A stretch of DNA of 64,000 bases, from NCBI GenBank assembly GCA_022826155.1, contig JAJDVL010000004.1:1-64000 (forward strand), given 5' to 3'. The stretch is from Prochlorococcaceae cyanobacterium jk18x22bins.40 (GTDB taxonomy: Bacteria; Cyanobacteriota; Cyanobacteriia; PCC-6307; Cyanobiaceae). The notes under the pieces were generated by a model. The model made no database searches. It was not told where the DNA came from and worked only from the letters and a program-made list of their open reading frames with translations. Made by a program: the position numbers and the translations under genes. How positions within the stretch are numbered: the first letter of the stretch is position 1; the number at the start of each line of letters is the position of its first letter. Below are positions 1 through 64,000 of this stretch, in pieces.

Positions 1-2759
1 AGTTGATAGCGGAGGCCTGTGGTGTAGGTGTTGCTGCTGTGGGCCAGGGAGGCATCGATGTAGGGAGTGAGGAGAGCGTGGTTGGCGGTGGGGAAGCCGT
101 AGGCGAGTTCAGCGTTGAAGCGTGGGGTGAGGGGAGAGGAGCTGAGGGCCAGTTCGTTGGGGTCTGTGAAGGAGAAGGGGTCCAGGTGGAGATGGGAGAG
201 GGAGGAGTTGGTCTGTCCGAAGGAGGGTTGTAGGGCCAGGGAGAGACCTTCGCCCCGTTCACCAGGCAAGAGGACGACACTGCCGCCAATGCCCCATTCG
301 CTGCGATCCCCGCCAAAGAGGAGGACGCGGGCGTTGGTGGAGCCGCTGAGACGACCTTGACTAGGAAGCCAGTTGAGTTGACCGCTTAGTTCTGTAGCAC
401 TAGGTCCAGAGTCACTAAGAATTAAAGCCAGGTCTGCTGAAGTTTTTAGTTGGCCGGTATTAAAGGGGAAGTTATGGGAGAATTGAGCAGAAATGCTTCC
501 TTCCTTAGAGTCGTTATCTAAGAAGGAAGTTGTGGAACCGCTCAAGCCAATACTTAAAGCAGATAAATCAGATTGCCAGATCCGATAATTAGCACCACCT
601 GCAAAGCTGAAGAAGTCGCCGGAAGAAGAGTAGGATTCCTCTTCAGTGGAATCAAAGTCTAAACCAACAATAGAATTGATGATGGTTTCGGTGTTGGGTC
701 TTCCGTAGTCAAGTGTGGTCCAGAGGGTGAGAGAATCTGAAGCATCCCAAGCAATAAATGGACTGATACTGAACATCTCTAAGTCATAGGTGCCTTCTAC
801 GGCCTCTAGGTACTCAAAATCAGAATTGGATCGAGTGTAATCGAACTGAAGACCAGTAATTAAAGGAACTTCAGGATTGGGAATTAGAGTAAGTCCAATT
901 CCATAGTTGATAGTTGTACCATCAATGCTAAGATCAGGATCACTATTATCATTGAATTGGGAAAAGTCAATATTTGCATTTGATAGAGCATTAAAGCGAG
1001 GAGAAGATCCTTGATCTTTGGAATCTGTTTGTGCAAGACTAAATGGAACAGAGAAGTCTAGTCCGGAGAATGCCTGATCCAGGGAGATGGCGCCGTTTTG
1101 CAGTGCCTCATGGTGGATGTAGAGATTCTCAGCCAGGCTATTTATTTGTTCATTGCTACTGTTAGAGGAACGTAATTGTTTCTGAATGAAATCAACGCCA
1201 GCATCTATGCCTTCACCTAGAATTTTTTTAGCTGCTTTACCTATTTTAACAGGTTTGAGAACTTTATTAATTACAACTATTTCAAGAATTTCTTTGCCAG
1301 CTTCTTTAGCAAATTCTTTTCCTAATTCAGTTCTTATTTCTTTTCTTTGTTCTTCACTCCAATTATTTGCTGCTTCCTCTATCTTCCGCTGTTTTTCCTC
1401 ACGTGATCCGTCTTCTTTTAGTATATCTTCAATTGTATCGTTTAGTTCTTCTAGTGGATCTTCTGTTTGATCTTCCTCATCTTCTAGAGGGTCTTCTGTT
1501 TGATCTTCTATATCATCCATCTCACCTTCTACTTCTTCATCTTCTAGAGAGTCTTCTATTTGATCTCCTATATCATCCATCTCGTCTTCTATCCCTTCAT
1601 ATGTTACAGTGATGCGTAAATCGTCAGATTCACGAACGGTTTTTCCTTCTGAAGTAGTGGCGACTGCGACATGAGGTAAGGTAAATTCTCCTGAAGTAGT
1701 GCCTACAGCCCTCACTCTTACAGTTTGCGGAACATTCCAATTTGTTTGATTAAATGTGAGGGTGGTGGGTCCAATTTCCAAAGATCCAGCAGTATTACTT
1801 ATTTCTACAGTTACAGGAGATCTGTATTGACAACTGAGAGTAACAGAATAGCTATCCTGTGCAATAGGAGTAGGTTGATCAGGAGGAACTTCCTTCAATG
1901 TAAGACTGATTGCCTTTTTGCTGAGGATCGGCTTGGGAGTTTTCTCGGCGACTATGTTGACGTTAAAGGAAAGACTGGCATCGCCATCATCTTTACCATC
2001 GCTGGCGGTGACGGTGATGGTTGTGAAGTCGCCTGTTACGGCTTTTTCCAAAGCATTGATACTCAAGGTGCTACCAGATATGGAGGCATTGATCCAGGAT
2101 CTTTCGCCAGTGACTTCGTAGGTTAGATCATCACCGTCAGGATCTTCAAAGAAACTTGAGAGATCAGTACTAAATCTGGTGTCCTTTTCCGCGTTACACC
2201 GGTCAGAAAGTGTTCCGCCAACGCTCAGAAATGTTTGATCGGGGATGGAGCCTGTTGTGGTGGGAGGTTTGTTTCCTAAATGTCCTAAATGACAATGACG
2301 TTTATGGATAAATTCGTCGTCTTGTTGTATTATCTCAAGGTCATAGATAACAGCCTGAGTCAGAGTGTTGTCTACTCTCACTTCATCGTTTGCAGTATCC
2401 GTTGCGTTTCTCATATCTTCTGGAGTACATATAGGGACTATTGAATTACGCAATGGATGAGTACTCCAACTATAATTCGAGTTCCCGGGTATAATATCAC
2501 GATACTTGAAGTGATGAGCAAGAGCTGGAGTGCCTAGGAATAGAACAGCTAGTGTTGCAAACGTTGCAGAAGTAGACCAGGACAGGGGAGACGCTTGAGG
2601 AGATCGTGTCCGCCTCGGAAGGTCCTTGAAGGGTGGGGCTATGGCTGGAAGCAGCCGGGCCGCCGGTGTTGGATTGTCCATTTGGGTGGTGGTGGGGCGG
2701 TGGGAGAGAGGAGCAGGTAATTGCAGGTGGGTCAAGGGAAAAGAGTTGCGGGAAGGCAT
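1..2759 (-). CDS. Large secreted protein with cadherin-like domain, acidic repeats and C-terminal beta-barrel-like half (partial)
   Basis: The minus frame is open without a stop from 2759 to the left edge (at least 919 codons; the C-terminus is outside the window). The N-terminus has a long polar leader and then a hydrophobic stretch ending LFLGTPALA, a plausible signal peptidase site. Next comes a cadherin/dystroglycan-like module (FEDPDGDDLTYEVTGE, then FTTITVTASDGKDDGDASL), a Calx-beta-like beta segment (SVTLSCQYRSPVTVEIS), and a very acidic stretch with repeated DQTEDPLEDEE units (plus positions about 1440-1600). The final third has alternating Gly/aromatic-rich strands (GGDRSEWGIGGSVVLLPGER, then TPYIDASLAHSSNTYTTGLR), as in autotransporter beta-domains of marine bacteria. 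ATG 2759 and ATG 2681 are both in frame and neither has a clear Shine-Dalgarno, so the start is uncertain. Surface exposure and a host-interaction role are inferred; the passenger domain family is not certain. Confidence 0.75.
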   Translation of the reverse strand, partial: MPSRNSFPLTHLQLPAPLSHRPTTTQMDNPTPAARLLPAIAPPFKDLPRRTRSPQASPLSWSTSATFATLAVLFLGTPALAHHFKYRDIIPGNSNYSWSTHPLRNSIVPICTPEDMRNATDTANDEVRVDNTLTQAVIYDLEIIQQDDEFIHKRHCHLGHLGNKPPTTTGSIPDQTFLSVGGTLSDRCNAEKDTRFSTDLSSFFEDPDGDDLTYEVTGERSWINASISGSTLSINALEKAVTGDFTTITVTASDGKDDGDASLSFNVNIVAEKTPKPILSKKAISLTLKEVPPDQPTPIAQDSYSVTLSCQYRSPVTVEISNTAGSLEIGPTTLTFNQTNWNVPQTVRVRAVGTTSGEFTLPHVAVATTSEGKTVRESDDLRITVTYEGIEDEMDDIGDQIEDSLEDEEVEGEMDDIEDQTEDPLEDEEDQTEDPLEELNDTIEDILKEDGSREEKQRKIEEAANNWSEEQRKEIRTELGKEFAKEAGKEILEIVVINKVLKPVKIGKAAKKILGEGIDAGVDFIQKQLRSSNSSNEQINSLAENLYIHHEALQNGAISLDQAFSGLDFSVPFSLAQTDSKDQGSSPRFNALSNANIDFSQFNDNSDPDLSIDGTTINYGIGLTLIPNPEVPLITGLQFDYTRSNSDFEYLEAVEGTYDLEMFSISPFIAWDASDSLTLWTTLDYGRPNTETIINSIVGLDFDSTEEESYSSSGDFFSFAGGANYRIWQSDLSALSIGLSGSTTSFLDNDSKEGSISAQFSHNFPFNTGQLKTSADLALILSDSGPSATELSGQLNWLPSQGRLSGSTNARVLLFGGDRSEWGIGGSVVLLPGERGEGLSLALQPSFGQTNSSLSHLHLDPFSFTDPNELALSSSPLTPRFNAELAYGFPTANHALLTPYIDASLAHSSNTYTTGLRYQ

Positions 2760-2852
2760 AGGCTTTGCGTGAAGGTGGCTAGGAGGGTAGGCTTGCTAAG
2801 GCTGGATGAGAAAGGGCTACTCCTGTTCTGGTGTGTTGATCCTCGATGATTA

Positions 2853-3014
2853 TTAGCGAGGTAATTCCGTCAGATTGGGTTTAACCTGTAGAACGCTCTC
2901 ACCTATTTTGGTGATTTCTTCATTTAATTGGATAGCTTGAAATGCAACAACTGCGGTGGTAATCCCACCGAGAAATGATCCAAACCAGGCAGCTCGTTGT
3001 AAGAATAAATCCAT
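2853..3014 (-). CDS. Possible small membrane protein (53 aa), overlapping frame
   Basis: A 53-residue frame starts at ATG 3014 with MDLFLQRAAWFGSF, followed by a hydrophobic helix (LGGITTAVVAFQAI) and an amphipathic tail (NEEITKIGESVLQVKPNLTE). The helix-plus-tail look is protein-like. There is no ribosome-binding site before the ATG, and the frame overlaps the 2924-3109 gene in another register. It could be the second half of one two-helix protein interrupted by a frameshift around 3014-3030, or a non-coding coincidence. No family is recognised. Confidence 0.35.
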   Translation of the reverse strand: MDLFLQRAAWFGSFLGGITTAVVAFQAIQLNEEITKIGESVLQVKPNLTELPR

Positions 3015-3109
3015 GGGTTGGTTGTTTGAGATGAAATCACAAGGAAGCCTGAGGTTAAAGAGAAGGCAGCGGCGAATGCATCGACAAAGTATCTGACTTT
3101 AGTCAACAT
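2924..3109 (-). CDS. Small hypothetical membrane protein (61 aa)
   Basis: ATG 3109 is preceded by a good ribosome-binding site (AGGAG, 7 nt upstream) that lies inside the last codons of the LRR gene upstream, so the two are probably co-transcribed and translationally coupled. The first 27 residues (MLTKVRYFVDAFAAAFSLTS, then GFLVIS) form a credible membrane helix. The C-terminal half (after about residue 35) is low in hydrophobicity and looks unlike a natural tail, while another frame is protein-like there (see 2853-3014). A frameshift within this locus is possible. No known family is recognised. Confidence 0.45.
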   Translation of the reverse strand: MLTKVRYFVDAFAAAFSLTSGFLVISSQTTNPWIYSYNELPGLDHFSVGLPPQLLHFKLSN

Positions 3110-3112
3110 AAC

Positions 3113-4034
3113 TTATCTCCTACATGTTGGAAGCTTGTGATTATAGAGATTATTAGTGTCAGCGTTATCAAGACTAAGATGGCTCAAACTGGATGGCAAT
3201 GTGGGTAAGCAGGACATCTTATTTTCGTTTTCGTGAAGCCAGAGGGTGTCTAGCTTATTAAGATTATTGAAGATGTTTTTAGGTAAACTATCTAAATTAT
3301 TTTCTCTGAGTCCGAGATGTCGTAAATTAAAGAGCCCAGAGAAGATGTCTTGGGGCAGGGCTTCTAGATGATTCCCATTAAGGCCAAGAATTTCCAGGTC
3401 AGAGAGACTATTAAATATTTCTGAATGAAGGTCATCTAGATCGTTACTAGATAATATAGAGATTTTCTAGATTCGTGAGAGTATTAAATATGTCTACTGG
3501 TAAATTGACTAGGCGGTTGTGCTCCAGAGCAAGCCACTCTAGACGTTCAAGATTATTGAATATTTTTGAAGGTAAGCTGGTTAGACGATTGCTTCTCAGA
3601 TCGAGTTTTTCTAGATGACTGAGATCATTAAATACATCTGGCCTCAGCCTGGTGAGACTATTACCAGACAGATCAAGAACTTCCAGATCACTGAGCCCAT
3701 TGAATACACCTGGCTCCAGTCTGGTGAGACCATTATTAGACAGATCAAGAACTTCTAGGTCGGAAAGGTCTTTGAAGTTCCCTGAACCCAGTGAGAGCGT
3801 TTCCCCCCTATTGCTAAGATCGCAAGTTGTACCACCAGAATTGTACTCTGGGTCCAGCCGCTCGCAGATATTATTGGCCAAAGCTGGAATGCGTGGTATA
3901 AGAAAGAGGAAAGCAGCCAGTGGAGCAACTGAGAAGGCGAAGGGAAGGTTGGTAAGAGGACAGGTGCAGAGGAGGTCACGGAAGCGTTTTGCTGTAGAGG
4001 ACAACATCTGGGACACGGGGAAGAGGTGGTGCAT
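3113..4034 (-). pseudogene. Secreted leucine-rich-repeat protein, interrupted by a one-base frameshift
   Basis: The N-terminal signal region ends FLFLIPRIPALA. About nine LRR units of 24 residues follow, with consensus LxxLxLxxNxLxxLPxxIF (for example LEVLDLSNNGLTRLEPGVF and LEWLALEHNRLVNLPVDIF). The frame opened at 4034 stops at 3447 after LENLYII. The LRR consensus continues immediately in the next register (SSNDLDDLHSEIFNSLSDLE) to a stop at 3113-3115. Removing one A in the ATTATCTAG stretch restores a perfect 11-residue LxxLxLxxNxL unit (LENLYISSNDL). This is either a recent inactivation, a sequencing or assembly error, or a switchable state. ATG 4007 is an alternative start. An extracellular binding role is inferred from the repeat type. 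It lies downstream of, and resembles, the LRR gene at 4132-4797. Confidence 0.75.
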
Positions 4035-4131
4035 GATTCAGGTGTGTGGCTGAGGAAGAAGGTGACTGGAAGCAAAAGCTAAGATCAAGAGCCTCGCAGG
4101 CTGGACGATCATCTTTGAGAAGACTGCTGCA

Positions 4132-4797
4132 TTATGGTCCCAATTCTGTTGGATTTTCTCTACACCTTATGAAATTATGGTCATTTATAGAGTTTGTGTT
4201 GTCATCAATTAGATAGAGATTCTCTAAGCTAGCTGGCAAATTTGGCAGACAAGTTAAGTTGTTGCCCCATAACCAGAGTGCCCGTAAAGACCTAAGTCTG
4301 TTGAAAATGTTTGGCTGCTGGCGCCATAGATCGTCGCTTAAGTTATTATTATCTAGTGCAAGTACTTGTAAATTATGAAGTTCACTGAAGACTTCTTCTG
4401 GTAAATCGTTTAGATTATTTTCATGCAGTGTGAGTCTTTGTAAATTATGAAGCCCATTGAAGATTTCTTCCGGCAAATTACTTAAGTTATTATTATTTAA
4501 GTAGAGATATTTTAGATTGTTAAGTTCTTTGAAGGATTCTGCTGGTAGGTTTTCTAGATCCTTGGAGCTTAGGTCGAGTATTGTACATTCTTTCCTAGAA
4601 TATATTTTATTATTAAAGATATCGTGATAGTAGATCTTGTTATTAGAACTACGGTAACAAAATTCTGCTAGCGCTGGAGGCGCTGGAGCGAAGAAGAGGA
4701 GACCAACGACTGGAACTGCAGAGAAGATAAGTGGAGCGTCCCATGAGATCCATGTCTGGATCTGTCTCAGAAAAGGTTTGAGACCGGCAGCAGACAC
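4132..4797 (-). CDS. Secreted leucine-rich-repeat protein
   Basis: This 221-residue protein starts at GTG 4797, which has a strong ribosome-binding site (AGGAAGGGAG, about 6 nt spacing). The longer frame from ATG 4980 would give an implausible 105-residue leader. From GTG the N-terminus is a long signal peptide whose hydrophobic core (PLIFSAVPVVGLLFFAPA) ends PPALA. The mature part has a short Cys-containing cap, then about five 24-residue LRRs (LKYLYLNNNNLSNLPEEIF, LQRLTLHENNLNDLPEEVF, LQVLALDNNNLS, LRALWLWGNNLTCLPNLP) and a capping end (LENLYLIDDNTNS, then FIRCRENPTELGP). Secretion and ligand binding are inferred from the repeat type. The gene heads a minus-strand run of surface-protein genes. 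Confidence 0.8.
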   Translation of the reverse strand: MSAAGLKPFLRQIQTWISWDAPLIFSAVPVVGLLFFAPAPPALAEFCYRSSNNKIYYHDIFNNKIYSRKECTILDLSSKDLENLPAESFKELNNLKYLYLNNNNLSNLPEEIFNGLHNLQRLTLHENNLNDLPEEVFSELHNLQVLALDNNNLSDDLWRQQPNIFNRLRSLRALWLWGNNLTCLPNLPASLENLYLIDDNTNSINDHNFIRCRENPTELGP

Positions 4798-5005
4798 CCC
4801 TACTCCCTTCCTGGGGGCAGTGGGTAAGGACGTGGAGGCAAGCTTCTGAGGGTGGTTGGCGTGGTGCTGGTTTCTTTTAGTCCCTCCCTGCCGAGCAGAT
4901 GCATTCAAAAAGGTCAGCTCCTGTTTGCGCTTCTCCATCCTGCGGGAGAAGGAGAAGCTGGCACTTTTCAGCCGTCGCAAGCAAACCCTCTTAAGAGATT
5001 CTTCA

Positions 5006-5020
5006 GGGGGGGGGGGGGGG
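5006..5020. repeat. Homopolymer of 15 G
   Basis: Fifteen consecutive G on the plus strand (C15 read in the direction of the LRR gene), 209 nt upstream of the chosen GTG start at 4797. Long poly-G/C tracts are slippage-prone and are known phase-variation switches when they lie in promoters, leaders or reading frames. Here it would fall in the leader or promoter region of the surface-protein gene. Confidence 0.9.
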
Positions 5021-5237
5021 ATTGTAACAATTCTTTACGTGTTTGTATTGTTGAGCCTGCTTCCTGCCCTTTTCCCTGCTCCAAGGGGGAAGCGTCGGTT
5101 TTTTGCCAATTCGCTTTGCGGCTTTGCAGGCCTTGGATCAAGCGGGATAGTCGAGGCACAGGAGAGAGCCAAACTTGCCCCATCTTGGCCCCTCACCCGG
5201 TTCTTGGCAAGCTTCATTGCAATATCTTCACGTAACT

Positions 5238-5263
5238 CCCTGGCGCGGGTATCCGCGCCAGGG
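5238..5263. terminator. Strong GC hairpin, terminator-like
   Basis: A perfect 11-bp inverted repeat (arms 5238-5248 and 5253-5263, tetraloop GTAT) rich in G/C. No clear T-run follows on either strand, so it may be a degenerate terminator or a remnant repeat rather than an active intrinsic terminator. Confidence 0.4.
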
Positions 5264-5307
5264 GTCTTATGCCTGGCTCCACGTCCGTTTTGCCGCGCCG
5301 CTACCCC

Positions 5308-5555
5308 AGCGGCGCAGACGCTTTCTCTGGGCCACAGCAGGCTACGGCTGGGGTGCGCTCTCCCTCAAACCCGATGGCAACGAGGAGGAATACAAGCCCG
5401 ACACCACCATGACCATGGCGGCCCTCGGCATGGACGGCCTGCTCCTGGACGGGGTCAGCAAAGGCGTCAGCCTCAACGCCTCCGCTGACCTCCCCTCCAT
5501 GGACGGCGCCGCCAGCACCGGGCAGCAGTTTGCAAAAGAAAAAACGAACATATAA
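5308..5555 (+). pseudogene. Remnant of an autotransporter-type surface protein
   Basis: The plus frame reads FLWATAGYGWGALSLKP, then DTTMTMAALGMDGLLLDG and VSLNASADLPSMDGAA, before running into unrelated sequence (QQFAKEKTNI, stop). The pattern (aromatic-W-G-x-x-G-Y-G-x-G-x-L-x-L-x-P, then a GLLLDG turn) is typical of the beta-strand repeats preceding the C-terminal barrel in large autotransporter-like proteins of marine bacteria. Only about 70 residues survive, with no start, signal peptide or barrel end. It lies opposite to and just beyond the cobB terminus, which suggests debris from a larger lost surface gene. Confidence 0.55.
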
Positions 5556-5585
5556 AAACCTTTCAGGATCTATTTCGTTCTCTAG

Positions 5586-5602
5586 CTCCTGTCAGACAGG
5601 AG
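5586..5602 (-). terminator. Small hairpin downstream of cobB
   Basis: CTCCTG and CAGGAG form a 6-bp stem around a 5-nt loop, 10 nt beyond the cobB stop codon. There is no T-run, so it could be the 3' end of the petH-zwf-opcA-cobB transcript only by position. Confidence 0.3.
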
Positions 5603-5612
5603 AATGAATTGT

Positions 5613-7052
5613 CTAGTCCAATCTTGACTTTCCAGTTGAGACAGTGACGGCGCGGGCCGCCGCCGCCAGTCTTCGGGGCGCCTGGGGGTGGCCACTCCAG
5701 TGCAGGTGCAGCCAACTGGCATGGAGCCTGCCGTGGCCCAGGCCTTCGCTGCGGGTGGGGACGCCCCAGCCGCTCAGTTGCCAGAGGGTGCCCAGGGGGC
5801 TGACGTTCCGGGAACTGTGGTCCGGCTCCGGCGCCCATTGCCAATGGTGGAATTCATGCCCCGTCACTTGCTCACGGGGGCGCACCACAGGACTGGCGCC
5901 ACAGGCCAATGCCCTGCGGTAACCCAGTTGGAGGACCCCATGGCGGGCTGCGCCAGGGAGGATGCCCGCCATGGGCCAGGGCCTGTTATCCGGGTCGTGG
6001 AGGGTGCGCAGCAGCAGCAGCATACCGCCGCATTCGGCGTAGACGGGCAGGCCATGATCATGGGCCAGCCGCAACGCCCTGAGGCTGCGGCTGGCCTGGG
6101 CAAGGGTGGCGCCATGGAGTTCGGGATAGCCCCCTGGCAACACCACCGCCGCTGTTCCCTCCGGCAGGGGTTGATCCGCCAACGGCGACCAGGCCTGGGT
6201 TCGCGCGCCCCAATGCTCCAACCACTCCCGCTGCTCCGGATAGAGGAAGCAAAACGCCTGATCATGGGCAACGGCCACCAGGGGAGCGGGCACACCGGAT
6301 GGCCGGGGCTGGGGGCGGGCTGGGGGGATCTCCGTGGCGCTGGCGGCCAGGAAAGGGGAGGGTCCAGGGGCGCCGCGGCTGGCTTGCAGGTATGGCAGGA
6401 GACGATCCAGGTCAAGCTGGCGCTCCGCCATGGCCGCCAGTTGGTCACAGCGGACCTGGAAGTGGCGGATCTCCGCTGGCGGTAGCAACCCCAGGTGGCG
6501 CGAGGGCAGCGCCATGGTCCCGCAACGGGGCAGACTGCCCAGCACCGGGAGGCCCGTCGGCTCCAGAGCCGCCCTCAGCAACTGCTGGTGCCGTGGGCTG
6601 CCCACGCCGTTGAGCACCACGCCACACCACGACAACCCAGGCTCCTGCTGGTGAAAGCCCGCCACCATGGCACGGATGGAGGCTCCCTGTCGGGCGGCAT
6701 CCACAACAAACAACAGGGGGAGATTCAGCAGGCGGGCCACGTGGGCGGTGCTGCCCTCCTGGCTGGGGCCGAGGCCGTCATACAGGCCCATGACCCCCTC
6801 CACCAGGCAGGCATCCGTGGCGCGCCCCCAATGGTGGAACGCCGCCCGTAGCCATGGCTCCCCGCAGAGGAGGGGATCCAGATTGCGACAGGGGCGGCCG
6901 CTGAGGGTCCCCAGTAATTGGGGATCCAGGTAGTCCGGCCCCACCTTGAAGGTCTGGACGGTGAGCCCCCGCTGCCGCAGGGCCGCCGTCAGACAGAGGC
7001 TCAGCAGGGTTTTGCCGGAGCCGCTTTGGGGTGCGGCGATGATGAGACCCAA
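5613..7052 (-). CDS. cobB: Cobyrinate a,c-diamide synthase
   Basis: This 479-residue protein amidates the a and c side chains of cobyrinate using glutamine and ATP in cobalamin synthesis. The N-terminal half is a dethiobiotin-synthetase-like P-loop domain (IIAAPQSGSGKTLLSLCLTA near residue 4, KVGPDYLDP near 37). The C-terminal half is a class I glutamine amidotransferase with the nucleophile Cys in YAECGGMLLLL (about residue 340) and the family HEFHHW segment. The length is normal for CobB/CbiA. It is the last gene of a minus-strand run, 13 nt after opcA, so likely co-transcribed. CbiA and CobB differ in substrate (cobalt inserted early or late); cyanobacteria use the early-cobalt route, so cbiA would be an equally good name. 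Confidence 0.92.
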   Translation of the reverse strand: MGLIIAAPQSGSGKTLLSLCLTAALRQRGLTVQTFKVGPDYLDPQLLGTLSGRPCRNLDPLLCGEPWLRAAFHHWGRATDACLVEGVMGLYDGLGPSQEGSTAHVARLLNLPLLFVVDAARQGASIRAMVAGFHQQEPGLSWCGVVLNGVGSPRHQQLLRAALEPTGLPVLGSLPRCGTMALPSRHLGLLPPAEIRHFQVRCDQLAAMAERQLDLDRLLPYLQASRGAPGPSPFLAASATEIPPARPQPRPSGVPAPLVAVAHDQAFCFLYPEQREWLEHWGARTQAWSPLADQPLPEGTAAVVLPGGYPELHGATLAQASRSLRALRLAHDHGLPVYAECGGMLLLLRTLHDPDNRPWPMAGILPGAARHGVLQLGYRRALACGASPVVRPREQVTGHEFHHWQWAPEPDHSSRNVSPLGTLWQLSGWGVPTRSEGLGHGRLHASWLHLHWSGHPQAPRRLAAAARAVTVSTGKSRLD

Positions 7053-7065
7053 GGGACTGCCGCCG

Positions 7066-8376
7066 TCAGGCTTGACTGGCAGCCGCAGCCGTCAGCATCC
7101 GGTGCGCCAGTTGGGCGGTGGTGGCCAGCAGGGGATTGGTGGTGTCGTGGCCACCGGCCAGGACACGGGTTTCCTGCACCTCCAGAGACCCATCAATCAG
7201 GGGGACGATCTCTTCCACCAAAGTCCGGGAGGAGATGTCTCCCCCCTCCAGCCTCATACAACCACTGGCTTCGCCGCAGAGCACCACGCAGAGTTCCCGT
7301 CCTTCGGGGGGCCTGCACAGCAGGCGCAGACCCAGAATGGAGCCGGCATGGGGTTTGGGGAAGCCCACGGGCACCGACACCAGGCGCAAATCCACCTTGA
7401 AGCCATCCGGCCGCTGGAAGCGGTAGACGCTGCTGTCCCGTTGTCGGCGGCCGGTATGGAGGGACCACTGGAGACGGCTGGCGATCCAGGCGGCCAGCAG
7501 CAGACCTTGACACAACTGGTCCCCCTCCACGTCAATGTCCACCTGCACCACATGGCTGAGGGCGGCGCGTCGGTCCTGGGCGTCAAAGGCCCTGGCCAGG
7601 GATTCGCGCCAGCCCCCCAGGCGGTACCAATTCAAGTCGGAGACCGCCTGAGAGGCGGCAATGCGCTGGGCCAGAATCCTCAGGGAGGGCTCCGTCTCCC
7701 CCAGGGCGGTATCCACAATTAACCGTCGCGGCGCCGTCGCCAGCCGCTCAAAGATGTCCGTGTGCTCCCCAAGGGCGCCTTCCCAGAGCACCCAGCAGGG
7801 CAATTGGCTGGGGATCAACCGGGGCAGCAGGTCCAGTTCCGTGGCAATGGACGCCGCTCCCCCACGGAACACCAGCACGTCCCCGCAGACACTCCCACCT
7901 GGGCTGTTGTCGTCCTCCGGCAGGGAACAATAGGCGGCCACCAGGGCATCCAGCGGTTGCTCCACGTCAATGGTGGGAGCCAGGGTGATCATGCGATGGG
8001 GCTGGAGTTCGCTGATGCTGGTTTCAATGGCCTGACCCCGCAGGTCGTCGAAGGAGCCGTTGTCCCCAGGCTGGGTGGCCAACACCTGGGGGAGGGTGCT
8101 GGAGAGGGGTGCGGTGGCGCTGGGGAGGCCATAGGCGCCAATGGCGCGACGGGCCGCATCCACCAGGCGAGGGCGTTGCATGCCCATCACCGCGTCCTGC
8201 AACAACCCGAGGCGGGCCAGGTGCTGCTCCAGCCAGGCCGGCTCCCAGACCACCAGGGTAAAGGTGGCAGAGCCGTTGTAGCCCTCGCCCGGATGCTCCC
8301 AAAGCCGGGTCAAATGGTCGGTCACCGCGTGGGGCGGCAGCTTGAGGGGAGCTTGCAGGGTGAACTGGGGGGCCAT
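7066..8376 (-). CDS. opcA: Glucose-6-phosphate dehydrogenase assembly protein OpcA
   Basis: This 436-residue protein is recognised as OpcA, the redox-responsive effector that promotes oligomerisation and activity of cyanobacterial G6PDH. It follows zwf by 38 nt, the usual cyanobacterial arrangement. It includes the family segments MITLAPTIDVEQPLDALVAA and the C-terminal GWRESLARAFDAQDRR. Several cysteines are present (SLPEDD...CGDVLVF, LCRPPEGRELCVVLCG, ASGCMRLEGG), consistent with thioredoxin-linked regulation known for the family, but which ones matter here cannot be read from sequence alone. Confidence 0.92.
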   Translation of the reverse strand: MAPQFTLQAPLKLPPHAVTDHLTRLWEHPGEGYNGSATFTLVVWEPAWLEQHLARLGLLQDAVMGMQRPRLVDAARRAIGAYGLPSATAPLSSTLPQVLATQPGDNGSFDDLRGQAIETSISELQPHRMITLAPTIDVEQPLDALVAAYCSLPEDDNSPGGSVCGDVLVFRGGAASIATELDLLPRLIPSQLPCWVLWEGALGEHTDIFERLATAPRRLIVDTALGETEPSLRILAQRIAASQAVSDLNWYRLGGWRESLARAFDAQDRRAALSHVVQVDIDVEGDQLCQGLLLAAWIASRLQWSLHTGRRQRDSSVYRFQRPDGFKVDLRLVSVPVGFPKPHAGSILGLRLLCRPPEGRELCVVLCGEASGCMRLEGGDISSRTLVEEIVPLIDGSLEVQETRVLAGGHDTTNPLLATTAQLAHRMLTAAAASQA

Positions 8377-8414
8377 GGCAAAGCGAGGCGAGGCGGAGGG
8401 GAGGGGCGTGGGGA

Positions 8415-9938
8415 TCAGGGGCGGCGCCAGAGCAAACCGTCACGAGCCAGCAATTCATCCGATTCCGCCGGTCCCCAGGTGCCGGCCTCGTAGGGATGAG
8501 CGGGAAACTTGTCCGGGGACTGCTTGAGCGCCTCCAGAATGGGGGTGTAGAGTCTCCAGGCGGCCTCCACCTCGTCACTGCGGGTGAAGAGGGTGGGGTC
8601 TCCCAGCATGGTGTCGGCCAGAAGCCGCACATAGCCCTCGTCCGAGGGTTCCCCGAAGGACTCGTCGTAGGAGAAGTCCATGGAGATGGGACGGCTGCGC
8701 ATCCCGGAGCCCGGAGCCTTTACCTCGAAGCGGAACGTGGCCCCTTCATCGGGCTGGATGCGAATCACGAACTGGTTGGCGCTTACCCCACCGGCAGCGG
8801 CATCAAACAGACGCACCGGAGCATCCCGGAAGGTGAGGGCCACTTCACTGAGGCGTTTGGCCAGATGCTTGCCCGTACGCAGGTAGAAGGGCACCCCCTG
8901 CCAACGCCAGTTATCGATGAACAGCTTGATGGCCACATAGGTTTCCGTGGTGCTGTCGGGGGCCACGCCGGGCTCATGGCGATAACTGGCCAGGGGATGC
9001 TCCGCTGTGCCGCCGCTGCCGTACTGCCCCCGCACACAACAGGTCCAGGGTTGCTCCGGGCTGGCCAGGCGGGCTGCCTGCAGCACCTTGGCCTTCTCGT
9101 TGCGGATGGATTCGGGTTCAAAGCGCCCTGGTGGTTCCATGGCGGTCAGGGCCAGCATCTGGGTCAGGTGGTTCTGCACCATGTCCTTCAAGGCGCCGGA
9201 CTGCTCGTAGTAGCTGGCCCGTTGTTCCACACCCACGGTTTCCGCGGCGGTGATCTGCACACTGCTGATGTGGTTCCGGTTCCAGAGGGGCTCAAAGATG
9301 GAGTTGGCGAAGCGCAACACCATGATGTTCTGAACCGTTTCCTTGCCCAGGTAGTGGTCAATCCGAAAGATCTGGTTCTCCTGGCCGCAGCTTTTGACCA
9401 CCCGGTTGAGCTGCTGGGCGCTGGCGTAGTCCGTGCCGAAGGGCTTCTCAATCACCAGGCGGCTCCGTTGCCGATCCGCCAGGAGACCTGCCCCCGCAAG
9501 GGCCCTGGCGCCGGAGCCGTAATACGCAGGCGAGACGGAGAGATAAAACGTGCGCTCACCCCGGGTGGCCCGCTGGCGATCCACCTGCTCCAACCGCTGG
9601 GCCAGGCGCACCAGGTGCTCCGACTGTTGCAGGTCCACAGGCTCGTAAAAGAGCCCCTGGCTGAACTGCTCCCAGGCCTGGGGATGGGCGGTAACGGTGG
9701 ACTGGAGACGCTCCGCCATGGTCTGGCGGAACACCTGGTCCGTCCAGGGGCGCCGGGCACAACCCAGCACCGCAAATTCACTGGACAGGCGCCGCTGCAG
9801 GAACAACTCGAACAGGGCCGGGATCAGCTTGCGGTGCGTCAAATCCCCGGACGCACCGAAGATGATCAAGCACTGGGGAGGGATGACCCGCTCTTGGCGC
9901 AGGCCAACCCGCAGGGGATTGGTCAGGGTGGCGGCCAT
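8415..9938 (-). CDS. zwf: Glucose-6-phosphate 1-dehydrogenase
   Basis: This 507-residue protein is the first enzyme of the oxidative pentose phosphate pathway and supplies NADPH in the dark. The NADP-binding fingerprint (IIFGASGDLTHRKLIPALFE) is at about residues 25-45 and the active-site signature RIDHYLGKETVQNI at about 195. Length is normal. It lies between petH and opcA in one minus-strand run with short gaps (16 and 38 nt), so NADPH-producing enzymes of light (FNR) and dark (G6PDH) metabolism sit together. Confidence 0.97.
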   Translation of the reverse strand: MAATLTNPLRVGLRQERVIPPQCLIIFGASGDLTHRKLIPALFELFLQRRLSSEFAVLGCARRPWTDQVFRQTMAERLQSTVTAHPQAWEQFSQGLFYEPVDLQQSEHLVRLAQRLEQVDRQRATRGERTFYLSVSPAYYGSGARALAGAGLLADRQRSRLVIEKPFGTDYASAQQLNRVVKSCGQENQIFRIDHYLGKETVQNIMVLRFANSIFEPLWNRNHISSVQITAAETVGVEQRASYYEQSGALKDMVQNHLTQMLALTAMEPPGRFEPESIRNEKAKVLQAARLASPEQPWTCCVRGQYGSGGTAEHPLASYRHEPGVAPDSTTETYVAIKLFIDNWRWQGVPFYLRTGKHLAKRLSEVALTFRDAPVRLFDAAAGGVSANQFVIRIQPDEGATFRFEVKAPGSGMRSRPISMDFSYDESFGEPSDEGYVRLLADTMLGDPTLFTRSDEVEAAWRLYTPILEALKQSPDKFPAHPYEAGTWGPAESDELLARDGLLWRRP

Positions 9939-9954
9939 GGAAGGTGAAGATGCC

Positions 9955-11166
<1,212 letters not shown>

Positions 11167-11226
11167 TTAAGAGCTGATCCCCATTGACGGGAGGTGGGTT
11201 CCAACCTATATCCTAGTGTCCGAACC

Positions 11227-12060
11227 ATGGTTGGGTTGGGGTATCTCTTGCGTCGCGCCTGTTGGCTGCTGATGGCTGCCCTGGTGGCAGGCTGTGCCAC
11301 CAGCCCCACGGGCCGGCAGCAATTCATGTTGGTGTCTCCGGACGCCGCCGTCTCCATGGCGCAGGCGGCTTATATGGACACCTTGCGGCAGCTTGCCCGC
11401 AGGGGAAAGCTGATGAACGACCCGCAGTTGGCGGAGCGCATGGCGCGGATTACGGGCCGGTTGGTGGCCGTAGCGGTGGAGGAGTACCCCCACACGGCCC
11501 GTTGGGCGTGGAGCGTGGCCCTGGTGGACGATGCCGACGTTCTCAATGCCTGGGCCATGGCGGGGGGACGCATGGCCGTCTTCCGGGGCCTGATCGAGAC
11601 TCTGGACCTCAGCGATGCGGAAATCGCCCACATCATGGGCCATGAAATTGCCCACGCCGTTGCCAATCACCATGCGGAACGCATGTCCATGGTGCTGGCC
11701 CAGAACCTGGCGGTTTCCGTGGTGAAGCAGAACACGGAGCAGGATTCCCAGGCCGCTCCCATTGCCAACACCGTGGCCACCGTGGCCCTCACCCTCCCCA
11801 ACAGCCGCAGTGGCGAAGAGGAGGCGGACAACCTGGGCATGAGGATGGCCGTCAAGGCTGGCTACGATCCCCAGGCGGCGGTGACCCTATGGCAAAAGAT
11901 GGCAGACCATGGCGGCCCCAGGCCACCTGAATTCCTCAGCACCCATCCCGATCCCGCCAGTCGCATCACGGCTCTGTCCGCCTTGGTGGATGATGTTCAA
12001 AATCTTCAGCCGGCCGTGCCGCCTGAACCCCATGGGGTGCGGATTTACAGCGCCGAATGA
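11227..12060 (+). CDS. M48-family metalloprotease lipoprotein
   Basis: This 277-residue protein has an N-terminal lipoprotein signal (ACWLLMAALVAGC, lipobox LVAGC near residue 20) and the zinc protease motif HEIAH with a downstream ExxxAD glutamate (GEEEADNLGMRMAV). This is the arrangement of BepA/LoiP-like periplasmic quality-control proteases. The repeated CATSPTGRQQFMLVS segment after the lipobox is typical of the family. ATG 11227 is preferred over an upstream GTG at 11194 because it puts the charged n-region directly before the hydrophobic core. Its stop overlaps the FN3 gene start (ATGA), indicating translational coupling, so it may process or help assemble that envelope protein (inference). 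Confidence 0.9.
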   Translation: MVGLGYLLRRACWLLMAALVAGCATSPTGRQQFMLVSPDAAVSMAQAAYMDTLRQLARRGKLMNDPQLAERMARITGRLVAVAVEEYPHTARWAWSVALVDDADVLNAWAMAGGRMAVFRGLIETLDLSDAEIAHIMGHEIAHAVANHHAERMSMVLAQNLAVSVVKQNTEQDSQAAPIANTVATVALTLPNSRSGEEEADNLGMRMAVKAGYDPQAAVTLWQKMADHGGPRPPEFLSTHPDPASRITALSALVDDVQNLQPAVPPEPHGVRIYSAE

Positions 12061-14822
12061 AAATGAAGAAGACAAAGACCGGGAATCCAATTGCCGCCGA
12101 CAACCCCCCTCCACCCGGGTTGCGGAAACCAGAGGAGTCAATTGTTGGTCTGGCCACGCTGTTGGCCTTCTACCTGGGCCCGTTGGCCACAGTGGAGGCG
12201 GCCGGCTGCCTGACGGCGCCCCCCTGCAAAGAACTGAGTCCGTCCTCCCCGGTAACGGAGCAACACCTTGGGTTTCTGGCCACAACCCCTGCCAATGCAC
12301 AGACAGCGTCGCCGTTACAGCTTACGGTCACACCCGGCAACAGCACCCTGACGGTGCGTTGGGAGCCACCAATTGGTTATGAAAACTCTCAAAGTATTGA
12401 ATACGATATTGAATACTCCGAGGATGGCGGTTCCACTTGGTGGCCCTGGCATCTATCGTCCCGGTTGGAACATTTGACGGTGACTATTCTGGGTGTGAAT
12501 AACGGCGCCACTTATGTGGTGCGTGTGAGAGCCCGAGACAGCCAGGGTGGTGGAGCATGGGCTGCTTCGGCAAGCGCAACGCCAGTCGGTGTTCCAGCAG
12601 CACCGACCCGGCTTGACATACTGTCAGGGAATCAAACGCTGGAACTGACTTGGGTTGCTCCTGTTGATAACGGTGGCTCTGGAATTCAAGATTATGACGT
12701 TCAATATTCCAACGACGGCGGTGTGACATCAACGCTGTGGGATGAATCAACAGAATCCAATGCTTTGAGCGAAGAAATTACCAATCTCAATAACGGCACC
12801 ATCTATCATCTGCGGGTGCGGGCAAGAAATAACGTGGGCCATGGGCCGTGGTCAGGCTGGGTGTCGGGTCAGCCGGCCACCACCCCTGCCGCACCACATC
12901 CCCCCACCTTGACATCAGGTAACCGCCAACTTCATGTTGGCTGGGATACACCTGCCAATGACGGCGGGGCTCCAATTCACGGCTACACCATCCAATATTC
13001 GAACGATAACGGCTCCACCTGGAACAATTGGTCCATCCCGGCAGATTCACAACACTTCCTGCGCACGGTCATCACGGGTCTTCACAACGGCACCTCCTAT
13101 AGCGTACAGGTGAGAGCACACAACCATCAGGGGTATGGGCCATGGTCGGATCCGGCAATGGATCAACCTGTCGGCACACCCGCGGCACCGGCACGGCCAA
13201 TCTTGACGCCAGGCAATAAGGAGCTGCATGTCCGTTGGGATATCCCTAGTGATGATGGGGGCACACCGATCAGCAGCTATGATGTTCAATACTCATATGA
13301 TAACGGCGCCACCTGGAATGAATGGGATGTTTCCATCGATTCGCAAAGCCAGCAGACAACAATCACGAGTTTAGAGAACGGCGTAGTCCACCACGTCCAG
13401 GTGAGAGCCAGCAACAGCCAGGGTCATGGGGCCTGGTCCACGGCAGCCCTGGATCGCCCCGCCGGATTCCCCTCGGCGCCCACACGGCTCACCGTAGCGC
13501 CCCGTCCCAATCAACTGGAGGTGGTCTGGGATCACCCCTTCGATGACGGGGGAGCGACAATTATCGGCTACGACATTCAGTACTCGAATGATCGCGGCGC
13601 CACCTGGAGGCCATGGCATCTGTCATCACCATTAGATGATCTAACAGCCAACATCCTGGGCTTGAGTAACGGCAATGCTTACATCGTACGAGTGAGAGCA
13701 AAAAATAGCCAAGGACAGGGACCATGGTTGGCATCGGAAAGCACAATGCCGTTGGGTGTGCCAACCGCGCCGACACAGCTTAGTCTAAGCCCAGGTGATC
13801 GCAAATTAGAGCTAAGCTGGGCTGCGCCTGCTGATGATAGTGGATCTAAAGTCAGGGAGTACGACATTCAATACTCCGACAATGCCGGCGCCACCTGGAG
13901 GCCATGGAACGGGATCATCAACGGGCAAAGCCTGCAAGAAACAATCACGGGGTTGGACAACGGTACGATGTATCAGGTGCAAGTGAGAGCCAGCAACAGC
14001 CAAGGTGATGGACCATGGTCGGTCCGGGGAGAGGGTCAGCCGGCAACAACACCAGCCGCCCCGGATCCACCCGCCTTGACGCCAGACAACCGCGAGCTAC
14101 AGGTCCATTGGGATGCCCCCGACAATGATGGTGGCGCTCCGATCACCGGTTATCATGTTCAATATTCTGATGGTCCTGGTTCCACTTGGCGGGAGTGGCA
14201 CATCTCGGCAGACGCACAGCCCGTCTTGCAAACAAGAATCGCCGGCCTTGAAAATGGCGCCACCTATGCCGTGCAGGTGAAAGCAAGGAATGCCCAAGGC
14301 GATGGACCATGGTCGGACTCGGCGCTGGATGAACCAGTGGGCGTTCCAATCGCGCCGCCATCTCTAACTTTGACTCCAGGCAATGGCCAGCTCCATGTCG
14401 ACTGGGATGCCCCCAACGACGATGGCGGCACGCCGATTAGCAGCTACGGGATTCGCTACTCAAATGACAGCGGCTCCACCTGGACCGCATGGGATGTCCC
14501 CATCGACCCACAAAACCTTCAATCAACCATCACAGGTCTACAAAACGGTACGATTTACCAAGTCCAAGTGAGAGCCACCAATCGTCAAGGTGACGGGCCA
14601 TGGTCACCCTTGGGAGAGGGCCAGCCAAGACTTCTCCCGCCGCTCCCACAGTGGATTCAACTACCCTTGTCTGGATTAATATGGCCTATCATCATTGCAA
14701 TTATTGCCAGTTCCATTGCCGGCACCTTCAACATCAATATCGGGAAGGCCTTGAAAGATCGCTTGTCCTCATTGCAACGGAAACCTCCGAAGAACCAGGA
14801 AGACAAGTCGGATGGTGCCTAA
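12057..14822 (+). CDS. Membrane-anchored protein with eight fibronectin type III domains
   Basis: This 921-residue protein has a charged, Pro-rich leader and hydrophobic segment (SIVGLATLLAFYLGPLATVEA), then eight FN3 domains of about 97 residues (about 80-860). Each holds a W near strand B, an YxxxYSxDxGxTW segment, and NGTxYxVxVRAxNxQGxGPWS. After a Pro-rich spacer there is one transmembrane helix (LIWPIIIAIIASSIAGTF) and a basic tail, so the domains are displayed outside and anchored at the C-terminus. Domains 1-4 match 5-8 in order, including the inter-domain linkers (QPATTP after 2 and 6, PVGTP/PVGVP after 3 and 7), showing a four-domain block duplication. FN3 proteins are among the eukaryotic-like proteins of sponge symbionts; a host-adhesion role is inferred. 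Coupled to the M48 protease by a 4-nt overlap. Confidence 0.9.
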   Translation: MKMKKTKTGNPIAADNPPPPGLRKPEESIVGLATLLAFYLGPLATVEAAGCLTAPPCKELSPSSPVTEQHLGFLATTPANAQTASPLQLTVTPGNSTLTVRWEPPIGYENSQSIEYDIEYSEDGGSTWWPWHLSSRLEHLTVTILGVNNGATYVVRVRARDSQGGGAWAASASATPVGVPAAPTRLDILSGNQTLELTWVAPVDNGGSGIQDYDVQYSNDGGVTSTLWDESTESNALSEEITNLNNGTIYHLRVRARNNVGHGPWSGWVSGQPATTPAAPHPPTLTSGNRQLHVGWDTPANDGGAPIHGYTIQYSNDNGSTWNNWSIPADSQHFLRTVITGLHNGTSYSVQVRAHNHQGYGPWSDPAMDQPVGTPAAPARPILTPGNKELHVRWDIPSDDGGTPISSYDVQYSYDNGATWNEWDVSIDSQSQQTTITSLENGVVHHVQVRASNSQGHGAWSTAALDRPAGFPSAPTRLTVAPRPNQLEVVWDHPFDDGGATIIGYDIQYSNDRGATWRPWHLSSPLDDLTANILGLSNGNAYIVRVRAKNSQGQGPWLASESTMPLGVPTAPTQLSLSPGDRKLELSWAAPADDSGSKVREYDIQYSDNAGATWRPWNGIINGQSLQETITGLDNGTMYQVQVRASNSQGDGPWSVRGEGQPATTPAAPDPPALTPDNRELQVHWDAPDNDGGAPITGYHVQYSDGPGSTWREWHISADAQPVLQTRIAGLENGATYAVQVKARNAQGDGPWSDSALDEPVGVPIAPPSLTLTPGNGQLHVDWDAPNDDGGTPISSYGIRYSNDSGSTWTAWDVPIDPQNLQSTITGLQNGTIYQVQVRATNRQGDGPWSPLGEGQPRLLPPLPQWIQLPLSGLIWPIIIAIIASSIAGTFNINIGKALKDRLSSLQRKPPKNQEDKSDGA

Positions 14823-14937
14823 GGCAAGCCTGGAAAAAACCATCAGCAGCCAAACAGTCCGTCTCAACCAGGCGGCTAGGCTTCTCCCACCCGTCAGATC
14901 GTGAGCTTGGCGCGCTGGCGCCGCCTCTCCCAACCCA

Positions 14938-15411
14938 ATGACGACAAAAGACCCTCCCCCACGCCCCCCATGGTTGGTCATCCGTCGTACCGTCCGTTTT
15001 GGGGAAACCGACCCCGCAGGCGTCGTGCATTTTCATCACCTGCTGCGCTGGTGCCATGAGGCCTATGAAGAATCCCTGGACAGGTTTGGCGCGGCCGCGG
15101 CAGATGTCTTCGCCAATTCCCACGCGGCGCTACCCATCGTTCACTGTCAAGCCCGTTATCATCGACCCATGGGCCACGGGGATGTTCTTTTCATTCACCT
15201 GGCCTGCCGGCAGTTGGATCCCACCAGCTTCGAGGTTCACTACAGCGTCCACAGCAACCAACAGGTGATGGCCACAGGACTGACCCGTCACCTCTGCATC
15301 CATCCCGTCATCCGGCAACGCCAAGCTCTGCCCGCCGCCGTTGGGCGCTGGCTGGAGGCCGCAGCTTCCCATCAAGAGACTCCACCTGCCGGGGCAACAT
15401 CCCACACTTGA
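14938..15411 (+). CDS. 1,4-dihydroxy-2-naphthoyl-CoA hydrolase (hotdog thioesterase)
   Basis: This 157-residue protein has the hotdog fold of 4HBT-type thioesterases, with the active-site region FGETDPAGVVHFHHLLRWCH (about residues 21-40) and the catalytic Asp in ETDPAG. The cyanobacterial members of this size hydrolyse DHNA-CoA in phylloquinone synthesis, the photosystem I cofactor pathway. The start ATG 14938 gives a short basic tail before VIRRTVRFGETDP, as in relatives. It lies 27 nt before der on the same strand. Confidence 0.85.
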   Translation: MTTKDPPPRPPWLVIRRTVRFGETDPAGVVHFHHLLRWCHEAYEESLDRFGAAAADVFANSHAALPIVHCQARYHRPMGHGDVLFIHLACRQLDPTSFEVHYSVHSNQQVMATGLTRHLCIHPVIRQRQALPAAVGRWLEAAASHQETPPAGATSHT

Positions 15412-15438
15412 CCTTCCGGTTCCCTCGCCCCACCCGCC

Positions 15439-16830
15439 ATGCCCCTTCCTGTTGTTGCCGTGGTTGGGCGCCCCAACGTGGGCAAGTCCACACTGGTGAA
15501 CCGTTTGGCGGGATCTCGCCAGGCCATTGTGGCGGATCAGCCGGGCATCACCCGGGATCGCACCTACCAGCAGGCGGAATGGGGGGGGCGCCGCTTTCGC
15601 CTGGTGGATACCGGGGGATTGGTGTTTGACGACGACAGCACTTTCCTTCCGGAGATCCGGGAGCAGGTGGGCCTGGCCCTGGCGGAGGCCTGTGCCGTGG
15701 TGATGGTGGTGGATGGCCAGCAGGGACTCACCACAGCGGATCAAACCATCGCCTCCTGGCTGCGCAATCGTTCCCTGCCGGTGCTGTTGGCGGTCAACAA
15801 GTGTGAGTCTCCCCAAATGGGCGCTGCCCTGGCCGCCGACTTCTGGAGTCTGGGCCTGAGCGAACCCCAGCCGGTCTCCAGTCTCCACGGCGTGGGCACC
15901 GCAGATCTTCTGGACCAGTTGCACGACCTGCTCCCCGAACAACAGCAGGATCAGGAGGTGGAGCCCATCCAGTTGGCCATCATCGGCCGGCCCAACGTGG
16001 GCAAATCCAGTCTGCTGAACGCCATCTGCGGTGTGCCCCGCTCCATTGTCAGTCCCGTGAGCGGCACCACCCGGGACGCCATTGATGCGCACATTCAGCG
16101 GCAGGGCCACTGCTGGCGCCTGGTGGACACCGCCGGGATTCGCCGCCGGGGACGGGTGGCCTACGGGCCGGAATTCTTCGGGGTGAACCGCAGCTTCAAG
16201 GCCATTGCCCGCAGTGATGTGTGCCTTCTGGTGATTGACGCCCTGGACGGCATCACCGAGCAGGATCAGCGGCTGGCGGGTCGCATCGCCGAAGAAGGGC
16301 GCGCCTGCGTGGTGGTGGTGAACAAGTGGGACGCCGTTGCCAAGGACACCTACACCATGGCCGCCATGAAAAAGCGCCTCTACGGCAAGCTTTATTTCGT
16401 GGACTGGGCACCCATGACGTTCGTCTCCGCCAGGACGGGGCAGCGGGTGGAGCGGGTTTTCTCCCTGGCAAAAGCCGCGGTGGAGCAGCATCGGCGGCGG
16501 GTCGGCACCAGTGTGGTCAACGAACTGCTCCAGGAGGCCCTGGACTGGCGCAGCCCCCCCACCAGCCGCGGTGGCCGCCAAGGTCGCCTCTACTACGGCA
16601 CCCAGGTTGCTACCCAGCCGCCGTGTTTCAGCCTGTTTGTCAACGATCCCAAACGGTTTACCGACAACTACCGGCGTTACATCGAGCGCCAGATTCGGGA
16701 AGGGTTGGGTTTTGAAGGCTCGCCCCTGCGGCTGTTCTGGCGTGGCAAGAGTGAACGCCAGTCCCAGCGGGGTCTTGCCGCCGCAGTGGCCTCGTCCCAA
16801 GCCCAACAGGACGAGGAATCACTGGCCTGA
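15439..16830 (+). CDS. der: Ribosome-assembly GTPase Der (EngA)
   Basis: This 463-residue protein has two tandem GTPase domains. The first has [16 protein letters not shown] near residue 8, DTGG and VNKCES. The second has [16 protein letters not shown] near 180, [11 protein letters not shown] and VNKWDA. The KH-like C-terminal domain follows ([14 protein letters not shown], then [20 protein letters not shown]). Der is essential for 50S subunit maturation. Length is normal. It converges with a 51-codon minus-strand gene that begins directly after its stop. Confidence 0.97.
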
Positions 16831-16986
16831 TCAGTCGTCCTCCCAGCCCGTGAACTCTTGGGCCAGGGCATGGGCATCCGCAAGGCGCCCGCTCTGCAGC
16901 AGGAGGTCACACCGCTGGCTGCGCCAGCGGGCAATGCTGTTCAAGAGGGCCAGGAGGGCTGGATCATGGGCGGATTCATCCTTCAT
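16831..16986 (-). CDS. Small conserved-looking hypothetical protein (51 aa)
   Basis: The frame from ATG 16986 encodes MKDESAHDPALLALLNSIAR, then WRSQRCDLLL, ADAHALAQEFTGWEDD, and a stop immediately adjoining the der stop. The composition is helical and amphipathic, with a WxxxRCDxLLQxGR core and an acidic Trp end. It looks like one of the short cyanobacterial hypotheticals often missed by gene callers, but I cannot name a family. Confidence 0.55.
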   Translation of the reverse strand: MKDESAHDPALLALLNSIARWRSQRCDLLLQSGRLADAHALAQEFTGWEDD

Positions 16987-17046
16987 CACCACCGTGGGCT
17001 GAGATGCCAGGCTACTGGTTGAGCCACGTTGCCCCTCCCCATCGCC

Positions 17047-17970
17047 ATGGATTGGTTACGACAACTGCCCATGGGGCAATACGTGGACGGCGAGCGGGGC
17101 TGGATCCGCCGTGTGGACGTGCGCCTCAAGCTGGGCTGGACCCTGGCGTTTCTAGTCACCCCCATCCTGGCCAACGGAGCCTGGCGCCTTGGCCTTGTGG
17201 GTCTGCTGCTGCTGCTGACGGCGTGCTGCGGTCTCCCCTGGCTGCTGTGGCGTCGCCTGCTCCCCCTGCTGCTGGCGGCCTCCTGTGGCGTGGGGGCTGT
17301 CTTTCTGGTGATTCCCGCTGGCGCCAGCGTGCCCCAGGCGCCCCAGCGCCCGGCGGAAGAGGTGCGGTTGCTGCCGGCGGATGCACCCCGCTCGGCAGCA
17401 GGGGAATCCTGGCAGCTCTGGCAGTGGGGACCGGTGGGCCGGCCGCCGCTGCAACTGGGACCCCTGAGAGTCACTCGAGCCTCTCTGGAGTTGGCGCTCC
17501 GCAGTGGGACGCTGCTGTTCACCCTGGTGCATAGCGCCAACCTGCTGCTGATTTCCACACCGGCGGAAGACCTGGCCTGGGCCTTTGCCTGGATCTTGCG
17601 CCCCCTGCGGCGCTTGGGGATTCCCACCACGGAACTGGGATTCATGCTGCTGCTCTCCCTGCGCTTCTTGCCGCTGGTGCAGGAGGAACTCCAGAACTTG
17701 CTGCGGGCCGTGGCCACCCGTTCCTTTCGCCTGCGTCAGCTTGGTTTCAAGGGGGGCATGGCCCTGCTGCTGGGGCTGGGGGAGCGGCTACTGGCCAACC
17801 TGCTGCTGCGCTCCGAGCAGGGGGCGGAAGCTCTCATGGCCCGGGGCGGGCAGTTGCTGCCTCCCTTGACGCTGCGCCCGAAAACACCCAGGGCGGGGCT
17901 GCCCAACGGCTGTGCCCTTGTGCTGTTGGTGCTGTTTGTGGCGCTGCGCTGGCAGGTGGGCAGGTCCTAG
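17047..17970 (+). CDS. Energy-coupling factor transporter transmembrane protein (EcfT/CbiQ family)
   Basis: This 307-residue protein is the membrane scaffold of ECF-type vitamin or metal importers. It has several hydrophobic helices at residues about 30-110 and 180-300 and the two Ala-Arg-type coupling helices of the family (ELGFMLLLSLRFLPLVQEEL, then QGAEALMARG). The start ATG 17047 (MDWLRQLPMGQYVDGERGW) matches the expected N-terminus better than the ATG six codons upstream. It carries an unusually long loop between helices (AGASVPQAPQRPAEEVRLLP, about residues 90-140). No A or S component is encoded next to it, so the substrate is unknown. Confidence 0.88.
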   Translation: MDWLRQLPMGQYVDGERGWIRRVDVRLKLGWTLAFLVTPILANGAWRLGLVGLLLLLTACCGLPWLLWRRLLPLLLAASCGVGAVFLVIPAGASVPQAPQRPAEEVRLLPADAPRSAAGESWQLWQWGPVGRPPLQLGPLRVTRASLELALRSGTLLFTLVHSANLLLISTPAEDLAWAFAWILRPLRRLGIPTTELGFMLLLSLRFLPLVQEELQNLLRAVATRSFRLRQLGFKGGMALLLGLGERLLANLLLRSEQGAEALMARGGQLLPPLTLRPKTPRAGLPNGCALVLLVLFVALRWQVGRS

Positions 17971-18002
17971 GCCCGCTGGCCAGGCCACCCTCTACCATTA
18001 GG

Positions 18003-18302
18003 ATGAGTGGTCAAGTCCATAAAATTTCTGCATCAGTGGCTGCCGAACGCTATCTCAATCATCCAACCTTCGGGTTGCTCTATTGGGTCTGCCCAACGGG
18101 AGACAGCAGAGATCTCTATGTCAGTCTCTATGCGCAGAGAATGTTCTTCCTGGTCACCCTGCAAAATCAGGATGTTCTTTTCCAGACCATCCCCCTGATG
18201 GATGCCCGGGCCTTGGCTGAGCAAAACCTCAGCCGCTCGCGCCGTACAGACCCTGACGCAGCCGTGGCCTGGCAGGATATTTTTGAGAAAACTTTTATCT
18301 GA
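18003..18302 (+). CDS. pipX: PII-interacting protein PipX
   Basis: This 99-residue protein has the Tudor-like N-terminal half (ERYLNHPTFGLLYWVCPTGD, then LYVSLYAQRMFFLV) and two C-terminal helices, the full PipX layout. PipX swaps between PII (GlnB) and the global nitrogen activator NtcA according to 2-oxoglutarate. It is followed 5 nt later by the PLP-binding pipY, the conserved cyanobacterial pair, which supports the name. Confidence 0.95.
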   Translation: MSGQVHKISASVAAERYLNHPTFGLLYWVCPTGDSRDLYVSLYAQRMFFLVTLQNQDVLFQTIPLMDARALAEQNLSRSRRTDPDAAVAWQDIFEKTFI

Positions 18303-18307
18303 CAACC

Positions 18308-19006
18308 ATGGCGTGGTCTTGCGAAACCATGGACCGCTTGGCCATCGCCGGTTGTCTGGAGGCTCTTCAACACCGTTTACCCCCTGGTGTGACACTGCTG
18401 GCCGTGAGCAAAGGCCAGCCTGCGGAGGCCGTTGAACAAGCCTATGCAGCAGGGCAGCGGTGCTTTGGGGAAAGCCGTCTCCAGGAAGCGGCGCCCAAGA
18501 TCACGGCCCTGCGGCAGCGTTGTCCCCAACTGGAGTGGCACTTCATCGGCCAACTGCAAGCCAACAAGGTGCGCCCCGTGGCCAAGGCTTTTGCCTGGAT
18601 TCACTCCCTGGATCGTCTCAGCCTGGCGCAGCGGCTGGATCGCATCGTCGGGGAGGAGGGGTGTTGCCCCCAGGTGCTCCTCCAGGTCAAGCTGCGTCCG
18701 GATCCTGGCAAGGCGGGCTTCTCTCCGGAACAGTTGACCAGTCACCTGCCCACGCTGGTCCATTTGTCCCACCTGAAGTTGCGCGGGCTGATGACCATGG
18801 CCCCCCTGGGGCTGGAACCGGATCAACTCCACCGTCTTTTCTCCGAGTGCCGCCGCCTGTCCTATCAATTGAGAGCCCGCTTGCCGTCAGCCGTGGCCAG
18901 GGATTTCAATCAACTCTCCATGGGCATGAGCAGGGATTGGCCGCAAGCCGTTGCCGCAGGTAGTACGCTTGTACGAATTGGCAGCGGTATTTTTGGTGCC
19001 CGCTAG
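18308..19006 (+). CDS. pipY: PLP homeostasis protein (YggS/PipY family)
   Basis: This 232-residue protein is a single TIM-barrel, fold-type III PLP protein. The PLP lysine lies in LLAVSKGQPAEAV (about residue 37), the family segment FGESRLQEA at about 58, HFIGQLQANKVRPV at about 80, and the C-terminal LSMGMSRDWPQAVAAGSTLVRIG phosphate-binding end. It controls PLP and amino-acid balance rather than catalysis. Operon partner of pipX. Confidence 0.94.
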   Translation: MAWSCETMDRLAIAGCLEALQHRLPPGVTLLAVSKGQPAEAVEQAYAAGQRCFGESRLQEAAPKITALRQRCPQLEWHFIGQLQANKVRPVAKAFAWIHSLDRLSLAQRLDRIVGEEGCCPQVLLQVKLRPDPGKAGFSPEQLTSHLPTLVHLSHLKLRGLMTMAPLGLEPDQLHRLFSECRRLSYQLRARLPSAVARDFNQLSMGMSRDWPQAVAAGSTLVRIGSGIFGAR

Positions 19007-19142
19007 TCTCGCCAGTCGGCTGACGCACGCCATCCAGGACAGGCAGGCCACTCCCGGGCTTCCTTGCAAAAAGGCAGACCTATGACTAGAGTAGGACATA
19101 GGTTACAGTCCGCCTTTTGCCCCTTGACGAGGTTCTCCGGCA

Positions 19143-19823
19143 GTGTCCTTTCTCTCTCGCATGCGCTCTATCGTTTCTGGCGATGATGGTGAGGCCACGG
19201 AAGGCGACCATGACTATGGTTACGATCCGGATGAAAAGCTGATGGGGGGTGGGCTCCCTGCAGGGGGAGATTTTCCTGAGGAGTTCTCCGGCAGTACTGC
19301 CAGTTCAGGCCATGGCGCTCTGGATATGGCCCATGGCCTGGATAAGGAGCCCTTCGCCCAGGACAATATCATTGGGATGCCGGGTATTTCCAGCGAGGTG
19401 GCGGAGGTGATTTTCATGAAGCCACGGAGCTTTAACGAGATGCCACAGGCTATTCAAGCCTTGCGTGAGCGCAGGGCCATCATTCTTAACCTGACCCAGA
19501 TGGATCCCGAAGAAGCCCAGCGTGCCGTGGATTTTGTCTCGGGTGGAAATTTTGCCACCGATGGCAGCCAGGAGCGGCTGGGGGAAGGCATTTTTCTTTT
19601 TGCTCCCAGTTGCGTCAAAGTCACCATGGCGGAGCCTTCCGAGCCAGCGCCGTCTCGGAGCCCGTCAACCGTGAAGCAAAAGAAGCAACAGGAGCCATCT
19701 CATCCAAACGCTCCCGAGCCTTCAGTTTACAACAGCCACAACAGTCATAACAGCCAATCGTCCTCCTTCGTGCCAGAGGTGAACTTCACACCGTTCTCGG
19801 GTGACCTGCCTCCCACTGTCTAG
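19143..19823 (+). CDS. sepF: Cell division protein SepF
   Basis: This 226-residue protein starts at GTG 19143 with the membrane-targeting amphipathic helix [15 protein letters not shown]. An acidic, Gly-rich linker follows, then the SepF domain with [20 protein letters not shown], the conserved [20 protein letters not shown], and [20 protein letters not shown]. The C-terminal region after about residue 165 is Ser/Pro/Asn-rich and likely disordered. SepF anchors FtsZ to the membrane. The pipX-pipY-sepF-proC order is conserved in marine cyanobacteria. Confidence 0.95.
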
Positions 19824-19851
19824 GGTGGCCCCAGCAACTTCAGTTCAGGTC

Positions 19852-20661
19852 ATGGACGGTAGGTGGGGGTTTCTGGGCTACGGCCAGATGGCCCAGTCCA
19901 TGGTGCGGCCCTGGTTGGACAGTGGCTGCCTGCAACGGGAGCAGGTGGTTGCCTGCGTCCGTGACCATGGCCGAGCCGCGGCCCTGTGCAAGCGAGATGG
20001 TGTAGCAGTGGGAGTTGATCTGCGGCCCGTGCTGACGGCGGATCACTTGGTGTTGGCCTGCAAACCTCAGCAGTTGCCCACGGTGCTGGAGACCCGCGCT
20101 GCCCTGAATCCCCCTCCCCAGGAAGGACAGGGCCTGGTGATTTCCATCCTGGCGGGTGTGTCCCTGGGGAGACTACAAACGGCCTTTCCTCAGCGCCCGT
20201 GTGTACGGGCCATGCCCAACATTGCTTGTCGCATCGGAGCCGGTCTGACCGGCTTGGCCATGGCTGCCGGCGCGTCCCCCCAGCACCGTGAACTGGCAAC
20301 CGCCTTGTTTGCGGCCCTCGGCCAAGTGGAGCAGGTGAGCGAGGCGCAGATGGACGCTTTCCTGGCCCTGGCCGCATCAGGCCCCGCCCTGGTGGCGGTG
20401 ATAATGGAAGCCCTGGCGGACGGGGGTGTTGCAGCGGGTCTGCCGCGGGCCCAGGCCAACACCATTGCCCAGGTGATGGTGGCCGGCAGCACCGCACTGT
20501 TGCAGAAGGAGCAGTGGTCCCCAGCCGCCCTCAAGGAGGCTGTCTGTAGCCCCGGCGGCACCAGCATTGCCGCTGTTGCCGAATTGGAGCGTCGTAGCTT
20601 CCGCGCCGCGCTGATGGACGCCGTCCTTGCGGCCCAGCGCCGCTGCCGGGAATTGGGGTAA
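19852..20661 (+). CDS. proC: Pyrroline-5-carboxylate reductase
   Basis: This 269-residue protein performs the last step of proline synthesis. It has the Rossmann NADPH-binding motif GFLGYGQMAQSMVRPWL near residue 5, CKPQQLPTVL near 65, the RAMPNIACRIGAGLTG segment, and the C-terminal substrate signature LKEAVCSPGGTSIAAVAELE. ATG 19852 is chosen because it places the Rossmann motif at the N-terminus; the longer frame from 19801 would overlap sepF. Confidence 0.95.
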   Translation: MDGRWGFLGYGQMAQSMVRPWLDSGCLQREQVVACVRDHGRAAALCKRDGVAVGVDLRPVLTADHLVLACKPQQLPTVLETRAALNPPPQEGQGLVISILAGVSLGRLQTAFPQRPCVRAMPNIACRIGAGLTGLAMAAGASPQHRELATALFAALGQVEQVSEAQMDAFLALAASGPALVAVIMEALADGGVAAGLPRAQANTIAQVMVAGSTALLQKEQWSPAALKEAVCSPGGTSIAAVAELERRSFRAALMDAVLAAQRRCRELG

Positions 20662-20683
20662 GCACCAAACCGGCCAAGGAGAT

Positions 20684-21301
20684 TCAAGGAGCTTTCTGGC
20701 CAAGGCGAGGTTCCTGGCCCATGCGGATGCGCTTGATGTTGCCGCGGTGGCGCCAGACCACCATCACCGTGGCTGCCGTGGCCAGTAGCGTGTAGGGGAG
20801 ACGGGCGTCAGACCCCGCCTTGCCCCAGACCATCAGCATGGGCAGCAGGCCGCCAGCGGTCAGGCTGGCCACCGAGACCATGCGGACACTGGCCAGCACC
20901 AGCAAAAAGCTGCCCAGGCAGGCCAAGGCCACCGCAGGAGCGAGGCCAAGAACCACCCCCAGGGCCGTGGCCACCGCCTTGCCCCCACGAAATCCCAACC
21001 AGAGAGGCCAACTGTGCCCGGCCAGGGCACAGAGACCCACCGCCAACTGCTGCCACGGTGTGGCGCCCCAGCCCTTGGCCAACAGAATGGCCACTGTTCC
21101 CTTGCCCACGTCCACCAGCAGAACCGCCAGGGCCGGCCATCGCCCCACCACCCGCAACACGTTGGTGGCCCCCGTAGAGCCGGAGCCCTGCTGCCGTAGA
21201 TCCACACCACGCAACCATTTCACCACCAGCCAGCCGGCGGGGACGCTCCCCAGGCCATAGGCTGCCAGGAGGCACAGGAGCCAGGATACTTCAGCGTTCA
21301 A
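20684..21301 (-). CDS. plsY: Glycerol-3-phosphate acyltransferase PlsY
   Basis: This 205-residue integral membrane protein has the three PlsY motifs: GSVPAGWLVVKWLRGVDLRQ with GSGSTGATNVLRVVG (about residues 18-50), LCALAGHSWPLWLGFRGGKAVATALG (about 90-115), and a later VVWRHRGNIKRIRMGQE. It acylates glycerol 3-phosphate from acyl-phosphate to start phospholipid and thylakoid-lipid synthesis. It follows the DUF3086 gene by 3 nt and converges with proC. Confidence 0.95.
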   Translation of the reverse strand: MNAEVSWLLCLLAAYGLGSVPAGWLVVKWLRGVDLRQQGSGSTGATNVLRVVGRWPALAVLLVDVGKGTVAILLAKGWGATPWQQLAVGLCALAGHSWPLWLGFRGGKAVATALGVVLGLAPAVALACLGSFLLVLASVRMVSVASLTAGGLLPMLMVWGKAGSDARLPYTLLATAATVMVVWRHRGNIKRIRMGQEPRLGQKAP

Positions 21302-21304
21302 GGA

Positions 21305-22216
21305 TTAGAGGGGATCACTGTCGAGGTCGTCCATGGCCAACTCGTGGGCATCGGCAGCAAAGGCGAGCCAGAGGGGAAACTGGAGGATGGGAATATCAAT
21401 GACCTGCTCGGCGGCGTCAACCAGAATCAAGGGTAGACCATCCTGGCTTTCCAGCCGGTCAGCCCGCTCGATCAGCGCATCCGGCCGCTCAAACAGGCTG
21501 ATGCCGTTGGCGCCAGGGCCAAAATCCTCCCGCGTCAGACCCAGGCTGTCCTGCAATCCTCGTCGCCACTGCCCCAGGCGCTCCGGCGTGCTGGCCAGCA
21601 CCAGGGTGTGCAGTTGGTCCTCCCCGTAAAGCTCCGTGAGAACGGCAATGGCCGCCGCGCCCAGCAACACGTTGCGGCTGCGACTGCCGAGGCTGTTCTG
21701 TGCGCCCCGTCCCTGCTGCTGAAACAACCAGTTGCCGAGCAGCGCCCCATGACCGGCTTCCAGGTGGCGGCGCAACCGCCATGGTGGCCCATAGAAATCC
21801 GGTGTGTCGTGGAAGCCACGGATCATGTCCTCAATAAGAGCCTGATCGGCCAGGAAGGGGCTGGCGGCGCTGGTATTCTGGCTGGGGACTGCTGTAGGGG
21901 GCTGATCCAGGGGCGAAGGCTGAACCATCACCTTCCGGGGGGTCAACTCCAGGTCCTGGGCCCGGTCACTCAACTCCTGTAAGGCGCCCACCAGATACTC
22001 CTGAAACCCTTGCACGCGGCGAGACAACTCGTCGCAGGTGCCGGCAAAGTGGCGGTGAATGTCCTCCTGAAGTCGGTTACGCCGTTGCTCAAGGGTGTTA
22101 ATCTCCGTCAGCAACCGTTGCCGTCGCTCCAAAAGCTCGCTCAGGAACACGTCTGCCGCAGGAGAAGCTGCTGGCGGAGTCCGGGGTGTTGATGCCTCGC
22201 TGTTGCTGGATGTCAT
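21305..22216 (-). CDS. DUF3086-type cyanobacterial protein
   Basis: This 303-residue soluble protein has an N-terminal coiled coil (ELLERRQRLLTEINTLEQRRNR-like, residues about 28-75) and a conserved C-terminal globular part (FYGPPWRLRRHLEAGHGALL, then GQWRRGLQDSLGLTREDFGP and LILVDAAEQVIDIPILQFPL). I recognise it as the DUF3086 family, restricted to cyanobacteria and of unknown function. It sits between DUF3119 and plsY genes with 3- and 10-nt gaps, so a link with envelope lipid metabolism is possible (inference). Confidence 0.8.
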   Translation of the reverse strand: MTSSNSEASTPRTPPAASPAADVFLSELLERRQRLLTEINTLEQRRNRLQEDIHRHFAGTCDELSRRVQGFQEYLVGALQELSDRAQDLELTPRKVMVQPSPLDQPPTAVPSQNTSAASPFLADQALIEDMIRGFHDTPDFYGPPWRLRRHLEAGHGALLGNWLFQQQGRGAQNSLGSRSRNVLLGAAAIAVLTELYGEDQLHTLVLASTPERLGQWRRGLQDSLGLTREDFGPGANGISLFERPDALIERADRLESQDGLPLILVDAAEQVIDIPILQFPLWLAFAADAHELAMDDLDSDPL

Positions 22217-22226
22217 GGACGTGGAT

Positions 22227-22625
22227 TCAGGGGGCGTCAGCAGAACTGGCGGCGACGTTCACGTGGCCAAGCCGCTGCTCCAGTTGTTGGCGTAGCCCCT
22301 GCCCATCCATAATCACCGGCACGAAATGAATGCCGTTCACTTCACGGAAGTAGAGGAGAAGGGGGAACGGCATCCAGAACAGGCGCCAGTTGCGCCAGTT
22401 TTTGTAGGGGAAGCGGCGCAGCACCACGGCTCCGTTGTGCAACTCCAGCGCATCAGGGCCAAACACCAGGCGCAGCCGCACACTCTGAAAGAGCAAAACC
22501 AGGCCCAGTAACGCCACGGCGCCACCGGCCACCAGGTTCAGCAGGCACAGCAGAGTACCCAGCAGCAGGATGGCCAGAGGCAACCGTAGGTCCGGCGCCA
22601 GCGCCACCGTCTCCGCAGCATCCAT
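22227..22625 (-). CDS. DUF3119-type small membrane protein
   Basis: This 132-residue protein has two adjacent hydrophobic helices (residues about 15-45), then a soluble domain with VLRRFPYKNWRNWRLFWMPF and PLLLYFREVNGIHFVPV. This is the cyanobacterial and plastid DUF3119 pattern. Function is not established. It belongs to the minus-strand run MFS-mlaE-DUF3119-DUF3086-plsY. Confidence 0.8.
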   Translation of the reverse strand: MDAAETVALAPDLRLPLAILLLGTLLCLLNLVAGGAVALLGLVLLFQSVRLRLVFGPDALELHNGAVVLRRFPYKNWRNWRLFWMPFPLLLYFREVNGIHFVPVIMDGQGLRQQLEQRLGHVNVAASSADAP

Positions 22626-22673
22626 GGCTCAGCCCGATCCTCAAGATGGAAACCACTCTAAAGGCCGGTCCCC

Positions 22674-23429
22674 TCATCCGAAAAAGATCTGGGTCAGACC
22701 CACGTTGACCAACGCCAGCAGCACCAGGGTCATGACCACGGCGCCAGTGGTGCTGGTACCCACTTCCCTGGGTCCCCCCCTGGTGGAGAGGCCCCAGCCA
22801 CAGGCGATCAGCGCGATCACCAGGCCAAACACGATCCCTTTACAGAGCATGGCGGGCACGTCTGCGGGGTCCATCCATTGCCTCACGGACTGCCAGAACA
22901 CCGCAGGTGGAATTCCGTAGTATTCCGCGCAACTGATGGTGCCGGACACCATTCCCACCATGAAGAAGGCCATGGTCTGCAGGGGCGTCATCACCAGCAA
23001 CGCCACCACTCTCGGCACAACAAGGTACTGCACCGGGTCCGTCCGCAGCATCTTGATGGCGTCCACCTGTTCGGTGACAGCCATGGTGCCCAATTCTGCG
23101 GAATAGGCCGTCGCCACCTTGCCCGTGATCAACACCGCGGACAGGATCGGGGCAATTTCCCGAGCCAACCCTACAGCCAACATGCCGCCAACAGCTTCAC
23201 CAGCCCCCAGGTCCGTAAGTTCCGAGGCCACTTGCACGTTGAATACGGTGCCAGCGGCAACACCCACCAGCAGCACCACCAAAAAACTGTCGGGGCCGGC
23301 AATGTGCATCTGGGCCAGGGTTTCACTGCCGCCCCAGTGACCACGGGCCAGAGCGGCAACGGTTTGGCCGCTGAGCAACAGGCTGCTGCCCAGACGTTTG
23401 AGCCATCGGGGCGTCGTCATGTTGGGCAT
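22674..23429 (-). CDS. MlaE-family lipid ABC transporter permease
   Basis: This 251-residue membrane protein is recognised by GPDSFLVVLLVGVAAGTVFN, LAREIAPILSAVLITGKVAT, AYSAELGTMAVTEQVDAIKM and LVVPRVVALLVMTPLQ, the MlaE/TGD1 family core. The family moves phospholipids or lipids between the outer and inner envelope; in cyanobacteria and plastids it is linked to thylakoid lipid supply. The ATPase and MCE partners are not next to it in this window. Confidence 0.92.
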   Translation of the reverse strand: MPNMTTPRWLKRLGSSLLLSGQTVAALARGHWGGSETLAQMHIAGPDSFLVVLLVGVAAGTVFNVQVASELTDLGAGEAVGGMLAVGLAREIAPILSAVLITGKVATAYSAELGTMAVTEQVDAIKMLRTDPVQYLVVPRVVALLVMTPLQTMAFFMVGMVSGTISCAEYYGIPPAVFWQSVRQWMDPADVPAMLCKGIVFGLVIALIACGWGLSTRGGPREVGTSTTGAVVMTLVLLALVNVGLTQIFFG

Positions 23430-23451
23430 GGTCGGGTGAGCAGGATGGTCA

Positions 23452-24801
23452 TCAAAAAGTCGAGATCTGTTGGGTGCTCCGCCGGGGCCAGTGGCGCATC
23501 ACAATAAGGCCCAGGATCAGCAAGGTTCCCGGCACCACGCTGATGCACAGACGAATCATGACGACGGCGCCAGCAGGCTGGTCCACCCCTTGGCTAGCCA
23601 GATAGCCGCTCAACTCCAGTACAATGCCCAGAACAAAAATGCCCAGGCCAATGCCCAGCTTCTGGACCAGCACCATCCAGGCCGTGTAGAAGCCGGCGGG
23701 GTGATCGGGATCGGCATCAATGGCGTCAGGGAGCAAAGACCAGGGGATGAGGAAGGCCGTGGCGCCCCCCAGCCCCAGAAGGGTGATGGTGAGCACCAGC
23801 AGGGTCAGAAACAATCCCTGCCAGGCAGTGCCCATCTGTGCGGGAAAGGGAGGCAGCACCAGGGCCAGGACAAGAGCAACACCCCAGAGGGTCAACCCCC
23901 ACCGCAGGGCCGGAATCCGCCCCCGCCGCTGAGCCACCTGCCCCCAAAGCCAGAGCCCCACCATGGCCGACACCTGAAACACCATGGGCATGGCCAGGGC
24001 CCAGTCGTCCCCCAGATGCAGCACCACCCGCAGGAACAGCAGGGAGACGGTCTGCATCAGTTGTAGGGCATACCAGAGCAGCAGATAGAGCCCCAGCACC
24101 ATGCGAAAGCGTCCGTTGGCGGCAATCCGTCTCAGTTGCACCCAGATGGTGTCCAAATGAGGGGCCGGCGTGAGGGCGCTGCGGGCAAAGGGGCTAAGGC
24201 CCACGGCGCAGACCAGGCCGGAGCCGGCAATCAGGACGCCCCCCAGCACTCCCAACCGCTCGTACCCCACCGCCCCTTGGGGCACCAGGGAGAAGGCCAG
24301 CACGAGCCCCAGGAAACCGGCCATGAGGGATCCGGTGAAGCGGGCCGCATTGAGATGGGTGCGCACACTGGCACTCCTGGAGAGTTCGCTGGGCAGGGCG
24401 GCGTAGGGGAGATTCATGGCGGTATAGGCCGTCATGAGCAGCACCGCCATCACGCTGTAGTAGGCCAGGCGCTGCCCGGGGGCGCCTGGGGGCACCCACC
24501 ACGTGGCGGCAAAACAGAATCCGAGGGGAACGGCAGCCCCGGCAATCCACGGCAGACGGGCGCCCCAGGCGGTGCGGGTTCGGTCACTGAGCCAGCCGAT
24601 CATGGGATCACTCAAGGCGTCCCACACCTTGATGACCATGAGCATGGCTCCTGCAAATCCTGCCGAGAGTCCCGCCACTTCCGTAAAGAAGGGGAAGAGG
24701 TAAAAACCCAGCACGGTGGCCGCCAACCCTGTGCCCGCATCCCCCAAGCCGTAGGCCAGGTAAAGACGAAGCTGCCGCCCCACTGCCAAGGTTCCACCCA
24801 A
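23452..24801 (-). CDS. Glycoside-pentoside-hexuronide (GPH/MelB-type) MFS transporter
   Basis: This 449-residue protein has about 12 hydrophobic helices and the GPH signature region: YGLGDAGTGLAATVLGFYLF, FFTEVAGLSAGFAGAMLMV, then KVWDALSDPMIGWLSDRTRT (about residues 50-75). The family carries sugars or related solutes with H+ or Na+. Cyanobacterial members are of unknown substrate. It begins the minus-strand run that continues to plsY, 22 nt before mlaE. Confidence 0.85.
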   Translation of the reverse strand: MGGTLAVGRQLRLYLAYGLGDAGTGLAATVLGFYLFPFFTEVAGLSAGFAGAMLMVIKVWDALSDPMIGWLSDRTRTAWGARLPWIAGAAVPLGFCFAATWWVPPGAPGQRLAYYSVMAVLLMTAYTAMNLPYAALPSELSRSASVRTHLNAARFTGSLMAGFLGLVLAFSLVPQGAVGYERLGVLGGVLIAGSGLVCAVGLSPFARSALTPAPHLDTIWVQLRRIAANGRFRMVLGLYLLLWYALQLMQTVSLLFLRVVLHLGDDWALAMPMVFQVSAMVGLWLWGQVAQRRGRIPALRWGLTLWGVALVLALVLPPFPAQMGTAWQGLFLTLLVLTITLLGLGGATAFLIPWSLLPDAIDADPDHPAGFYTAWMVLVQKLGIGLGIFVLGIVLELSGYLASQGVDQPAGAVVMIRLCISVVPGTLLILGLIVMRHWPRRSTQQISTF

Positions 24802-24833
24802 GGGATTAAGCTGCTACGGGCAGCACGCCATAA

Positions 24834-24904
24834 GCGGACATAGTTTAGTGGTAAAACCTCAGCCTTCCAAGCTGATGATGGGGGTTCGATTCCCCCTGTC
24901 CGCT
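24834..24904 (+). tRNA. tRNA-Gly (anticodon TCC)
   Basis: A 71-nt cloverleaf: acceptor GCGGACA pairs with TGTCCGC, D-arm TAGTTTAGTGGTAAAAC, anticodon stem TCAGC/GCTGA with loop CTTCCAA (anticodon TCC), T-loop GGTTCGATTCC and discriminator T. CCA is not encoded. It lies between the GPH transporter gene and glgX. Confidence 0.96.
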
Positions 24905-24934
24905 TCTCCATCACGGGGCGCTGGGGCGAAATGA

Positions 24935-27004
24935 TCAGGCTGGATCAGCCTCCAGCGAGGGAGGGCAGTGACGACCGGCCACCATCAGTGCCAAGCTGTG
25001 GGATTCCAGATGCACCCGGCCCTGGGGCCACGAACGGGGGCATCGGGGCAGGTCCTCGTCTGCCGGGAGCGCCGTATTGATCAGACGGTGCCAGCCACTG
25101 TGGCACCTGGGCAGATCGAATGGAATGGACTCGTGAAATGCGTTGAGGCCACACCAAAGGACCACGTCCCCAGTGGCTGTATGCACACTCCAGGCCAAAG
25201 CGTGGGACCAGGCGCCATAATCCGGTCGGTTGAGCTTTGGGCCGTGCCACTTGCGGTACGGCTGGAGCGGCGTAGCTTCGGCCTGCTCCTGAATGAGGGT
25301 GGAGGGATTCAGCCAACTGCTCAGGGCCGCCCGCAGCCGCAGCAAGCGGCGCACATAGCGCCCCATGGCCTGCTCGGCCGGGCCATGATCCCAGGTCATC
25401 CAGCCCACCAGGTTGTCCTGGCACCAACTGTTGTTGTTGCCCCCCTGGCTGCGGTTCACCTCATCCCCCATCCACAACAGAGGAACTCCCGGCGCCAACA
25501 GCAGGGAGGTGATCAGGTTGCGCACTTGGCGGCAACGCAAAGCTTGAATGCGGTCGTCACTGCTGGGTCCCTCAACACCGCAGTTCCAGGAGTTGTTATG
25601 ACTGTCCCCATCACGATTGCTTTCGCCGTTGGCGAGATTGTGCTTGCAGTTGTAGCTCACCAGATCTTGCAGTGTAAAGCCGTCATGGGCAGTGACAAAG
25701 TGGATGGAACGGCCAGGCCGCACGTCGGCCGCGGCAAATAGGTCCCGGTTGCCGCTGAGCCGCTGGCGCATGTTCCAGCAGGTGTTCTGATCCCCTTTCC
25801 AAAAGCGCCGCACGTCATCCCGGAAACGGCCGTTCCACACGCCGAAGTCCTGGGCGGGAAAGTCGGCAAGCCGGTACAGCCCCCCACAATCCCAGGGCTC
25901 ACCCGTCAACTTGAGATCCGCCAACAGGGGATCTGCGGCCATGGCCCTGAAGAGCGGGGCCTCCTTCAAGGGAGCCAGGTGTTCCCCCCGGGTTAACGCA
26001 GCGGCAAGGTCAAAGCGAAAGCCGTCCACACCCAGCTCCACGGCCCAGCAACGCAGCGACTCCAGGATCAGGTGCTGCACGTGGGGACGGTTGGCCGCAA
26101 TGCTGTTGCCGCAGCCACTCACGTCCTGATAGCAACCACCGCTATCGCAGAAGTAATAAAGCTGCTCCCCGAAGCCTCTCCAACTGATGGCGGGACCATC
26201 GTCTCCCCCCTCAGCGGTGTGGTTGTAGACCACGTCCACAAAAACCTCCAGATTTTCCCGGTGGCAGGCGGTCACGAATGCCCGCATCTGCTGGCGGGCC
26301 TGAAGGGGGTCATGGCCCACCACGTAGTCCGGATGCAGGGAAAACCAGTTGATGGGGGCATAGCCCCAGTAGTTGTGGAGGCCTGCGGGCGCACTGCAGG
26401 GATCAAAGCACTGCAGGGGCAGCAGTTCTATGGTGGTGACCCCCAGGGATTTCAGGTGGGGGAGCAGGTGACGCAGCCCCAGCAGCGTTCCCTTTTCCTC
26501 AGGGGAAACCGGCGCCCCCCAACCACGGGTGAACCCCCCTGGATGGAGTTCATAGATGACCGTATCCCGCCATGGCCGCCTCGGCCGGGGTGCTGCCGTG
26601 AAGTCGAACGGATGGCGCTCCGTGACCACACCCTTGAGACAGCAGTCCATGTTGGGCAGTGCGCCATGGCCGGCCTGGCGCTCATACACCTGCCAGCCAT
26701 CCACGGCCCGGGCACAGGGATCCAGCAACACCTTGGCGGGATTGAAGCCCGCCGCTTCCGGGCCGTACACCCTGTACCCGTAACGACAGCCAACGCCAAC
26801 GCCGTTGACGAACACATGCCAGACATCACCGCTGCGATGGGCTGGTCCCAGGGGAATGATCCGGCTGGGGGTGGGGCTGCTGCCCTGGTCAAAGAGCAGC
26901 AACTCCATGTGGGTTGCCTGGGGCGCCACCACAGCAAAATTGACGCCATCGGCGCCAACGTCCGCGCCAAGGGGGCCAGGACGACCAAGCCAGGTCGAAG
27001 TCAC
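24935..27004 (-). CDS. glgX: Glycogen debranching enzyme (isoamylase family)
   Basis: This 689-residue protein hydrolyses alpha-1,6 branches in glycogen. The N-terminal CBM48-like beta domain has PLGADVGADGVNFAVVAP. The GH13 catalytic barrel follows, with VVYNHTAEGG (about residue 260), the nucleophile in GFRFDLA, the acid in LTGEPWD, and FVTAHDGFT with the third carboxylate. The segment NNSWNCGVEG is typical for the GlgX/TreX group. Length is normal. Divergent from the MBL gene with a 53-nt gap. Confidence 0.94.
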   Translation of the reverse strand: MTSTWLGRPGPLGADVGADGVNFAVVAPQATHMELLLFDQGSSPTPSRIIPLGPAHRSGDVWHVFVNGVGVGCRYGYRVYGPEAAGFNPAKVLLDPCARAVDGWQVYERQAGHGALPNMDCCLKGVVTERHPFDFTAAPRPRRPWRDTVIYELHPGGFTRGWGAPVSPEEKGTLLGLRHLLPHLKSLGVTTIELLPLQCFDPCSAPAGLHNYWGYAPINWFSLHPDYVVGHDPLQARQQMRAFVTACHRENLEVFVDVVYNHTAEGGDDGPAISWRGFGEQLYYFCDSGGCYQDVSGCGNSIAANRPHVQHLILESLRCWAVELGVDGFRFDLAAALTRGEHLAPLKEAPLFRAMAADPLLADLKLTGEPWDCGGLYRLADFPAQDFGVWNGRFRDDVRRFWKGDQNTCWNMRQRLSGNRDLFAAADVRPGRSIHFVTAHDGFTLQDLVSYNCKHNLANGESNRDGDSHNNSWNCGVEGPSSDDRIQALRCRQVRNLITSLLLAPGVPLLWMGDEVNRSQGGNNNSWCQDNLVGWMTWDHGPAEQAMGRYVRRLLRLRAALSSWLNPSTLIQEQAEATPLQPYRKWHGPKLNRPDYGAWSHALAWSVHTATGDVVLWCGLNAFHESIPFDLPRCHSGWHRLINTALPADEDLPRCPRSWPQGRVHLESHSLALMVAGRHCPPSLEADPA

Positions 27005-27057
27005 ACATGGTCAGGGCCGCTGCTAAACCCTAAGTCCACGACTCCGGCATCGCCACC

Positions 27058-27762
27058 ATGTCCAGGCATCCGTTCCCTGCCGACTCCCTGCCAGCGGGAC
27101 GTTCCCCCCAAGAGGTGGTGGAGGGGCTCTGGGTTTTCGCTCCTAACCGGGAGAGCCGCGGCACGGTCGCCTGGCTACTGCGCACCCGCACAGGACCCGT
27201 GCTGGTAGACGTGCCGGATATCACCCAGGCCAACCTGGCACTGTTGTCGGGGCAAGGGGACGGTGGTCGGATTGTGGTGACCCATCGCACAGCCCACGGG
27301 GCGCTGCGGCGGCTGGCGCAGCGCCTGGGCTGGGAGGTGTGGATCCAGGAGCAGGAGGCCTATCTACTGCCCACCATGGCCCTGAAGACGTTTTGTCAAG
27401 AGCAGAAGCTGGGTCATGACCTGGCGCTCTACTGGACCCCTGGCCCCACACCCGGCTCCTGCTGTCTCCATTGGCGTAGCGGTCAGAGCGTGCTCTTCTG
27501 TGGTCGCCTGCTGCAACCGCAACCCAACGGCCGCGTGGCGCCGGTGCGCACGGCCCACACCTTCCATTGGGGTCGCCTCCTCACCAGCTTGGCGCGGTTG
27601 CGCCAGTGGCTTGGCCCCGATAAACCTGACCGGATTGCCTGCAGTACGGGTCTGGTTCACCTCCGTGGGGGCGCGCTTGTGGACCAGGGCGCCAGCGCCC
27701 TGGCGGCACTGAACCTGGGGACACTGCAAGCTGTGGACCGCGGTCCCAACCTGCCCTGGTGA
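27058..27762 (+). CDS. Metallo-beta-lactamase-fold protein with a degenerate metal motif
   Basis: This 234-residue protein has an MBL-fold layout: N-terminal beta strands (GLWVFAPNRESRGTVAWLLR, then GPVLVDVPD), the expected HxHxDH position, and later beta segments (TPGPTPGSCCLHWRSGQSVL, then CGRLL). The metal motif reads VVTHRTAHGA, so only some of the His ligands remain and the Asp is missing. In active enzymes TPGHTPGS carries a His; here it is TPGPTPGS. This suggests loss of hydrolase activity, perhaps a regulatory or structural role. Cyanobacteria carry related proteins of unknown function. Confidence 0.75.
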   Translation: MSRHPFPADSLPAGRSPQEVVEGLWVFAPNRESRGTVAWLLRTRTGPVLVDVPDITQANLALLSGQGDGGRIVVTHRTAHGALRRLAQRLGWEVWIQEQEAYLLPTMALKTFCQEQKLGHDLALYWTPGPTPGSCCLHWRSGQSVLFCGRLLQPQPNGRVAPVRTAHTFHWGRLLTSLARLRQWLGPDKPDRIACSTGLVHLRGGALVDQGASALAALNLGTLQAVDRGPNLPW

Positions 27763-27778
27763 GCGGCACCAGGGCAGG
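27750..27778 (+). terminator. Strong hairpin at the end of the MBL gene
   Basis: A perfect 12-bp inverted repeat (arms 27750-27761 and 27767-27778, loop AGCGG) spans the stop codon of the MBL gene. There is no T-run afterwards, but the stability and position suggest a transcript 3' end or a stabilising hairpin separating it from hupB. Confidence 0.5.
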
Positions 27779-27926
27779 CGCGGCGCCGGTCCATGCCCTC
27801 GATTAGCAAAATCACCCATTGGGGGGCGCTTTTGATTGCTTCTGGGGGCATAATCTCTTAGCGTGAATTGATCATGCCTCGGCTGGGTGCCGCCCTGCTC
27901 AGCGCATCTTTCCTCTCTTCTCCTCA

Positions 27927-28217
27927 ATGAACAAAGCCGACCTCGTCAACAGCGTTGCTGCTGACCTCTCTGATTTTGATCTGAAACGGGCAGATGTTTC
28001 CCGTGTGGTAGAGACAACCATTGACACCATCATCAACTCTGTTGTCGCTGGGGAGAAGGTGTCAATCCTTGGCTTCGGATCCTTTGAGTCCCGTGAACGA
28101 TCAGCCCGTCAAGGCCTGAATCCCAAGACAGGGGAGCCGATTCAGATTCCGGCCAAGCGCGTCCCCGCCTTTACCCCCGGCAAGATGTTCAAGGATCGGG
28201 TGCAGGAAGGAGCCTGA
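27927..28217 (+). CDS. hup: HU family DNA-binding protein
   Basis: This 96-residue nucleoid protein has the HU signature GFGSFESRERSARQGLNPKTG (positions about 46-66) and the DNA-intercalating Pro in IPAKRVPAFTPGKMFKDRV. The N-terminus MNKADLVNSVAADLSDF is typical. Its last codons contain the AAGGAG ribosome-binding site for the next gene (gluQ), so the two are probably coupled. Confidence 0.96.
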   Translation: MNKADLVNSVAADLSDFDLKRADVSRVVETTIDTIINSVVAGEKVSILGFGSFESRERSARQGLNPKTGEPIQIPAKRVPAFTPGKMFKDRVQEGA

Positions 28218-28222
28218 TCCAA

Positions 28223-29185
28223 CTGATTCGGGGACGTTTTGCACCCACACCCAGCGGTCCGCTCCACCTGGGCAATCTGCGCACAGCGCTTCTGGCCTGG
28301 CTCCATTGCCGCCTTCAAGGTGGGACGTTCCTGCTGAGGATTGACGATCTGGACCATCCTCGGCTCCAGCCCGGCGCGGGAGAGGCGATTCTGAGGGACC
28401 TGCGCTGGCTCGGCCTCGATTGGGACGAGGGTCCCGATGTCGGCGGACCCTGCGGACCTTATCGCCAAAGCGGACGCCGCTGGCGCTACCACAAGGCATT
28501 ATCCAGTCTACGGCGCCGTGGATTGCTCTTCCCTTGCCGCTGTAGTCGCCGGATGTTGGCTGCCGTCTCCGCGCCCCATGGCGTTACCCCCCTGTACCCA
28601 GGCACCTGCCGCAACCGTCGGGACTGGGGACCACAGCAGGGAAAGCTGCCAAGCTGGCGCTGGCGGGCGCCCAACCGCCACTGCCGTGTGTCGGAGATGC
28701 TCCGACCGGCACCCGAGGGCTGGCTGCCCACCATGGTGGGGGACGTGGTGCTGCGCAGGGCCGACGGGTTCGTTGCCTATCACCTGGCCACTGCTGTGGA
28801 CGAGATGGCCATGGGCGTCACCCAGGTGTTCCGCGGTGCGGATCTGCTACCCACCACAGCCGTGCAGGTGGCTCTGATGGAAGAGATGGGGGGAACGCCC
28901 CCGCGCTACTGGCATGGTCCCCTGTTGCGGGATCGCCACGGGCAACGTCTAGCCAAGCGGGCGGGAGCGTTTGGTATCGAGGCTCTGCGCCAATCCGGTT
29001 GGGATGCTCCGGCGGTTGTGGGCGCCCTGGCCGGCAGCGTCGGTCTCCTTGACGGCGGGCGGCAGCGTCTCTCAGCCGCTGAGTTGCTCAGTGATCTCAG
29101 CCTGTCTCGTCTGGAGGCCGCCTGTCGAACAGACCACACCCCGCAGCCGGAAGGGCTGCCTTGGGGGGAGGGTGCCGCTCCCTAA
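28223..29185 (+). CDS. gluQ: Glutamyl-Q tRNA(Asp) synthetase with a non-ATG start
   Basis: This enzyme attaches glutamate to queuosine in tRNA-Asp. The frame is intact: RGRFAPTPSGPLHLGNLRTA (class I HIGH-like motif), LLRIDDLDHPR, zinc-type cysteines FPCRCSRR and TPLYPGTCRNRR, VVLRRADGFVAYHLATAVDE, and a KMSKS remnant (LAKRAGA). The family's N-terminus begins two or three codons before RGRFAP. In this frame no ATG, GTG or TTG exists upstream of 28523, which would cut away the whole HIGH region. The likely start is CTG 28223, ten nt after AAGGAG, or ATT 28226. About 320 residues. Coupled to hup. Confidence 0.85.
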   Translation: MIRGRFAPTPSGPLHLGNLRTALLAWLHCRLQGGTFLLRIDDLDHPRLQPGAGEAILRDLRWLGLDWDEGPDVGGPCGPYRQSGRRWRYHKALSSLRRRGLLFPCRCSRRMLAAVSAPHGVTPLYPGTCRNRRDWGPQQGKLPSWRWRAPNRHCRVSEMLRPAPEGWLPTMVGDVVLRRADGFVAYHLATAVDEMAMGVTQVFRGADLLPTTAVQVALMEEMGGTPPRYWHGPLLRDRHGQRLAKRAGAFGIEALRQSGWDAPAVVGALAGSVGLLDGGRQRLSAAELLSDLSLSRLEAACRTDHTPQPEGLPWGEGAAP

Positions 29186-29215
29186 GCTGAGGTTTCTTTG
29201 CTACGGTTCAGCACA

Positions 29216-30007
29216 ATGTATCGTATCACCTTCCAGCGGCGCGTCTCCTGGCGTGCTCTGCTGCTTACCGCTCTGGTGGTGGGCCTTGCCCCCGGTCCCG
29301 CCATGGGACAGCCCCACACGGACCAGCAGATTAAACGTCTGGCGTTGGATGCCCTGCGGGAATCGCCCGAGCTGGTGTTGGAGATCATTCGGGACAACCC
29401 CGAAGTGGTCACCCAGGCGGTGGCCATCCTGCAGGAGCGGGAGCGGGCCCAACAGGCCCAGGCAACCCAGGCGGCCCTGGCCACCCACCGGGACGCCCTG
29501 TTCAGCCAACCCGGGCCGATGCTGGGCAACCCGGACGGGGATGTCACCATCGTGGAATTCTTTGACTACAACTGTGTCCACTGTCGGCGCAGCAGCCATG
29601 TTCTCCACGACTTGCTGGAGGCGGACGATCAAGTTCGGGTGGTGCTGCGGGAGTGGCCCATCCTTGGGGAAGGGAGCCGGTTTGCAGCCCGGGCTTCCCT
29701 TGCCGCTGGGCAACAGGGTCAGTATCAAGCCTTCCACCAGGCCTTGATGAATCTTCCCGGTGAAGCCACGGAAGCCAGTGTCATCAGCACCGCCAGAACA
29801 TTGGGCCTGGACGTGAGCAAGCTGCGTCGCGACATGGCCGCCCCGGAGGTGGATGCCCATCTGGAGCGCTCCGATCAACTGGCCCGTGCCCTCCGGCTCA
29901 CGGGAACACCCGCCTTTGTGGTGGGCAACACCCTGGTGTCGGGGTTCACCAGCCTTGAACGTCTGCAAGACCTGGTGCAGCAATCCCGCTCGGGAGGCCT
30001 CCGCTAG
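29216..30007 (+). CDS. DsbA-like thioredoxin-fold thiol oxidoreductase, exported
   Basis: This 263-residue protein has a signal peptide (FQRRVSWRALLLTALVVGLA, cleavage near PAMGQ), a helical N-terminal dimerisation-like segment with many Q/A/R residues (about 40-85), and a thioredoxin domain with EFFDYNCVHCRRS (active site CVHC, about residue 120). The cis-Pro site is RLTGTPAFVVGNTLVSG. The layout resembles the Com1/ScsC group of periplasmic disulfide isomerases. A start at ATG 29216 gives a compact n-region. It follows gluQ by 30 nt. Confidence 0.88.
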   Translation: MYRITFQRRVSWRALLLTALVVGLAPGPAMGQPHTDQQIKRLALDALRESPELVLEIIRDNPEVVTQAVAILQERERAQQAQATQAALATHRDALFSQPGPMLGNPDGDVTIVEFFDYNCVHCRRSSHVLHDLLEADDQVRVVLREWPILGEGSRFAARASLAAGQQGQYQAFHQALMNLPGEATEASVISTARTLGLDVSKLRRDMAAPEVDAHLERSDQLARALRLTGTPAFVVGNTLVSGFTSLERLQDLVQQSRSGGLR

Positions 30008-30376
<369 letters not shown>

Positions 30377-30439
30377 ACCTGGCCCCCCACGCCCTCCTCA
30401 AGCCACCCTCCCTGTGAGAGCAACCACCACACCTGATTC

Positions 30440-32443
30440 ATGCCTTTAATCCCGTCGTTGCGTCATCGGTTCGACAACTTTCTCGATCTCACCCGCAAGC
30501 TGCACCGCCTGACCCAGCCCTACTTCCTGCCCCTGGAGGAAACCAACGGCTGGCAGTTTCTGGGCCTGTTGGTGGCCCTGATCTTCTGCGTTGGCGGTGT
30601 TGTGCTGTTTGTGCTGACAGCCCTCATAGCTGCGGTCCATGGCATCCTTCCAGAACTGACGGACACCTATCTGGGTGGCGTGGAAGGGTCGTTGACCACC
30701 ATTTGGTCCGGTTGGTGGGGCGTGCTGTTCTGTGGACTGTTTGCAGTGGGTTGTCTGTCCTTTTTTGCCCTGAGGCGTCAACTGCGACGGCGACGCTGGC
30801 TGCCCTGGTTGTTGTTGGGCGTCATTATCTTTATGCTCTTGGCGGTGAACGGCATTAATGCGGGAATCACCTTCATTGCCCGGGATCTCACCGATGCTCT
30901 GACTACTAGCCCCCCAAGCCGTGAAGAAAGCTACAGGAACCTATGGATCTATGCCGTCTGTTTTATTGTGGCACTGCCCATTCGCACATCTCAATTATTT
31001 TTTACACTAAAATTGGGAATTCTTTGGCGAGAGTGGCTTTCCAAAAGCTTAGTCACAGACTATATGACAGATCGCGCCTATTATCGAATCAATCCTAACG
31101 ATGAACAGGTCACTGATATTGATAATCCAGATCAAAGAATCTCCGATGACACGCGAGATTTTACGGTGGAAGCACTTGGTTTCGCATTAAGTATTTTTGA
31201 TTCCATTCTGACATTCCTGTTAAACATTCTAATTTTGTGGAGCATCAGCACAGAATTAACACTGGCTTTATTTGTCTATACCCTAATCTGTTCTACAATT
31301 CTGATTATTTCTAGTCGAAAACTGTTTAAGCTTAATGTCAATCAACTGCGGTATGAGGCTGACTTCCGTTATGGACTGGTCCACGTACGGGACAATGCCG
31401 AATCCATTGCTTTCTACCGAGGGGAAAAGCAAGAGCAGGAGGAAACGAAACGCCGTCTTGGAGTTGCAGTCAATAACTTTAACCTGCTGATCATCTGGTT
31501 AACCATTATCAGGACCATGCAACGCTCCGCCAACTATGGGTCCAATTTTATCCCCTACCTGGTTCTCATTGAGCCGATTTTGAACGAGGAGATAACGTAC
31601 GGTAGCTTTGTCCAGGCGAGCGTGGCCTTCAGCCTAGTGGAAAGCGCTATTTTCTTCATCATTAACAATATCGACAGCCTGGCTCGTTTTTCCGCATCTA
31701 TCGACCGTCTTGCTGGCTTCCAAACCAATATCGAGGCGGAAATTCAACAATCCCGCCTGGCTCAACAGGCCGTTACCAGTGGGGACGAGCTTGTGGTGCG
31801 CCATGCCACCCTTGCCACGCCCCAGACCAATCGCGTCCTCATCAAAGACCTCAATCTCAGTGTGGGCGATGATGAACATCTCCTGGTGGTGGGACCGTCC
31901 GGCTGCGGCAAAACCTCCCTGCTGCGCATGGTCAGTGGCCTGTGGAGTCCCAGGGAGGGGACGGTGGAGTCTCCCCGATCGGGGGACCTGCTGTTCATTC
32001 CCCAAAAGCCCTACATGACCCTGGGCACCCTGCGGGAACAGCTTTGCTATCCCCAGCAGCCGGATCCGGCCCTCTTTTCCGACGACCACCTGAGATCCGT
32101 TCTGGAATTGGTGAATCTGGGGAGCCTGGTGCAGCGCTATCCCGATTTCAACGTGAAGCAGGACTGGCCACGGCTCCTCTCCCTGGGGGAACAACAACGG
32201 CTGGCCTTTGCCCGTCTGCTGCTCAATTCCCCCCGTTACGTGGTTCTGGACGAGGCCACCAGTGCGGTGGACGTGAAGACGGAACGGCTCCTCTACAACC
32301 TGTTGACGGAGCGCAACATCGCCTTCATCAGCGTGGGCCACCGGCCCACCCTCACCGCCTTTCACGACAACGTTCTGGAGCTGGACGGCTCCGGATCCTG
32401 GCGCCTGCTCCCTGCCAGCGGCTACGGGATGAGCCCGGCCTGA
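30440..32443 (+). CDS. ABC transporter, fused permease and ATPase (SbmA/BacA-like membrane domain)
   Basis: This 667-residue half transporter has about six membrane helices (residues 45-400). Its membrane domain is of the ABC_membrane_2 type shared with BacA/YddA/ALD proteins (LGILWREWLSKSLVTDYMTD, RAYYRINPNDEQVTDIDNPDQRISDD). The C-terminal ATPase has Walker A VGPSGCGKTSLLRM (about 493), signature SLGEQQRLAFARL, and Walker B YVVLDEATSAVD. The family moves peptides, vitamin B12 or acyl substrates; the substrate here is unknown. The middle of the gene (about 30900-31740) is clearly AT-richer than both ends. Confidence 0.93.
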   Translation: MPLIPSLRHRFDNFLDLTRKLHRLTQPYFLPLEETNGWQFLGLLVALIFCVGGVVLFVLTALIAAVHGILPELTDTYLGGVEGSLTTIWSGWWGVLFCGLFAVGCLSFFALRRQLRRRRWLPWLLLGVIIFMLLAVNGINAGITFIARDLTDALTTSPPSREESYRNLWIYAVCFIVALPIRTSQLFFTLKLGILWREWLSKSLVTDYMTDRAYYRINPNDEQVTDIDNPDQRISDDTRDFTVEALGFALSIFDSILTFLLNILILWSISTELTLALFVYTLICSTILIISSRKLFKLNVNQLRYEADFRYGLVHVRDNAESIAFYRGEKQEQEETKRRLGVAVNNFNLLIIWLTIIRTMQRSANYGSNFIPYLVLIEPILNEEITYGSFVQASVAFSLVESAIFFIINNIDSLARFSASIDRLAGFQTNIEAEIQQSRLAQQAVTSGDELVVRHATLATPQTNRVLIKDLNLSVGDDEHLLVVGPSGCGKTSLLRMVSGLWSPREGTVESPRSGDLLFIPQKPYMTLGTLREQLCYPQQPDPALFSDDHLRSVLELVNLGSLVQRYPDFNVKQDWPRLLSLGEQQRLAFARLLLNSPRYVVLDEATSAVDVKTERLLYNLLTERNIAFISVGHRPTLTAFHDNVLELDGSGSWRLLPASGYGMSPA

Positions 32444-32489
32444 TGGAATGCCCAACCCAATAGGATGAAGGTCATCCAGAGCCTTCCCC

Positions 32490-32702
32490 ATGACAGACTC
32501 TGCTGCTGCAGATCCCGGCAGCCCATCGTCGGAGCCGCTGCCGCCAACGTCCAGCGCCACCACCAACGAGGCGCCAGCCTTCGGGTGGAGCAGCTATGCG
32601 GAGCGGATCAACGGGCGGTTTGCCATGGTGGGCATTCTGGTGATTGCAGCCCTTGAACTCTGCACCGGCTCCACGGTGATTCATTGGCTCGGCTTGGGTT
32701 GA
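32490..32702 (+). CDS. hli: High-light-inducible protein (HLIP)
   Basis: This 70-residue protein is a one-helix CAB-family protein. The chlorophyll-binding motif is ERINGRFAMVGILVIAALE, followed by TGSTVIHWLGLG. The N-terminal 25 residues are Ser/Pro/Thr-rich. HLIPs bind chlorophyll and carotenoid and protect photosystem assembly under excess light. Its stop overlaps the pabB frame. Confidence 0.95.
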   Translation: MTDSAAADPGSPSSEPLPPTSSATTNEAPAFGWSSYAERINGRFAMVGILVIAALELCTGSTVIHWLGLG

Positions 32703-34168
32703 AGCCCGCCAAGGCCGTCGTGCCCCTCCCCCTGGTGAGACCACTGCCCTGGCGCGAGCCGTATGGCGCCGCCCAACTTCTGGCCAGCCATTGGGGCCGT
32801 GACGGGCTTGTGTTGCTGGACACGCACCCTGTGGCCTGTGGGGGTGTGTCCGGCCGCCAACGGGACGGCGCCAGCCGGTGGTCGTTTCTGGGCGCCGGGC
32901 CTGTTCGGCAGCTCTGTTGCCAAAGCTGGCCCTCGTGGGGGCGTGGCGCTTCTGCCTCCTGCGCAGCAGCGGGCGAAGACGATCCCTTCACTCTCCTGCG
33001 CCAAGCGTTGCCGGAGCGGGGGACCTGGACTCCCACGTCCGGGCCGTGCCCCTTCATGGGCGGGTGGATGGGTTGGCTCAGCTATGAAGCGGGCGCCTGG
33101 CTGGAGCGCCACCCGCCATGGCGGCGGCCCGACCAGCCCCTCCTCTGGGCCGGACTTCACGACCCCCTGCTCTGCTTTGATCTGCTGGAGCGGCAGGTAT
33201 TTTCCGTCAGCCATGGGTTCACCGGCGAGGGATGGGAGCGCAGCGCCACCCTGGCGGCCCAGCGTCAGGAGATGCTTGCCCACCTCTGGACTGCCCCTGC
33301 ACCCCCTGCTCCAGAGGAGCCGAAGGCAGTTCAGGGCGCCTGGGCGTGGCACACCAGCGCCGGGGAGTTTGCCCAACAAGTGGTGCAGCTCAAGAAACGG
33401 ATCGGGGCAGGGGACATCTTTCAGGCCAACCTGAGCTGTTGCTGTGAGTCGACCCTACCCAGCCCACCGGATCCCCTGGAGCTCTATGGCCGTCTGCGTC
33501 AGCAGAGTCCCACACCCTTCGCAGGGCTGGTGATCCGCGGTGAACATGCCCTGCTCTCGGCGTCCCCCGAACGTTTTTTCCGGGTGCGGAGCGACGGCTG
33601 GGTGGAAACCCGGCCCATCAAGGGGACTCGCCCCCGCCACCAGGACCCTGCGCAAGATGCGGCCCTGGCGGTGGAGTTGATCACCAGCGGCAAGGATCGT
33701 GCTGAAAACGTCATGATTGTGGACCTGCTGCGCAACGATCTGGGCCGTGTTTGCCGTCCCGGCACCATTGCCGTGCCCACCCTGGTGGGGCTGGAGGGCT
33801 ACCGGCAGGTGTACCATCTCACGTCCGTCGTCACCGGCCAGTTGCAGGCGGACCGTGACGTGGTGGATCTGCTGCGCAGCGCCTGGCCCGGCGGCTCCGT
33901 CACCGGAGCACCCAAGGTGAGGTCATGCCAGCGGCTGGCGGAGCTGGAGCCCCTGCCCCGGGGACCCTATTGCGGCTCCCTGTTCCGGTTGGGTCTGGAT
34001 GGCAGCCTGGATAGCAACATCATCATCCGCACCGTGATCCAGAAGGGCTGTCGCCTGCGGGCCCATGCCGGCTGTGGCATTGTCTACGACTCGGACCCAG
34101 CCGCGGAAACCCGGGAAATGCACCTCAAAATGGCGCCCCTCCTCCAGGTGCTGCAGCTCGTGCCATGA
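32684..34168 (+). CDS. pabB: Aminodeoxychorismate synthase component I
   Basis: This protein makes 4-amino-4-deoxychorismate for folate. The chorismate-binding domain has GDIFQANLSC, the PabB-specific ETRPIKGTRPRH lysine motif (TrpE has Ala there), VDLLRNDLGRVCRPG, GGSVTGAPKVRS and AHAGCGIVYDSDPA. The start is uncertain: TTG 32684 gives 494 residues overlapping hli, while TTG 32699 (TTGA overlap) and GTG 32720 are alternatives. The downstream aminotransferase-fold lyase overlaps by 4 nt (ATGA), consistent with a pabB-pabC unit. Confidence 0.93.
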   Translation: MARLGLKPAKAVVPLPLVRPLPWREPYGAAQLLASHWGRDGLVLLDTHPVACGGVSGRQRDGASRWSFLGAGPVRQLCCQSWPSWGRGASASCAAAGEDDPFTLLRQALPERGTWTPTSGPCPFMGGWMGWLSYEAGAWLERHPPWRRPDQPLLWAGLHDPLLCFDLLERQVFSVSHGFTGEGWERSATLAAQRQEMLAHLWTAPAPPAPEEPKAVQGAWAWHTSAGEFAQQVVQLKKRIGAGDIFQANLSCCCESTLPSPPDPLELYGRLRQQSPTPFAGLVIRGEHALLSASPERFFRVRSDGWVETRPIKGTRPRHQDPAQDAALAVELITSGKDRAENVMIVDLLRNDLGRVCRPGTIAVPTLVGLEGYRQVYHLTSVVTGQLQADRDVVDLLRSAWPGGSVTGAPKVRSCQRLAELEPLPRGPYCGSLFRLGLDGSLDSNIIIRTVIQKGCRLRAHAGCGIVYDSDPAAETREMHLKMAPLLQVLQLVP

Positions 34169-35007
34169 GGGAACCCCCTGCAGACAGCCTGGCCTGGTTT
34201 GCGGGGCGATGGGATGCACCAGGGCGCCTGGCCGTGCCCCTGGACGACCGGGGCTTGAACTTGGCGGACGGTGTCTTTGAAACCCTGCTGTGGGGCTCGG
34301 ACGGGCCAGTGTTGTGGTCGCAACACTGGCAACGGCTGCAGCGGGGCTGCGTCTTGCTGGGCCTGACGCCTGAACCTGACTCTACCCGGATTCAGGCCCT
34401 GGCGGCGGAGGGCTTCCGGCGCTTGGGCTCCCCCAGCGGCCAGGCGGCGCTGCGGATCACCGTCAGCCGTGGCCCTGGCCAGCGGGGGCTGGCGTTTCCC
34501 CAACCCCAACAGCCGCGCCTCTGGCTCCACGTCCATGCCGTCGCCCCCTACTTTGTGCCGGTGGACGTAATCACCAGCCGTCTGGTGCGGCGCCATGGGG
34601 ACTGCGCCAGCAGCCGTTGCAAAACCCTGAACTACACCGATGCCGTCATCGCCCGGCGTGAAGCCCAACTGGCGGACGCCGATGACGCCCTGCTGCTGAG
34701 CAACGCCGGCCACTACTCCTGCGCTACCGCCGCCAACCTCTGGATCCGGCAGGGGATGGACTGGCTGACGCCAGGGCTGGATCAGGGCTGCTTGCCCGGC
34801 ACCATGCGGGGACAACTCCTGCGGCAGCCCCACTGCCATGAGCACCCCATCAGCCGCCAAATGCTACTGGCTGGCGGCGGCTTTCTCCTCAACAGCATCA
34901 GTTGCCGTCCCATCCGTTCCCTGGATGGTCAGGCTTCCCGCCCCCTGGATCCCCAGGAGGCCGAGCGTGTGTTCAAGCAGCTCGTCGTGGATGCCTCAGG
35001 AAACTGA
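34165..35007 (+). CDS. pabC: Class IV aminotransferase, probable aminodeoxychorismate lyase
   Basis: This 280-residue protein has the fold-type IV PLP layout: GLNLADGVFETLLWGSDGPV, RITVSRGPGQRGLAFPQP, the PLP lysine in SSRCKTLNYTDAVIARREAQ, and the C-terminal phosphate cup. It overlaps pabB by ATGA, so 4-amino-4-deoxychorismate lyase is the most likely activity. A branched-chain or D-amino acid aminotransferase role cannot be excluded by sequence alone. Confidence 0.88.
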   Translation: MREPPADSLAWFAGRWDAPGRLAVPLDDRGLNLADGVFETLLWGSDGPVLWSQHWQRLQRGCVLLGLTPEPDSTRIQALAAEGFRRLGSPSGQAALRITVSRGPGQRGLAFPQPQQPRLWLHVHAVAPYFVPVDVITSRLVRRHGDCASSRCKTLNYTDAVIARREAQLADADDALLLSNAGHYSCATAANLWIRQGMDWLTPGLDQGCLPGTMRGQLLRQPHCHEHPISRQMLLAGGGFLLNSISCRPIRSLDGQASRPLDPQEAERVFKQLVVDASGN

Positions 35008-35129
35008 CCCGATTGAGTGACAGGGAATCGTTTGGGGCCTGCAAAGATGGCCTACCCTGGCCGAAGGGGCCTGCACACTGACTGCACGTCCATGATGGCC
35101 AGCACGGAGGAGGCACGGGGAAGGCAGCC

Positions 35130-35981
35130 ATGCGGATTGCCCAGGTTGATGCGTTCACCGCCCAGCCCTTTGGGGGCAACGGCGCGGCAGTGGTGCTGCT
35201 CAGCGAGCCGGTGACGGGCCAATCCCTACAGGCCCTGGCGGCAGAATGCGCCCAGTCGGAAACAGCCTTTTTGCTGCCCCTGCAGGGGCAGTGGCTGCTG
35301 CGCTGGTTCACCCCCACGCTGGAGGTGGACCTCTGTGGTCACGGGACCATGGCGGCAGCCAGGGCTTTATCCCACTGGGGGGTATTGGCCCCTGGCCAGG
35401 CCATGGATCTCCACAGCCGCAGTGGGCCGCTGCCGGTGGAACAGCGGGGGGCGGGATTTCGTGTGCAACTGCCCACGGGTCAACTGCACAAAGCCCCCTT
35501 GGATCCCGGGTTGGATCAACTGTTGGGGACCCCCGTTCAGCAGCGCTGGACCTCGTCTCTCCGCTATGAAGTTGCCATGGTAGAGAGCACCTTCCCCTTG
35601 GCCACGTTGGCGCTGGACCAGGACCAATTGCGCCAACGGCCCTGCCTGGGACTGGTGGTAATGCAGGCCGGCCAGCTCGCCACGGCAGGAGCAGAGCCTC
35701 CTGATTATCTCCTGCGTTTTTTTGCTCCTCGGGCCGGGATTCCCGAGGACCCTGTCACGGGTTCAGCCCATGCCCTGGTTGCTCCCTATTGGTTGGCCCG
35801 CACCGGACGCACCCTGCTGAACGCTCGGCAGGTGTCCCGTCGCGGCGGCCGCCTGCGGCTGTGGCAGAGGGGCGAGGATCAGGTGGTCCTGGAGGGGGAG
35901 ACTGCGCTGGTGTGGAGTGGAGAGTTGATGGCCAACCTGGAGCCCGGCGGCCAACGGTTGTGGGAGGACTTGCTTCCTTGA
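35130..35981 (+). CDS. PhzF family isomerase-like protein
   Basis: This 283-residue protein has the PhzF/YddE fold signatures: FTAQPFGGNGAAVVLLSE at the N-terminus, the catalytic-type Glu in CAQSETAFLLP (about residue 45), VDLCGHGTMAAARAL (about 75), and EDPVTGSAHALVAPYW (about 205). The family includes isomerases in phenazine synthesis and many uncharacterised housekeeping members. No other phenazine genes are nearby, so the substrate is unknown. It is 3 nt upstream of the next gene. Confidence 0.88.
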   Translation: MRIAQVDAFTAQPFGGNGAAVVLLSEPVTGQSLQALAAECAQSETAFLLPLQGQWLLRWFTPTLEVDLCGHGTMAAARALSHWGVLAPGQAMDLHSRSGPLPVEQRGAGFRVQLPTGQLHKAPLDPGLDQLLGTPVQQRWTSSLRYEVAMVESTFPLATLALDQDQLRQRPCLGLVVMQAGQLATAGAEPPDYLLRFFAPRAGIPEDPVTGSAHALVAPYWLARTGRTLLNARQVSRRGGRLRLWQRGEDQVVLEGETALVWSGELMANLEPGGQRLWEDLLP

Positions 35982-35983
35982 GC

Positions 35984-36898
35984 ATGTCCATGGACAAAAA
36001 AGACGCCAGAGCAGGGAAGACGGCCCCAAGGCATCCCTGGGACGACGTGGATGGCCAGTGGCTGGCGGCGCGGGCCCAAGCTGTGGGGACAACCGCCCTG
36101 GCCCAGGGGGCTCTCTGTCCCATGCCCACAACCCTGTTGAGGCTCCCCAGGACGGCAGGGGCGGAGGTGCGTCGCCTGGTGGGGAGGCACCTCCAAGCCA
36201 TCGAACCCCGGAGCCAAGCCAATCCTTTCCTGCCCCCGGATCAACGGTTGGTGCTGAGAACCTGGGGGCCAGGCCACACGCTCCTGCTCAACAAATACCC
36301 CGTCCGCCCCGGTCATCTGCTGCTCATCACCAACGGGGAGCATCCCCAGTCAGGCTGGCTGAACGGGGAAGACTGGCGGGCGGCCGCCGCCCTCCTGGAA
36401 CGCCATGGGGGGCTGCTCTTTTTCAACAGCAGCCCGGTGGCGGGCGCCAGTCAGCCTCATCGCCATCTCCAACTGCTGCCCAGACTGCCAGGCCAGCCCT
36501 GCTTCCCCTGGGAGGCCTGGATCAATCAACCGGACGGGGTCTACCCCTGGCGGCTGCGTAAAACATCGCTGCGGCAGCGGGGTGGGGATTTGGCCGCAGC
36601 CCTGTACAGGATCTACGGGCAACAATTGGAGTCCCTGGGGCGGGGCTCCGCCAGGGAGCACAGCCAACCCCAGGGGGCCTACAATCTGCTGATCACGCCT
36701 GATTGGTTTATCACCGTTCCCCGGCTACGGGACGAGCATCAGGGCGTCAATATCAATGCCCTGGGCTTTGCCGGGATGGTGCTGGTGACAGAGCGCGCCA
36801 ATCCTGCCTGGTTGGCGGCGGGGGGTGACGTGTTGAGTGTGCTACGGGCCGTGGGTGAGGCGCCTGTAGCCGCACTCAAGCAGCGGGTTCCCGGCTGA
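35984..36898 (+). CDS. ATP adenylyltransferase (Ap4A phosphorylase)
   Basis: This 304-residue protein degrades diadenosine tetraphosphate. It contains NPFLPPDQRLVLRTWGPGHT, LLNKYPVRPGHLLLIT, the nucleotidylation motif GASQPHRHLQLLP with HxHxQ (about residue 155), and YNLLITPDWFITVPR. The start ATG 35984 lies 3 nt after the PhzF-like stop; the longer frame overlaps that gene. The end overlaps the next minus-strand gene by 23 nt. Confidence 0.92.
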   Translation: MSMDKKDARAGKTAPRHPWDDVDGQWLAARAQAVGTTALAQGALCPMPTTLLRLPRTAGAEVRRLVGRHLQAIEPRSQANPFLPPDQRLVLRTWGPGHTLLLNKYPVRPGHLLLITNGEHPQSGWLNGEDWRAAAALLERHGGLLFFNSSPVAGASQPHRHLQLLPRLPGQPCFPWEAWINQPDGVYPWRLRKTSLRQRGGDLAAALYRIYGQQLESLGRGSAREHSQPQGAYNLLITPDWFITVPRLRDEHQGVNINALGFAGMVLVTERANPAWLAAGGDVLSVLRAVGEAPVAALKQRVPG

Positions 36899-37094
36899 GT
36901 TGTTCTTCCAGCTTGCCGATCACGGAGTTGACAGCCGCCAGTTTGCGCTCCAGGCTATCCCGCCAGCTTTTCAGCATGTGGAGCTTGGCTTGTTTGTAAT
37001 GGCGGTCACGGCTGGGCCAATCCTGGCCCAGGCAGGCGGCAAAGACAGGGGGAAGCATGGGACACCGGGTGACTTGCAATGCTGTTTTAGCCAA
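36876..37094 (-). CDS. Small basic helical hypothetical protein (72 aa)
   Basis: The last 35 residues form a strongly helical, charged pattern (MLKSWRDSLERKLAAVNSVI, then GKLEEQLSREPAA) like a coiled coil, which reads as a conserved short cyanobacterial protein. The first 35 residues are less protein-like, so the real start may be an internal ATG near 36978. It converges with the Ap4A phosphorylase and overlaps it by 23 nt. No function is known. Confidence 0.5.
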   Translation of the reverse strand: MAKTALQVTRCPMLPPVFAACLGQDWPSRDRHYKQAKLHMLKSWRDSLERKLAAVNSVIGKLEEQLSREPAA

Positions 37095-37192
37095 TGGCAG
37101 ACCCGGTTCAGGTAGGGGTATCCACCCTTGGCCGGACTCCCTGGTTTGGCCGGGCCTGGGTTGTGCATCAAGACCCAGGGGGCTGCCTGCCG

Positions 37193-37621
37193 CTACCGTG
37201 CATCCACTGTGCTGTCGTTGCCGTCGGAGCCCATGGCCCGGGTGATGAGCTGATCGGACACGTCCTCGAAGTAACGCTCCAGTTCGTCATGGAGTTGGCA
37301 GAATTCCGACCAGACCACCCGCTTGAACTCCTCCGGGCGGGCACGGGCCATGACGGTGGTGCGCCGTTGCCGTGCATAGCGATAAGGACGCACACCATGC
37401 TTGCGGCAGATGGCGATGAACAGCCGCGTGGACCATCGGTCAGGGAGTGAAAACTTCAACTCCACCTTCGGTTCCTGATCCCTGTCCCCATTGACCAAGC
37501 GGGCATTCAATCGACCGATTGCCGCCTCGGCCGCCGCCCGTTCCCCCGGACTACCGGCACGCCGGAAAAATTCCTCCACCTTGGCCAGCTTCTGTCGCAG
37601 CGCCTTCTCATCAACCAGCAA
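37193..37621 (-). CDS. Hypothetical protein (142 aa)
   Basis: The N-terminal helix (EKALRQKLAKVEEFFRRAGS, then PGERAAAEAAIGRLNARL) resembles the DUF2786-type helix in which repeated Ala residues pair. The C-terminal domain has VELKFSLPDRWSTRLFIAIC, YRYARQRRTTVMARA and WSEFCQLHDELERYFED. Similar two-part proteins occur in plasmid and phage contexts of other bacteria, but I do not recognise a function. It lies directly upstream of and divergent from csoS1D. Confidence 0.65.
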   Translation of the reverse strand: MLVDEKALRQKLAKVEEFFRRAGSPGERAAAEAAIGRLNARLVNGDRDQEPKVELKFSLPDRWSTRLFIAICRKHGVRPYRYARQRRTTVMARARPEEFKRVVWSEFCQLHDELERYFEDVSDQLITRAMGSDGNDSTVDAR

Positions 37622-37733
37622 CGGCAGTCGCCATGGGGGCTGAAATTAGAGACTATCATTAAACTAGCCAACTTTCGCTATAGAAAAGGCGCGGGCGATG
37701 GCAGCTTCCCAACGCCGGAAGGGGACCGTCAGC

Positions 37734-38564
37734 ATGTCCATAGCCCCCACCGCCAGGCCGGGCCGTGTTAATGTTTGCCCATCTCCTGTGCTTGCCTGTT
37801 CCGTGGGGGAATGGGGCCTGGAGTCCAGGCCGGTCCACCCATCCGGCAACAGCATGGCGCCTTCGCGGCCAAAGCCAAAAATTACGGGACTCAGCGGCAT
37901 CGTTCCTTCCGGGCTTACCCCCCAGTCGGCCGAGCGGATCGAGTTGCGAAGCTATGTGTTTCTGGATTCCCTGCAGCCGCAACTGGCGGCCTATGCAGGC
38001 ACGGTGTCCGGGGGGTTTCTGCCCATTCCCGGGGACGCCTGCCTCTGGTTGGAGGTATCACCAGGCCTGGCGGTACATCGCATGACGGATATTGCCCTGA
38101 AGGCCAGCACCGTGCGATTGGGGCAGATGGTAGTGGAGCGGGCCTTTGGGTCCCTGGCCCTCTACCACCTGGATCAGAGCAACGTACTCCATTCCGGCGA
38201 CGCGGTGCTGGGGGCCATTGGCAGCCGGGTGGAGGACCGCACCCACTGTGACGTGACCTGGTACGAGGTGATTCGCGCCATCACCCCGGACCATGCGGTG
38301 CTGATCAACCGCCAAAACCGCCGTGGGTCCATGATCGAGGCGGGCATGAGCATGTTCATCCTGGAGACCGAGCCGGCGGGGTACGTGCTGTATGCCGCCA
38401 ACGAGGCTGAAAAAGCCTCCAACATCACCCTGGTGGACGTGAAAGCCGTAGGCGCCTTTGGGCGTCTCACCATGGCGGGGCGGGAGGGGGACGTGGAGGA
38501 GGCAGCGGCAGCGGCCATGGAAGCCATCATCGCCATCAATGCCCACAGCCGCAGCAATCAATAA
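37734..38564 (+). CDS. csoS1D: Carboxysome tandem-BMC shell protein CsoS1D
   Basis: This 276-residue protein has two fused BMC domains: [53 protein letters not shown] (with the Glu-Arg pair that gates the pore in the characterised family member), then [20 protein letters not shown] and [20 protein letters not shown]. CsoS1D trimers stack into a double layer with a gated pore in alpha-carboxysome shells. ATG 37734 is chosen because AAGGGG lies upstream; ATG 37698 and ATG 37854 are alternatives. The first 60 residues are variable in the family. Confidence 0.93.
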
Positions 38565-38811
38565 GTCAGGATCTCATCACCAGGGAATCCACCCAGTGGG
38601 TTAACCATGGATTTTGGTGGCGGTTGCCACTGAAATTTGTGTGGATTTTCCCATCTTGCTAAGTACAACTTCTTAGTCATGGAGGGACCTATAAGTAATA
38701 CTAATCACTCTGCCAAGAACTCCTGATGCCAAAACGGTCTCAAATCCCTTGACGGATGGAGACTCCAGCAGAGAAAGTCAGCCATGAACATTCCCCCCAC
38801 GGAATTAGGCA

Positions 38812-39132
38812 ATGGCCAACGAAACCATGGGCATCGCCCTCGGCATGATTGAAACCCGCGGCCTCGTCCCTGCCATTGAGGCAGCCGATGCCATGACCAA
38901 GGCCGCAGAAGTGCGCCTCATCGGCCGCGAATTTGTCGGCGGCGGCTACGTAACCGTCCTGGTCCGCGGTGAGACCGGCGCTGTCAACGCTGCTGTGCGG
39001 GCCGGCGCGGATGCCTGTGAGCGGGTCGGTGATGGCCTGGTTGCAGCCCACATCATCGCCCGTCCCCATCGCGAAGTTGAACCCGTTCTCGGCAATGGAC
39101 CGACCCCTGCCGGCTCCGGCATGAAGGACTGA
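38812..39132 (+). CDS. csoS1: Carboxysome hexameric shell protein CsoS1
   Basis: This 106-residue single BMC-domain protein (MIETRGLVPAIEAADAMTKA, then FVGGGYVTVLVRGETGAVNA, ADACERVGDGLVAAHIIARP) forms the hexamers of the alpha-carboxysome facets. It opens the main operon, 39 nt before cbbL. The upstream 247 nt are gene-free and AT-richer and should hold the operon promoter; a TATAAG at 38690-38695 is a possible -10 without a good -35. Confidence 0.97.
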   Translation: MANETMGIALGMIETRGLVPAIEAADAMTKAAEVRLIGREFVGGGYVTVLVRGETGAVNAAVRAGADACERVGDGLVAAHIIARPHREVEPVLGNGPTPAGSGMKD

Positions 39133-39170
39133 GCTAACTCCCACCTCACGTCCCCCCGCATCACAAGCCC

Positions 39171-40580
39171 ATGAGCAAAAAGTATGACGCTGGTGTAAAG
39201 GAGTACCGGGATACCTACTGGACTCCCGACTACGTCCCCCTTGACACCGATATTCTGGCCTGCTTCAAATGCACGGGTCAGGAAGGTGTGCCCCGGGAAG
39301 AAGTGGCAGCCGCGGTGGCGGCCGAATCCTCCACAGGCACCTGGTCCACTGTCTGGTCCGAACTTCTCACTGATCTGGAGTTCTACAAGGGCCGCGCTTA
39401 CCGCATTGAAGACGTGCCCGCGGACCCCGAGGCCTTCTACGCCTTCGTTGCCTATCCCCTTGACCTGTTCGAGGAGGGCTCCATCACCAACGTGCTCACC
39501 TCCTTGGTGGGCAACGTGTTCGGCTTCAAGGCCCTCCGCCACCTGCGCCTGGAGGATATCCGCTTCCCCCTGGCGTTCATCAAGACCTGCATGGGACCCC
39601 CCAACGGCATCGCCGTGGAACGGGACCGCATGAACAAGTACGGGCGCCCGCTGCTGGGCTGCACCATCAAGCCCAAGCTGGGCCTGTCCGGCAAAAACTA
39701 TGGACGGGTGGTCTATGAGTGCCTGCGGGGCGGCCTGGACTTCACCAAAGACGACGAGAACATCAACTCTCAGCCGTTCCAGCGCTGGCAGGACCGCTTT
39801 GATTTTGTTGCCGAAGCCGTGAAAACAGCGGAGCAGGAGACCGGCGAACGGAAGGGTCACTACCTCAACTGCACCGCGGCCACGCCGGAAGAGATGTATG
39901 CCCGGGCCGAGCACGCCAAGCAGTTGGACATGCCCATCATCATGCATGACTACATCACCGGCGGCTTTACGGCCAACACCGGTCTGGCCAAATGGTGTCG
40001 CCGCAACGGCATGTTGCTGCATATCCACCGGGCCATGCACGCGGTGATCGACCGTCATCCCAAGCACGGGATCCACTTCCGTGTGCTGGCCAAGTGCCTG
40101 CGACTCTCCGGTGGCGATCACCTGCACACGGGCACCGTGGTGGGCAAGCTGGAAGGGGACCGTCAAACCACCCTGGGCTTCATTGACCAGTTGCGGGAGT
40201 CCTACGTGCCCGAGGATCGCACCCGGGGCAACTTCTTTGATCAGGACTGGGCCTCCATGCCCGGTGTTTTTGCCGTGGCCTCCGGGGGCATTCACGTCTG
40301 GCACATGCCCGCCCTTGTCACCATCTTCGGGGACGACTCGGTGCTGCAATTCGGCGGCGGCACCCATGGTCACCCCTGGGGATCCGCCGCTGGCGCCGCT
40401 GCCAACCGGGTAGCTCTGGAAGCCTGCGTCAAGGCGCGCAATGCCGGCCGCGAGCTTGAGAAGGAAAGCCGGGACATCCTCACCGAGGCGGCCAAGAGTA
40501 GCCCCGAGTTGGCCATCGCCCTGGACACCTGGAAGGAGATCAAGTTCGAGTTCGACACGGTCGACAAGCTTGACCTCTGA
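39171..40580 (+). CDS. cbbL: RuBisCO large subunit, form IA
   Basis: This 469-residue protein fixes CO2 onto ribulose bisphosphate. It has the catalytic Lys region [17 protein letters not shown], the carbamylated Lys motif [37 protein letters not shown], and the loop 6 and C-terminal parts ([15 protein letters not shown]). The genetic context with cso genes marks it as form IA, the alpha-cyanobacterial type. Confidence 0.99.
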
Positions 40581-40618
40581 TCCCCACCCTCACCCCAACC
40601 ACTCGCTCAAACGGATCC

Positions 40619-40960
40619 ATGCCTTTCAGCTCGGTGGTCGACTATCAAACCGTCGCCACACTGGAAACCTTCGGTTTCCTGCCAGCGATGACCCAGGAGG
40701 AGATCTACGAACAGATCGCCTACGTCATCGCCCAGGGTTGGACACCCTGCATTGAGCATGTCCAACCCAGCGCCTCCATGCGCAACTACTGGTCTCTGTG
40801 GAAGCTGCCCTTCTTCGGCGAAGCCGAGCTGGGTGCGATTGTTGAAGAGCTTGAGGCCTGCCATCGCGCCTATCCCGATCACCACGTTCGCCTGACGGGT
40901 TACGACGCTTACACCCAGACACAGGGCACGGCCTTCGTGGTCTTTGAAGGCCGCGCCTGA
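40619..40960 (+). CDS. cbbS: RuBisCO small subunit
   Basis: This 113-residue protein has the form IA small-subunit pattern: ETFGFLPAMTQEEIYEQIAY, the YWSLWKLPFFGEAELGAI segment and VRLTGYDAYTQTQGTAFVVF. It follows cbbL by 38 nt. A strong hairpin with a T-run follows its stop. Confidence 0.99.
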   Translation: MPFSSVVDYQTVATLETFGFLPAMTQEEIYEQIAYVIAQGWTPCIEHVQPSASMRNYWSLWKLPFFGEAELGAIVEELEACHRAYPDHHVRLTGYDAYTQTQGTAFVVFEGRA

Positions 40961-40967
40961 TCCCGTC

Positions 40968-41009
40968 CAGCATGGCGCCGGATTACCGGCGCCATGCTGA
41001 AACCTTTTT
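40968..41009 (+). terminator. Hairpin plus T-run between cbbS and csoS2 (attenuator)
   Basis: A perfect 14-bp inverted repeat (arms 40968-40981 and 40986-40999, loop ATTA) is followed within five nt by TTTTT (41005-41009). This is a textbook intrinsic terminator shape inside an operon. It probably lowers read-through so that RuBisCO is made in excess over scaffold and shell proteins. Confidence 0.85.
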
Positions 41010-41040
41010 ATTGCTTTCCCCCATTCACACCGAGGCGGAC

Positions 41041-43506
41041 ATGGTTACCACGGCAAGCCGTCAATCAGCACTTGAGCGCCGCAAAGCCCTCTCCACTGCA
41101 GGGAAGGCTGCCGCCTCGCGCTACGCAAAAACACGCCAGCGCAATATCTCCGACGCCCAGAGCCCCAAGCGGGGCCGCGCCAGTGCCCAACCTGTCACCA
41201 GGCCTGTTGCCGCAGCGTCTCGCCCTCGGCCCACAGTCCTCTCCCAGCCTGCTGCCGTCGCCCCGCCCTCGGCCCGCAACCTGAACACCCGCAAAATTTC
41301 CAACCCCACCCGGGACTTGGCGTTGGCGCGACGTCGGGCACTCTCCAAGCAAGGCAAACGCAACGACACCGGCAAAGACCGGATTCGCACAGAGGTGCGT
41401 CGCCCCTCCCGCACCACACCACAGCCGGCCACCGCTGAGCAGCAGGATGCAGGCCACACCTGTGACTGCCAGAAGCGCCCCAGGACGAAGGCGCGACCAC
41501 TGAATAAAACCCTGAATCTGACGTCTCCAGCAACGGGTGGCCGCAGCGCCGCTGAAGCCCGTCTGAAGGCGCCAAAAGCAAAGACCGCCAAGAACCCCAG
41601 CCGCGCCTTGGTGCTGGCCCGCCGGCTGGCCATGTCCAAGCATGGCAAATCCGCCAATGCCCCCACCAGCGCCTCCAGTGCTGCAGTGGCCCGTCAGGGC
41701 AACCCGGAACTCTCCGGACGGGAGTTGGCGCAACGGGTTCGGGATCTGAAGGCCCGCTCCGGGTCCGCCGGCCAGTGCGTGAAGGGCAACAACAAGCGCC
41801 CCTGCGGCCCCCGCCGTGGCCTGAACCGACCCAAAGACAACGACCAGCCCAGCCAGGCGTCTGATGCCCATTGGAAGGTGGGGGCCAGCACCACGCCATC
41901 GGGGCAAACCGTGACCGGCACCCGCACGGACCGCTCCGTCAAGACCACCGGCAACGAAGCCAGCACCTGCCGCACCATCACCGGGACGGAATACATGGGG
42001 GCTGACGTATTCCAGGCCTATTGCCAAAGCGAAGCGCCCTCCCGCCCCCGCAAGGTTGGGGTCACCCCAACCGGCTACGGCAACACGGTCACGGGGACGG
42101 AGGTGGGCCGCTCCGTCAAAGTCACGGGTGACGAGCCGGGCACCTGCAAGTCCGTCACCGGCACCCAGTACCTCTCGGGCGACCACGGTGAAGCCTGGTG
42201 CGGCAGCCCCACCCAGCCCCAACCCGCCAAGGTGGGACAGGCCCGGACCCAGGCGGAGCAGCGGGTATCCGGCGTCATGGTGGGGCGTTCCGCCAAGGTC
42301 ACCGGCGATGAACCGGGCAGTGGCCGTCAACTCACCGGATCTCAATACATGAACGCCACTCCGGAGATTGGCCGTGGACCGGCGCCCCCCAAGGTGCGCA
42401 GCTTCTCCACCCTGCGGGGTTCCGCCGTCACCGGCAACGAGGTGGGTCGTTCCACCAAGGTCACCGGCGATGAACCGGGCGCCTGCAAAACCGTCACCGG
42501 CGACGACTACGTGGGTCGCCAGCAATACGACGCATTTTGTGAGCGCCGGCCTGCTCCGGAGGCAGCCAAGGTGGGACTGAGCACCACCAACCGCAACCAG
42601 ACCGTGTCCGGCACCCGCACGGGCCGTTCCCCTCTGGTCACGGGTGACGAGCCCGGCACCTGCAAGGCCGTCACCGGCACCCCCTACGCGGGCCTGGAGC
42701 AGGCTGGCAACTTCTGCAGCGAGCCTGAGCAGACCACCATTGTGGCCCGCACCCCCACCGGTCCTGGCACCCCTGGGCAACCCATGACCGGTCTCCAACC
42801 GGGAATCGGTGGCGTGATGACGGGTGCGGAACGGGGGGCCTGCGAGCCCGTCAGCGGCACCCCCTACGTGGGGGCCGACCAGTTCCGGAGCGCCTGTGGC
42901 CAAGGAAGCGCTGGAGACGACGTCCCGGCGGATCTGCCCCAGCCCCTGGAAGGGGCCCCCTGGACCCGCTTTACCATCACGTCTCCCTTTCGCTCAGCCC
43001 ACACGGAGCAGAAACGGCGGCTGGCCACAGGGGTGACGGGCACCCTCTATGAGCGGGGGGGCTCCCGCATCACCGGTCCCTTCGGCATGGCGGGCGGGCG
43101 GGTGACGGGGACGGAGGAGTTCCGCTTTGACCAGCGCGGCCCCCATTCATCCCTGCCGTCACGGAATCCGCTCCAGCCGCTGGCGGCTCGGAAGGGCGGC
43201 TCCACTGGTGACGCCAGCCCGGCACCGGTGATGCCACCGGCCCCATCCCGGGTCACGGGGGAAGGCATGGTGCAGGGGGTACGGATTTCCGGGGATGACT
43301 GGTCCCGCAATGACCGGGTTACGGGCACGGAAGGTCCCTCGTCCCGACGGCGTAACCCCTCCAGGCCAGGTCCCATGTCTGCCATGCACGCCTTTCAACT
43401 GAAGCGCAACGCAGAGACGGAGGTGCCCCTGAGTCCCATTACCGGCTCCAGCGGCAACACCGACAAGGGGGCTGTGGTGACCTTCTCCGGCGGAGCCCGC
43501 GGTTGA
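41041..43506 (+). CDS. csoS2: Carboxysome scaffold protein CsoS2
   Basis: This 821-residue disordered scaffold links RuBisCO and shell. The N-terminal region has at least three basic RuBisCO-binding repeats (LERRKALSTAGKAA, LARRRALSKQGKRN, LARRLAMSKHGKSA). The middle region has six repeats of VTGTxxGRSxxVTGDEPGxCxxVTGTxY (about residues 300-640). The C-terminal shell-binding region follows (for example RVTGTEEFRFDQRG, then VVTFSGGARG at the end). ATG 41041 has GAGG five nt upstream; the longer frame from 40972 starts inside the terminator hairpin. Middle repeat 3 lacks both conserved cysteines. Confidence 0.96.
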   Translation: MVTTASRQSALERRKALSTAGKAAASRYAKTRQRNISDAQSPKRGRASAQPVTRPVAAASRPRPTVLSQPAAVAPPSARNLNTRKISNPTRDLALARRRALSKQGKRNDTGKDRIRTEVRRPSRTTPQPATAEQQDAGHTCDCQKRPRTKARPLNKTLNLTSPATGGRSAAEARLKAPKAKTAKNPSRALVLARRLAMSKHGKSANAPTSASSAAVARQGNPELSGRELAQRVRDLKARSGSAGQCVKGNNKRPCGPRRGLNRPKDNDQPSQASDAHWKVGASTTPSGQTVTGTRTDRSVKTTGNEASTCRTITGTEYMGADVFQAYCQSEAPSRPRKVGVTPTGYGNTVTGTEVGRSVKVTGDEPGTCKSVTGTQYLSGDHGEAWCGSPTQPQPAKVGQARTQAEQRVSGVMVGRSAKVTGDEPGSGRQLTGSQYMNATPEIGRGPAPPKVRSFSTLRGSAVTGNEVGRSTKVTGDEPGACKTVTGDDYVGRQQYDAFCERRPAPEAAKVGLSTTNRNQTVSGTRTGRSPLVTGDEPGTCKAVTGTPYAGLEQAGNFCSEPEQTTIVARTPTGPGTPGQPMTGLQPGIGGVMTGAERGACEPVSGTPYVGADQFRSACGQGSAGDDVPADLPQPLEGAPWTRFTITSPFRSAHTEQKRRLATGVTGTLYERGGSRITGPFGMAGGRVTGTEEFRFDQRGPHSSLPSRNPLQPLAARKGGSTGDASPAPVMPPAPSRVTGEGMVQGVRISGDDWSRNDRVTGTEGPSSRRRNPSRPGPMSAMHAFQLKRNAETEVPLSPITGSSGNTDKGAVVTFSGGARG

Positions 43507-43509
43507 TTC

Positions 43510-45054
43510 ATGGCTGCTCGCCGCGATTCCTATCAGCTCCTGGGGCCCACCGCGCCACGGCGTCGACCACCCCGCCGTGATGGCCGCTCACCCGTGGGCG
43601 CACTGACGTCACCCGGCCCCGGCACTCCTCCTCGGGCGGAGCAGCCGGTTGCTGCCATGGGGCATCCCCTCACCAACCGGGAGCGGAATCAATGGCTGTG
43701 GACCTACGACAACCAGGTCAAAAGCAGCTTTGACAAGATCGTGGAGGTGCTCAAGAGGATCTCCGCCCTCCAGCACGAACCGGACTTTGAGCAGAAGGCC
43801 CAAGCCCTGGCCCTGGATTCCTTCGGGTTCTCCCTGCCGGAGGAGGTGCTGGCCAAGGCCTGGGTGACCCAGTTGGACATGCGCAGCCTGTTTGCCTGGT
43901 GCGTATTCGAAACCTACAAGCGCACCAGTGAGGACTTTTTCACAAGTAATCCCCTGGGGGGAGAGGAGGACACCGCCTTTGACAGCTTTGTTCAGGACTG
44001 TGGCTTTCACCTGCTGGATGTGACCCCCTGCGCGGACGGCCGCCTGGCCCATGCCATCAGCTATGCATTGCGGCTGCCCTTCAGTTCCGTCCGCCGCCGT
44101 CCCTACGCCGGCGCCATGTTTGACGTGGAGCGAACCGTTACCCGCTGGATCAAAACCGAACACCGTCGCCACCGGGAAGGGGTGCCCAACCAGGCCCATG
44201 AAGACACCCGTTACCTGAAAGTGGTGATCTACCACTTCAGTTCCCTGGATCCACACCACCAGGGCTGTGCGGCCCACGGCTCCAACGACGCCCTGGCAGC
44301 CAGTTCCGGTCTGAACCGCCTCCATGATTTTCGTCAGGCGGTAGAAAACAGCTTCTGCTGTGGCGCCTCCGTCACCCTGCTGCTGCTGGGTCTGGATACG
44401 GACACGGACGCCATCCGCATCCACGTGCCCACAGCGGACGGGGCCACCAACGGCAACCGTTGGCTGGATGCCCGGGAGGTGTACAGCCAGACGGTGACCA
44501 TGGCGCCCGATGCCGCCCGGGAGGCCATCGGCGAGCGGGTGCGGCAGGAGGCAGGGGGCGCCATTGAAGAGGGCATGGTGCGTTTCATCTCCCGCCTGCT
44601 GGAGAACAACATCTCCCAGATCGACTTCGTGCGCCAGTTCCATAAGGGGGCCTACGGGGATGCCGGCCATGCGGAGCGCTTTATTGGGGTGGGCATTGGC
44701 TTCAAGGAAATCCATCTGCGCAACCTCACCTACTTCGCCCACATGGAAACCGTGGAGGAGGGGGCCGCTGACCTGGACGTGGGCATCAAGATCTTCAAGG
44801 GTCTGAACATCAGCCGCGGCCTGCCCGTGCCCGTGGTGATCCGCCATGACTTCCACTCCAGCGTGCCGGGCTCCCGGGAGCGTGCCGTGCGCTCCTGCGA
44901 GCGCATTGCCGCCGCGGTCCATGGGCGTTATCAGGACCTGTCCCGACAGGGCTTGCTGCACACCCTGCTCACGGTGCGGGACGGGGACCACCACAAGCCG
45001 CCTGAAGTGTTGGGCTCTTCTCTTCTCCGGACCCCGATGGAGGAGGCGCACTGA
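43510..45054 (+). CDS. csoSCA: Carboxysomal carbonic anhydrase CsoSCA
   Basis: This 514-residue epsilon-type beta-like carbonic anhydrase converts bicarbonate to CO2 inside the carboxysome. The zinc ligands can be placed by family spacing: Cys in DVTPCADGRLAHAI, His in VVIYHFSSLDP and Cys in HHQGCAAHGSND. A duplicated, defective second half follows (FCCGASVTLLLLGLDTDTDA onward). The Pro/Arg-rich N-terminus (about residues 1-50) matches the region that tethers the enzyme to RuBisCO in relatives. 3 nt after csoS2. Confidence 0.97.
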   Translation: MAARRDSYQLLGPTAPRRRPPRRDGRSPVGALTSPGPGTPPRAEQPVAAMGHPLTNRERNQWLWTYDNQVKSSFDKIVEVLKRISALQHEPDFEQKAQALALDSFGFSLPEEVLAKAWVTQLDMRSLFAWCVFETYKRTSEDFFTSNPLGGEEDTAFDSFVQDCGFHLLDVTPCADGRLAHAISYALRLPFSSVRRRPYAGAMFDVERTVTRWIKTEHRRHREGVPNQAHEDTRYLKVVIYHFSSLDPHHQGCAAHGSNDALAASSGLNRLHDFRQAVENSFCCGASVTLLLLGLDTDTDAIRIHVPTADGATNGNRWLDAREVYSQTVTMAPDAAREAIGERVRQEAGGAIEEGMVRFISRLLENNISQIDFVRQFHKGAYGDAGHAERFIGVGIGFKEIHLRNLTYFAHMETVEEGAADLDVGIKIFKGLNISRGLPVPVVIRHDFHSSVPGSRERAVRSCERIAAAVHGRYQDLSRQGLLHTLLTVRDGDHHKPPEVLGSSLLRTPMEEAH

Positions 45055-45333
45055 ATGAAGATCTGCAAGGTCATCAAGCCGCTGGTCTCCACCAACCGTA
45101 TCCCCGGCTTCGAGCACAAGCACTTGAAGGTGGTGCAAGACGGCAGCTCCCATCTGGTTGCAGTGGATGCCGTGGGATGCAGGGATGGGGACTGGGTGAT
45201 CTGCGTGGGCAGCTCTGCCGCCCGTGAAGCTGCGGGCAGCAAGTCCTACCCCAGTGATCTGACCATCGTGGGCATCATTGACCACTGGGAGCCTGCGCCA
45301 AAACCTGCCTCTTCAAACGGAGGCATCCCCTGA
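45055..45333 (+). CDS. csoS4A: Carboxysome vertex protein CsoS4A
   Basis: This 92-residue EutN/CcmL-type pentamer closes shell vertices. It starts directly after the csoSCA stop with MKICKVIKPLVSTNRIPGFE and includes LVAVDAVGCRDGDWVICVGS and SDLTIVGIIDHWEP. It overlaps csoS4B by one nucleotide (TGATG). Confidence 0.97.
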   Translation: MKICKVIKPLVSTNRIPGFEHKHLKVVQDGSSHLVAVDAVGCRDGDWVICVGSSAAREAAGSKSYPSDLTIVGIIDHWEPAPKPASSNGGIP

Positions 45334-45584
45334 TGGAAATCATGCAAGTGATTGGTTCCCTGGTGTGCTCCCAGCGGGTGGCTGGCCTGGACCACTGCTA
45401 TTTGCGAGTGTTGCGCACCAGCAAGGGAAAAATCAACGTGGCCGTGGATCCCGTCGGCGTCTCCGTGGGCAACTGGGTGTTCACAGCCAGCGGTTCAGCA
45501 GCCCGCTTTGCCTGCCCCAACCCCGAGGTGCTCACCGATCTCACCATCGGCGGGATCATTGACTTCTGGTCCCCAGACGGCTGA
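45333..45584 (+). CDS. csoS4B: Carboxysome vertex protein CsoS4B
   Basis: This 83-residue paralogue of CsoS4A has MEIMQVIGSLVCSQRVAGLD, VAVDPVGVSVGNWVFTASGS and LTDLTIGGIIDFWSP. The A/B pair is standard in alpha-carboxysome operons, and the start is coupled to the csoS4A stop. Confidence 0.97.
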   Translation: MEIMQVIGSLVCSQRVAGLDHCYLRVLRTSKGKINVAVDPVGVSVGNWVFTASGSAARFACPNPEVLTDLTIGGIIDFWSPDG

Positions 45585-45631
45585 GTCAGCGCCAACAACC
45601 CAGCCACACCCCGTCCCCCTTGTGATCAGCC

Positions 45632-46150
45632 ATGCCCGATCCCACGCCCAAGCCCCGCCCCAAACCCAAGGCGACCCCAGCCCCCAGCCCAGCCAGGGCC
45701 ACAGCTCCCACTGGCGGCACTGGGGGTCAGCCTCCTGCCGCCCCGGCAGCGCCAACCCCGGTCACGCTCCTGGCCGCCCCAGGGGACCAGGAGCGTGGGT
45801 CCCCACCACCACCAGTGGTCCGGTCCTCCTCATCAGGAGAGTCCCAGTCTCCCGTCAGCGGCATTGCCCTGGGAATGATTGAGACCCGGGGCCTGGTGCC
45901 CGCCATTGAAGCGGCGGATGCCATGACCAAGGCCGCCGAGGTGACCTTGAGGGTGCGGGAACTTGTGGGCGGCGGCTACGTCACCGTGATGGTGCGGGGA
46001 GAAACCGGCGCGGTCAACGCGGCGGTACGAGCCGGCGCGGATGCCTGTGAACGGGTGGGGGACGGCCTTGTGGCCGCCCACATCATCGCCCGCCCCCACG
46101 TGGAGGTGGAGTCCATTCTCGTCTTCAGCGGCGCCCGTCGGCGCAGTTGA
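45632..46150 (+). CDS. csoS1E: BMC shell protein with long disordered N-terminus (CsoS1E-like)
   Basis: This 172-residue protein has about 75 residues of Pro/Lys/Ala-rich, low-complexity sequence (PTPKPRPKPKATPAPSPARA) and then one BMC domain (GIALGMIETRGLVPAIEAAD, LVGGGYVTVMVRGETGAVNA). The domain is nearly identical in protein sequence to CsoS1 upstream, but synonymous sites differ widely. It matches the CsoS1E type described in some marine cyanobacteria. The extension could hang outside or inside the shell; which is unknown. Confidence 0.88.
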   Translation: MPDPTPKPRPKPKATPAPSPARATAPTGGTGGQPPAAPAAPTPVTLLAAPGDQERGSPPPPVVRSSSSGESQSPVSGIALGMIETRGLVPAIEAADAMTKAAEVTLRVRELVGGGYVTVMVRGETGAVNAAVRAGADACERVGDGLVAAHIIARPHVEVESILVFSGARRRS

Positions 46151-46195
46151 TGTCCGATTCGTCCGTCTGCTTCCTGCTTCCTGTTTCCGCTCACC

Positions 46196-46642
46196 ATGGC
46201 CAGCCTTCATTACCGTGTTCTTGCTGATCTGGGCCGTGCCCTGAGCCTGGAACTCTCCGCTGTGCAGCAATACATGACCCAGGCCGGTCTCCTGGCCCAG
46301 TGGGGAGACCAGGCCAGTGCCAACCGCTTCCGCCATGAGGTGGTGGAAGAGATGCAGCACGCCGAGCGCATCGTCCAGCACATGCTGAAGCTGGGGGTGG
46401 CGCCGGGGTCGTCTCAACTCCAGCCGGTGGTCACTGCGGGAAGCCTGGAAGAGTTGTTGCGGGGCAACAGCCGTCTTGAACAAAGTCTCGTGGACCATTA
46501 CGCTGCTGCTACCGACTTCTGTGTCCGCATTGGTGATACGGAGAACGCCGACTTTTTCCGTGGCCTCCTGGCCGAGGAACAGGCCCATGGACAAGAGGTG
46601 CTCCAGTGGCTTGCGGAATTGATGCCCCCCTCCGGCCGCTGA
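46196..46642 (+). CDS. Ferritin-like (bacterioferritin-type) protein of the carboxysome cluster
   Basis: This 148-residue four-helix bundle protein has the di-iron ligand pattern: Glu in LSLELSAVQQYM, ExxH in EEMQHAERIVQHML, Glu in the third helix (RLEQSLVDHY) and ExxH in LAEEQAHGQEVLQW. Ferritin-like genes are recurrent in alpha-carboxysome loci, with unclear role. 45 nt after csoS1E. Confidence 0.85.
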   Translation: MASLHYRVLADLGRALSLELSAVQQYMTQAGLLAQWGDQASANRFRHEVVEEMQHAERIVQHMLKLGVAPGSSQLQPVVTAGSLEELLRGNSRLEQSLVDHYAAATDFCVRIGDTENADFFRGLLAEEQAHGQEVLQWLAELMPPSGR

Positions 46643-46696
46643 GGCCGCCGGAGCCCTGTGGCGCCTCTGCCAACCTGCTGGCTACCACGGACAACC

Positions 46697-48577
46697 ATGT
46701 CTGCTGAGATTCTTCCCACACCGTTCCTGCTAGCGCCGGAAGGGCTGGCGTTTGCCCTGGTGCGCCTGGCCTGGCTGATTCCCGTCTACGGCTTTGCCGG
46801 GATGCTGCTGTCCCTCCCCTGGGCAGCGGGCTGGATTCGGCGCAACGGCCCCCGGCCTGCCGCCTACTTGAACCTGTTGGTCACCTTACTGGCCTTTGTC
46901 CATGGCAGCGTGGCGTTGGTCTGGGTCTGGGGGCACGGCCCTTACGACCTGTCCCTGCCCTGGCTCCACCTGCTGGATTTGCAGTTCGACTGGGATTTTC
47001 GTCTATCCCGGTTCAACCTGGGGGCGCTGGAGTTGGTGACGGGACTGAGCTTCCTGGGGCAGGTCTATGCCTTGGGCTATCTGGACAAGGAATGGTCCCT
47101 GGCGCGGTTCTTTGCCCTGCTGGGCTTTTTTGAGGGGGCCATGTGCGGCGTGGTGCTCAGCCGGTCCCTGTTCATGAGCTACTTCCTCCTGGAAATGCTC
47201 ACCCTCTCCACCTACCTGCTGGTGGGCTTCTGGTATGCCCAGCCCCTGGTGGTGACGGCCGCCCGAGATGCGTTTTTGACCAAACGGGTGGGGGACGTGC
47301 TGATGCTGATGGGGATTGTGGCGGTCTCAAGCTGGGCCGGCTCCCTGGATTTCGACAACCTGAACGCCTGGTTCCAGGACCACCCCCTGGGGCCGGTGGC
47401 CTCCACCCTGATGCCCCTCGCCCTCATCGCCGGTCCCACAGGCAAGTGTGCCCAATTTCCCATGCACCTCTGGCTGGATGAGGCCATGGAAGGGCCAAAC
47501 CCCGCATCCATTCTGCGCAATTCCGTGGTGGTGACCTGTGGGGCCATTGTGTTGCTGAAACTGATGCCCATCGTCACCATCTCGCCCGTGGCCATGGCGA
47601 CACTTCAGGTGATCGGGGGCATCAGCGCCATTGGCGGCTCCCTGGTGGCCCTGGCCCAAGTGGACATCAAGCGGGCCCTCTCCTACACCACCACCGCCTA
47701 CCTGGGCCTGGTGTTTATCCTCATCTCCCTCAAGCTATCGGCCACTGCCCTGCTGCTGCTGCTGGCCCATGCCCTCTCCAAAGCCCTGCTCACCATGAGC
47801 ATCGGCAGCGTGATTCTCATCAGCAACAGCCAGGATCTCACTGAGCTGGGCGGCTTTGGACCCCGCACACCAGCCACCACCACCGCCTACGTGGCGGGAG
47901 GACTGGGCATGACCGGCCTGCTGCCCCTGGGCTGCTTCTGGTGCTTTGGCCTGGCCACCCACGGTCTGGCTTCGCAGCCGTGGCTGGCGGCCATTGTGCT
48001 GGCCACCAATACGTTGACGGTGTGGAATCTCCTGCGGCAATTCCGCCATATTTTCCTGGGATCTCCCCTGCCCAAAACCCGCCGGGCCCCCGAGGTGAAT
48101 TGGCTCATGGCTGTCCCCATGGTGGCCTTGACCGTCATCGTGCTGGTGAGCCCCCTGCTGATGCAAAGGCTGTATCCCGTCCCCGGTATCGCCGCCTTCC
48201 CCACCCATGTGACAGCCTTGGTGGCGGCCAGTGGGGGATTGGGGGTGGTGATCGGCTGTCTCCAGCCGCTGCGCAAATTCATGTCCCGCTCCATCGTCAA
48301 ACCCGTGCGGCTGATGCAGGATCTCCTGGCCTACGACTTTTACACTGACCGGGTCTATCGATTCTCCATTGTGCGGCTGGTTTCCTCCCTGGCCCAGGCG
48401 GCAGACTGGATGGATCGCGTTGTGGTGAGCGGGATGGCCAACGGGGTGGGGCGCCTCTCCCTGGCGTCTGCCGAGGGGCTCAAGCTGGGGGTGAGCGGCG
48501 CCTCCCAAACCTACGTGCTGACGGTGGTGGCAGCAGTGGTTCTGTTGCTGCTGGTGGTGTTGGGCCGTGGGGGCTGA
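46697..48577 (+). CDS. ndhF4: NDH-1 subunit NdhF, CO2-uptake type
   Basis: This 626-residue proton-pumping subunit has about 15 membrane helices and the antiporter-like core (FLTKRVGDVLMLMGIVAVSS, FPMHLWLDEAMEGPNPASIL, AQVDIKRALSYTTTAYLGLV). Together with the next two genes it forms the ndhF-ndhD-cupB group of the constitutive CO2-uptake complex NDH-1MS'. The assignment to type 4 rests on the cupB-type partner and the cso linkage. ATG 46697 is preferred over GTG 46658. Confidence 0.88.
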   Translation: MSAEILPTPFLLAPEGLAFALVRLAWLIPVYGFAGMLLSLPWAAGWIRRNGPRPAAYLNLLVTLLAFVHGSVALVWVWGHGPYDLSLPWLHLLDLQFDWDFRLSRFNLGALELVTGLSFLGQVYALGYLDKEWSLARFFALLGFFEGAMCGVVLSRSLFMSYFLLEMLTLSTYLLVGFWYAQPLVVTAARDAFLTKRVGDVLMLMGIVAVSSWAGSLDFDNLNAWFQDHPLGPVASTLMPLALIAGPTGKCAQFPMHLWLDEAMEGPNPASILRNSVVVTCGAIVLLKLMPIVTISPVAMATLQVIGGISAIGGSLVALAQVDIKRALSYTTTAYLGLVFILISLKLSATALLLLLAHALSKALLTMSIGSVILISNSQDLTELGGFGPRTPATTTAYVAGGLGMTGLLPLGCFWCFGLATHGLASQPWLAAIVLATNTLTVWNLLRQFRHIFLGSPLPKTRRAPEVNWLMAVPMVALTVIVLVSPLLMQRLYPVPGIAAFPTHVTALVAASGGLGVVIGCLQPLRKFMSRSIVKPVRLMQDLLAYDFYTDRVYRFSIVRLVSSLAQAADWMDRVVVSGMANGVGRLSLASAEGLKLGVSGASQTYVLTVVAAVVLLLLVVLGRGG

Positions 48578-48578
48578 A

Positions 48579-50156
48579 ATGACAGCGTCGGCGCCGTCCA
48601 TCCTTTCCCTGGTGCTCCTGGCGCCCTTGGCGGGCGCTCTGGGGTTGGCCCTGTTGCCGCCTGCTGGTGCGTCCCCTGTCGGGTTGCGGCGCTTCTCCCT
48701 GGCGGTGCTGACGGTGCAGTTGCTGCTGATGGTGGCGTTGCTGTTCCGGTTTGACCCCACCACGGGACAGATGCAGTTCCTGGAGCAGGCCGCCTGGCTG
48801 GGCACCCTGGGCCTGGACTATCGACTGGGGGTGGACGGCTTGTCCCTGCCCCTCCTGTTGATCAACGGGATCCTGTCCCTGGTGGCGGTGGCCATCTCAC
48901 CGCTGAGCACACCACGACCGCGCAGCTACTTCGCCCTGCTGTTGCTCATCAGCGGTGCGGTGAACGGCGCCTTTCTGGCCCGGAACCTGCTGCTGTTCTT
49001 CCTGTTCTACGAGCTGGAACTCATCCCCCTCTGGCTACTCATCGCCATCTGGGGGGGCGCGCGACGGGCCTATGCGGCCACAAAGTTTCTGATCTTCACG
49101 GCGGTGTCCGGCGTGCTGATCCTGGTGGGCTTCCTGGGATTGGCGCTGGCCACCGGCAGCCTGGATTTCAGCATCAACTCCGACCTGAGCCAACAGTTGG
49201 GGCTGGGGACCCAGGTGCTGCTCATGGGGGCGCTGCTGGTGGGTTTCGGGATCAAAATTCCCCTGTTCCCTTTCCACAGTTGGCTACCGGATGCCCACAC
49301 CGAGGCCTCCACCCCCATCTCCGTGCTGTTGGCAGGGGTGCTGCTCAAGCTGGGCACCTATGGCCTGCTGCGCTTCTGCCTGAGCCTCTTCCCCCAGGCC
49401 TGGGCGCTGGTGGCCCCAGGTCTGGCCGGCTGGGCCGCAGTGTCGGTGCTGTTTGGCTCCCTGGCCGCCATTGCCCAGACCGACATGAAGCGCATGGTGG
49501 CCTATAGCTCCGTGGGCCATATGGGCTACGTGCTCCTGGCGGCGGCTGCCGCCACTCCCATCAGCCTGCTGGGCTCCCTGCTGCAGATGCTGGCCCATGG
49601 CCTGATTTCCGGCCTGATGTTCCTGTTGGTGGGGGTGATCTACCAGGCAACGGGCACCCGGGATCTGACGGTGTTGCGGGGCCTGTTGAATCCCCAGCGG
49701 GGCCTGCCTCTGACGGGGGGGCTGATGATCCTGGCGGCCATGGCCAGTGCCGGGATTCCGGGCATGGCCGGTTTCGTGGCGGAACTGATGGTGTTTCGCG
49801 GCAGCCTGCTCACCTTCCCGCTGGCCACCCTGCTGAGCATGGCGGGCTCCGGCTTGACGGCCGTCTATTTCCTGCTGCTGGTGAACCGGGCCTTCTTTGG
49901 CCGCCTGGCCACGGAACCGGACGGGGCGCCACCGGCCCTGCTGCCCCTGGCGGGCCTGACCAAACAAGCACCAGCGGCGGTGCTGGCAGCGGCGGTGGTG
50001 CTCATGGGCCTCTGGCCCCAGGGCTTGGCCAATCTGGCCGTGGCCAGCACATCAACCCTGGCCCGGCCCACCAGCGGCCCATCTACCACCATGGCCAGCG
50101 CCAATCAAGCAGCAACAAGCGATTTCCTCCTGGAGGACATGGCACATGGCGGCTGA
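48579..50156 (+). CDS. ndhD4: NDH-1 subunit NdhD, CO2-uptake type
   Basis: This 525-residue NdhD/NuoM-type subunit contains DYRLGVDGLSLPLLLINGIL, the conserved Glu in FFLFYELELIPLWLLIAIWG, FGIKIPLFPFHSWLPDAHTE and AQTDMKRMVAYSSVGHMGYV. It begins one nucleotide after the ndhF4 stop and ends overlapping cupB. Confidence 0.9.
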   Translation: MTASAPSILSLVLLAPLAGALGLALLPPAGASPVGLRRFSLAVLTVQLLLMVALLFRFDPTTGQMQFLEQAAWLGTLGLDYRLGVDGLSLPLLLINGILSLVAVAISPLSTPRPRSYFALLLLISGAVNGAFLARNLLLFFLFYELELIPLWLLIAIWGGARRAYAATKFLIFTAVSGVLILVGFLGLALATGSLDFSINSDLSQQLGLGTQVLLMGALLVGFGIKIPLFPFHSWLPDAHTEASTPISVLLAGVLLKLGTYGLLRFCLSLFPQAWALVAPGLAGWAAVSVLFGSLAAIAQTDMKRMVAYSSVGHMGYVLLAAAAATPISLLGSLLQMLAHGLISGLMFLLVGVIYQATGTRDLTVLRGLLNPQRGLPLTGGLMILAAMASAGIPGMAGFVAELMVFRGSLLTFPLATLLSMAGSGLTAVYFLLLVNRAFFGRLATEPDGAPPALLPLAGLTKQAPAAVLAAAVVLMGLWPQGLANLAVASTSTLARPTSGPSTTMASANQAATSDFLLEDMAHGG

Positions 50157-51303
50157 CGGTTCTTCCGATTCCCTGTCCCCCCTGTTGCAGCGACTGCTGG
50201 GTGGTGTGCCCTTGCTGGAGGAGTCCCCCACTCACGTGCTGGAGGTGGTGGGGGTGCTGGAGAGCTATGGGGAGGTGCTGGATGCCTACAGTCGCAACCT
50301 GATCTACCAGGGGGAGCAGCAATTCCTCAATCCCTTCCCCGTATTCCGATTTTTCAACGGTGACCTGAATCTGGATAGATTGTGGCGTCATCTCAACCAC
50401 GATCGCATTAACTTTGAATATGCGGAGTATTGCCAGAAGGCCATGCTCTGGCATGGCACGGGCGGGTTGGACGCCTTCCTGGAGAGTGAACGCTTTGCCG
50501 ACATCTGTCGGCAGGTGGCCCGCCTGAAGCAACGCCATGACCCGTTGTTGGGTCTCTTGAGCGCCGTCTTCCCCCAGTTCCTGCCGGAGTTGATCCGCTC
50601 AGCCGCCACCACCCATGCCCTGGGGCAATTCTGGCGGGTGATGAGTGACCTGTTCCTGGATTTGGCCCGCGCTCACCGGGAGGGGCGGATCACCTCCGTT
50701 GCCAGCATCGTGGAATTTGTGAAGACGGGGCTGGTGGCCGCCGCCGGTTTGCCCATCCGCTACGGGGTGCAGCTCCATGGCGCCACGGTGGCCATCCTGC
50801 CGGAGGATGCCCAGCTCACCTTTCTCGTGGACGTGGCGGTTCCCTACGTGGAAGCCGTGTTTCTACGGGGCATGCCCTTCCTGGGCACCCTCTCCTTCAA
50901 TGCCCAGGCCACGCAAATCCCCCACGATCAGGGACAATTTGCCTACGGGGCCTTGTTTGCAGATCCCCTGCCCACCATGGGGGCCGGCATCCCCCCCAGC
51001 CTGCTGATGCAAGACATGTACCGCCATCTGCCTCCGGATCTGGCAACCGCGTATCGGAGCCAGGGTCGGGGCGTGGTGGACATCCACGTGAAAATCTGCA
51101 TGAGCTTCCAGAAAGCCATGTTCTGCGTCACCAACGGGGCCATCAACGGCACCATGCCCCATCCCCTGGGCGATCCGGACCCCCAGCACCAGGGCGCCAA
51201 CCGGGACCACTGCATGGGGTGGCTGGAGCGCCTGCGCCAAGCCCAACTCACGGCACTGGCTGCCAGCGGTCCCGAGACAATCCGCACCGCCGGTCACCAT
51301 TGA
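50146..51303 (+). CDS. cupB: CO2 hydration protein CupB (ChpX)
   Basis: This 385-residue protein is the ChpXY/Cup family subunit that converts CO2 to bicarbonate at the NDH-1 complex. It has the segments LNHDRINFEYAEYCQKAMLW, GLVAAAGLPIRYGVQLHGAT and AYRSQGRGVVDIHVKICMS. The start overlaps ndhD4 by 11 nt. CupA and CupB cannot be told apart by a single motif; the cso-linked, alpha-cyanobacterial context favours CupB. Confidence 0.9.
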   Translation: MAADGSSDSLSPLLQRLLGGVPLLEESPTHVLEVVGVLESYGEVLDAYSRNLIYQGEQQFLNPFPVFRFFNGDLNLDRLWRHLNHDRINFEYAEYCQKAMLWHGTGGLDAFLESERFADICRQVARLKQRHDPLLGLLSAVFPQFLPELIRSAATTHALGQFWRVMSDLFLDLARAHREGRITSVASIVEFVKTGLVAAAGLPIRYGVQLHGATVAILPEDAQLTFLVDVAVPYVEAVFLRGMPFLGTLSFNAQATQIPHDQGQFAYGALFADPLPTMGAGIPPSLLMQDMYRHLPPDLATAYRSQGRGVVDIHVKICMSFQKAMFCVTNGAINGTMPHPLGDPDPQHQGANRDHCMGWLERLRQAQLTALAASGPETIRTAGHH

Positions 51304-51307
51304 ACCC

Positions 51308-51571
51308 ATGGACAGATCGCCATCCCTTGACCCCGTCTGGAGCCAGCGGCAACGCCCCCCTCGGCTGGAGCGCCGCCTCGCCTTTGCCGGCTACCCACAG
51401 GTGCGGGACTTCCTTGAGAAGCTGGAGCGCCTCTGTGGGCAACGTCAGCGGTATCCCGATCTCAGCTTTGGACATACCTACGTGAACTTGACCCTCTACC
51501 CGGAACAGGACGCCACCGACGTGGGCAAGGCCGAGGAAGAGTTTGCCCGGGAGATTGACGGGTTGCTGTAG
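51308..51571 (+). CDS. acRAF: Alpha-carboxysomal RuBisCO assembly factor acRAF (pterin dehydratase-like)
   Basis: This 87-residue PCD-like protein has the fold's core helix and strand (YPQVRDFLEKLERLCGQRQR, then YPDLSFGHTYVNLTLYPEQD). Related genes in cso clusters lost the catalytic dehydratase residues and act as RuBisCO assembly chaperones. Here the usual HHP catalytic triad is replaced by YPDLSFGHTYV, consistent with chaperone use. 4 nt after cupB, it closes the CO2-concentrating gene run. Confidence 0.88.
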   Translation: MDRSPSLDPVWSQRQRPPRLERRLAFAGYPQVRDFLEKLERLCGQRQRYPDLSFGHTYVNLTLYPEQDATDVGKAEEEFAREIDGLL

Positions 51572-51618
51572 GGTGTGGTGAGAACGCCCATACCCGCTTT
51601 GTGTGGAGGCAACCGACC

Positions 51619-53061
51619 ATGCTGACCCGGTTGGAAGTGGACGGCTTCAAAAACCTGGTGAATTTTTCCCTGGATTTCGGGCCATACACCTGCATCGCTG
51701 GCCCTAACGGAGCAGGCAAGTCGAATATCTTCGACGCTATTCGCTTTCTGTCTTTACTCACCGACCATACCATCAACGAGGCGGCGCTGCAAATACGGAA
51801 TGCAGGTGAAGAGACAGGAAATATACAGGATTTGTTTTTCTTTGATATTAAGGAAAGTGATCTTCGCATGCGATTTTTGGCACAGATGATTGTCGGTAAG
51901 AACGTACGAGATGATTTTGGTCGTGAAGCCGAAGCGTCGTCCTCATTTTTACAGTACGAAATTGTTTTTCGGTATGCGGAGCCTTCTCTCAAAACCGGTT
52001 TTTTGGGCGGATTACTATTGGAAAAAGAGAGCCTAGACTATATTACCCAAGGTGAAGCAATCCGCCGCTTAAAGTTTCCAAACAGAAAAAAGAAATTCCT
52101 GGATAGTGTAGTATACAATAATCGTAGGGGTGCTGGATTTATTTCAACCAAACTGGATCCCCAAACCGGGCAAGCGGCTATCTCTGTCCACCAGGATGGA
52201 GGCTCAAGAGGCCGGGAACGACCGTCGCCCGCGACAATGGCTACGAAGACCATCATTGGCACAGAAAACACCTCGTTCACCCCCACCATCCTGGCAGCAC
52301 GTAACGAGATGCAGAGTTGGCGTATTCTAGCCCTCGATCCAGCCGCCATGCGTCGTCCAGACCACTCCACACAATTGCCCGGAATTGCCGCCAACGGAGC
52401 CCACATCCCAGCAACATTACGGCATCTTGCTCATACATTGGCTCAAGACGACCCTGAATATGATGTGTATGCACAGGTGTCGAGTCGTTTATCGGAGCTG
52501 GTGCCAGTGCAAAGCGTGAGCGTTGACGAAGACAAGCAGCGCCAACGACTGGCATTGGAGATTATGGAACGTTCGAAATTGAAACTCCAGGCCAACTCCA
52601 TATCAGATGGTACACTGCGGTTCCTGGCATTGGTGGCGCTTTCCGAAACCGTCAACGAAAGCATGGTCCTCTGCATGGAAGAACCAGAAAACGGGATTCA
52701 TCCGGCAAAGCTTAACGCCATGAACCGATTGCTACATGAGATAGCCGTGGATCCAGAGGAAGCCGTAGCTCCCGACAATCCTCTGCGGCAAGTAATTGTA
52801 GCAACCCACTCACCGTATTTCGTGCAACTTCAAAACAAAAATGATTTGGTCTTGGCCAAAAATCCGGCAGTGAGAAGTGCTGCGGGAAACGCCGTCTTCC
52901 CCCTAAAGTGCTGCTCCTTGAGGGGTTCCTGGCGTGATCGAAGCGGCAATGATCGAGAGCGAAAATCTTCAGGGGTAGGACTGCTGGACTTGCAATCCTA
53001 CATAGCGCCCCCAGAATATGTACAACTAGGTCTTCCTACAACTTTTGAGGAGATGAAATAA
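51619..53061 (+). CDS. AAA/ABC-type ATPase of an OLD/PARIS-like pair
   Basis: This 480-residue SMC/RecF-like ATPase has Walker A CIAGPNGAGKSNIFDAI (about residue 26), an ABC-type signature (SISDGTLRFLALVAL), Walker B with catalytic Glu (MVLCMEEPENGIHP) and the switch His in VIVATHSPYFVQ. The middle 200 residues are AT-rich and variable. ATG 51619 has GGAGG nine nt upstream. It overlaps the next gene (TAATG). Two-gene sets of this ATPase type with a small TOPRIM-like protein are common in anti-phage systems; the precise family is not certain. Confidence 0.8.
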   Translation: MLTRLEVDGFKNLVNFSLDFGPYTCIAGPNGAGKSNIFDAIRFLSLLTDHTINEAALQIRNAGEETGNIQDLFFFDIKESDLRMRFLAQMIVGKNVRDDFGREAEASSSFLQYEIVFRYAEPSLKTGFLGGLLLEKESLDYITQGEAIRRLKFPNRKKKFLDSVVYNNRRGAGFISTKLDPQTGQAAISVHQDGGSRGRERPSPATMATKTIIGTENTSFTPTILAARNEMQSWRILALDPAAMRRPDHSTQLPGIAANGAHIPATLRHLAHTLAQDDPEYDVYAQVSSRLSELVPVQSVSVDEDKQRQRLALEIMERSKLKLQANSISDGTLRFLALVALSETVNESMVLCMEEPENGIHPAKLNAMNRLLHEIAVDPEEAVAPDNPLRQVIVATHSPYFVQLQNKNDLVLAKNPAVRSAAGNAVFPLKCCSLRGSWRDRSGNDRERKSSGVGLLDLQSYIAPPEYVQLGLPTTFEEMK

Positions 53062-53531
53062 TGATGGTCCGATTCTTATTAATCTGTGAGGGATCGTCCG
53101 ATAGTGCGCTAGTGCGTCACATTCGGGCGTTACTGATTAAGCATGGCGCTACAGAGGCAGACAGTAGTTTCTACCACCCTGGAAGTCCTTTGCCCGAGAA
53201 AGTGAAGCAAGGCTTGGAGCTATCCGATTCGCCAGACCTGCTTTTCATTCATCGCGATGCGGATGATGATCATAATACTGCTATCGCAGGTCCTGAGAAG
53301 CGTTACGAAGAAATTGTGCGTGCCGTGCAGTCAACCAGTCACAGCGACCGATACGTGGGGATCGTTCCCGTCCACATGACCGAAGCCTGGCTACTGGTCA
53401 ATCCGTCCGAAATACGTCGTGTAGCTGGCAAGCCTAAGGCACCTCTGAATAAGTCCATAAAGATTGACCATACAAGATGTTACATTATGATTAGTGGGAT
53501 ATATCTCTTAAAAGTGGCCAATCGTCGTTAA
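53061..53531 (+). CDS. TOPRIM-like (DUF4276/DUF4435-type) partner, C-terminally altered
   Basis: This 156-residue protein starts with RFLLICEGSSDSALVRHIRA and has DLLFIHRDADDDHNT, then IVPVHMTEAWLLVNPSEIRR, VAGKPKAPLNK. The CEG and the HRDADDD acidic cluster fit a TOPRIM-like nuclease fold. After about residue 130 (IKIDHTRCYIMISGIYLLK) the sequence is unlike a normal continuation, and a 10-bp direct repeat (TTAAAAGTGG twice) lies at the end, so the C-terminus was probably cut by a rearrangement. Coupled to the ATPase gene by overlap. Confidence 0.65.
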   Translation: MMVRFLLICEGSSDSALVRHIRALLIKHGATEADSSFYHPGSPLPEKVKQGLELSDSPDLLFIHRDADDDHNTAIAGPEKRYEEIVRAVQSTSHSDRYVGIVPVHMTEAWLLVNPSEIRRVAGKPKAPLNKSIKIDHTRCYIMISGIYLLKVANRR

Positions 53532-53537
53532 AAGTGG
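53508..53537. repeat. Two TTAAAAGTGG direct repeats, possible IS-end remnant
   Basis: TTAAAAGTGG occurs at 53508-53517 and 53528-53537, exactly 20 nt apart, between the truncated TOPRIM-like gene and the broken R-M gene. Short repeated motifs at this spacing occur at the ends of some insertion sequences (for example IS21-type). No transposase remains nearby. Confidence 0.4.
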
Positions 53538-53547
53538 TACTGAATGG

Positions 53548-54055
53548 TCAGCTTTTTCCCTGATTGACGGCAATCAGAATGCGCTCCGCGAAACTGTCCC
53601 GCGGCTCGAAAACACCGGTGTCGTCAGCGAAGGGGCAGAACACAATGCGCACCAGGAACCGTTCCAGGTCATGGCCACCGTGTCCCGCTTGTCCAGGTCG
53701 TAGAAGTGGAAGGTCCGGAAGTCGCTCACCAGGATGTAGCGGGGGCGCTCCCGCCCCGGCAGTGCATCGCAATAGTCTCCGGCCTGGGCATAGGCAGCGC
53801 TCAGGTCCCGACCGGCGTTTTCTGCTCAACGATGAGTACCCCCGGCCAGAACAGGTCAATAAAGCCCGAGCGGTTGTCCAGCTTGGCCATGTGGGCCTCG
53901 TAGCGGGCCACAACAGTGCGCCGCTTGACACCGAACACTTTGAAGAAGTCGTTGTAGAAGCTCTGGGTCTCCCCCTTCTCGTAGGTGGCGTCTTCCCACT
54001 CCTTGACAAATGCGGCGGCGCGGGCGCGCATTTCGTTCCAGGAGAGACGCATCAC
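53548..54055 (-). pseudogene. Broken type II R-M methylase/nuclease N-terminus (MmeI-like)
   Basis: From ATG 54055 the frame reads MRLSWNEMRARAAAFVKEWE, TQSFYNDFFKVFGVKRRTVV, GFIDLFWPGVLIVEQK, then a frameshift. The next register continues AGRDLSAAYAQAGDYCDALP, RPRYILVSDFRTFHFYDLDK, RDTVA. After an internal deletion and another shift it resumes with GHDLERFLVRIVFCPFADDT, GVFEPRDSF. These are the start of large single-chain R-M proteins (MmeI/BREX-like class I methylases). Two frameshifts, one deletion and the loss of more than 700 residues mark it as dead. Confidence 0.85.
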
Positions 54056-54163
54056 AGGCCCCCAAGCAGAGCAGCTTTCCTTGGCGGTGGAATCTGCAGA
54101 TCCGCCTGCCTATCAGCCCTCCAGACAGTGATAAAAACGATGATCAAGCCTAACCTCCGCTGC

Positions 54164-55114
54164 TCATTTCGGGTAGGGACCAAGGAATCTTACCCCGTTA
54201 AAATGAATCAAATGAGAGGGTGCATCAGCCACCCATACCTCAGTTTCCCAGGCGATTTCCCTAAGGTAGCGTCCCATGGTGGCCCGGTTGAGAAAGGCGG
54301 TCACATAGACCAGCCCAGCCGTTGATCCGGCAAACAGCTCAGCCAGTTCGGTGTGTCTTTTCCCATCAACCGGCCCGTGGCTGGTGACAGACTCCACCAA
54401 AAGCAACCAGTTTTTTGCGGTGTAGTGGAACACCACATCAGGCATTTTACTGTGGAAATCCACGTAGACGCCCAGCTTAGCCAGAAGCGTGTCGTCAAAA
54501 TAAGCCCACTTGTCTCCCGTGTCACCTGCATAGACCAACACACAATCCGGGGCGAAGCGGGGGGCGAAGTCTTCGATGACGGCCCGGATCAATACGCTGT
54601 GCTCACCAGGGCTAAAGGTGATGACTTTGCCCGGTGCAATTTGAACTGGGATGCGATTCTGCTCCCGTTCCTTGGCGTAACGAACAACCAGTGTTTCGCG
54701 CTGAGCCAGATAGGCGGCGAGGTTGTCATTCCATGATGAGGTGTCGAATTTACAAAGCAAGTTCAGTATTGCAGGTTCGATCTGATAGACCGTCCTCGGA
54801 CTATTCACTGGACGGTCCGGTTTGTCTGGATTACACAGGACCAAGCCAGCGTCACGAAATTGGTGCATGGACTGGCGGCGGAATGTCTCGCGGCTATTAG
54901 GAGCATAGTCCTTGCCATAATGCTTTCGTGCCCAATTCATGATTGGGGTGATCCCCATCAGTGGGTTTTCTGCGTCAGCCCATGTTTTCGCCGGTGTGAG
55001 GTTCAGCAGGGCCAGTAGGCAGAGGGCAGAACGCTCATTCTGTTGCGCGGGAGGCAGGCCCAGAGATTTGAGAATCTCCTGTGCAGCGTCTATGGCAGTT
55101 GTCCTGTGGTTCAT
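54164..55114 (-). CDS. BsuBI/PstI-type restriction endonuclease
   Basis: This 316-residue protein begins at ATG 55114, overlapping the methylase stop (ATGA). The helical N-terminal recognition-like half has AIDAAQEILKSLGLPPAQQN and NERSALCLLALLNLTPAKTW. The C-terminal PD-(D/E)xK-like nuclease domain has DCVLVYAGDTGDKWAYFDDT, MPDVVFHYTAKNWLLLVES, VTSHGPVDGKRHTEL. This is the BsuBI/PstI family, whose known members cut CTGCAG. Several CTGCAG sites exist in the window (for example 34151 and 41096), so methylation must protect them if the enzyme is active. Confidence 0.88.
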   Translation of the reverse strand: MNHRTTAIDAAQEILKSLGLPPAQQNERSALCLLALLNLTPAKTWADAENPLMGITPIMNWARKHYGKDYAPNSRETFRRQSMHQFRDAGLVLCNPDKPDRPVNSPRTVYQIEPAILNLLCKFDTSSWNDNLAAYLAQRETLVVRYAKEREQNRIPVQIAPGKVITFSPGEHSVLIRAVIEDFAPRFAPDCVLVYAGDTGDKWAYFDDTLLAKLGVYVDFHSKMPDVVFHYTAKNWLLLVESVTSHGPVDGKRHTELAELFAGSTAGLVYVTAFLNRATMGRYLREIAWETEVWVADAPSHLIHFNGVRFLGPYPK

Positions 55115-56577
55115 TTGGCCAAGGTGTCCAGCTTGGTGTCCATCTGGTCTTGCGTGAGCGTTCCTTGCTCCATGGCCCACGTGCCAAGTTGGATCAGTAT
55201 GTCACGGCTCGGATACGGCATCAGCTTGAGGTCGGTTGCATTCACCTGGGTATGGCCATTGAAGCGCCGGAAATGCTCATCCACTGCGGTGGTGTTCAAG
55301 AACAAGGCCAACCCACGGGCCAGTGCTTCGGGCAAGCCGTGCTTGTCCTCGTGAAGCAGGTTGATATGGTTCTCAAAGCCCAGGACGGAATGGTGTCCAA
55401 AGGCAGCAGGATCCACCACGCTGGCCACCACACGGTGCTTTTCTTCTTTTGATGAAAAGCGCCGCACTGCGCAATAAAACCCACTTGGATACAGCCACTT
55501 CTCCGTCTGATGGTTGTGCATGATCGCGTTCGGCTTTTTGAAGTCAGCCATGGGCCACACTGTCCCGGTCATGCGCAAGTGGTTAGGATAGATCAGGGGT
55601 ACGGTGCCCTCCTCAGGCATGGGTCGCAGGTGTGCTTTCATGCGGAAATCAACCACTGGCCCGGTGGAGACCTTGACACCAAGATCAGCCAGGGAGTAGC
55701 TCACGGCGGGCAATCGCTCGATGGCGGTCTTTTCTGGCGTTGTGGGAACATGGATCAGCCGTTCAGGGACATCAGGAAGCACAATCCGCTCGAACGGGTG
55801 TTCATGGATGGCGAAGTCGGCAAAAGTGTCATCGGTGGAGGTGGAAACCGTCACCGGCTTCTGTTGGCCACCCCGCTCCAGGCGGATGATGATGGTTTCC
55901 TGCAGCACCTGATCGCCCTTGAACGGCTTATTGCGGGACGCGAACAGGTGCATGTGGCGGATTGCCGCCCGGGCCAGGATAAAATCACGAAATGGCCGGT
56001 AGTAGGGTCCGTTGCAGAAGCTGCGGGGGGTGATGGCCACGATCTGTCCACCCGGCGCGGCCTCGGCCACAGCCAGGGCCACAAAGGCGGAATAGAGATT
56101 GACCGTCTCGATGCCGACACGGCGCAGGGCCAATCGGTGGGCTGAGTGGCTGCTGATCTTCTTGTAAGGAGGATTGAGAATCACATGGGTGTAGCCTCGA
56201 TTCCGTAAGCCTCGGGCAGTGGCCAGTTGGATGTAATCGCCCGCGATGATGCGGGATGTGGCGCGGCTGTATCTGGCCATGTGCCGTGCAAGGTGGTCCC
56301 GCAAGTGATCGTCCATCTCGTAGGCCGTTGCCTCCAGGGACGCAAAGCTAAAGCCACCCATCACCCAGCGGTCGAGAAAGGCACAGGACAACGCCCCCAT
56401 GCCCGCACCCGCATCCAACAGACGGCAAGTCTGCAGGGGACTGGGTGGAAAGAGGGATGCCATGAAGCGGGCCACGCTTGCTGGCGTCATGAACTGGCCA
56501 AATTCGGCCTTGCGCTTCCGCGTGATGGTGAACGCCTTCTCCCGGTGCATGACGCCTGCAATGTCGAGTTGGAGCAT
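55111..56577 (-). CDS. Adenine-specific DNA methyltransferase of the BsuBI/PstI system
   Basis: This 488-residue methyltransferase has the SAM-binding DAGAGMGALSCAFLDRWVM (about residue 55), the catalytic NPPY motif HVILNPPYKKISS (about 135), and the later GPVVDFRMKAHLRPMPEEGT region. The N-terminal FGQFMTPASVARFMASLF is typical of N6-adenine methylases of type II systems. It precedes the endonuclease with a 4-nt overlap. The methylase-first order lets protection appear before cutting. Confidence 0.92.
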   Translation of the reverse strand: MLQLDIAGVMHREKAFTITRKRKAEFGQFMTPASVARFMASLFPPSPLQTCRLLDAGAGMGALSCAFLDRWVMGGFSFASLEATAYEMDDHLRDHLARHMARYSRATSRIIAGDYIQLATARGLRNRGYTHVILNPPYKKISSHSAHRLALRRVGIETVNLYSAFVALAVAEAAPGGQIVAITPRSFCNGPYYRPFRDFILARAAIRHMHLFASRNKPFKGDQVLQETIIIRLERGGQQKPVTVSTSTDDTFADFAIHEHPFERIVLPDVPERLIHVPTTPEKTAIERLPAVSYSLADLGVKVSTGPVVDFRMKAHLRPMPEEGTVPLIYPNHLRMTGTVWPMADFKKPNAIMHNHQTEKWLYPSGFYCAVRRFSSKEEKHRVVASVVDPAAFGHHSVLGFENHINLLHEDKHGLPEALARGLALFLNTTAVDEHFRRFNGHTQVNATDLKLMPYPSRDILIQLGTWAMEQGTLTQDQMDTKLDTLAK

Positions 56578-56670
56578 TCAAAGTTCCAGTCGAGGCAACA
56601 CCATAGTACCTATGTTCTTGCAAGAGGATCGTGCGAGGCGCATTCTAACAGCGAGTGTTTCAGGGCAGGG

Positions 56671-56742
56671 GGACAGGCCAATGGATTAGGTTGCCATAGC
56701 CTTTTGGGCATCGTGGGATAGACTAATGGCATTGGCCTGTCC
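56671..56742. promoter_or_regulatory. 13-bp perfect inverted repeat in the divergent methylase/deoxyribosyltransferase gap
   Basis: GGACAGGCCAATG (56671-56683) and CATTGGCCTGTCC (56730-56742) are perfect inverted copies 46 bp apart, and a partial third copy (CCAATGGACAGCC) lies at about 56764. They lie in the 239-nt gap between the methylase (minus) and deoxyribosyltransferase (plus) genes, which suggests operators for a shared regulator or a large cruciform. No regulator gene is seen next to the pair. Confidence 0.55.
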
Positions 56743-56816
56743 GGCATCACGAACTTGTCTCTCCAATGGACAGCCTATAGCCTCACATTTTGGTAGTGCT
56801 GCAGGAGGAGACAGAC

Positions 56817-57299
56817 ATGGAAAAATCCCTGTACCTCGCCAACCCCTATGGGTTTTCAGCACAGCAGAAGGCCGGGCCGTTGCGAGAGCTCAAGGCGGCG
56901 CTTGAAGCGGTGGGCGCCGTGGTTTGGGAGCCTTTTGAACGCAGCAACTCTGCGGATTTGAGCGCGCCCGGGTGGGCCTATCGGGTGGGCCAGGCGGATC
57001 GGCGCGACGTGCGGGATGCAGACGGAATATTTGCAGTGGTGAACGGCTGCCCTCCGGACGAAGGGGTCATGGTGGAGTTGGGCATGGCCATTGCCTGGGG
57101 CAAACCCACCTTCTTGTTCCGGGATAATTGCCGTCGCTGCACGGACAGCGAAAGCTACCCGCTGAACCTGATGGTGTTCAGCGGTCTGCCCCGGCAGGGC
57201 TGGGAAGATTTCTGGTACGCCTCGGCTGAGGAGATTTCTGCGCCGGGTAAGGCGCTAATGCGCTGGCTGGCTGGGGAGACAGTCCACAGTGCCTGCTGA
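56817..57299 (+). CDS. Nucleoside 2-deoxyribosyltransferase
   Basis: This 160-residue protein has MEKSLYLANPYGFSAQ, VGQADRRDVRDADGIFAVV, NGCPPDEGVMVELGMAIAW (catalytic Glu in VELG), GKPTFLFRDN and RRCTDSESYPLNLMVFSGLP, the pattern of NDT family enzymes that swap bases on deoxynucleosides. ATG 56817 follows GGAGGAG. Divergent to the R-M pair and next to tRNA-Pro. Its role may be salvage, or a defence-related change of nucleotide pools (inference). Confidence 0.9.
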   Translation: MEKSLYLANPYGFSAQQKAGPLRELKAALEAVGAVVWEPFERSNSADLSAPGWAYRVGQADRRDVRDADGIFAVVNGCPPDEGVMVELGMAIAWGKPTFLFRDNCRRCTDSESYPLNLMVFSGLPRQGWEDFWYASAEEISAPGKALMRWLAGETVHSAC

Positions 57300-57313
57300 A
57301 GGTGGGAACGGAA

Positions 57314-57390
<77 letters not shown>

Positions 57391-57403
57391 ACGCTTTAGT
57401 GTA

Positions 57404-57835
57404 TCAGAGATCAGGATCAAGAGGCAAGTCAGTCCTCTGTAACCGGCGGCGGGCGCGGTTTTTGCTGTTGAAGTTGCGCAGGAGGCGGCGCACCAGGCGA
57501 TCCCGGTGCTCCCTGCTGTAGCCCCGTAACCCTTGCTGACGGGCCAGTTGGCGCAGTTGCACCATGGTCATGGCCCCCAGCATCAACTCCGGATCCCACT
57601 GCCACTGCCGGTTACGGAGCCTCAGACGCTCCCCCTTGGTGATGTCCAGGTTCTCCAGGGCGGTGTTGGCCAGCCATTCAGGCACCAGCACCAGCACCAC
57701 CGCCAGCAGGGCATAGAACTCCACCAGACCCTTGGGAAGGGGATGAAGCGGCCGTTGAGGATCGTCAAGATCCTCCTGATCATCATCGGGATCAAACACC
57801 TCCTGATGGGGATCTTGCGGCGTGCTTCCGTTCAA
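57404..57835 (-). CDS. Membrane-anchored protein with SAP/Rho-N-like domain
   Basis: This 143-residue protein has an acidic Pro/Asp-rich N-terminus, one hydrophobic helix (VEFYALLAVVLVLVPEWL, residues about 38-56), then a basic C-terminal domain with MVQLRQLARQQGLRGYSREH and RLVRRLLRNFNSKN. This is the helix-extended-helix pattern of SAP/Rho-N domains, which bind nucleic acid. Such small proteins are widespread in cyanobacteria without known function. Just downstream of tRNA-Pro. Confidence 0.7.
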   Translation of the reverse strand: MNGSTPQDPHQEVFDPDDDQEDLDDPQRPLHPLPKGLVEFYALLAVVLVLVPEWLANTALENLDITKGERLRLRNRQWQWDPELMLGAMTMVQLRQLARQQGLRGYSREHRDRLVRRLLRNFNSKNRARRRLQRTDLPLDPDL

Positions 57836-57924
57836 GGATTCGGAAGAGGAGGGATGGCTTCAGGATGGCACAAATCGGCGCTCCTGGGGAGGTCCCACAG
57901 CCCAGGTCCAGGGCTATCCATAAC

Positions 57925-57936
57925 CGTTAGCTAACG
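57925..57936. promoter_or_regulatory. 12-bp palindrome upstream of the arsenate-resistance GAPDH
   Basis: CGTTAGCTAACG is a perfect palindrome, ending 39 nt before the GTG start of the GAPDH gene; TTGACT (57937-57942) directly follows it. This fits a repressor operator overlapping a promoter, but no repressor gene is adjacent and no clear -10 is visible. Confidence 0.4.
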
Positions 57937-57975
57937 TTGACTGCCTACACTGCCCCCGTCCGCAGGTGTGGGCTG

Positions 57976-58989
57976 GTGAAAGTTGGTATCAACGGCTTTG
58001 GCCGCATCGGGCGGCTGGTGTTCCGCGCCCTCCGGGAGCGGGCCGGTATGGAGGTGGTGCATCTCAACGAACCCGCTGGTCATGCTGCCGCCATGGGGCA
58101 TTTGCTGGAATTCGACTCGGTCCATGGCCGCTGGCGGGAAGCCGTCGACGTAGAAGGGGAGGCCCTGCGCGTTGGCGGGCAACGGATCACCTGCTCCCAC
58201 AGCGAGGACTACACCGCAGTGGACTGGCGGGGCGCGGGGGTGGAGACGGTGCTGGAGTGCAGTGGCCGCTTCAGGACGGTGGCCGCACTGGCGCCCTACA
58301 TCCAGCAATGTGGGATGGAACGGGTGATTGTGGCCTGCCCCGTGAAGGGGGAGGAGGTGCTCAACGTGGTCTACGGGGTCAACCACCAGCAGATTGACCC
58401 CACACGGCACCGGCTACTGACGGCCGCCTCCTGCACCACCAACTGTCTGGCGCCCATGGTGAAGGTGGTCCATGAAGCCTTCGGCATTGTCCATGGCTCC
58501 ATGACCACCATCCATAACCTCACCAACACCCAAACACCGGTGGATGGATACCGGGGGGACCTGCGCCGCTGCCGCGCCGCGGGAGAATCCCTGATCCCCA
58601 CCACCACGGGCTCCGCCAAGGCCATCGCCATGATCTTCCCCGAGTTGAAGGGCAAGCTCAACGGCCATGCCGTGCGGGTTGCATTGCTCAATGCCTCCCT
58701 CACGGATGCGGTATTCGAGTTGGCGCGCCCCACCAGCGCCGAGGCGGTGAACGACGCCTTCCGCCAGGCGGCGGCGGGATCGTTGCAAGGCATCCTGGGC
58801 TACGAGGAGCGGCCCCTGGTGTCCGTGGATTACCGACACGACAATCGCTCCTGCATCATCGACGGCCCCTCAACCCTGGTGGTGGACGGCACCCACCTGA
58901 AGGTGTACGGCTGGTACGACAACGAATGGGGCTACTCCTGCCGCATGGCGGATCTGGCCTGTGCCGTTGGACGCTTGACAGGGCACTGA
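57976..58989 (+). CDS. gapdh: ArsJ-associated glyceraldehyde-3-phosphate dehydrogenase
   Basis: This 337-residue type I GAPDH has [20 protein letters not shown], the catalytic [16 protein letters not shown] (Cys149 type), and [14 protein letters not shown] at the end. It starts at GTG 57976, 4 residues or fewer before the Rossmann motif. It precedes arsJ by 13 nt. In the known two-gene route, GAPDH acting on arsenate makes 1-arseno-3-phosphoglycerate, which ArsJ exports, giving arsenate resistance. The glycolytic or Calvin-cycle GAPDH would be expected elsewhere. Confidence 0.9.
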
Positions 58990-59002
58990 ACAGGAGCCAG
59001 TC

Positions 59003-60292
59003 ATGAATCAATCCTTGCGGGCGCCGGGGCACCTGCTGCGCCAATACATGGTGGTGACCGCCGCCTATTGGGCCTTCACCCTCAGTGACGGCGCCCTGCG
59101 CATGTTGGTGATCTTCCACTTCCATGGGCTGGGCTACAGCACCTTGGACATTGCCCTGCTGTTCATTTTTTATGAGTTCTTCGGGGTGCTCACCAACCTG
59201 GCGGGGGGCTGGATCGGGGCCCGCTACGGCTTGCGGCTCACCCTCTGGAGTGGCCTGCTGCTGCAGGTTGTGGCCTTGCTGATGCTGGTGCCGGTGGCGG
59301 AGGGTTGGCCCAAGTTGTTATCGGTGGTCTACGTGATGGCGGCCCAGGCCCTCAGCGGCATCGCCAAGGATCTCAGCAAGATGAGCGCCAAGAGCGCCAT
59401 CAAAACCGTGGTGCCGGTGGAAGCAGGCCAGGAGCAACAAGGGGAGCATCGGTTGTTCCGTTGGGTGGCCGTCCTGACGGGTTCCAAGAACGCTCTCAAG
59501 GGGGTGGGCTTTTTCCTGGGGGGCGCCGCCCTCTTCTGGCTGGGGTTTGCCGGTTCGGTGAGCGCCATGGCGGTGGGCCTGGTGCTGGCCTGGCTGCTGA
59601 CCCTGTCGTTGCCGTCGGCCATGGGCAAGATGAAGCAGAAACCGGCCTTCGCGGCCATGTTCTCCAAATCCCGCGGCATCAACGTGCTGTCGTTGGCCCG
59701 GTTTTTCCTGTTTGGCGCCCGGGACGTGTGGTTTGTGGTGGCCCTGCCGGTGTTCCTGGAGATGACCATGGACTGGAATTTCTGGCAGGTGGGGGGCTTC
59801 ATGGGGCTCTGGGTGGTGGGCTACGGCCTGGTTCAGGCCATGGCCCCCAGCCTGCGGCGCCTCTGGGGGCAACGCCAGGCCCCGGGACCTGGGGCCGTGC
59901 AGTTCTGGGCGGCGATACTCATGGTGATTCCCGCCCTGATGGCGGTGGCCCTCTGGCGCAGCACAGTGCCGGGGACCATGGTTCAGGGCGGCACCGCGGT
60001 GATCCTGGGGCTGGCCGTCTTTGGCCTGGTGTTTGCCATGAATTCCTCCATCCACTCCTACATGGTGCTGGCCTATACGGAAGCGGAGGACGTGAGCCTC
60101 AACGTGGGCTTCTATTACATGGCCAACGCCGGGGGGCGCCTCCTGGGCACCGTACTGTCCGGCCTGGTGTTCCAGTTGGCGGGTGGGGGCGCCGGGGGCA
60201 TGGTGGCGTGCCTGTGGGGTTCGGCCCTGCTGGTGGCTCTCTCCTGCGGTGCCAGCCTCTGGCTGCCCCGCCCCAGGCCCTCAGCAGCTTAA
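59003..60292 (+). CDS. arsJ: Organoarsenical efflux transporter ArsJ
   Basis: This 429-residue MFS protein has about 12 helices, with N-terminal QYMVVTAAYWAFTLSDGALR, FIFYEFFGVLTNLAGGWIGA, and the ArsJ-specific ALSGIAKDLSKMSAKSAIK (about residue 115) and LTGSKNALKGVGFFLGGA segments. It exports the unstable 1-arseno-3-phosphoglycerate made by the neighbouring GAPDH. The pair together is a clear context match. Confidence 0.92.
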   Translation: MNQSLRAPGHLLRQYMVVTAAYWAFTLSDGALRMLVIFHFHGLGYSTLDIALLFIFYEFFGVLTNLAGGWIGARYGLRLTLWSGLLLQVVALLMLVPVAEGWPKLLSVVYVMAAQALSGIAKDLSKMSAKSAIKTVVPVEAGQEQQGEHRLFRWVAVLTGSKNALKGVGFFLGGAALFWLGFAGSVSAMAVGLVLAWLLTLSLPSAMGKMKQKPAFAAMFSKSRGINVLSLARFFLFGARDVWFVVALPVFLEMTMDWNFWQVGGFMGLWVVGYGLVQAMAPSLRRLWGQRQAPGPGAVQFWAAILMVIPALMAVALWRSTVPGTMVQGGTAVILGLAVFGLVFAMNSSIHSYMVLAYTEAEDVSLNVGFYYMANAGGRLLGTVLSGLVFQLAGGGAGGMVACLWGSALLVALSCGASLWLPRPRPSAA

Positions 60293-60313
60293 GCTCTGGA
60301 GCGATGCTTAATC

Positions 60314-60343
60314 TTGTCAAGCAAAAGCGCTCTATGGTAGAAT
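60314..60343 (+). promoter_or_regulatory. Possible promoter of the GntP-like gene
   Basis: TTGTCA (60314-60319) and TAGAAT (60338-60343) are spaced 18 bp, close to a sigma-70 pattern. The start codon at 60356 is only 12 nt after the -10, so transcripts would have a very short leader. Confidence 0.35.
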
Positions 60344-60355
60344 TTTTTGGGACTG

Positions 60356-61633
60356 ATGTCGCACAGCGCCGAAACCCTGCAACCCCCTGTTGGACACATT
60401 GCCGTGAATTCTCCTGGTAAAGCGCGAAACGTCACTGTTTGGACTCGCTATTGGCCAAAGTGGCCAATCGTTGTTTGGCTGATTCTTATCACCATTCTGA
60501 TTGGCATCTTCTCAGGGAAGAGCGCCGACGAAATTATCAGTCTCTTTAATAGAGGGTGGGGCTATGCTATTGGTGAATTTGCATTAATTCTTATCCCATC
60601 GTTTGTGCTGGCTGCTGCCCTCAGCCGACAGCAAATCGGCGTTCCAGAAGTTCTCTCGGTGGGTCTCTCACCAGCGATGGGTGCCGGCATGATTTGCCCT
60701 GATACTGCCTATGCGGCACTATCACCCATGAACAAGCAGCGCAAGCTGTCACTCGCTTTCAGCGCCTATGCTGGTTTCAAGCTACTTTTCCCCGCCGGGC
60801 CACTGATTATTGCAACAAGTCTTGGCGTTACTGATGGCAAGCTGTTGGGGCTTTGCATCTTAATCTTTTTACCGGTCTGGGTTGCCAGCCTCCTCTATGC
60901 TCGCGCCATTGAAGCACGAATTTCCACGGAAGAAACTTCTATTCCTGTAGAAAGTCGTACAGAAAGCAATGTGAGCCTCAATAGAGGCAAAGGAAGATCC
61001 AAGGTTTTCTCCCTGGTTCAGATGTGGCCCCTTGCTCTTCTGGCAATGCTTTTGGCTGCAGGAATTTTCTTCGATTTCAGCTTCAATTCCTGGATTGACT
61101 TTGCCACTAATCCCAAAGGAGCTTTGTTGATAGCAGCAGCAATTGCGTTGTCGATGGTCTCACAACGAGAGCGCTCAGCATGTATTGAAAGTGGGATCCG
61201 TCAGGCTGCGTCACTTCTATTGATTATCGGAGCTGCCAGTGCTTTCAGCGCCTTTCTAACCGATATTATTCCGGTCACAGTGCTAATGAGTATTTCCAAG
61301 GGTAACTTTATCCTTCTGACCCTTTTCAGCCTGGCAGCAATGTTTAAACTTCTGCAAGGCTCCAGTATGGCTACCTTTGCAGCCGTTGGACCTGTTGCAG
61401 CTCCAATCGTCGCTAATTCCGGCGTCTCGCCCACTTTAGCAGTCATTGCAATTTGTCTTGGCTCTTTTGTTGCAATTTTACCCAATGACAGTTTCTACTG
61501 GCTGGTCCGCAATAATGCACTCACACACCGCTCTCAGATAAAGTCAATCGTAATTCTTGGTGTCGGATCAGTGTTGCAAGCCATTGTTGGTTTTGCAGCG
61601 CTTTTAGGAATCAGCATGATGAGCTTGGCTTAA
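60356..61633 (+). CDS. GntP-like (gluconate/organic acid) permease
   Basis: This 425-residue membrane protein has about 11 helices and the GntP-type end region [40 protein letters not shown]. The ND-x-FW element is characteristic of gluconate/H+ symporters, which carry gluconate or other organic acids. The first 30 residues are polar. The codon use is AT-richer than in arsJ and mfd on either side, suggesting later acquisition. Its 3' end overlaps mfd by 30 nt on the opposite strand. Confidence 0.75.
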
Positions 61634-64000
61634 GGCGGCAGGACCCTTCTTCTGCTCCAGGTCCGGAAGCTGGCTGGCCATGGCCTGGAACCACTCCATG
61701 ATGGTGGTGAGTTGCTGGGGGGCGGGCAGGGATCCCAGACCCCGGGCGACCACCTTGGCCGTGACCGCCCCGGCCTGGTAGATCAGACGGCCGTGCAGAT
61801 GCTGGGGCAAGCCCTGGCGCAGACGGCGGAAGGCCGGTTCCTGCAGGGGTGTGTCCAGAATGATGTTGGCCTTCTCCGGGCGGATGCGGGAGACGCCACA
61901 GCGCTTGGCCAGGAGCTTCAGTTCCATGAGTTGCAGCAGGGTCTGCACCGGAGCAGGCAGGGGGCCGTAGCGATCACTCCATGCCGCCGCCAACGCCAGC
62001 AATTCTTCCGGGCTACGGCAATTGGCGGCGGCGCGGTAGGCGGCCATCTTTTCGTTGCCGTCGGCAATCCAGACCCCGGGGAGGAAGGCCGGCACCCGCA
62101 GATCCACCTGGGTGTCCTCCACTTGGGGGATGTCCTGCCCACGGATTTCCGCCAGGCACTCCTGGAGCATATCCATGTAAAGGTCAAAGCCGATGGCCTC
62201 CATCTGGCCCGATTGCTCCATCCCCAGCAAATTTCCCACCCCACGGATTTCCATGTCCCGCATGGCCAACTGGTAACCGCTACCCAACTGGGCAAATTCC
62301 TGAATGGCCCGCAGACGGGAGCGGGCCGCGGGGGTGAGCTTTTCTTCATTGGGGTAGAAGAGCCAGGCGTGGGCCTGCACACCGCTGCGGCCCACCCGTC
62401 CCCGCAACTGATAAAGCTGGGCCAGGCCGAAACGATGGGCGTCTTCCACCAGAATGGTGTTCACCCGGGGGATATCCAGACCGGATTCCACAATGGTGGT
62501 GCAGACCAACAGGTCCGCCTCCCCGTCATTAAACGCCAGCATGGTGGCCTCCAACCGGCCTTCATCCATCTGCCCATGGGCCACCAGCAGCCTCAGGCCA
62601 GGGGCCATGCGCTGCAGCTTTGCCGCCACGTCGCCGATGCCCTCCACCCGGGGCACCACGTAGAAGATCTGCCCGCCCCGGTCCAGCTCCTGGCGCATGG
62701 CGCTGCGCACCACTTCGTCGTCCATGGGCAGCAGGTGGGTTTTGATGGGGCGACGCAAGGGGGGCGGGGTGGTGATGAGGCTCATCTCCCGCATGGAGGA
62801 CAGGCTCATGTACAGGGTGCGGGGGATGGGGGTGGCGCTGAGGGTGAGCACGTCCACAGCCTTGCGCAGGGTTTTGAGCTTCTCCTTCTGCTTGACGCCA
62901 AACCGCTGCTCCTCGTCCACCACCACCAGCCCCAGGTCCTTGAACACCGTGCCCTTGCCCAGCAGTTGATGGGTACCCACCACCACGTCCAGGGTGCCGT
63001 CCGCCAACTGCCGGAGCAGTTCACGACGTTCCGTGGTCGTGCGGAACCGATTCAGGAGACCCACCTTGACGGGGTAGGGGGCAAAGCGGTCCCGGATGGT
63101 GCGCCAGTGCTGCTGGGCCAGCACCGTGGTGGGGGCCAGCAGGGCGCATTGCTTCCCGTTCGTAACGCACTTGAAAATGCCCCGCACCGCCACCTCGGTT
63201 TTGCCGAACCCCACGTCCCCGCAGACGAGGCGGTCCATGGGGCGCGGCGCCTCCATATCCTGCTTCATGTCTGCAATGGCTTTGAGTTGGTCCGGGGTGG
63301 GGTCATAGGGGAACGACCCTTCCAGATCCGCCTGCCATGGCCCGTCGGTGGCGAAGGCATGACCACGGGCTTCGTGGCGCTCGGCATAGAGCTTCACCAA
63401 ATCCATGGCCACCTTGGCCACCGCCTTGCGGGCCCGTTCCTTGGCTTTTTTCCAGGCGCTGCCACCCATGCGGTTCAACTGGGGGGGCTGCTCACTGCTG
63501 GCCCGATAGCGGCCCAGACTGCCCAGTTGGTCCGCAGCCACCCGTAGCAGGCCGTCGGTGTACTGCACCACCAGGTAATCCCGTGGCTCACCACTGAGGC
63601 TGAGCTTTTCCAGTTTCAGGAAGCGGCCGATGCCGTGGAGGCGATGCACCACGTGGTCCCCCGGCTGAAGCTTGTAGGGATCCACCGTGCGACTGGCGGC
63701 CCGCTTGCGGCGGCGCACGTAGCCACTGGTGGCCAAGGACTGCTGGCCAAACATCTCCCGGTCGGTGAGCAGCATCACTTTCCAGGCCGGCAGGGCCACC
63801 CCCTCCAGCTCAGCCAACCCTTTGGCCTTCAACACCACGGGCGTGTCTTGAGCCAGCAGTTGGGCAATGGCAGGGCGGTCCTGGGCGTTGGGCACGAAGC
63901 GGGTGACGGCATCGTGCTCCTCCAGCAGGGCCACGGTGCGGGACGGCTGGGCGGAGAGGAGCCACAGGTGGGTGTGCTGCCGCTGCTGGTCCCGCACCAG
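61604..64000 (-). CDS. mfd: Transcription-repair coupling factor Mfd (5' part missing)
   Basis: This gene continues beyond the right edge; about 799 residues of a roughly 1,150-residue protein are present. Visible are the RNA-polymerase-interacting domain ([20 protein letters not shown]), the RecG-like translocase with Walker [34 protein letters not shown], motifs [14 protein letters not shown] and [15 protein letters not shown], and the C-terminal TRCF domain. Mfd removes RNA polymerase stalled at DNA damage and recruits UvrA. Confidence 0.96.

Follow-up and report, generated by a model that had tools for sequence, protein, structure and literature searches.

Support for a four-domain block duplication in the eight-domain FN3 protein of a Cyanobiaceae genome

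Locus and domain layout

The window, by which we mean the whole stretch of 64,000 nucleotides that was analysed, derives from a genome of ~2 Mb, has a G+C content of ~61% and carries RuBisCO and carboxysome-like genes that were recognised by eye. Its positions 12057-14822 on the forward strand contain an open reading frame of 921 aa with an ATG start. Eight stretches of the encoded protein match FN3 (Pfam PF00041, E=1.2e-100, 330 bits versus a cut-off of 25), and this score above the curated cut-off, together with the strand pattern of a structural model and fold-search matches to FN3 arrays, makes it a member of this Pfam family. The eight domains span aa 84-861 and are flanked by two regions. 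The N-terminal region of 83 aa (aa 1-83; 12057..12305), for which no Pfam match was found, consists of a basic n-region, a hydrophobic segment at approximately aa 28-46 and a linker that ends in ANAQ. The C-terminal region of 60 aa (aa 862-921; 14640..14819) consists of a Pro-rich stem, a hydrophobic segment at approximately aa 871-889 and a K/R-rich tail. Five of the eight domains carry in their middle hairpin an Asp-box motif (SxDxGxTW), which is typical of sialidase-type propellers (window 12417-14482).

An ortholog of 957 aa was identified in the metagenome-assembled genome "Cyanobacteria bacterium CAR3_bin_5" (JAPOTR010000059.1), another species of the same genus. It is 69-71% identical to the window protein and contains eight FN3 domains in the same order. 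No other convincing full-length relative came up in the 60 genomes searched or in the GTDB contig collection; in the latter, a single-protein query found nothing and an alignment query found only this ortholog. One of the nine other genomes of the genus has a full-length relative, and no match with E<=0.001 was found in 50 genomes outside the genus. Since five further genomes of the genus, each at least 95% complete, lack a full-length copy, we regard the gene as accessory. The comparison of domain number between strains, proposed beforehand as a check, showed no variation, the sole other carrier also having eight domains.

Repeat structure and domain phylogeny

The original prediction held that domains 1-4 pair in order with domains 5-8, as a consequence of a block duplication rather than of single-domain expansion, and every motif it quoted is present in the protein. 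The block duplication is borne out by the comparison of the two blocks, aa 84-472 and aa 473-861, which both measure 389 aa and align without gaps with 214 out of 389 residues identical (55%). This offset forms the peak of the ungapped self-comparison, as compared to 30-37% for the remaining domain-multiple offsets, such that best partners are found at a constant offset of four domains. The same period of four is seen in the spacings of the conserved G-x-W of strand G, which are 97, 98, 97, 97, 97, 98 and 97 aa. When all 105 possible pairings were scored, 1/5+2/6+3/7+4/8 came out on top with both orthologs pooled as well as in the window protein alone, and second in the ortholog alone.

A maximum likelihood tree was built from 16 domains, eight from the window protein and eight from the ortholog, and a second tree included, as outgroups, a further 34 FN3 domains of the genus. 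The pairing of domain 1 (aa 84-180; 12306..12596) with domain 5 (aa 473-569; 13473..13763), at which the second block begins, is firm: both are recognised by Pfam, they are 53% identical and {1,5} has a support of 98.7/99 in the 16-domain tree and of 100/99 upon addition of the outgroups, where the 16 domains still form one clade (100/99). Domain 2 (aa 181-277; 12597..12887), also recognised by Pfam, and domain 6 (aa 570-666; 13764..14054) have the GQPATTPAAP linker in common and fall together in a clade supported by 99.3/94. For domain 3 (aa 278-375; 12888..13181) and domain 7 (aa 667-764; 14055..14348), which are 62% identical and with 98 aa each carry a one-residue insertion, and for domain 4 (aa 376-472; 13182..13472) and domain 8 (aa 765-861; 14349..14639), which are 57% identical, a value tied with those of domain 4 to domains 3 and 7, the predicted pairing is compatible with the tree without being separated individually. 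Here the domains 3, 4, 7 and 8 are too alike, being mutually 51-62% identical in the window protein, to be separated by alignments of one hundred columns. The full block topology with all four pairs constrained is not rejected (AU p=0.159). With outgroups, 2/6 and 3/7 fit at no cost, and imposing 4/8 lowers the likelihood by 8 log units (p=0.21).

The similarity among domains 3, 4, 7 and 8 is also what would be expected from stepwise growth, in which 1/5 and 2/6 derive from a larger duplication, and the four others from separate duplications of one or two domains or from homogenisation by gene conversion. This is in line with the best free tree, a ladder that does not itself pair 3/7 or 4/8, with the ortholog alone, in which 3/4+7/8 scores slightly above the block pairing, and with the second half of domain 6, which is nearest to domain 8. 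However, the topology 1/5,2/6,3/4,7/8 is rejected with an AU p of 0.032 and {7,8} as a clade has a p of 0.058, the one-residue insertion is found in domains 3 and 7 alone in both species, and stepwise growth has to contend with the exact match in length of the blocks and the period-four spacing. We therefore consider stepwise growth unlikely. Independent expansion of single domains in each half, or duplication of neighbours (1/2, 3/4, 5/6, 7/8), with the similarity resulting from common FN3 constraints, can practically be dismissed: the single clade of all sixteen domains does point to a recent common source, but separate growth of each half is rejected (AU p=1e-6), as are the neighbour pairs (p=0.0008) that had been named as the outcome contradicting the prediction.

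An origin of the FN3 array by copying of the whole four-domain run, with later exchange at the sub-domain level, is thus the supported reading. As to the exchange, the pairings 6/8 and 4/7 are preferred when the C-terminal third of each domain is compared, and the likeness of the second half of domain 6 to domain 8 suggests that domain 6 is a mosaic that resulted from a later exchange between repeats.

Timing and selection

Partner domains within a protein are 48-62% identical versus 64-78% for orthologous domains. Both this difference and the fact that the ortholog shares the eight-domain layout indicate that the duplication had taken place before the two species diverged. The dN/dS ratio between the orthologs is 0.235 overall; values of 0.12-0.25 were obtained for the domains, 0.14 for the C-terminal region and 0.71 for the N-terminal region, a pattern which indicates that the array and the anchor have been maintained and the leader has not. 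The two proteins are alike in their N- and C-terminal regions; the ortholog differs in having a longer charged C-terminal tail and different gene neighbours.

Genomic setting

The gene blocks on either side of the FN3 gene do not adjoin each other in relatives. The GC3 of the FN3 gene is 0.58, whereas three other genes in the window have values of 0.77-0.81, and that of the ortholog is also lower, 0.62. A plasmid search gave no match and a phage search gave only generic FN3 similarity at ~30% identity. That the gene forms a conserved operon with the M48 peptidase upstream of it was considered and rejected: the neighbours of the ortholog differ, and in the relatives examined the M48 and thioesterase genes do not lie side by side. 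A CalX-beta-like fragment was found 3' of the petH-M48 pair in the CAR3_bin_5 genome (L062 2953-3333), hence the site of the window FN3 gene also holds repeat-protein sequence in that genome. The same genome contains an open frame of 2656 aa (L025 1-7968, reverse strand) in which FN3 alternates with Ig-like modules, some of the latter nearly identical.

Several other genes of the window were noted. A 919-aa open frame on the reverse strand (3-2759), which runs off the window, has cadherin-like/Ig-like segments followed by a weak terminal match to an autotransporter/outer-membrane barrel (1.5e-5, just below the Pfam cut-off); true surface display is more plausible for this product than for the FN3 protein. 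Near the FN3 gene, positions 4132-4980 (reverse strand) encode a short, eukaryotic-like leucine-rich-repeat protein (Pfam LRR_8) with an export-like N-terminus. Further away, a BsuBI/PstI-type restriction endonuclease adjoins an Eco57I-like methylase (54164-56577, reverse strand), with an AAA_21 ATPase nearby (51601-53061).

Topology and sponge association

The hydrophobic segment at aa 28-46 has a Kyte-Doolittle value of 1.8, and the hydrophobic core and ANAQ are kept in the ortholog; judged from its sequence, the N-terminal region is likely an export signal. The C-terminal hydrophobic segment is stronger, with a value of 2.04, and is followed by a tail with seven K/R versus four D/E; segment and basic tail are likewise kept in the ortholog. 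A search for this C-terminal anchor in 151 genomes of the family yielded only the ortholog as a convincing match. Weaker matches on other proteins (E>=0.01) look like chance similarity of transmembrane segments and were discarded.

It had been predicted that the array is a long rod displayed from a C-terminal membrane anchor. This is partly supported. The hydrophobic segment with its basic tail is indeed present, but display outside the cell is doubtful: in a two-membrane bacterium, a signal-like N-terminus and a C-terminal transmembrane segment with basic tail predict placement in the inner membrane, and the array should face the periplasm from the cytoplasmic membrane. The rod is plausible. 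An AlphaFold model shows eight consecutive sandwich domains, although with a mean pLDDT of 65, a pTM of 0.33 and a two-row alignment this low-confidence model says nothing reliable on overall shape or anchor. Foldseek matches the model to FN3 arrays, titin and contactin among them. NCBIfam NF045522, which would indicate sorting of the exosortase/MYXO-CTERM type, is matched only via FN3, with 76.9 bits versus a cut-off of 150, so that the protein does not belong to that class.

FN3 proteins have been reported in the sponge symbionts 'Ca. Synechococcus spongiarum' and 'Candidatus Synechococcus feldmannii', as opposed to 19 free-living relatives examined in the same source, according to its passages on these proteins (PMC6506613). 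Based on that report and on genome features, the genus of the window genome appears to be sponge-associated and may belong to the lineage of those symbionts. The same passages propose that the sponge-cyanobacterial FN3 proteins bind host matrix or integrins, which, together with the rarity of carriers within the genus that is often seen for accessory host-interaction genes, would fit a host-binding adhesin on the cell surface. We consider this possible but doubtful for the window protein. Contrary to what is expected of an autotransporter or outer-membrane adhesin, no beta-barrel family is among its Pfam matches and its C-terminus is a single hydrophobic segment, which with the basic tail suggests the inner membrane; the protein also lacks an RGD motif. 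That the array is an inner-membrane ruler which reaches across the periplasm to peptidoglycan or outer membrane is very unlikely. Such a ruler would be about 28-30 nm long, taking ~3.5 nm per FN3 module; the block duplication would then have doubled its reach, and the protein would be a dedicated envelope-spanning contact protein of sponge cyanobacteria.

Discussion

We consider it likely that a single four-domain block duplication, with later local exchange, occurred in an exported, C-terminally anchored FN3 protein that functions as a periplasm-facing accessory envelope or adhesion protein. The ancestor would have been an exported protein with the same type of anchor, whose four FN3 domains had by then become distinct. 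Its array would have doubled before the two carrier species split, through a single in-frame tandem duplication that spanned ~1,167 nt (389 aa) and for which slippage or unequal recombination between the ~291-nt repeats is the presumed mechanism. Purifying selection then acted on the copies as they diverged, and they would have undergone at least one local exchange afterwards, that between the second half of domain 6 and domain 8. The product is envisaged as a single-pass membrane protein in which the eight FN3 modules may serve as extended spacer or binding arm towards the periplasm. In sponge-associated cyanobacteria it would most likely act as an accessory protein of the envelope or in adhesion, the latter in line with what has been proposed for FN3 proteins of the sponge symbionts.

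Among the closest known systems, the proteins of 'Ca. S. feldmannii' and 'Ca. S. spongiarum' are likewise multi-FN3 proteins of sponge-associated cyanobacteria. In the architectures drawn for them, cadherin and autotransporter domains occur as well, whereas the window protein has only FN3 and a C-terminal transmembrane segment; block duplication is not mentioned in the passages that describe them (PMC6506613). Titin A-band FN3 tandems are the best match of solved structure by both sequence and fold search, but only the domain type is common, the top matches of the fold search showing ~18-19% identity, and titin mixes Ig and FN3, which the window protein does not. The expansion of FN3 arrays is reported to proceed mostly in four-domain units (Bjorklund et al. 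2006, PMC1553488), the unit also seen here. Whereas that FN3 set was drawn from 24 proteomes, the window protein is a bacterial instance, in which the array doubled once.

The window protein is therefore a well-supported further instance of a known four-domain FN3 pattern, within a class of symbiont proteins that is itself known, and leaves existing knowledge of how FN3 arrays grow unchanged. What it adds is a clear case, from bacteria, in which duplication of a whole block doubled an FN3 array and an ortholog dates the event relative to a species split; the gene is accessory and belongs to an apparently sponge-associated genus of cyanobacteria.
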